This document shows positions 1-20,505 of a DNA stretch of 20,505 bases, one piece after another. Within the stretch, counting starts at the first letter, position 1; every line of letters begins with the position of its first letter. Under the pieces are notes generated by a model. The model saw only the letters and a program-made list of their open reading frames with translations. It was not told where the DNA came from and ran no database searches. The DNA is from a virus. The position numbers were made by a program, and so were the translations under genes. The stretch lies in IMG/VR virus record IMGVR_UViG_3300033571_022208, positions 1-20,505 of that record; one strand, given 5' to 3'.

Positions 1-153
1 GCTCTTGATGCCGACGGTCAACCCCTGATAACGGAAGCCGGACGTGAGGTCAGCAAGGGCGAGCGCGACGGTATCGTAAGGCCCGTATTTGGCGTCCAGA
101 GCGGTTGGCGATCCAATCAGAACGCCTGTTGCGAGTGTGATTCCAGATGGCAT
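1..153 (-). CDS. Partial phage structural protein, N-terminal 51 residues
   Basis: The reading frame starts at an ATG at 153-151 and runs off the left edge of the window without a stop. The start overlaps the stop of the collagen-like gene upstream as TAATG, which supports translational coupling and fixes the start. The visible residues begin [16 protein letters not shown] and include the phrase DAKYGPYDT and, further on, RYQGLTVG. From memory, similar short phrases occur in small virion or tail-associated proteins of environmental phages, but I cannot name the family. It is the next gene of the late operon and is probably structural by position. The major capsid gene has not appeared in the 13.4 kb upstream, so it may lie beyond this gene. 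Confidence 0.7.
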   Translation of the reverse strand, partial: MPSGITLATGVLIGSPTALDAKYGPYDTVALALADLTSGFRYQGLTVGIKS

Positions 154-1700
154 TAGAGCGTGTTCCTCAGTTCTAAAGTTGTGGCCGAGTCAGTCAGCGG
201 ATTTTTGCTTACGTGAACCTTAAAATTGCGCGTCCAACGCGGCGATGTTGACGCTTGAGCAACGCTGTTTTGAGTCTCTTCAGTCTTAAATGGCCCGGTA
301 ATCGGACCGCTGTTAAGGGCCGACACGAAAAAAGCAGTCTTGCTAGTTAGGTCAGAGTCGTGCGCTACGCCTACAAACTGGTTGCTCACGTTGTAGGGGA
401 CAGACAGGGTGCCGTCAGCACTCGCTACCACCTTCGCAATAGTTGCGGAAGCATGAATGTTTGTAGCTGCTCCAGAGGTGCCGTTACCAAGAGCCGTGAT
501 CGCAGCACCAAACTGGGCCGCAGTAAACGTCACAGGAGACTTGATGTAATACCAAGGGTAGACGCCCGTGAACGCCGCAGTGCTGGCTGACACCGATCCG
601 GCAGCACGGCTGACAGCTAGCGCAGTGCTAGCATTATTCTTGTTATCAAAATATGCACCAGTGCCTGCGTCATGAGCAATTGACACGCTCCATTGGTTTG
701 ATCCAAGAACTACTGCTATAGATCCGAGCGAAGGGTTGGAAGTCGAAGCAATGCCGGTGCCCGTGTACGTAAAAGTAGACGCTGCGCCTACAAGTTCGGG
801 TCCCTGAGTACCATTGCCGTTGGTGATGCGGCCTCGATCGAAGGTGGCAGTTAGCGTTCTATCAGCCGAGCTGCCGACTTCTTGCACTCCGGTTGTTCCA
901 GAAACCGACAAGGAGGCGGACTTGAGGGTAGATATAGAGGGTGGGACGGTCGGGAAAAGAATGGTGTCGAGAGCCGCTACAATAGTGCGGGTTTTCCAAG
1001 TGCTAGCTGGTTCGGCCACGGCTCCACCGACAGGGGTGCTCACAACAGAATTTCCAACCGCGCTAGCGTATAAAGAATTCGCGGCATCTGTTCCAGCGGG
1101 TCCTGCGGCTCCAGTAGCTCCAGTGTCACCTTTAACGCCCTGCGGCCCTTGCGGCCCAGTAGCTCCGGGGAGCCCTTGCGCTCCAGTGTCACCTTTAACG
1201 CCTTGCGGCCCTTGAGGCCCTGTAGCTCCTGCGGCTCCAGTAGCTCCTGCGGCTCCAGTAGCTCCTGCGGCTCCAGTAGCTCCTGCGGCTCCAGTAGCTC
1301 CTGCGTCACCTTTAACGCCCTGCGGCCCAGTAGCCCCTGGAAGCCCTTGAGGCCCTTGCGCTCCAGTGTCACCTTTAACGCCTTGCGGTCCTTGCGGCCC
1401 GGCAGGGCCTTGCGGTCCTTGAGGCCCAGCAGGGCCTTGCGGTCCTTGCGGCCCTCCGGCAGGGCCTTGCGGCCCAGCGGGACCTGTGGCGCCGATTTCT
1501 CCTCTAAGACCTTGCGGCCCTTGAGGCCCAGTTGCCCCTTGAGGCCCAGTAGCTCCAGCGTCACCTTTAATACCCTGCGCCCCTTGAGGCCCAGTTGCCC
1601 CTTGAGGCCCTTGAGGCCCAGTTGCCCCTTGAGGCCCTACCCCTTCGATGACTTCGACAACTTCTTTCGGAGCCTCGATGATCTCGATTACCTCGGCCAT
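153..1700 (-). CDS. Collagen-like tail fibre / appendage protein (515 aa)
   Basis: Residues 1-21 form a short acidic head ([20 protein letters not shown]). Residues about 22-203 are Gly-X-Y repeats rich in GPQ, GAT, GPA and [10 protein letters not shown], broken once by an extra glycine (GPAGGPQ). The remaining 312 residues are a Ser/Thr/Gly/Ala-rich beta-type region, including [12 protein letters not shown]. Collagen-like stretches in phage tail and appendage proteins are known to form trimeric rods, so a trimeric fibre with a C-terminal globular or adhesive part is a reasonable inference. A longer frame opens at 1724, but I chose the ATG at 1700 because it overlaps the upstream stop as TAATG and has GGAGG ten bases upstream. 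The DNA of the rod contains perfect 18-bp tandem repeats. Which part contacts the host is not visible. Confidence 0.85.
1223..1305 (-). repeat. 18-bp tandem repeat encoding Gly-Ala-Thr-Gly-Ala-Ala
   Basis: Four perfect copies of an 18-bp unit (plus strand TAGCTCCTGCGGCTCCAG) run from 1223 to 1294, followed by an 11-base partial copy. In the minus-strand gene they encode the GATGAA part of the collagen rod. The unit is a multiple of nine bases, so gain or loss of a copy changes rod length by two Gly-X-Y triplets without shifting the frame. Longer imperfect repeats based on a CCAGTGTCACCTTTAACGCC word lie around 1118, 1180 and 1361. Confidence 0.9.
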
Positions 1701-2035
1701 TAGCGCGTAACCTCCGGAGTGCAAACCGCCACGCCTTCGATTAAGCGCGTGACTTCGCTGTTTAAGACAAGCTCTAGGTCATAGACGTATCGGCCCGCAG
1801 GAAGGGCCTGCGTTTGTGCCTCGGTAAGCGACACCTTAATTGTCCCAAGCGCCCCTCCCAGAGCGATTCCCGACGTGTGCGTTAATGAAATAGCTGCGGT
1901 CGGAGCGTCGTAGCTGGTCCGGAGCTGCATACGCGCAGCCGCCCCCGTCAAGCTTACCGGGACGCCGCCGCGCTTGTAGACAAGATCCAACGACCAAGTC
2001 GTGCCTTGCGGAATTGTGATGTCGTGGGAGACCAT
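1700..2035 (-). CDS. Small phage tail-associated protein, BppU N-terminal-like (111 aa)
   Basis: The protein begins [14 protein letters not shown] and has the pattern of polar and hydrophobic strands seen in a widespread group of small phage proteins: an opening strand, [12 protein letters not shown], an alternating [14 protein letters not shown] segment, and RYVYDLEL near the end. I recall such proteins being annotated as hypothetical or as related to the N-terminal domain of baseplate upper proteins; this was not searched. It has no signal peptide or membrane segment. It lies between the scaffold-like gene (14-base gap) and the collagen-like fibre, whose start overlaps its stop as TAATG. 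It may be an adaptor joining the fibre to the virion, which is inferred from context only. Confidence 0.75.
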
Positions 2036-2049
2036 CCGCTAATATACAC

Positions 2050-3264
2050 CTACGCGCCCATGCCCGCCTTCACCGCGTCGAGAAAGTCCTCGTAGTCGGC
2101 TCCGCCTTCAGGAGAAACCGCAGGAGACGTTCCGCCGCCCGCGCCGGGGGTCGTTGCTGTGTATTTCTCTAAGGCAGACGACACCTCTTGATATTTCTCA
2201 AAAAGATTCGTGAGCTGCGTGTAGAGAAACGGCGCCGCTGCCGCCCGAAGCGCAAAGTCGGCGCGTTGCGGGATTTCAAGGCGATCAATATCGACGGATC
2301 GCGCAGTCTGCACGACGTTGTCGATCGCTCCGTTCCACGCGTCATCCCCTTCCCGCTTGCGGAAAAGAGGAACGTTGTCCTCGACCGATTTCCACACTGC
2401 GTCGATTGACGCGTTGTAGGTACGGCCCATTTCCTCTTGGGCCTTGGCGGCTTGCGCCTGACGATGCTCTTCGAGCTTCTGGTTGGCGAGCTTGGCGTTG
2501 CCGGCGATCCGAGTGCGGATCCCTTGAACTTTTCGAAATTCCTCGGCCAGCTCGTACAAACGGAAGCGGTCGAGGTCGTTCATCCCCGACGCAATGTCCA
2601 CCAGCAACTCGGTCTGGCGCTCAGAGTCCGATTCGGCAAAAGCTGTGCGAAGATCCGCTTCGCGGACTTCGTACTTCTTCGCTGTTGCGGAGATTATGCC
2701 GTCGATTCGCCGCAACGGCTCGACTACGGCCTCTTTGTATTCCTGGGTGGCTTCGACGCGAGCAATTTCCAGTTCACGTTCCTGCGCGTCAATGCGATCC
2801 CGCATTGCCTTCAGTTCGGTCGGATCGGCCTCCCGGGGCTTGGATTCCAACGCAGCAAGCTTGGCTTCAAGCTCTTGGCGACGCGTCCGCTCTTCTTTCA
2901 GGGCGCGGCGTTGCTCCGCCCACTTGGTTTTAGCTCCAGGCGTAGGCGCAATGTCGTCGCCCGGAGGTTCTCCTAGATCGTCGTCTTTCGGAGTCGAAGC
3001 GGCCGGCTCGTCTTTCTTACCTTTGAGCGCGGCGACCAACGAATCAGCCGAAGGCCCCTTAATCTCTGGAGCCTTAGCAGCCTCGGCCGTCGGAGCCGGG
3101 GGCGTTGATGCCGGTGCGGCAGGAGTATCCGCTGCGGTTTCGGTCGCGGGGCTTTCGAAGGCTTCGCGCATAGCGCGAGCTGCATCGAAACTGAGTGAAC
3201 CGCCAGCCTCTTCAGGCGACGGAGTGTTGTCGGCCGGAGCCGGAGCAGTGGTTTGGTTGTCCAT
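2050..3264 (-). CDS. Scaffold-like coiled-coil protein (404 aa)
   Basis: The first 100 or so residues are low-complexity Pro/Ala/Thr/Glu. The middle, from about residue 110 to 290, is charged and helical (KEERTRRQELEAKLAALE and similar), with strong coiled-coil character. The C-terminus has a Gly/Pro-rich linker and a short acidic end, YEDFLDAVKAGMGA. There is no catalytic motif. This composition and a length near 400 match head scaffolding proteins of podovirus-like phages, which line the procapsid and then leave or are cleaved. The usual next gene, the major capsid protein, is absent, which lowers confidence. I chose the ATG at 3264, four bases after the upstream stop; an in-frame TTG at 3279 would add five residues. 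An internal virion protein is the main alternative. Confidence 0.6.
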   Translation of the reverse strand: MDNQTTAPAPADNTPSPEEAGGSLSFDAARAMREAFESPATETAADTPAAPASTPPAPTAEAAKAPEIKGPSADSLVAALKGKKDEPAASTPKDDDLGEPPGDDIAPTPGAKTKWAEQRRALKEERTRRQELEAKLAALESKPREADPTELKAMRDRIDAQERELEIARVEATQEYKEAVVEPLRRIDGIISATAKKYEVREADLRTAFAESDSERQTELLVDIASGMNDLDRFRLYELAEEFRKVQGIRTRIAGNAKLANQKLEEHRQAQAAKAQEEMGRTYNASIDAVWKSVEDNVPLFRKREGDDAWNGAIDNVVQTARSVDIDRLEIPQRADFALRAAAAPFLYTQLTNLFEKYQEVSSALEKYTATTPGAGGGTSPAVSPEGGADYEDFLDAVKAGMGA

Positions 3265-3268
3265 AAAA

Positions 3269-3550
3269 TTATTCTTCAACGAGTGACGGCATCAGATCTC
3301 GGGCCGACGGGGCTAGTCGGGCGGGCATCGCGAGTCGCTCAAGCGAGCGAAGCGCATGGAAATAGCCTTCGCGCCGAGCGTTCTGCATGGCGTTCCATTC
3401 CATAAAATTCAATCCAGGAGGAGTGGGCATCTCAAGCGGCTCGCCCAATTCCTTGAGGACGTCGATAGCCCGTTGAACGTGCGGTTCTTGTAAAGTCTGC
3501 GCCAGCGCAGGGCGGAACAGATCGTTTTTGCGGTATTCTTCGGCAGTCAT
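3269..3550 (-). CDS. Hypothetical phage protein (93 aa)
   Basis: The ATG at 3550 overlaps the endolysin stop as ATGA, so I take this start rather than the longer open frame reaching 3664, which would lie within the endolysin gene. The product begins MTAEEYRKNDLFRPALAQT, has a Pro-rich turn (MPTPPGLNFMEW) and a helical stretch rich in Arg and Leu, and ends in EE. It has no signal, membrane segment or known catalytic motif. It ends five bases before the ATG of the scaffold-like gene, so the two are probably translated together. It may be a small head-assembly or virion protein, but I do not recognise a family. Confidence 0.75.
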   Translation of the reverse strand: MTAEEYRKNDLFRPALAQTLQEPHVQRAIDVLKELGEPLEMPTPPGLNFMEWNAMQNARREGYFHALRSLERLAMPARLAPSARDLMPSLVEE

Positions 3551-4128
3551 TGAGTGGCTTGAAAGTGCATGGCATCCCGGGACCAGAACGCTCCGGCGGA
3601 AAGCCAACCCTCGCGGGCAAAGATTTCCATTACGTCGAAAGGCATCCGCGACTTGGTCGGCCAATGCGTAAGGTTTCCGTTCCGATTGGCATCGAGGTCT
3701 ACAGCAGCGGCACGGGCATGAAGGCTCGGCAAGCTGCCGCCGCGCATCGAGCGGTTAGCGAAAGCTCCGAAAAATCGATTTACTCCCGCTTCCGTCCGGG
3801 CTTCGTCGGTCTTGTAGCGCTCCCCTAGAGCCTTGAGGATTCGCTCAAAGCTCGGCGCGAGCTTTTCGTGAACGGCAATCGTCTTCACAGTCGAGGGGCC
3901 GTTGTACAAAAACATCTTGTACGGCACCGGAACCGGCTCCAGCGGAACGTGTCCGGGACGCCCGTAAAAGTTGGTCAGCGCCGCTTGCGTAGTCTTAGGC
4001 CAAGGCTTTGACGCCGGCATCAGCCCGCGAAGATGTCGCTGGGCGGCTGCGACGGACTGGGGTCCCCAAAAGCCGTCAGGCTCAGTCCCGACGGTTTCCT
4101 GGATAATCTTGATCTGCGTTTGGTTCAC
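3547..4128 (-). CDS. Endolysin: PG-binding domain plus M15 (VanY-like) peptidase (193 aa)
   Basis: The N-terminus (residues about 5-36, with DGFWGPQSVAAAQRHL) matches the compact PG_binding_1 fold that anchors lysins to peptidoglycan. The C-terminal half has the zinc-peptidase layout of the M15 family: SLHARAAAVDLD supplies His137 and Asp144, and the DAMHF segment near the end supplies His188, with Asp185 where Glu is more usual. M15 lysins cleave peptide bonds in peptidoglycan stem or cross-bridge peptides. No signal peptide is visible, so release should depend on a holin, and small membrane-protein genes lie directly upstream. The start is a GTG overlapping the upstream lipoprotein stop as GTGA. 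The C-terminus is coupled by ATGA to the next gene. I am confident of the class, but not of the exact bond cut. Confidence 0.88.
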   Translation of the reverse strand: MNQTQIKIIQETVGTEPDGFWGPQSVAAAQRHLRGLMPASKPWPKTTQAALTNFYGRPGHVPLEPVPVPYKMFLYNGPSTVKTIAVHEKLAPSFERILKALGERYKTDEARTEAGVNRFFGAFANRSMRGGSLPSLHARAAAVDLDANRNGNLTHWPTKSRMPFDVMEIFAREGWLSAGAFWSRDAMHFQATQ

Positions 4129-4271
4129 CGGGTCGGCTTGACTACGCTTTTTCCGGTCGGCTCTACCGACACAGTCACTCGCTGGTTAAGGAAGTCGTAA
4201 CCAAACCCAATCTTCGGGGTCACACATCCCGCGAGCAGGACCCCGCAAACGAGGATAAAAGCCCGTTTCAC
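4125..4271 (-). CDS. Small lipoprotein of the lysis cassette, o-spanin-like candidate (48 aa)
   Basis: Read directly on the minus strand, the frame starts at a GTG (4271-4269) and encodes MKRAFILVCGVLLAGC followed by VTPKIGFGYDFLNQRV and a short basic tail. Positively charged start, hydrophobic core and LAGC lipobox together indicate a lipoprotein signal with lipidation at Cys16, leaving a mature peptide of about 33 residues. Its stop overlaps the endolysin GTG as GTGA, and its own start overlaps the stop of the one-span protein upstream as GTGA. Small lipoproteins beside lysins in phages of Gram-negative hosts are often outer-membrane spanin subunits (Rz1 type). The Pro content is lower than in classical Rz1, so the function is an inference. 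Confidence 0.72.
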   Translation of the reverse strand: MKRAFILVCGVLLAGCVTPKIGFGYDFLNQRVTVSVEPTGKSVVKPTR

Positions 4272-4444
4272 TTGCGCGAAAACTTGGCGATCACGTTGAC
4301 GATCGCGCGCAGGGTTTTCTCCGGCTGCTCGCCTGGGATAAACTCAAAGACGGCAATCAGACCGACCATAACGGTGGTCAGGGCGCCAATGATTTCGAGC
4401 CAGTTCAGTCCGGAGACAAGAGTAAGGATTTCAGTGAGATTCAT
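4268..4444 (-). CDS. One-span membrane protein, holin candidate (58 aa)
   Basis: The ATG at 4444-4442 opens a frame encoding MNLTEILTLVSGLNWLEIIG, then ALTTVMVGLIAVFEFIPG, and a basic tail ending KFSRK. One transmembrane helix spans about residues 16-37, with a short N-terminal part and a cationic C-terminus. This size, topology and position between an XhlA-like gene and a lipoprotein/endolysin pair suit a small holin or holin-like protein, which would let the leaderless endolysin reach the cell wall. The stop overlaps the next GTG as GTGA. I recall similar short membrane proteins with an IPGEQPEK-type motif in environmental phages. Activity is not proven by sequence; an antiholin or inner spanin remains possible. 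Confidence 0.7.
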   Translation of the reverse strand: MNLTEILTLVSGLNWLEIIGALTTVMVGLIAVFEFIPGEQPEKTLRAIVNVIAKFSRK

Positions 4445-4465
4445 ACATTTGCGGTGTGCAGGTTA

Positions 4466-4708
4466 TTACCTATTCATCAGGTGTCGGAAGCTGTCAAATA
4501 CCCAAGCGGACATTGCCGCTATGGCGGCGGCGACGCCGTAAATGGAGGACTTTGCCGTCTCTAGGTGCTTCAACCTTTCGTCGTGCTTATCGAAGACTTT
4601 GCCGAACCTCTCTTGGTTGTCCAAAATGAGGTCCACCTTAGTCTCCAGCCGCACAAGCCGCTGAGCGTCCAAGAAGTGGTCTGATTCTTTGCCGGCCATT
4701 TCATTCAT
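4466..4708 (-). CDS. XhlA-like / holin-associated membrane protein (80 aa)
   Basis: The first two thirds are a charged amphipathic helix (RLVRLETKVDLILDNQERF and on), consistent with a coiled coil. Residues about 54-72 (SIYGVAAAIAAMSAWVF) form one C-terminal transmembrane segment, followed by a short basic tail. This order matches the haemolysin XhlA-type family often found with phage holins and lysins. The gene is the first of the lysis cassette, 27 bases after the LRR protein gene and 21 bases before the one-span candidate holin. The alternative ATG at 4699 would shorten it by three residues; neither start has a clear Shine-Dalgarno sequence. An inner-membrane spanin with reversed topology is a less likely reading. 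Confidence 0.75.
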   Translation of the reverse strand: MNEMAGKESDHFLDAQRLVRLETKVDLILDNQERFGKVFDKHDERLKHLETAKSSIYGVAAAIAAMSAWVFDSFRHLMNR

Positions 4709-4735
4709 AATAAACGCGGTTCACAACCGGTGCAA

Positions 4736-7700
4736 CTAGACGAATGTCGGGTCGATGACTTGCCAGCCACGGCTGATTGCTTGCGTTTTACTGCTGTTGT
4801 ACGTCGTGGTGTCTCCGGCGGTCGCGATAGTGCCGCTGAAATCCACAACATTGGAGTCTCCGGGTAGGCTCGAGGGGAAAGACCAAGTGCCCAACGTCCT
4901 CAGAATTCCAGCCAGAACCGTGACGCTGACGGCGCCCACGCTCTTTACCTGTACCCCGCTTCGACAAACAACTCCGACAGGAAACTGCGTCGCGAAGAAA
5001 TCATAAAACACGCTGCTACCGAGAGAAGCTACATTTTCGACCGTAATCTCCTCCATCACAGAAACTCCAGAGCTATCTTTCCGTATCGGAGCTATAGCCA
5101 GCGTCAAAGCGCCGGCATTGCGTACCCGCAACGATGACATGTGTCCGCTGTAGCCGCGCCACGAGCCGTCAGAAAATGGCACCGCGTTAAAGAGTGTTCC
5201 GGTCACCGCGCTGTTGGACGAGAACTTCGAGAGTAATGGCGCCCCTCTAAAATCTGCCGTAGTTAGAAGGGGGCAGTTGTCCAAATAGACCTCACTCAAA
5301 TGCGTCCACTGGTCACCCTCGTAGATAGCCATCTGCCCGCCGGTCAGCCCGTCTCCAGCAAATGGCTGTCCATTTATAGAGAGTACATTGCCGTCAAAAG
5401 TAAGCGGGGCGTCCCCGCCAGTCGGCTGCCATTTAGTGATGTCCGACACCCGATCAATGATCGACCATGAAGAAGATGCCGACAAGGAAGTATCTCGTAC
5501 TGCTTTATGAATGAGATACGGTCGGCCGTTTACTGGAAACCGGCCCCCAGCGACGGGCCCCCCGAAAAACGTTAAATTCCGAAATACCACCACCGAGTTT
5601 TGCTTCAAACCGGACGTCAAATTAGCTTGTGTAAACTGATCAATATTAATGGCTTGAAAACCAACACCTCCTTTCTGTACCTCGATCCATTGATTACTTG
5701 TTATGAATGAGCGTGCAACGGCGGCAGAAGTAACCGATTGCAACGCCGCATTGTCGCGTAAATCTAACAGCCGAATCGACCGGCGCCCAGCGGTTGGAAA
5801 ACTCGCTAACTGCGTGTTTCTTGCATACAATTTCTGAACTCCGGTGATGTGCCGAAATGCCATCGGCACGTTGGGGCCGTACGCATTATAAAACTGCCAC
5901 CACTCACCGGTAATAGGGTCGCCGTCAGTATCAGCTTCCGGGTCGTAGTCATAGGTGCGGTTTCCGATGTACGTTTTAATTGTGTTTGCGGGGAGCACAA
6001 GCGACGTCAGCGGATTATCCGACACGTCAAGCTCTAGCAAAGGCGCGCCATACTGCACGTCGATTGTCTGTAAGTTGTTTCCGGATAAATCCAGTCTGAA
6101 CAGCCGGTAGCCAGTAAATTGATCCGCCGGTAGAGGCAGCACAAAGGCCGGACCCAAATTATTGTCCGCGAGTTTAAGTATCTCAGTTTTACTTTCAATG
6201 CCGGTGCCTCCCAAATCAAAGGAGGTCAATAAGTTATTGCTTACATCGATTTCCCTAGGACGATAGCCGCCGAACACCCCTCCAGGAAACGCCAAAGACG
6301 TAAGTCCTTGGGTAGCGGAATCAGGGTATTGATTTGAAAGATTGAGTACGTCGCTCGGAAATAAGTGAGTGAACGTGGCAGTGTTTATTTTATTGTTTGC
6401 GGCTTTGTACGACTCTGCTACCCCATAATTACTGAAGGTCGCTGTGGTTAGCTGATTAAACGAAAGGTCTACGCGTCGCAGATATCTCGTGGTCGGCGGT
6501 ATCGAGCCAAATGTCGTCCCATACAGACTAGGTCGCCGTTGGGATATCATCGACAAGTCGATGCCGCATCTATCTACCTTAAAGGTCGCGTCCGTCAGGA
6601 AGTTTGATTGAACGTCTAGGTCTATAAGATCCGCGCAATCCTCAATATTAAGATACGTTAGCCGATTAAACGATAAGTCTAATATGTAAATTGGGGTGTT
6701 CGGCGCTGAAAACTCGCTTAAGCCTAAATTGCTCAGCATTAAATGGCGTTTGACTTCGGTCACCATCCCGACGCGCGCGAGCAAAGGATTGTTCGGGGTG
6801 TTCCGGTAAAGCCAGCGCTCAGTTACGGGTCGCCCAAAAAAGTCGGTTCGAAGCTCTGACGCCAGCGCAGGGACGCCTACGGGATCATTGTTTTCGGCCA
6901 ACGCAATCTCGAGATATTGCCTAGTACCAACATAATACGTCCCCTCGACGCCAGCCAGAGTAAACTTCATTCCGATAACTGGATCATCCGGCGGCGGCCA
7001 CGTGTTTGGCATTCGCGTAAAATCAATGACTGTCGGCCTTACAGTCAAATATTGTCGGGTAGTACCCCAGTTCTGCGAAATATTTACTGTGTACGTGCCG
7101 TTGCCGCCCGTGCCGGTTCCTAGCGCGGTGATACGGGTGTCTTTCACTAGCTTGTTACCATAGTAAGTCCCTACAGGTAGCTCCACCCCGTCTGTTATGT
7201 TCATCCCGACTTGAAGAGGCACTGAGCCCGGTTCGTTTACAACATCGTCTACTGTCAGGGTTGTGCCGTTTATGTTTGCGCGAAACCGAGGAGGACGCGC
7301 AGTAACTACCGGGTTACCGAAATCGAAGTCAGGGTGCGGCAGCCAAGAGATCGGGTATTCTCCAAAGGTTCCGACTGACCTCAAAGTACAATAAGGGTAC
7401 GTGAAATTACACAGTGGATGCTGGCATCTAAGAACCGACGGCGCGCCTTCGCAGAACTCAGGCTGATTCTGCACCGCGAGTAACGCGTAAAGTGCGTCTT
7501 TTTTTGTACCCAAAACAGCTTTGAAACCTGAGTCTGCTTCCGTCCACCCTTCGACAATAGACTCGTAGATGTCGCCCGGGAAAGCATCGGTTCGTTGCGG
7601 TAGGTTAAAGTATATTCGTCTGCCCGTTGGGAAAAACACGCGGTTTGTCGCTTCATCGTACGTGTATTCCGAAAACTGTTCGTCCAACGTCGCCCCCGAC

Positions 7701-7825
7701 TGGCCGAACGCGCCTTCCCAATTTGGGATTTCTTTAATTGCGCCGAACGCAGGGTCCAAAACAAAATACGTATCGTCGCGAAAAACGCTTTGCCTTCCTT
7801 TGACGCTGCCTCGTATCGCAAACAT
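4736..7825 (-). CDS. Leucine-rich-repeat tail fibre / receptor-binding protein candidate (1029 aa)
   Basis: The ATG at 7825 overlaps the upstream stop as TAATG, so I prefer it to a GTG at 7840. Residues 1-105 are a mixed region, followed by a Cys-rich patch (four Cys within about 22 residues). Residues about 210-265 carry an ITALGTGTGGNGTYTVN segment of a kind I recall from phage tail proteins. From about 360 to 695 the sequence has repeated LRR cores: ILDLSFNRLTYL, LIDLDVQSNFLT, RRVDLSFNQLTT, EIDVSNNLLTSF, LFRLDLSGNNLQ and ELDVSDNPLTSL. The last 330 residues are beta-rich with weaker repeat traces (YLDNCPLLTTADF). LRR domains bind proteins or glycans, so a host-binding role is likely. It sits just before the lysis genes, as tail-fibre genes often do. 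No signal peptide or transmembrane segment is seen. Confidence 0.8.
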   Translation of the reverse strand: MFAIRGSVKGRQSVFRDDTYFVLDPAFGAIKEIPNWEGAFGQSGATLDEQFSEYTYDEATNRVFFPTGRRIYFNLPQRTDAFPGDIYESIVEGWTEADSGFKAVLGTKKDALYALLAVQNQPEFCEGAPSVLRCQHPLCNFTYPYCTLRSVGTFGEYPISWLPHPDFDFGNPVVTARPPRFRANINGTTLTVDDVVNEPGSVPLQVGMNITDGVELPVGTYYGNKLVKDTRITALGTGTGGNGTYTVNISQNWGTTRQYLTVRPTVIDFTRMPNTWPPPDDPVIGMKFTLAGVEGTYYVGTRQYLEIALAENNDPVGVPALASELRTDFFGRPVTERWLYRNTPNNPLLARVGMVTEVKRHLMLSNLGLSEFSAPNTPIYILDLSFNRLTYLNIEDCADLIDLDVQSNFLTDATFKVDRCGIDLSMISQRRPSLYGTTFGSIPPTTRYLRRVDLSFNQLTTATFSNYGVAESYKAANNKINTATFTHLFPSDVLNLSNQYPDSATQGLTSLAFPGGVFGGYRPREIDVSNNLLTSFDLGGTGIESKTEILKLADNNLGPAFVLPLPADQFTGYRLFRLDLSGNNLQTIDVQYGAPLLELDVSDNPLTSLVLPANTIKTYIGNRTYDYDPEADTDGDPITGEWWQFYNAYGPNVPMAFRHITGVQKLYARNTQLASFPTAGRRSIRLLDLRDNAALQSVTSAAVARSFITSNQWIEVQKGGVGFQAINIDQFTQANLTSGLKQNSVVVFRNLTFFGGPVAGGRFPVNGRPYLIHKAVRDTSLSASSSWSIIDRVSDITKWQPTGGDAPLTFDGNVLSINGQPFAGDGLTGGQMAIYEGDQWTHLSEVYLDNCPLLTTADFRGAPLLSKFSSNSAVTGTLFNAVPFSDGSWRGYSGHMSSLRVRNAGALTLAIAPIRKDSSGVSVMEEITVENVASLGSSVFYDFFATQFPVGVVCRSGVQVKSVGAVSVTVLAGILRTLGTWSFPSSLPGDSNVVDFSGTIATAGDTTTYNSSKTQAISRGWQVIDPTFV

Positions 7826-8178
7826 TACGCCGCGATCCACTCGTCGTCACCAATCTTAATCAACGCCTGCGACGCTGAATTCCGAGTGTACGTTATGACT
7901 GTCGAGCTGCCCGCTTCAAGCGCAACCTCGCCGGGATCAGGAGACAGTATCAAAATTTGAGTTCCTATCGGAAACTTTACTGAGGCGCTCGGAACATAGA
8001 CCGGCCCCCCCGCCGTAACCACTAGCCCGCCAGCATCTTCTAGTTGAAGCGTATAAGGGGCGTTACTGAATAGCCGCCTCACTCCGCACGACAACGGTGC
8101 GGCCCCTGCTTCTTGGGCCGAGGTGATGGGAAACAGCTCCCCGCTAAACGGGTTAAACTTGTACCCCGGGAGACTCAT
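7825..8178 (-). CDS. Small beta-rich virion protein (117 aa)
   Basis: The protein opens with LPGYKFNPFSGEL, a start I recall in small phage structural proteins, and then shows alternating beta-type segments: YTLQLEDAGG, VYVPSASVKFPIGTQILIL, TVITYTRN and ALIKIGDDEWIAA. The second half resembles the short beta-sandwich repeats at the ends of phage spike and fibre proteins (a strand, then FPIGTQI). It has no catalytic motif. The ATG overlaps the HNH-like gene stop as ATGA, and its stop overlaps the start of the LRR protein as TAATG. A role as adaptor or head/tail decoration for the LRR fibre is plausible from this coupling, but is inference. Confidence 0.75.
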   Translation of the reverse strand: MSLPGYKFNPFSGELFPITSAQEAGAAPLSCGVRRLFSNAPYTLQLEDAGGLVVTAGGPVYVPSASVKFPIGTQILILSPDPGEVALEAGSSTVITYTRNSASQALIKIGDDEWIAA

Positions 8179-8393
8179 TGAATGCTTCGGTTAAGCGATT
8201 TAGGGATCGCGCGCAGATTGCTACGGCGATTCGACATGCCGTTCATGTGATGAACGTCTTTGCCGTCGCCCTTACGAACGTGGCCGAGCTTCTCCATCTT
8301 ACGGCGAGCCTTGTTCCGCTGGCTGCGACGTTTGATTTGCTCCGGCTTCGCGTGGTAGTCGGCGTATTCTTTGGCGTAGTTTCGAGCGCTCAT
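8175..8393 (-). CDS. HNH-like mini-protein (72 aa)
   Basis: The N-terminal half is strongly basic and helical (KPEQIKRRSQRNKARRKMEK). The C-terminal half, GKDVHHMNGMSNRRSNLRAI followed by PKSLNRS, follows the HNH pattern: a DVHH strand, a turn, NLR, and a final NRS. The last metal-binding His of a full HNH nuclease is replaced by Asn (HNN type), which occurs in active members of the superfamily too. No Cys pairs are present. The gene starts inside the portal stop (ATGA) and ends inside the next start (ATGA). Small HNH proteins near terminase and portal genes assist packaging in some phages; whether this one cuts DNA is unknown. Confidence 0.75.
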   Translation of the reverse strand: MSARNYAKEYADYHAKPEQIKRRSQRNKARRKMEKLGHVRKGDGKDVHHMNGMSNRRSNLRAIPKSLNRSIQ

Positions 8394-10732
8394 TGAGTTT
8401 CGGTAGGCACGATTTCGGGAACCGCCATGCGGCTCGCCATTTTAACCTTGGCCGCTGTCTCGGCGTCTTTCAGCGCCATCTTCTGGGACGTTTCGGCCTG
8501 TTTCAAAGCCATGGTCGCCTGATGCCGCTCGACATCCATTTGCAACTTGGCTTGGCGTTCCATCAATTCTTGACGGGCTTTCGGCGAAAGCTGTTCGGAC
8601 TCGGCGAGCTTCTGCTCCATCGCGGCGATGCGAGCTTGCTCCGACTCGATCATTCGCTGCTGTTCGGCTTGCTGCGCCATCGCTTGCTTCTCGGCGGCGG
8701 CTTTAAGCTCGTCGGCCATGCGGTCGCGGGACGCGCCGAGCTGCTGGAGACGCTGGCGCATCATCGCGACTTGATCTTTGCGGACAAGATCGCTGCCGAG
8801 CCGCTGAACGTGCTCGGCCAGGTGCGGCAAGAACAAGTCCATCGCTTGCAGCGCGGCCATCGGGTCGGCCCCGTTGGAGATGCCCTCCTGCATTTGCTCT
8901 AGGGCCTGAAGATGTCGGCCAGCGTGAATGAAGTGGTTTTCTCCGTCGCTCACCGGCATCGGGCTGCCGCTCGACATCATGCCGTTCTCGATGACCGCAA
9001 GCTTGTCGTCCATAGGCGGACGCAAAGACGTTCCTGGAGCGGGCAAATACCGATCCACAACCTCCTGGCCGAAGCGGGCAGCGATCCTATCACGCAAGAG
9101 GTTGATCCGCCCGGCCTCGTCGAGGCTTCCGAAAATTGCCATTGTCTCCTCGATTGCGATTTGACGCATTCCGGGGGAGCCAAACCCAATCGCTCGGACA
9201 GGTTCAACGCTGCGCCAGCGGTAGATGGCTTCCTCGGGAACTCCGCGCTTGATGCAACGACGGCGGAAATCGACGGCCTCCCTGCCGCCGGGTTCGATGG
9301 CGGTGTATTTGCGACGGCTGAGTCGGCGGTAGACTTCCGTGAGCAACCGCTTCCACGGGTGGTAAAACAGATTGATCGACGCCGAGCTTAGGACCGCTTC
9401 TTGCTGAAGCTGCGCTCTAACCTCGTAGGCAGTCCGCGCTTGGCCGTCCGCGTTCATGGCGCGGGACTGATACCCGACAGTGCGGTTGGTCATGTTCTGC
9501 GTCAGGTCTTGCAGGACCGGCAGCATGTTGCGGCTGTAGTCTGGAATGGCCTTCTCTACAACTTTCAGCCCGGGAGGAAACAACGCATAAGGGCCGTAGT
9601 ACGATAGGGTAAGATCTTCGAGTGCGCGGCTGCCCTGATCTCCGGGCTGCACAATTAAAGCCGAGCTTAACAGCGCACCATCGACCATGCCGCAGCGAAG
9701 GCGGTTCAGAAGCTGGATGTGCGGGTAGATCTTAAATCCAAGCCCGCGAATGCCATGATACGTTCCGTTACCGACGCCGTACGTAAAGGTGACAAAGCAG
9801 TTAACGGGAGAAGAAAAGCGATTGGCGCGGGTAAAGAGAAACTCTTCGTCCGGCTCGTCTTCGTCAATCGAACCCACGGGGTCGCGCAAGAACATCAAAT
9901 GCGAGACTTTCCCCGAGAATTCCCGAACCCACATGTGGACTACGTCCACTTTCTTGGCGCGGCTGTTCGTATAGAGGAGGTCATTGTTCTTCAGCTCGAC
10001 CTCCAGCTTTTCCCACTCGCCGACTTCGTAGTTCGTCCGTTCGTTGCAGGCCCTTAAAAGCGCGTGCCGGACCATCTTGACGTTCCAGCCTAACGAGGCG
10101 GCAACCTTGGGGTCGCGGATGTAATGATAAAGTTGATGGGCCTGATACTCGCGCTCCACTGTCGCGCATTCGATCTCGAACTCGTTGGCCTTTGTCCCAC
10201 GGGGCATACGAAACTCGGAAAGCCCCGCCACTCTCCAACGCCAATCGACTTCGTCTTCAAAATACGTCACGCCAACCCCATGCGAAACGAACTGGTCGGC
10301 CAGCATTTGATGGGAAAATTCAAACTCCGGCCATTCTTTAAGCGTCCGGTGAAACTCTTCCGAGATGACGCGCTCCCACTCGACCCGCTGCTCGGCCGTT
10401 CCGTAATCCAAAGACACTCGGGCCAGCGAATCAACCGACGCCGTCAGATCGTAGTATCCGGCCAAGGCTTGCTCTTTGAGCGCCGCTGCCTCGCCAAAAT
10501 CCAAGTTTGTTCTCTCGCCTTGACCCATCTCCGTCAGGTCGTCCTGGTTGAATGGGGGCGAACCATTGAACATCGAGTCGATCAACGCCCGGTTCTGGGA
10601 GCTTCCGGCGTCGGAATCCTTCAAGGCCTTATAAATGGAGCGGGCTGCGTCAACAGTCGTGACGCGCATTTTCGGCGGCTTGCCTGATTCGTTCAGCCCC
10701 GCCAGTTCAAGTGGTTGCAATCCGGATTCCAT
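8390..10732 (-). CDS. Portal (head-tail connector) protein (780 aa)
   Basis: Length, position two genes after the large terminase, and composition fit the large portal proteins of podovirus-like phages. They form the dodecameric ring through which DNA is packaged. Residues 1-550 contain an N-terminal helical region, a beta/alpha body (FVSHGVGVTYFEDEVDWRWR) and a stem-like stretch (YSRNMLPVLQDLTQNMTNRT). From about 640 on, the chain is a long Gln/Glu/Ala/Met-rich helix (EKQAMAQQAEQQRMIESEQA) that should form a coiled-coil barrel, as in P22-type portals. No conserved short active-site motif exists for portals, so the call rests on context and architecture. The start has no visible Shine-Dalgarno sequence; the end overlaps the HNH-like gene by ATGA. 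Confidence 0.85.
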   Translation of the reverse strand: MESGLQPLELAGLNESGKPPKMRVTTVDAARSIYKALKDSDAGSSQNRALIDSMFNGSPPFNQDDLTEMGQGERTNLDFGEAAALKEQALAGYYDLTASVDSLARVSLDYGTAEQRVEWERVISEEFHRTLKEWPEFEFSHQMLADQFVSHGVGVTYFEDEVDWRWRVAGLSEFRMPRGTKANEFEIECATVEREYQAHQLYHYIRDPKVAASLGWNVKMVRHALLRACNERTNYEVGEWEKLEVELKNNDLLYTNSRAKKVDVVHMWVREFSGKVSHLMFLRDPVGSIDEDEPDEEFLFTRANRFSSPVNCFVTFTYGVGNGTYHGIRGLGFKIYPHIQLLNRLRCGMVDGALLSSALIVQPGDQGSRALEDLTLSYYGPYALFPPGLKVVEKAIPDYSRNMLPVLQDLTQNMTNRTVGYQSRAMNADGQARTAYEVRAQLQQEAVLSSASINLFYHPWKRLLTEVYRRLSRRKYTAIEPGGREAVDFRRRCIKRGVPEEAIYRWRSVEPVRAIGFGSPGMRQIAIEETMAIFGSLDEAGRINLLRDRIAARFGQEVVDRYLPAPGTSLRPPMDDKLAVIENGMMSSGSPMPVSDGENHFIHAGRHLQALEQMQEGISNGADPMAALQAMDLFLPHLAEHVQRLGSDLVRKDQVAMMRQRLQQLGASRDRMADELKAAAEKQAMAQQAEQQRMIESEQARIAAMEQKLAESEQLSPKARQELMERQAKLQMDVERHQATMALKQAETSQKMALKDAETAAKVKMASRMAVPEIVPTETQ

Positions 10733-10746
10733 GGGTGGTCAGGTTA

Positions 10747-10995
10747 TTATAGCTTAGGGCGAAGAAATGTCACCCGGCGGACTCCGCTGGAGCGAAAAAC
10801 CCGGAACGATTGACGTTCGACCGAAGGGTTGCGGAGCATTCGCTGATACAGCCCCGAGCTTGCGAAGTCGCGATGGCTTTTCCATCCCTCTCGGCGGAGC
10901 GCCTCTTCATTGACGCCTTCAGATTCAGCCTCTATCGCCGCCCACGCCGAGTCGTAAAGATCAGACGCGGAGGGCTTTGCTTTCTTCTGGATCAT
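10747..10995 (-). CDS. Hypothetical small phage protein (82 aa)
   Basis: The start overlaps the last 35 bases of the phosphoesterase gene, and the stop lies 14 bases before the portal ATG. The protein begins MIQKKAKPSASDLYDSAW, continues with an acidic helix and then a basic region (EGWKSHRDFASSGLYQRMLR), and ends VTFLRPKL. The alternation of helices and a final strand pair could be a small winged-helix fold, but no diagnostic motif is present. It lies between packaging genes; a role in packaging or DNA binding is possible, but I do not recognise the family. The overlap and missing Shine-Dalgarno sequence make the exact start uncertain. Confidence 0.65.
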   Translation of the reverse strand: MIQKKAKPSASDLYDSAWAAIEAESEGVNEEALRREGWKSHRDFASSGLYQRMLRNPSVERQSFRVFRSSGVRRVTFLRPKL

Positions 10996-11782
10996 AGGTC
11001 AAAAGTTTTACCGCAGGGAGGCTGTTCGCCGGAAGATTACGCCAATCGAGAATGCCGACCGACGGGCGGCACAAGCTATCGCCGACGACTTTGTGTCCGT
11101 AGCGGGTCAGCATTTGCCACGCGCCGGTCACGAGGAAGAGCGCGTGAGCGTCCGAGTAGTAACCGCCGCAATGGCGATGTCCTCTCAAGAACACCCGGGG
11201 CAGCCGATGGCCGGAGCGCGCGTAGTTCAAACGAGCGTTTCCCATCGTAATGCTCATGGCCCCCGCTTCGAGATACGCCCGTGCGCTGGTCGGCATGTGG
11301 TGCGCTACGTCGATCAGCGTTCCGTTGAGTTCAAGCAGCGCTTTGTCGCCGCAGAACTGGCCGCCGCACTCTTGCGCGATATACTCTTCCCAGTCGCCGG
11401 TATGACATTCAGTTCCGGCAATGAAGTAGCGCTTTGCGGCTACTTTCGCCAGCGGAAGCAACGCTTGGATTGCCGCGCTGCTGTGGTCTTTCATCTTGGC
11501 GGCGACGACTTCCTGAGTCCCGTGGTGCCGACCTTCGATGCAATCTCCGTTGACGATCAGCGCCCAGGGCGCCCCTTTGAAGTGTTCAAAGATCCGTGTC
11601 TGCATGTCGGTCCAACACGACCACAACCACTGCTGATGAAGGTTATCGCCTAAGTTGACGGTGTTGCCGTAACTGACTTTGGCGCCGTCAGGCCAGAGCC
11701 CGACAGAAGAACCGCAATGTAAATCAGATACGACAACTACTCCTGCTACTTCGGCTGACGCCGGTTTCGGTCGTTTACGCAT
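10961..11782 (-). CDS. Calcineurin-like metallophosphoesterase (273 aa)
   Basis: All five signature blocks of the calcineurin-like fold are visible in order: SDLHCG (Asp20, His22), NGDCIEG, GTECH in place of the usual GNHE/GNCD, a buried DVAHH, and RGHRHCG near residue 200. These residues bind two metal ions and hydrolyse phosphoester bonds. The length is near normal for a single-domain member, and no signal peptide or extra domain is present. It lies directly after the large terminase with a 24-base gap, in the late block. Phosphoesterases near terminases occur in other phages, but their substrate is not established by sequence; DNA end processing or nucleotide turnover are possibilities only. 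Confidence 0.88.
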   Translation of the reverse strand: MRKRPKPASAEVAGVVVVSDLHCGSSVGLWPDGAKVSYGNTVNLGDNLHQQWLWSCWTDMQTRIFEHFKGAPWALIVNGDCIEGRHHGTQEVVAAKMKDHSSAAIQALLPLAKVAAKRYFIAGTECHTGDWEEYIAQECGGQFCGDKALLELNGTLIDVAHHMPTSARAYLEAGAMSITMGNARLNYARSGHRLPRVFLRGHRHCGGYYSDAHALFLVTGAWQMLTRYGHKVVGDSLCRPSVGILDWRNLPANSLPAVKLLTYDPEESKALRV

Positions 11783-11806
11783 GAGGTTAGTCGGTTATGA
11801 TAAACG

Positions 11807-13582
11807 CTAAAATCGGGAAAGCAAACTAGGGTTCCGTGACGGGGTAAACTTTGTCATCGTCCGTTTCCACCGGGTTTCACGCCCGCCAGTCCCAGAGTTA
11901 CCATCCTGGGGCGCCCGAATACCAAACCGCTCACGGACAACTTCGAGCAAAACAAATGACGCATCCGCTATGTCAGGAGACCGCCCCGTCCTAGATTTCA
12001 TGTCAACTTTGCTCTCAACGATTACTTTCATCGCCCCGCTCTTGCGCGTGTCGTAGTGGCGGCTCGTCATCTCTCGGGCCAAGTCCGGCCCGATACCGCG
12101 AATCTGCCCGTTCTGGAGGTACTCCTTAGCCCCGAACCACAGCTCGGTCACCCGGTTGGAGTATTTCTCGTTGGCTTTGGTCGAGTCGTACGAGGACAGC
12201 GCTCGCTCCGAAGGCGCCCCGCCGAAGTGAACCCGCATGAACTCATTGTTCCCCGCCACCGACGCGAGCGCGTCGCAGAACGGGACACCGCCGCCCGTCA
12301 CGTCCACGCCGACGTTGTACCAAGGGATGTTGTGTTGGATGACAATGTCTCGGATCTTTCGGGCAATCTGCATGGTGCGCGGCTCGGGGCTGGATACCTC
12401 GTCCTCCAGATAGTGGAACTCGTCGAATGACACTTGATCGAATCCTTCCTTCCCGACCCCGTAAGACCCAAGGTAGATGACGCACCGGTCGCCGCCGGAA
12501 ACAAACGACGGGTCAATGCCGACTACACGCTGCGGAGTTTTCAACCAAACTGGCGGTTGGTCGCCTTTGAACCGAATGATCTCGGTCTCGGAATAGATGG
12601 CCTTCGACGCTGCCTGGGGCGCCCAAAAGCCCCGATAATCCCTCCAAAACAACGGCGAGTCCTCCCCCAACCGCGCGCGGGCCTCGTCGATCTTTTCAAA
12701 TTTCTGGATCGGCCACTTGTTTTCCCCGATCAAGTAATTCGGATTTTTAAGCGCGTCAAAGTGCAGACACACGCCGCCGATCTTAGTCTCCCAGCGGCCG
12801 GTATCCACGTTGATGGCCCCCCACCCGTCTTTCGGCTCCACGAACTTGCCGAACGGATCGTAATAGCTCGTCGGGTTTGAGGCGGCGCAGATGTGCAAGA
12901 CAGGGTTGTTCGCCATGTTCGACAAGGCGGTGTCGATCAAGGCATGACTCAACTCAGACAACTCGTCGGCCGCCAAGTAGACCCGGAGTGCTTTCATGCC
13001 TCTCATTTTGCCGGTCACTTCATTGCTTTTGCGGGCTTCGGCGGGAATCAGGTAAACGCCGGATTGTTCCTGCCTTTGGCCGTTTTTCATCACGTAGATC
13101 GCCGGAGTCGGCGTATCCGCAAGCTTGGCTGGGGCGACATCCTTGATCGCGGGCCAATACCGCTGCACGGCCCCCCAAACTCTTTTCTTGGCGTCGCGGA
13201 TCGAAGTCGAGGTCAGCAGGCCCAACGTGTGGTACGGCGCCGAGAGCCAATTCAACAAGACCCAGACGGCCATGAAATCCGACTTGCCAGACGATCCGCA
13301 ACCGGCGAAACCGACGTAACGATTATGGCAGCACTCGTGCAACATCGATTCGGCCCAAGGGTGCCAAATGAAGTTCTCGGTCTTGTGGTTCCAAAAGATT
13401 TTGGCCGCACGTTTGAAGTGCTCTTCGCGGCCCAACCAATCGGGCGAGCGACCGCCCTCGCGGTACATAAAAAGCTCGATGGCCCAATCGGCATACTCCG
13501 GCGGGAAAATGAATCCGTAGCGGCGGATCGCCGTCGAAGGAACGAGTTTTGCGTCGCTAATGAGACAGGGTTTGAAAATCAT
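11807..13582 (-). CDS. terL: Terminase large subunit (591 aa)
   Basis: This is the ATPase-nuclease motor that packages phage DNA into the prohead. The Walker A motif GCGSSGKS covers residues 94-101, and the Walker B motif VYLAADE ends at Asp206-Glu207. The RNase H-like nuclease domain shows Asp357 in VVGIDPSF, Asp427 in VGVDVTGGG, and Asp537/Asp540 in SPDIAD. The length is usual for the family. It is the first gene of the minus-strand block and starts 13582 bases in, next to the divergent intergenic region. No Shine-Dalgarno sequence is clear. A small terminase gene is not seen beside it, which is unusual; it may lie outside the window or be too divergent to recognise. Confidence 0.95.
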   Translation of the reverse strand: MIFKPCLISDAKLVPSTAIRRYGFIFPPEYADWAIELFMYREGGRSPDWLGREEHFKRAAKIFWNHKTENFIWHPWAESMLHECCHNRYVGFAGCGSSGKSDFMAVWVLLNWLSAPYHTLGLLTSTSIRDAKKRVWGAVQRYWPAIKDVAPAKLADTPTPAIYVMKNGQRQEQSGVYLIPAEARKSNEVTGKMRGMKALRVYLAADELSELSHALIDTALSNMANNPVLHICAASNPTSYYDPFGKFVEPKDGWGAINVDTGRWETKIGGVCLHFDALKNPNYLIGENKWPIQKFEKIDEARARLGEDSPLFWRDYRGFWAPQAASKAIYSETEIIRFKGDQPPVWLKTPQRVVGIDPSFVSGGDRCVIYLGSYGVGKEGFDQVSFDEFHYLEDEVSSPEPRTMQIARKIRDIVIQHNIPWYNVGVDVTGGGVPFCDALASVAGNNEFMRVHFGGAPSERALSSYDSTKANEKYSNRVTELWFGAKEYLQNGQIRGIGPDLAREMTSRHYDTRKSGAMKVIVESKVDMKSRTGRSPDIADASFVLLEVVRERFGIRAPQDGNSGTGGRETRWKRTMTKFTPSRNPSLLSRF

Positions 13583-13588
13583 AAGTCT

Positions 13589-13819
13589 TTTGTGCCAAAA
13601 TCCTTGTCACAGCCCGGCACAGGCCGATTTGATAACGGCGCAAGGCGCTGGTACTCTGAAGGTTTACGCATTTGTGCAATCAACTTCGAATCCCGTGCGC
13701 GCTGCCCCATTTTCAAATTCGTAAGTCACTCGACTTACTCTGTTAATCGGAAAGTTATGCAACATTTGTTGTGAACCTTTGTGCAAGGTTATGAATAATT
13801 TTGAACGACTTGGCACAAA
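13589..13819. repeat. Four TTTGTGC-type words, possible integrase arm sites
   Basis: TTTGTGCCAA lies at 13589-13598, TTTGTGCAA at 13671-13679 and again at 13778-13786, and TTGGCACAAA, the exact reverse complement of the first, at 13810-13819. They surround the tRNA-like segment on both sides. Repeated short arm sites flanking a core are the known layout of tyrosine-recombinase attP sites. They could equally be operator sites for a regulator of the divergent promoters. Confidence 0.4.
13685..13709 (+). other. Candidate attP core (tRNA 3'-end-like segment)
   Basis: The plus strand reads TTCGAATCCCGTGCGCGC and then TGCCCCA. TTCGAAT is the classic tRNA T-loop; the following five bases and seven bases are in the right places for the T-stem and acceptor 3' strands. 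The upstream half of the T-stem does not pair (TCAAC against CCCGT), so this is not a complete tRNA. Integrases of temperate phages commonly use the 3' half of a host tRNA as the shared core, and the integrase gene starts 128 bases away. No host sequence is available to confirm it. Confidence 0.4.
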
Positions 13820-13836
13820 CTTACGTCAAAAAACAC

Positions 13837-15093
13837 ATGACCGAATCAACCCTTATTGAGACCGAACCCGGCGTTCACGAACTCCAACTGAACGGATCGC
13901 GGGTCAAAATTCGCGAAACCAAAAACGGCAACTACAAGTTTTTCCGGCTCGACTGGAAAGTCGGTAGCCGCGCATTCCGCCGCGCCTTTTCCTCCTCCGA
14001 AAAAGCCATCGACGAGGCCGAGCGCATTGTACGGGATCTTGCCCGGGCCGAAGGGGAAAAAACAACCGTGCGTAGCGAGGATATCGTCTACTACCGCGAA
14101 TGCGCCCGAAAGCTTGGCGGCGTTCCCCTGCACGAAGCCGTCGAGTTCTACTGCAAGTTCCATCGGGTCGGGGCTCCCCGCAAAACCATCGCCGATCTCG
14201 CCCAAGAACTCGAAGTCGCCACCCGCGCCCGCGAGGCATCCCGGCGGCATCTCGAAACAATCATTCATCTCAACAAGGTATGGACAAAATGGACGGGCGC
14301 AATGACGCCCTCCGAAATTACCCCCGCGCTCATCGAGCGAAAGTTCTCCGAAAGCGACTACTCGGCCCACACGAAAAAGAATTTGCTACGGGGTTACCGG
14401 GCCCTGGAGCTGTTCGCGATCCGCCAAAAATATCTGCCGCGTGAATTCGAGAGCGTAGCCGAGCGGGTGACCATACCCAAAACGCGCAACGCCACGCCAG
14501 CCGTGTTCACTCCGGAAGATCTGATGCGGCTCTTCGTTGCCGCGCAGCCGAAACATTTGTCCTACATCGCCATGATGGCGTTTGCTGGCGCCCGCCGGGC
14601 GGAGTTCGAGCGCATGACCCGCGACCACATTTCGCTCGATGACAAAGTCGCCATCATCAATGCGGAAATTGCCAAGAAGGGTTCCCGGCGCGTTTTGGAA
14701 TTACCGGAAAACCTTTGCGAGTGGCTGCGCGTGGCCGAACTTCCCGAGAAGGGTCTCCTCACGTCACGCAAAAGCATCGAGCGGCTTTCGTCCAATAAAG
14801 CAGCGCTGAAAGAAGTGGGCCTGGACGCCTCAAAGTGGGAGCAGAACGTGCTCCGCCACTCCTTTTGCTCCTACCACTTGGCCTTACACCGCAACGCGGC
14901 CACCACTTCAGAGCAGGCCGGCAACTCACCTCAAATGCTCCGCGAGCACTACAAATCACTCGTGACCCCCGCCGCCGCCAAAGAATGGTTTGACATAACC
15001 CCCGCCAAGGTGATGCAATTCGCAACTGAGCGTCACCTTGCAGGGTTAATAAAATGGACTTGCCACAAGAAAGGAGCTGTGACAATTTCGTAA
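13837..15093 (+). CDS. int: Tyrosine integrase (418 aa)
   Basis: This site-specific recombinase should insert and excise the phage genome. Residues about 30-80 resemble an arm-binding domain, about 120-205 a core-binding SAM-like helical domain, and the rest a catalytic domain. With this start, catalytic Arg is R253 (AGARRAE), the beta-hairpin Lys is K280 or K281 (AKKGSRR), the second Arg is R340 (NVLRHSF), and the nucleophile is Tyr372 (REHYKSLV). The first His of the usual HxxR is Asn, and the usual Gly-His is Gly-Asn. The LRHSF-SYHL and SPQMLREHY phrasing recalls verrucomicrobial integrases. I chose ATG 13837; an in-frame TTG at 13801 would add 12 residues. It heads the rightward block. 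Confidence 0.93.
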   Translation: MTESTLIETEPGVHELQLNGSRVKIRETKNGNYKFFRLDWKVGSRAFRRAFSSSEKAIDEAERIVRDLARAEGEKTTVRSEDIVYYRECARKLGGVPLHEAVEFYCKFHRVGAPRKTIADLAQELEVATRAREASRRHLETIIHLNKVWTKWTGAMTPSEITPALIERKFSESDYSAHTKKNLLRGYRALELFAIRQKYLPREFESVAERVTIPKTRNATPAVFTPEDLMRLFVAAQPKHLSYIAMMAFAGARRAEFERMTRDHISLDDKVAIINAEIAKKGSRRVLELPENLCEWLRVAELPEKGLLTSRKSIERLSSNKAALKEVGLDASKWEQNVLRHSFCSYHLALHRNAATTSEQAGNSPQMLREHYKSLVTPAAAKEWFDITPAKVMQFATERHLAGLIKWTCHKKGAVTIS

Positions 15094-15131
15094 CAACCTT
15101 GAACCCCCAATCAAGAAAGGAAAAACACAAC

Positions 15132-15422
15132 ATGCCCAATCAACTGAAACCAGGAACGCGCCGTCTCTCCTATGTCGAGACGCGCCAAGCAGCCAAAGCT
15201 TTGGATATCTTAGCTGCGGCCAAAAGCACCAACGTATCGGCCCTCATTCGTGAGGCCACCGAGGAGTACCTAAAAAAGGTAGATAAAGACAACTCCGTCC
15301 GGAAACTCGCCCTGCAAATCGTGAAAGAACTTCCCGACGACGCGGAAGAACGAGCGGAAGCGGATCTAGACCCGAAAACCATGGAGGCACTCACCGCCGT
15401 GATGAAACACATTCGGCGTTGA
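15132..15422 (+). CDS. Ribbon-helix-helix-like regulator (96 aa)
   Basis: The protein has a short basic strand, RRLSYVE, followed by helices TRQAAKALDILAAA and NVSALIREATEEYLKKV. This matches the CopG/Arc ribbon-helix-helix pattern, in which dimers bind operators through the beta-strand pair. The C-terminal acidic helix (PDDAEERAEADLD) may form contacts between dimers. An open frame begins upstream at 15054 inside the integrase, but the ATG at 15132 has AAGGA ten bases upstream and is the better start. It follows the integrase by 38 bases. A role in controlling integrase or early genes is inferred from position. Confidence 0.7.
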   Translation: MPNQLKPGTRRLSYVETRQAAKALDILAAAKSTNVSALIREATEEYLKKVDKDNSVRKLALQIVKELPDDAEERAEADLDPKTMEALTAVMKHIRR

Positions 15423-15511
15423 CCGGCACTATCAGAACGTTAATATCCGTCTGCTTCCTACGTCCTAACCTCACCACCTAAACCAAATTAAACCTAAATA
15501 TACCAGAAGTC

Positions 15512-15730
15512 ATGGTCATTCACCTCACCTACGCCCAAGAAGAGGCACTCAAACGCCTATCGAACCAAGTCAACCTCCCTCCGGGGAAAATCGCCGAGTT
15601 ATTTGTGCAGGACGGGATTTCGTCGTATGCTTATACCAACGATGGACACACCTCTCTGCGCGAATCCCTTGCCGAGTCTTCAGAAGCTTCGCAACCCGAA
15701 GCTGATCCGGAGCTTTGCCAGCGACGCTGA
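15512..15730 (+). CDS. Small ribbon-helix-helix-like protein (72 aa)
   Basis: The sequence begins MVIHLTYAQEEALKRLSNQV and continues NLPPGKIAELFVQDGISSY, giving a beta-strand and two helices like a ribbon-helix-helix regulator. The last 25 residues are Ser/Glu-rich and probably disordered. The 89 bases before it are A- and C-rich with no gene and no strong ribosome binding site. Its last 89 bases overlap the next gene in another frame. It could be a separate regulator or the first half of a frame-broken two-domain protein. Confidence 0.55.
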   Translation: MVIHLTYAQEEALKRLSNQVNLPPGKIAELFVQDGISSYAYTNDGHTSLRESLAESSEASQPEADPELCQRR

Positions 15731-15833
15731 ATTAGAAGACGCACTCATCAAGGCTGCGGAGGCTACCGGCTACTCCATGAGCGAAATTATCCGGCAAGCT
15801 CTCCGCAGCTCTTTGATTAAGCAAGGTTCTTAA
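15642..15833 (+). CDS. Second ribbon-helix-helix-like protein, overlapping frame (63 aa)
   Basis: The C-terminal part, LIRSFASDAELEDALIKAAE followed by ATGYSMSEIIRQALRSSL, is a clear ribbon-helix-helix pattern: strand, helix, GYSMSE turn, helix. The first 25 residues are encoded inside the preceding gene in a different frame and look less protein-like. The ATG at 15642 has no Shine-Dalgarno sequence, and a TTG at 15669 would fit the domain edge better, so the start is uncertain. A GGTT-CTT-AACC hairpin word overlaps its stop. Confidence 0.55.
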   Translation: MDTPLCANPLPSLQKLRNPKLIRSFASDAELEDALIKAAEATGYSMSEIIRQALRSSLIKQGS

Positions 15834-15835
15834 CC
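15825..15835 (+). other. Short dyad GGTTCTTAACC at a gene end
   Basis: GGTT-CTT-AACC at 15825-15835 could form a four-base-pair hairpin and contains the TAA stop of the preceding gene. The same 11 bases recur at 19883-19893. No T-run follows, so it is not a standard terminator. Confidence 0.3.
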
Positions 15836-15844
15836 GCGCAACCC

Positions 15845-15931
15845 GTGACAATCATCAGCCTTACCTGGTGTTTGCTGCTCATGCTCGTAGTCGTTGCCTG
15901 TATCGACAGCGACGAACCGCCCTACTTATGA
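15845..15931 (+). CDS. Possible 28-aa membrane peptide
   Basis: A GTG at 15845 opens a frame encoding MTIISLTWCLLLMLVVVACI followed by DSDEPPYL, a single hydrophobic segment with a short acidic tail. Its stop overlaps the next ATG as ATGA, the coupling used elsewhere in this window. No ribosome binding site is visible. It may be a small membrane protein or a leader that drives translation of the excisionase-like gene. The VVVAC end could also be a lipobox. Confidence is limited by size. Confidence 0.4.
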   Translation: MTIISLTWCLLLMLVVVACIDSDEPPYL

Positions 15932-16215
15932 CAATGACAATCGAATGCTCGGCTTTCACCGCGACACCGATCGCCGAAGGCCGCATTAAGTTGGAAATCC
16001 AATCGGCCGCCGCGCCGCGCAAAGACGTCTACACCGCAGGGGAAGCCGTTGCTCGCCTAAGCGAGATCTTCGGCAAACCCCTTCACCGCAATTCGCTGGC
16101 CTACTGGCGAAAACAAGGACTCCCGTGCGTCAAGCTCGGGGAGAAAAAGATCATGTACTCCGAGGACGACCTTGTGCGCTGGGCCCAAGGCCGCATTACT
16201 TCAGCGATCCCGTGA
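15928..16215 (+). CDS. Excisionase-like / MerR-type HTH protein (95 aa)
   Basis: Residues 34-90 (YTAGEAVARLSEIFGKPLHR, then NSLAYWRKQGLPCVKLGEKK and SEDDLVRWAQGRI) match the winged helix-turn-helix of excisionases and small MerR-type DNA binders: a first helix, a turn, a recognition helix with WRKQGLP, a short wing, and a final DLVRW helix. The first 33 residues look unstructured. It may act as the directionality factor (Xis) for the integrase at 13837, or as a transcription regulator. The ATG at 15928 overlaps the previous tiny frame by ATGA; a second ATG at 15934 would remove two residues. Confidence 0.75.
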   Translation: MTMTIECSAFTATPIAEGRIKLEIQSAAAPRKDVYTAGEAVARLSEIFGKPLHRNSLAYWRKQGLPCVKLGEKKIMYSEDDLVRWAQGRITSAIP

Positions 16216-16574
16216 ATAGCCGCCAAAAAGGTAAGCGGGTCGAACGACTCTGGAGGGATCAACTCCGGGAGGCCGGTTTTCTCAAAGCCTACCGAGGACA
16301 ACAATACTGCGGCGCAGCGGGTGACGCTGACGTGGTTTGTCCCGAGTTACCGGGCTTTCACTTCGAGGTCAAAGGCGTTCAGAACCTGAACGTCCTCGTT
16401 GCGATGAAACAAGCGATCAGCGACTGCGGAAAAAAGATTCCGGTCCTGGCGCATAAGAAAAACAACGAACCTTGGCTCGTGACCATGCTCGCTGATGACT
16501 GGCTGCCCTTAGTTAAAGAGACTGACCGAGTTAGTCTGTCGGAAACTCCCGAATCGGCTCACGATAATCCGTGA
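16212..16574 (+). CDS. PD-(D/E)XK nuclease, Holliday-junction-resolvase-like (120 aa)
   Basis: The GTG at 16212 overlaps the HTH stop as GTGA. The catalytic pattern is Glu11 in GKRVERLWRD, Asp40 in GDADVV, and Glu52-x-Lys54 in FHFEVKG, which is the metal-dependent PD-(D/E)XK core. Size and order match the small Hjc/RecU/VRR-type resolvases that cut branched DNA during replication and packaging. A basic N-terminus suits DNA binding. The position just before replication genes supports that role, but a different small phage endonuclease is possible. The last 44 bases overlap, on the opposite strand, the end of a small secreted-protein gene. Confidence 0.8.
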   Translation: MNSRQKGKRVERLWRDQLREAGFLKAYRGQQYCGAAGDADVVCPELPGFHFEVKGVQNLNVLVAMKQAISDCGKKIPVLAHKKNNEPWLVTMLADDWLPLVKETDRVSLSETPESAHDNP

Positions 16575-16704
16575 AATATGTGGTGTCGTTTTCTCGTCGA
16601 ATCGCCCCGAACCCCTCGTAGCCGTTGGGGCCGTAAATTTGAACGTACTCAGGGTCAGACGCCAGCGCGGGCGCGAGAAAAAGCATAAAGATCACGAATT
16701 TCAT
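16531..16704 (-). CDS. Small secreted protein (57 aa), opposite strand
   Basis: On the minus strand, MKFVIFMLFLAPALA forms a clear Sec signal peptide with a likely cut after ALA, leaving about 42 residues: SDPEYVQIYGPNGYEGFGAI and a charged end. Codon use is like that of its neighbours. It is the only leftward gene in the rightward block and overlaps the resolvase tail by 44 bases. No Shine-Dalgarno sequence is clear. The placement is typical of a moron-type accessory gene expressed on its own from the prophage. I do not recognise the family; it may act in the periplasm or at the cell surface. Confidence 0.6.
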   Translation of the reverse strand: MKFVIFMLFLAPALASDPEYVQIYGPNGYEGFGAIRRENDTTYFTDYREPIREFPTD

Positions 16705-16741
16705 ACAAGTAATAGACTTAAGCGATACCCCCGCGTTCAAA

Positions 16742-17413
16742 ATGACTCCCGAGCAAGTACGAGCCCTCTACGACCAAAGATACGCCGAAACATACGATGC
16801 GACATTCCGGGAGGGATCAACGGCGTCACCCCTGACCAAACACGAAAGATCGATCCTCAAGCTACTGCTCGACAAAGGAGGGCCGTGGCTAGACGTCGGA
16901 TGCGGCACCGGCTATTTTCTAAAGCAGTTCCCCCACATCGAGCGGACAGGGTTAGACTTGTCGCCCGCCATGTTGCGGATCGCCCAAAAAGCCAACCCTT
17001 CGGCAACGCTAGTCGGAGGGAACTTTCTGGAGCCGCACCCACAATGGAACGGAAAATTCCGGGTGGTAACATGTATGTGGTATGCCTACACCCTAGTAGA
17101 CTCCATCCGTGACGTCGAAGTCGCGATAAACAACATGGCCGACTGGACCTCTACGGACGGATTTCTGTTCGTTCCAGTTTGCGATCCACACTCTTTTGTG
17201 GGCGAGTTTCCAGACAGCCAACCGTGGTGGGACGCCAAATCGTCAGTCCGAGTAACCGGCGTCACATGGAATTTTGAACAGCCCGGCAAGAACCACGTTC
17301 ACTTAGTTAGCCCGACTACCGAGGTCATGCGGGAGATGCTCTCCAGACGTTTCCATAGTGTGACCAAGATCTCATATGAGACCGTCGCGTTTCTCGCTAA
17401 ACACAAACGATGA
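16742..17413 (+). CDS. SAM-dependent methyltransferase, class I (223 aa)
   Basis: Motif I is WLDVGCGTGYFL (Asp51 to Gly57), motif II is TGLDLSPAML (acidic Asp72, binds the SAM ribose), and motif III is VGGNFLEPH. The N-terminus YDQRYAETYD is typical of small-molecule or generic methyltransferases of the UbiE/Methyltransf_11 type. No DPPY/NPPY motif is present, so an N6-adenine DNA methylase is unlikely; no PCQ motif for C5-cytosine is seen. The substrate is unknown. The stop overlaps the helicase start as ATGA, so the two are co-translated. The start has no Shine-Dalgarno sequence. Confidence 0.85.
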   Translation: MTPEQVRALYDQRYAETYDATFREGSTASPLTKHERSILKLLLDKGGPWLDVGCGTGYFLKQFPHIERTGLDLSPAMLRIAQKANPSATLVGGNFLEPHPQWNGKFRVVTCMWYAYTLVDSIRDVEVAINNMADWTSTDGFLFVPVCDPHSFVGEFPDSQPWWDAKSSVRVTGVTWNFEQPGKNHVHLVSPTTEVMREMLSRRFHSVTKISYETVAFLAKHKR

Positions 17414-19830
17414 AGCTCTTCCCCTACCAAAAAGAAGCCGTAGAGCGGCACCTCAAGATCCTCGACTCAGTCGGCGCTTCCTTAGACGGAACCGGCTGCG
17501 GAGGCGGGAAAACTGTTATCGCCAGCGCGGTGGCGGCCAAGTATGCGTTGAAAACCTGCGTGGTCTGCCCGAAGAGCGTCATCGCCAAGTGGGAAGACAC
17601 GCTCGCGGCGTTCGGGGTCAAGCCCCTCTTTGTTCTCAACCCCGAAAAGTTGCGGAACGGGAACACCCCCTGGGTAAAAAAGATCCCGAGCGGGGGTAAA
17701 AAGACAAAGTTCGAGTGGAATATACCCGAGCGGTGTCTTTTGATTTTCGACGAGGCGCACGTCTGCGGCTCGGCGACGTCCCAGAACGGAAAACTCCTTG
17801 AGTCCGCCGCTGACCATTGCGTTCTCATGCTCTCGGCGACCGCTGCCGAGTCCCCTCTCCGCATGAAAGCCATCGGAGTCCAGCTCCGTCTCTTTACGCC
17901 CGGCTACTACTGGAAATGGGTCCGCGAACAAGGAGCGGTCGAGTCTCGATGGGGCGGACTAGAGTGGGATCCTAAGCGCGCTGAAAACAAAGAGAAAATG
18001 GAACGCCTCCATCATTCGATATACGCGAATAGAGGATACCGCGTCCCGGAGGCAGTCCTGCGCGAGCAGCTCCCAGAGCTGATGATTACCGACGAACAAC
18101 TATGGCTTTCCACAACCGACAAAAATGAAGTCAAAAAACTCTACGACGAAATGGCCGACCCCGAAGATCCAGGAGCGGTCAAAAACCTCCGGCAGCGTCA
18201 AGCCATCGAGAAAATCAAAGTCCCCTACCTCGTGGAGAGGGCGAAAGAAATCGTGGACGCCGGAGGATCAGCCGTCGTCTTCCTCAATTTCCACGAATCC
18301 ATCGACGCCGCCCGCGTCCATTTCGACCAAGGCTGCGTCATCGACGGACGCGAAAGCGCGGAACAGCGGCTCGAAACGCGCCGCCGGTTTCAAGCAAACG
18401 AACTGCGGACGATCATCGTCCAAATCGCGGCCGGTGGACAAAGCATCGATCTACACGACACAAGTGGTTCGTTCCCTCGCGTGGCTTTGCTGTGCCCCCA
18501 ATTCAGCGGAGTTGTGGAAGAGCAGGCTATTGGACGGATCGCCCGAGTGGGGGCCCGGTCGAGGGCTCTCGTTATCCGACTGTTTGCCCCCGGAAGCGTA
18601 GAAGCGGCCGCCGCCAAACTCAGCGCCGAAAAACGCGAAAACTTAGAAATTTTGAATGAGGGCAAGAAAAGTTTGAACGAATCCGCCAGTCCCGAAGTCT
18701 CTTCTTCCATGTCCGGGTTATCAACCTCACAACCTGCGGCCGATGCGCCCGAAATTCTTCCCGCTCACAGCGAGCATTCACCTTCATCCCTAAAACTCAA
18801 AGCTATATGCCCAGGATTCCGAAACGACCAAACCAGAGACAAATCAGCAGCCGACCGAGGGACCCTCGGCCACAAAGCGGTGGAGCTGGAAAACCTCGAC
18901 GTGGTCCCACCGGACGATTCACGTCTGCGCGAAGCTGCGGAAATGTGCCTGAAGTATCTCTCCCTGCTGCGGAAAAAGGTCGGCCCAAGCGCAAAGGAAA
19001 TTCGCGAAGAAAGGTACTCGATGCTGGATCAGTTTGGTCATATCGACCATCTGTTCCTGAACGGGCCGCAAGCCCACTTGATCGACTACAAGTTTGCGTT
19101 CAGCGCCTACGAAGCGGACTCACCTCAATTTTGGGCCTATTGTCTCGGCGTTTGGGATAAACATCCCGAGGTCGAGGAAATCACCGCCCACGTAGTTTTA
19201 CCATTTCAAGGGGTTATCGACGTCGAGTCTTGGTCGCGGAAGTCCGACTATGAGCGGCTCTCGGCGCAAACCGCCGCGATCATCGAATCCGCTCGCCGCG
19301 ATAACCCCGAGACTTACCAGACCGGCAGCCATTGCGCGTGGTGCGGGCAACGGGCCAAATGCCCGAAGCTCAACAACCTCGCGCTGGCCGTTGCCGCCCA
19401 ATACCAACCCGAAGCGCTGGAACTTCCGGCCAAGTTCGACCCCGCACTGATCGACGATCCCGAGGTCATTGCCGTCGCCAAAAAACTCGGCCCGATCTTG
19501 AAGGCGTGGGCCGAGAAAGTCGATCAACGTGCGCTCGAAATGCGCTTGGTCGAGGGCATCGAGATTCCCGGCTTCGAGTTGGCCGAGCGGTCGGCTCCTT
19601 TCAAAATCACGGACGCGCAGGCCGCATGGGAAGTGGTCAAAGATCACATGACGCCCGAAGCCTTCGCTGGGTGCGCGGAAGTAAAAATCGGAGCGCTGGA
19701 GAAGGCGTTCGTCCGCACCGCCAAGCGCGGCACCATCAAATCCGCCAAGGAGACTTTGCGCTGCGCCCTTCTGGACGCCAACGCAGCTCAGTCCGAAGGC
19801 ACCAGCCAATACCTGAGGAAGAGCAAATGA
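17410..19830 (+). CDS. SF2 helicase fused to Cas4/DUF2800-like Fe-S nuclease (806 aa)
   Basis: Residues 1-400 are a SNF2/DEAD-type helicase: Q-like LFPYQKEAV, Walker A GTGCGGGKT (27-35), DEAH at 114-117, SAT at 142-144, QIAAGGQSIDL near 338-347, and arginine motif QAIGRIARVG (372-381). A Ser/Pro/Ala-rich linker covers about 415-460. Residues 461-655 are a PD-(D/E)XK nuclease of the Cas4/AddB/DUF2800 type: Cys467, His488 (RGTLGHKAVE), Asp546 (GHIDHLF), Asp559-x-Lys561 (LIDYK), Gln573, and Cys642, Cys645, Cys651. One Cys before and three after the nuclease core is the known 4Fe-4S clamp arrangement. The tail (660-806) is helical. It probably unwinds and resects DNA for replication or recombination. 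The fusion is unusual. Confidence 0.88.
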   Translation: MKLFPYQKEAVERHLKILDSVGASLDGTGCGGGKTVIASAVAAKYALKTCVVCPKSVIAKWEDTLAAFGVKPLFVLNPEKLRNGNTPWVKKIPSGGKKTKFEWNIPERCLLIFDEAHVCGSATSQNGKLLESAADHCVLMLSATAAESPLRMKAIGVQLRLFTPGYYWKWVREQGAVESRWGGLEWDPKRAENKEKMERLHHSIYANRGYRVPEAVLREQLPELMITDEQLWLSTTDKNEVKKLYDEMADPEDPGAVKNLRQRQAIEKIKVPYLVERAKEIVDAGGSAVVFLNFHESIDAARVHFDQGCVIDGRESAEQRLETRRRFQANELRTIIVQIAAGGQSIDLHDTSGSFPRVALLCPQFSGVVEEQAIGRIARVGARSRALVIRLFAPGSVEAAAAKLSAEKRENLEILNEGKKSLNESASPEVSSSMSGLSTSQPAADAPEILPAHSEHSPSSLKLKAICPGFRNDQTRDKSAADRGTLGHKAVELENLDVVPPDDSRLREAAEMCLKYLSLLRKKVGPSAKEIREERYSMLDQFGHIDHLFLNGPQAHLIDYKFAFSAYEADSPQFWAYCLGVWDKHPEVEEITAHVVLPFQGVIDVESWSRKSDYERLSAQTAAIIESARRDNPETYQTGSHCAWCGQRAKCPKLNNLALAVAAQYQPEALELPAKFDPALIDDPEVIAVAKKLGPILKAWAEKVDQRALEMRLVEGIEIPGFELAERSAPFKITDAQAAWEVVKDHMTPEAFAGCAEVKIGALEKAFVRTAKRGTIKSAKETLRCALLDANAAQSEGTSQYLRKSK

Positions 19831-19881
19831 CGATGGGCGGGGATGGGACGCTGAAATTCCGAAGGATTGGAAAACTTTGAA

Positions 19882-19918
19882 GGGTTCTTAACCCAACAAC
19901 CGAGGCAGCGGCACTGCC
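19882..19918 (+). other. Two small hairpins after the helicase-nuclease gene
   Basis: GGGTT-CTT-AACCC (19882-19894) and GGCAG-CGGCA-CTGCC (19904-19918) lie in the 114-base gap before the next gene. Neither is followed by a T-run, so simple intrinsic termination is not supported; they may be processing or regulatory structures. The rest of the gap is an A/C-rich leader. Confidence 0.35.
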
Positions 19919-19944
19919 AAACAACAAACAAAACTAAACATCGT

Positions 19945-20505
19945 ATGAGCAAAATATCGTTTGAAGACCTCGACAAAGCACCCGCTGAGTCGAACACCGA
20001 AACCGCAATCGCCGTGAAGCCGGACTTGGCCGTAGCCGTCCCGAGCATCGGCGAGCCAGCTAAAGGACTCTTGGGAGAGTGGACCGCGCAAGACACGCGC
20101 TTGCCCCGCTTGAACTTGGTCAACAAGAGCGGCGACCTCGCCAACACGTTTGTCCCAGGGACTTACGTCATAAACAAAGAGCACCAGCTCAATCAACTCT
20201 CGGCCGACTCCCGCGAGCGGAGCAACCCGATCAACGTCATCGTCGCGACGATGGCGAAACAGTACCAGGAAAACATTCCGTTCGATCAGCGCGAGTCCAC
20301 TCCGGCTCGCCTCTTCAACAAAGCCTCCGAAGTCATGGCGGCCGCCGGATCAATCAGCCGCATGAGCGGCGAAGGGAAATTCTCCGAAATCGCGCACATC
20401 GAGCTTTTCCTCGAAGAGCCGGAGGGGTTGACCGAAGACGCCCAGGCGCTCTTCTACTACACGTTCGGGGGCAAAAAATACACCCGCGTCATGTGGACTG
20501 TCAGC
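19945..20505 (+). CDS. Unidentified replication-module protein, N-terminal 187 aa (partial)
   Basis: The ATG at 19945 opens a frame that continues past the window edge. It begins MSKISFEDLDKAPAESNTET, a loose acidic start, followed by GLLGEWTAQDTRLPRLNLV, PGTYVINKEHQL, a charged linker, and then a YTRVMWTVS strand at the edge. No catalytic or membrane motif is present. It follows the helicase-nuclease at 114 bases with an A-rich leader and no Shine-Dalgarno sequence. Phage operons often place an ssDNA-binding or annealing protein beside DUF2800-type nucleases, so that is a candidate role, but I do not recognise the family. Confidence 0.8.
   Translation, partial: MSKISFEDLDKAPAESNTETAIAVKPDLAVAVPSIGEPAKGLLGEWTAQDTRLPRLNLVNKSGDLANTFVPGTYVINKEHQLNQLSADSRERSNPINVIVATMAKQYQENIPFDQRESTPARLFNKASEVMAAAGSISRMSGEGKFSEIAHIELFLEEPEGLTEDAQALFYYTFGGKKYTRVMWTVS

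Follow-up and report, generated by a model that had tools for sequence, protein, structure and literature searches.

A candidate leucine-rich-repeat fibre gene in an exchanged two-gene cassette of uncultivated phages

Introduction

The known receptor-binding domains of phages are mostly beta-helices, lectin-like or Ig-like folds. In the immunity of animals and plants, as in bacterial adhesins, recognition relies mainly on the leucine-rich repeat (LRR) as a scaffold. Phage genomes with LRRs have been described before. A BspA-type LRR open reading frame is present in the Vibrio phage pir03 (PMC7765460) and an LRR was found on an archaeal mobile element (PMC8813620); the mention of LRR in PMC11476376 is incidental. 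The LRR proteins met among isolate phages were internalin-like, wall-binding or without an assigned role.

In our study, a 1029-residue LRR protein was found in the window, the whole stretch of DNA analysed, which covers 20.5 kb out of a phage genome of ~72 kb. Like internalin J, SHOC2, YopM and the Toll-like ectodomains, the protein contained the LRR motif and a predicted solenoid fold. It differed from these LRR proteins in that no signal peptide or sorting motif was seen, in its phage structural context, in its insertion-interrupted repeats and in the absence of close homology. PHROG 21719 (function unknown) was matched over part of the repeats by six of the six LRR proteins (best 9e-12), but the match was partial and confined to the LRR region, and no fibre role is annotated. 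The C. difficile phages phiCDKH02 and CD2301 also encode an LRR protein beside the lysis genes, whereas theirs lie after the endolysin, contain annotated wall-binding repeats, are likely lysogen genes and are found outside the fibre slot. The fibre-like proteins with an FNPFTGxLD N-terminus in related uncultivated phages (L010, L018, L020 and L026) share the slot after the portal and HNH genes, the N-terminal motif and the high variability, and some of them carry a module (residues 181-257) of the window protein. In these proteins the motif and the fibre body form one chain and no LRR was seen, whereas here the motif is on a separate 117-residue protein and the body is an LRR.

Neither the isolate phages, searched with one synthetic LRR probe, nor the open-licence papers searched, preprints apart, yielded an LRR protein in a fibre slot. 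The view of an earlier note on this DNA that LRRs are rare in tail proteins agrees with this, as no LRR protein in a tail-fibre context was found among the isolate phages. No homologue of the window protein was detected by tblastn among 50,697 isolate phage records, and two other alleles (L007 and L015) gave matches only at E values of at least 0.3.

Results

The LRR gene was found in the following neighbourhood:

4736..7825, (-) strand: LRR fibre candidate, 1029 residues from the ATG at 7825; the frame is open to 7840
7825..8178, (-) strand: 117-residue partner, proposed anchor, with an FNPFSGEL motif and a beta-rich domain resembling minor tail proteins
8390..10732, (-) strand: putative portal-type protein, a conserved neighbour and the query used to find relatives
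3547..4128, (-) strand: endolysin (Peptidase_M15; PHROG 17001, E 2e-25), a conserved neighbour

The open frame (4736-7840, (-) strand) contained 1034 codons counted from the GTG. The ATG at 7825, which the earlier note had used, is the likelier start than the GTG at 7840, because M[FL][AS]IRG begins all relatives there and because the sequence TAATG joins the stop of the upstream 117-residue gene to the start of the LRR gene with a one-base overlap. The residue numbers of the LRR protein are counted from the GTG at 7840. Going upstream, the LRR gene was preceded in order by the 117-residue gene, a small HNH gene, the 780-residue portal-type protein, a phosphoesterase-like protein (named by inspection) and a terminase (PHROG 2, 5e-20). 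Downstream were an 80-residue possible holin (4466-4708, weak match, E 0.015), the M15-type endolysin, a scaffold-like protein (PHROG 4708, weak match, 1.5e-4) and a collagen-like fibre. The LRR gene was described before as placed ahead of the lysis genes, and it indeed lies between the portal and lysis genes.

The contig IMGVR_UViG_3300032295_003128 contains the window at 99.98% identity, and 3300042557_001775 and 3300032267_001204 are close relatives. Further on, the larger contig contained a probable capsid protein (L107:12-1316, assigned from its position), fibre-like proteins and one giant frame. The layout appears to be that of a T7-like podovirus. A T7-like gene order usually places fibres elsewhere, which counts against reading the LRR gene as a fibre.

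The small HNH-type gene (8175-8393, (-) strand), between the portal and the fibre slot, was present in nearly all relatives at 45-100% identity; its motif DVHHMNG..NRRSNLRAI was read from the sequence, and the gene may aid recombination or packaging.

The LRR protein was divided into the following parts:

7586..7825, (-) strand: conserved N-terminal domain, residues 6 to ~85, M[FL][AS]IRG ... FPTGxxI (six-member alignment)
7070..7300, (-) strand: fibre-type module, residues 181-257 (PHROG 38233 tail fiber protein, 2.7e-8)
5711..6745, (-) strand: first LRR block, residues 366 to ~710 (motif count, Pfam, profile and model)
4961..5305, (-) strand: predicted second, degenerate LRR-like block, residues ~846-960 (model beta strands, moderate to low confidence)
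4736..4960, (-) strand: conserved C-terminal cap ending ...QAISRGWQVIDPTFV (six-member alignment)

The motif [LIVF]xx[LIV]x[LIVF]xx[NC]x[LIF] was present seven times in the protein; 2000 shuffles gave 0.19 on average and never more than 3. The window protein matched the Pfam families LRR_4 (9e-6) and LRR_8 (6e-5), both just short of the curated cut-offs; LRR_4 was found in six of the six family members (best 1.4e-7). Against solved structures, the family profile matched internalin J (5.8e-8) and SHOC2 (1e-6). The shuffles, LRR_4 and the profile matches bear out the original description of an LRR-repeat protein.

The full-length AlphaFold model had a pLDDT of 47, and its N-terminal 365 residues were without usable structure. 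As this was too poor for use, a separate model was made of residues 361-1034. The new model had a mean pLDDT of 59.6; values were mostly ~75-93 in 361-622, lower in loops, and the segments 623-663 and 707-842 were modelled with little confidence. Its strand pairs repeated every ~20-21 residues, and a solenoid, expected at residues 360-695, was seen at ~361-622. In a PDB fold search with this model, nearly all of the 50 matches listed were LRR proteins; the best match had an E value of at least 1.6e-3 and none reached 0.001, because of the low-confidence insertions. The LRR fold therefore rests mainly on the sequence and the regular strands. By its tandem 20-29 residue LxxLxLxxNxL repeats and its predicted beta-solenoid, the protein is a member of the LRR superfamily.

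In the model, the repeats probably extend as far as the C-terminus, with an insertion at ~711-845 among them, and after the strands at ~846-960 the conserved cap ends with QAISRGWQV. The LRR is longer and more interrupted than first described: the span of 360-695 roughly fits the first block, but further LRR-like repeats begin at ~846 and reach almost to the C-terminus. Of the tail-like domains once proposed at both ends, the fibre-type module at 181-257 was found on the N-terminal side, whereas the C-terminus resembles an LRR end cap. The module showed 47% identity to fibre-slot proteins of two relatives (L026 and L018). No match to it was found in isolate phages by tblastn, and the PHROG 38233 match covers this one 77-residue module.

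An LRR protein of a phage that encodes an integrase could also be a product of lysogenic conversion, placed on or secreted from the host surface for adhesion or superinfection exclusion and not part of the virion, and the C. difficile phages, where an LRR protein with cell-wall-binding repeats adjoins the endolysin gene, offer a precedent. By inspection, however, no signal-peptide-like hydrophobic N-terminus, sorting motif or wall-binding repeat was found in the sequence, so that the signal peptide and cell-wall sorting signal of an internalin-type protein are both missing. The protein has a fibre-type module, and its gene overlaps the 117-residue gene in a late operon between portal and lysis genes, in the fibre slot of relatives. 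We consider a lysogen surface protein quite unlikely and rank it below a virion fibre.

Relatives were gathered by scanning viral contigs with the portal, which gave 66 loci. LRR proteins were found as four distinct alleles in seven contigs, grouped as the window clade with L008; L007 with L065; L006; and L015, L016 and L023. Searches of viral sequences with other queries gave no contigs beyond the same seven. A single origin of the LRR in the portal tree is possible (66% of bootstrap trees). Fibre-like proteins with xxFNPFTGxLD N-termini filled the corresponding slot, flanked by the HNH gene and the lysis genes, in ~19 further close relatives; one of these proteins (L020) gave a PHROG tail-fiber match. 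The N-terminus of the 117-residue partner was KFNPFSGELFP, and it resembled annotated minor tail proteins weakly (35-40% identity, best E 1e-3). Among the relatives found with the portal, its gene was seen solely alongside LRR genes. As the partner starts with the motif of the slot fibres and occurs only with LRR genes, the sequences suggest a split here of what is a single chain, anchor plus fibre body, in relatives. The LRR gene has the position of a tail fibre, in the structural block and in a slot of fibre-like genes.

The top fold matches included giant-virus LRR proteins and bacterial effectors, which could be taken to mean that the protein is an effector that enters the host cell by ejection or is produced there and binds a host protein through its LRRs, but these matches reflect the fold only. 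The tail-protein-like partner, the fibre module at 181-257 and the ordinary fibres in its place in relatives make an effector very improbable.

The LRR proteins were only ~24-34% identical between phages with ~99% identical portals. In blastn, the window and L007 were 91% identical from 15233 to 8099 and 94% identical from 4780 to 1654, and no similarity was detected between 8099 and 4780. The cassette is as follows:

4781..8098, (-) strand: exchanged cassette, without blastn similarity to L007 and L065, with flanks 91-94% identical

The left edge was ~27 codons into the 117-residue gene, directly after the shared motif of the anchor; the right edge fell within the final ~15 codons of the LRR gene. 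The left edge (8098) was repeated in L065 and L006, the latter supporting that edge only, and the right edge in L080, the far part of the L065 contig. Since the DNA homology stops in the 117-residue gene and resumes at the end of the LRR gene, the pair appears to be exchanged as a cassette. The phages are nearly identical elsewhere, and the difference here is a replacement of the cassette or else a very strong diversification of this one region.

Proteins encoded inside the cassette edges shared ~24-34% identity, and those of the window and L007 were ~29% identical. Between these two distant alleles, 56% of the LRR scaffold positions and 27% of the exposed positions of the strands were identical, a pattern expected when the fold is retained and its surface changes. 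Among the alleles, the first LRR block was one of the best-shared parts, and the N-terminal spacer varied most in length. The earlier note had expected the LRR to vary between constant flanks. The strong divergence beside near-identical neighbour genes was found, but within the protein there are no such flanks, as the whole protein and most of its partner are replaced.

The closeness of the LRR gene to the portal gene would suit a fibre or decoration protein of the head or neck with non-specific binding to surfaces such as polysaccharide or mucus, with the collagen-like and other fibre genes elsewhere as the true receptor binders. The cassette exchange and the clustered replacements described below exceed what would be expected of a non-specific adhesin, and we regard such a role as unlikely.

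At least one other variable fibre candidate, the collagen-like one at 153-1724, could be the real binder, which also stands against the LRR gene as receptor binder. This collagen-like gene ((-) strand) differed sharply in sequence among the window, L008 and L007, with neighbours more than 93% identical. L008 has kept the LRR gene (96%) and has a different collagen-like gene; the two fibre loci therefore vary independently.

The window and L008 LRR alleles differed at 37 residues (96% identity); variability between closely related phages, a character of tail fibres, was thus found. The dN/dS ratio of this pair was 0.35 in the LRR gene, against 0.00-0.24 in six neighbours (portal 0.01, terminase 0.03, endolysin 0.07). 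Within the LRR gene, it was 0.25 in 365-625 and 0.88 in 625-840. The replacements were clustered as follows:

5387..5980, (-) strand: replacement cluster, residues 621-818, which includes part of the insertion at ~711-845 (window/L008 comparison)

Of the 37 replacements, 21 were inside 200 codons (scan P 5e-5), whereas the synonymous changes showed no clustering (scan P 0.44). A Fisher comparison of replacements with synonymous changes gave 0.002; its interval was picked with the data already in view. The selection signal comes from this one pair among the four distinct alleles. As the segment 621-818 is outside the regular LRR core, its loops and insertion are the best candidates for current fine-tuning. 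The variable surface that had been predicted for the LRR itself was not what the close alleles showed, as their replacements lie beside the LRR core.

A tyrosine integrase (13801-15093, (+) strand), divergent from the terminase, was conserved across the phage group. In 84,980 genomes, a prophage search with the portal profile returned nothing and no close prophage was found, and the integrase profile gave 18 loci, nearly all in Verrucomicrobiota or near relatives and neighbouring phyla. A distant portal relative was found in one genome, whose class is shared with one integrase-match genome. The integrase relatives and the distant portal relative are moderate evidence that the host is probably a member of the Verrucomicrobiota.

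Nothing was found in favour of the proposed acquisition from a surface LRR protein of bacteria. A search of 289 Verrucomicrobiota genomes with the LRR profile gave five weak, generic LRR matches; the two whose surroundings were examined (L134 and L135) were among ordinary chromosomal-looking genes.

Discussion

The gene pair at 8178-4736 is probably an exchangeable virion fibre for host recognition. The 117-residue protein would be its particle-bound base, attached through the FNPFSGEL N-terminus, and would carry the LRR protein non-covalently, docked by its N-terminal domain (M[FL][AS]IRG...FPTG). The LRR solenoid and inserted loops would then contact a receptor on the surface of the host, probably of the Verrucomicrobiota. 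Homologous recombination in the conserved ends may swap the whole cassette and so change host specificity, and replacements in the insertion-rich segment 621-818 may fine-tune it.

More tentatively, and with somewhat less than even confidence, these phages may form a lineage with LRR solenoids as a variable host-recognition scaffold, exchanged as two-gene anchor-plus-LRR cassettes through short conserved ends and diversified in inserted loops. If so, this would be the phage counterpart of the recognition role of LRRs in lamprey VLRs and Toll-like receptors. The known set of receptor-binding scaffolds would gain a member with an LRR fibre that is swapped among near-identical phages. The same phage with a different LRR would be a clean natural experiment on the choice of bacterial receptors by LRR surfaces, in a host phylum that has been little studied.

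Three further observations were made on these genomes. The portal match regions of five relatives (L011, L024, L026, L028 and L029) included an in-frame stop in translation, where the gene possibly ends or changes frame inside the aligned stretch. An 806-residue protein of the window (17410-19830, (+) strand) contained a ResIII/Helicase_C helicase joined to a DUF2800 region. In the 72 kb relative, L106:3-7373 (-) and L105:16073-19999 (-) are the two pieces in which a single giant frame of ~3,770 codons was read; it probably encodes a giant internal virion protein.
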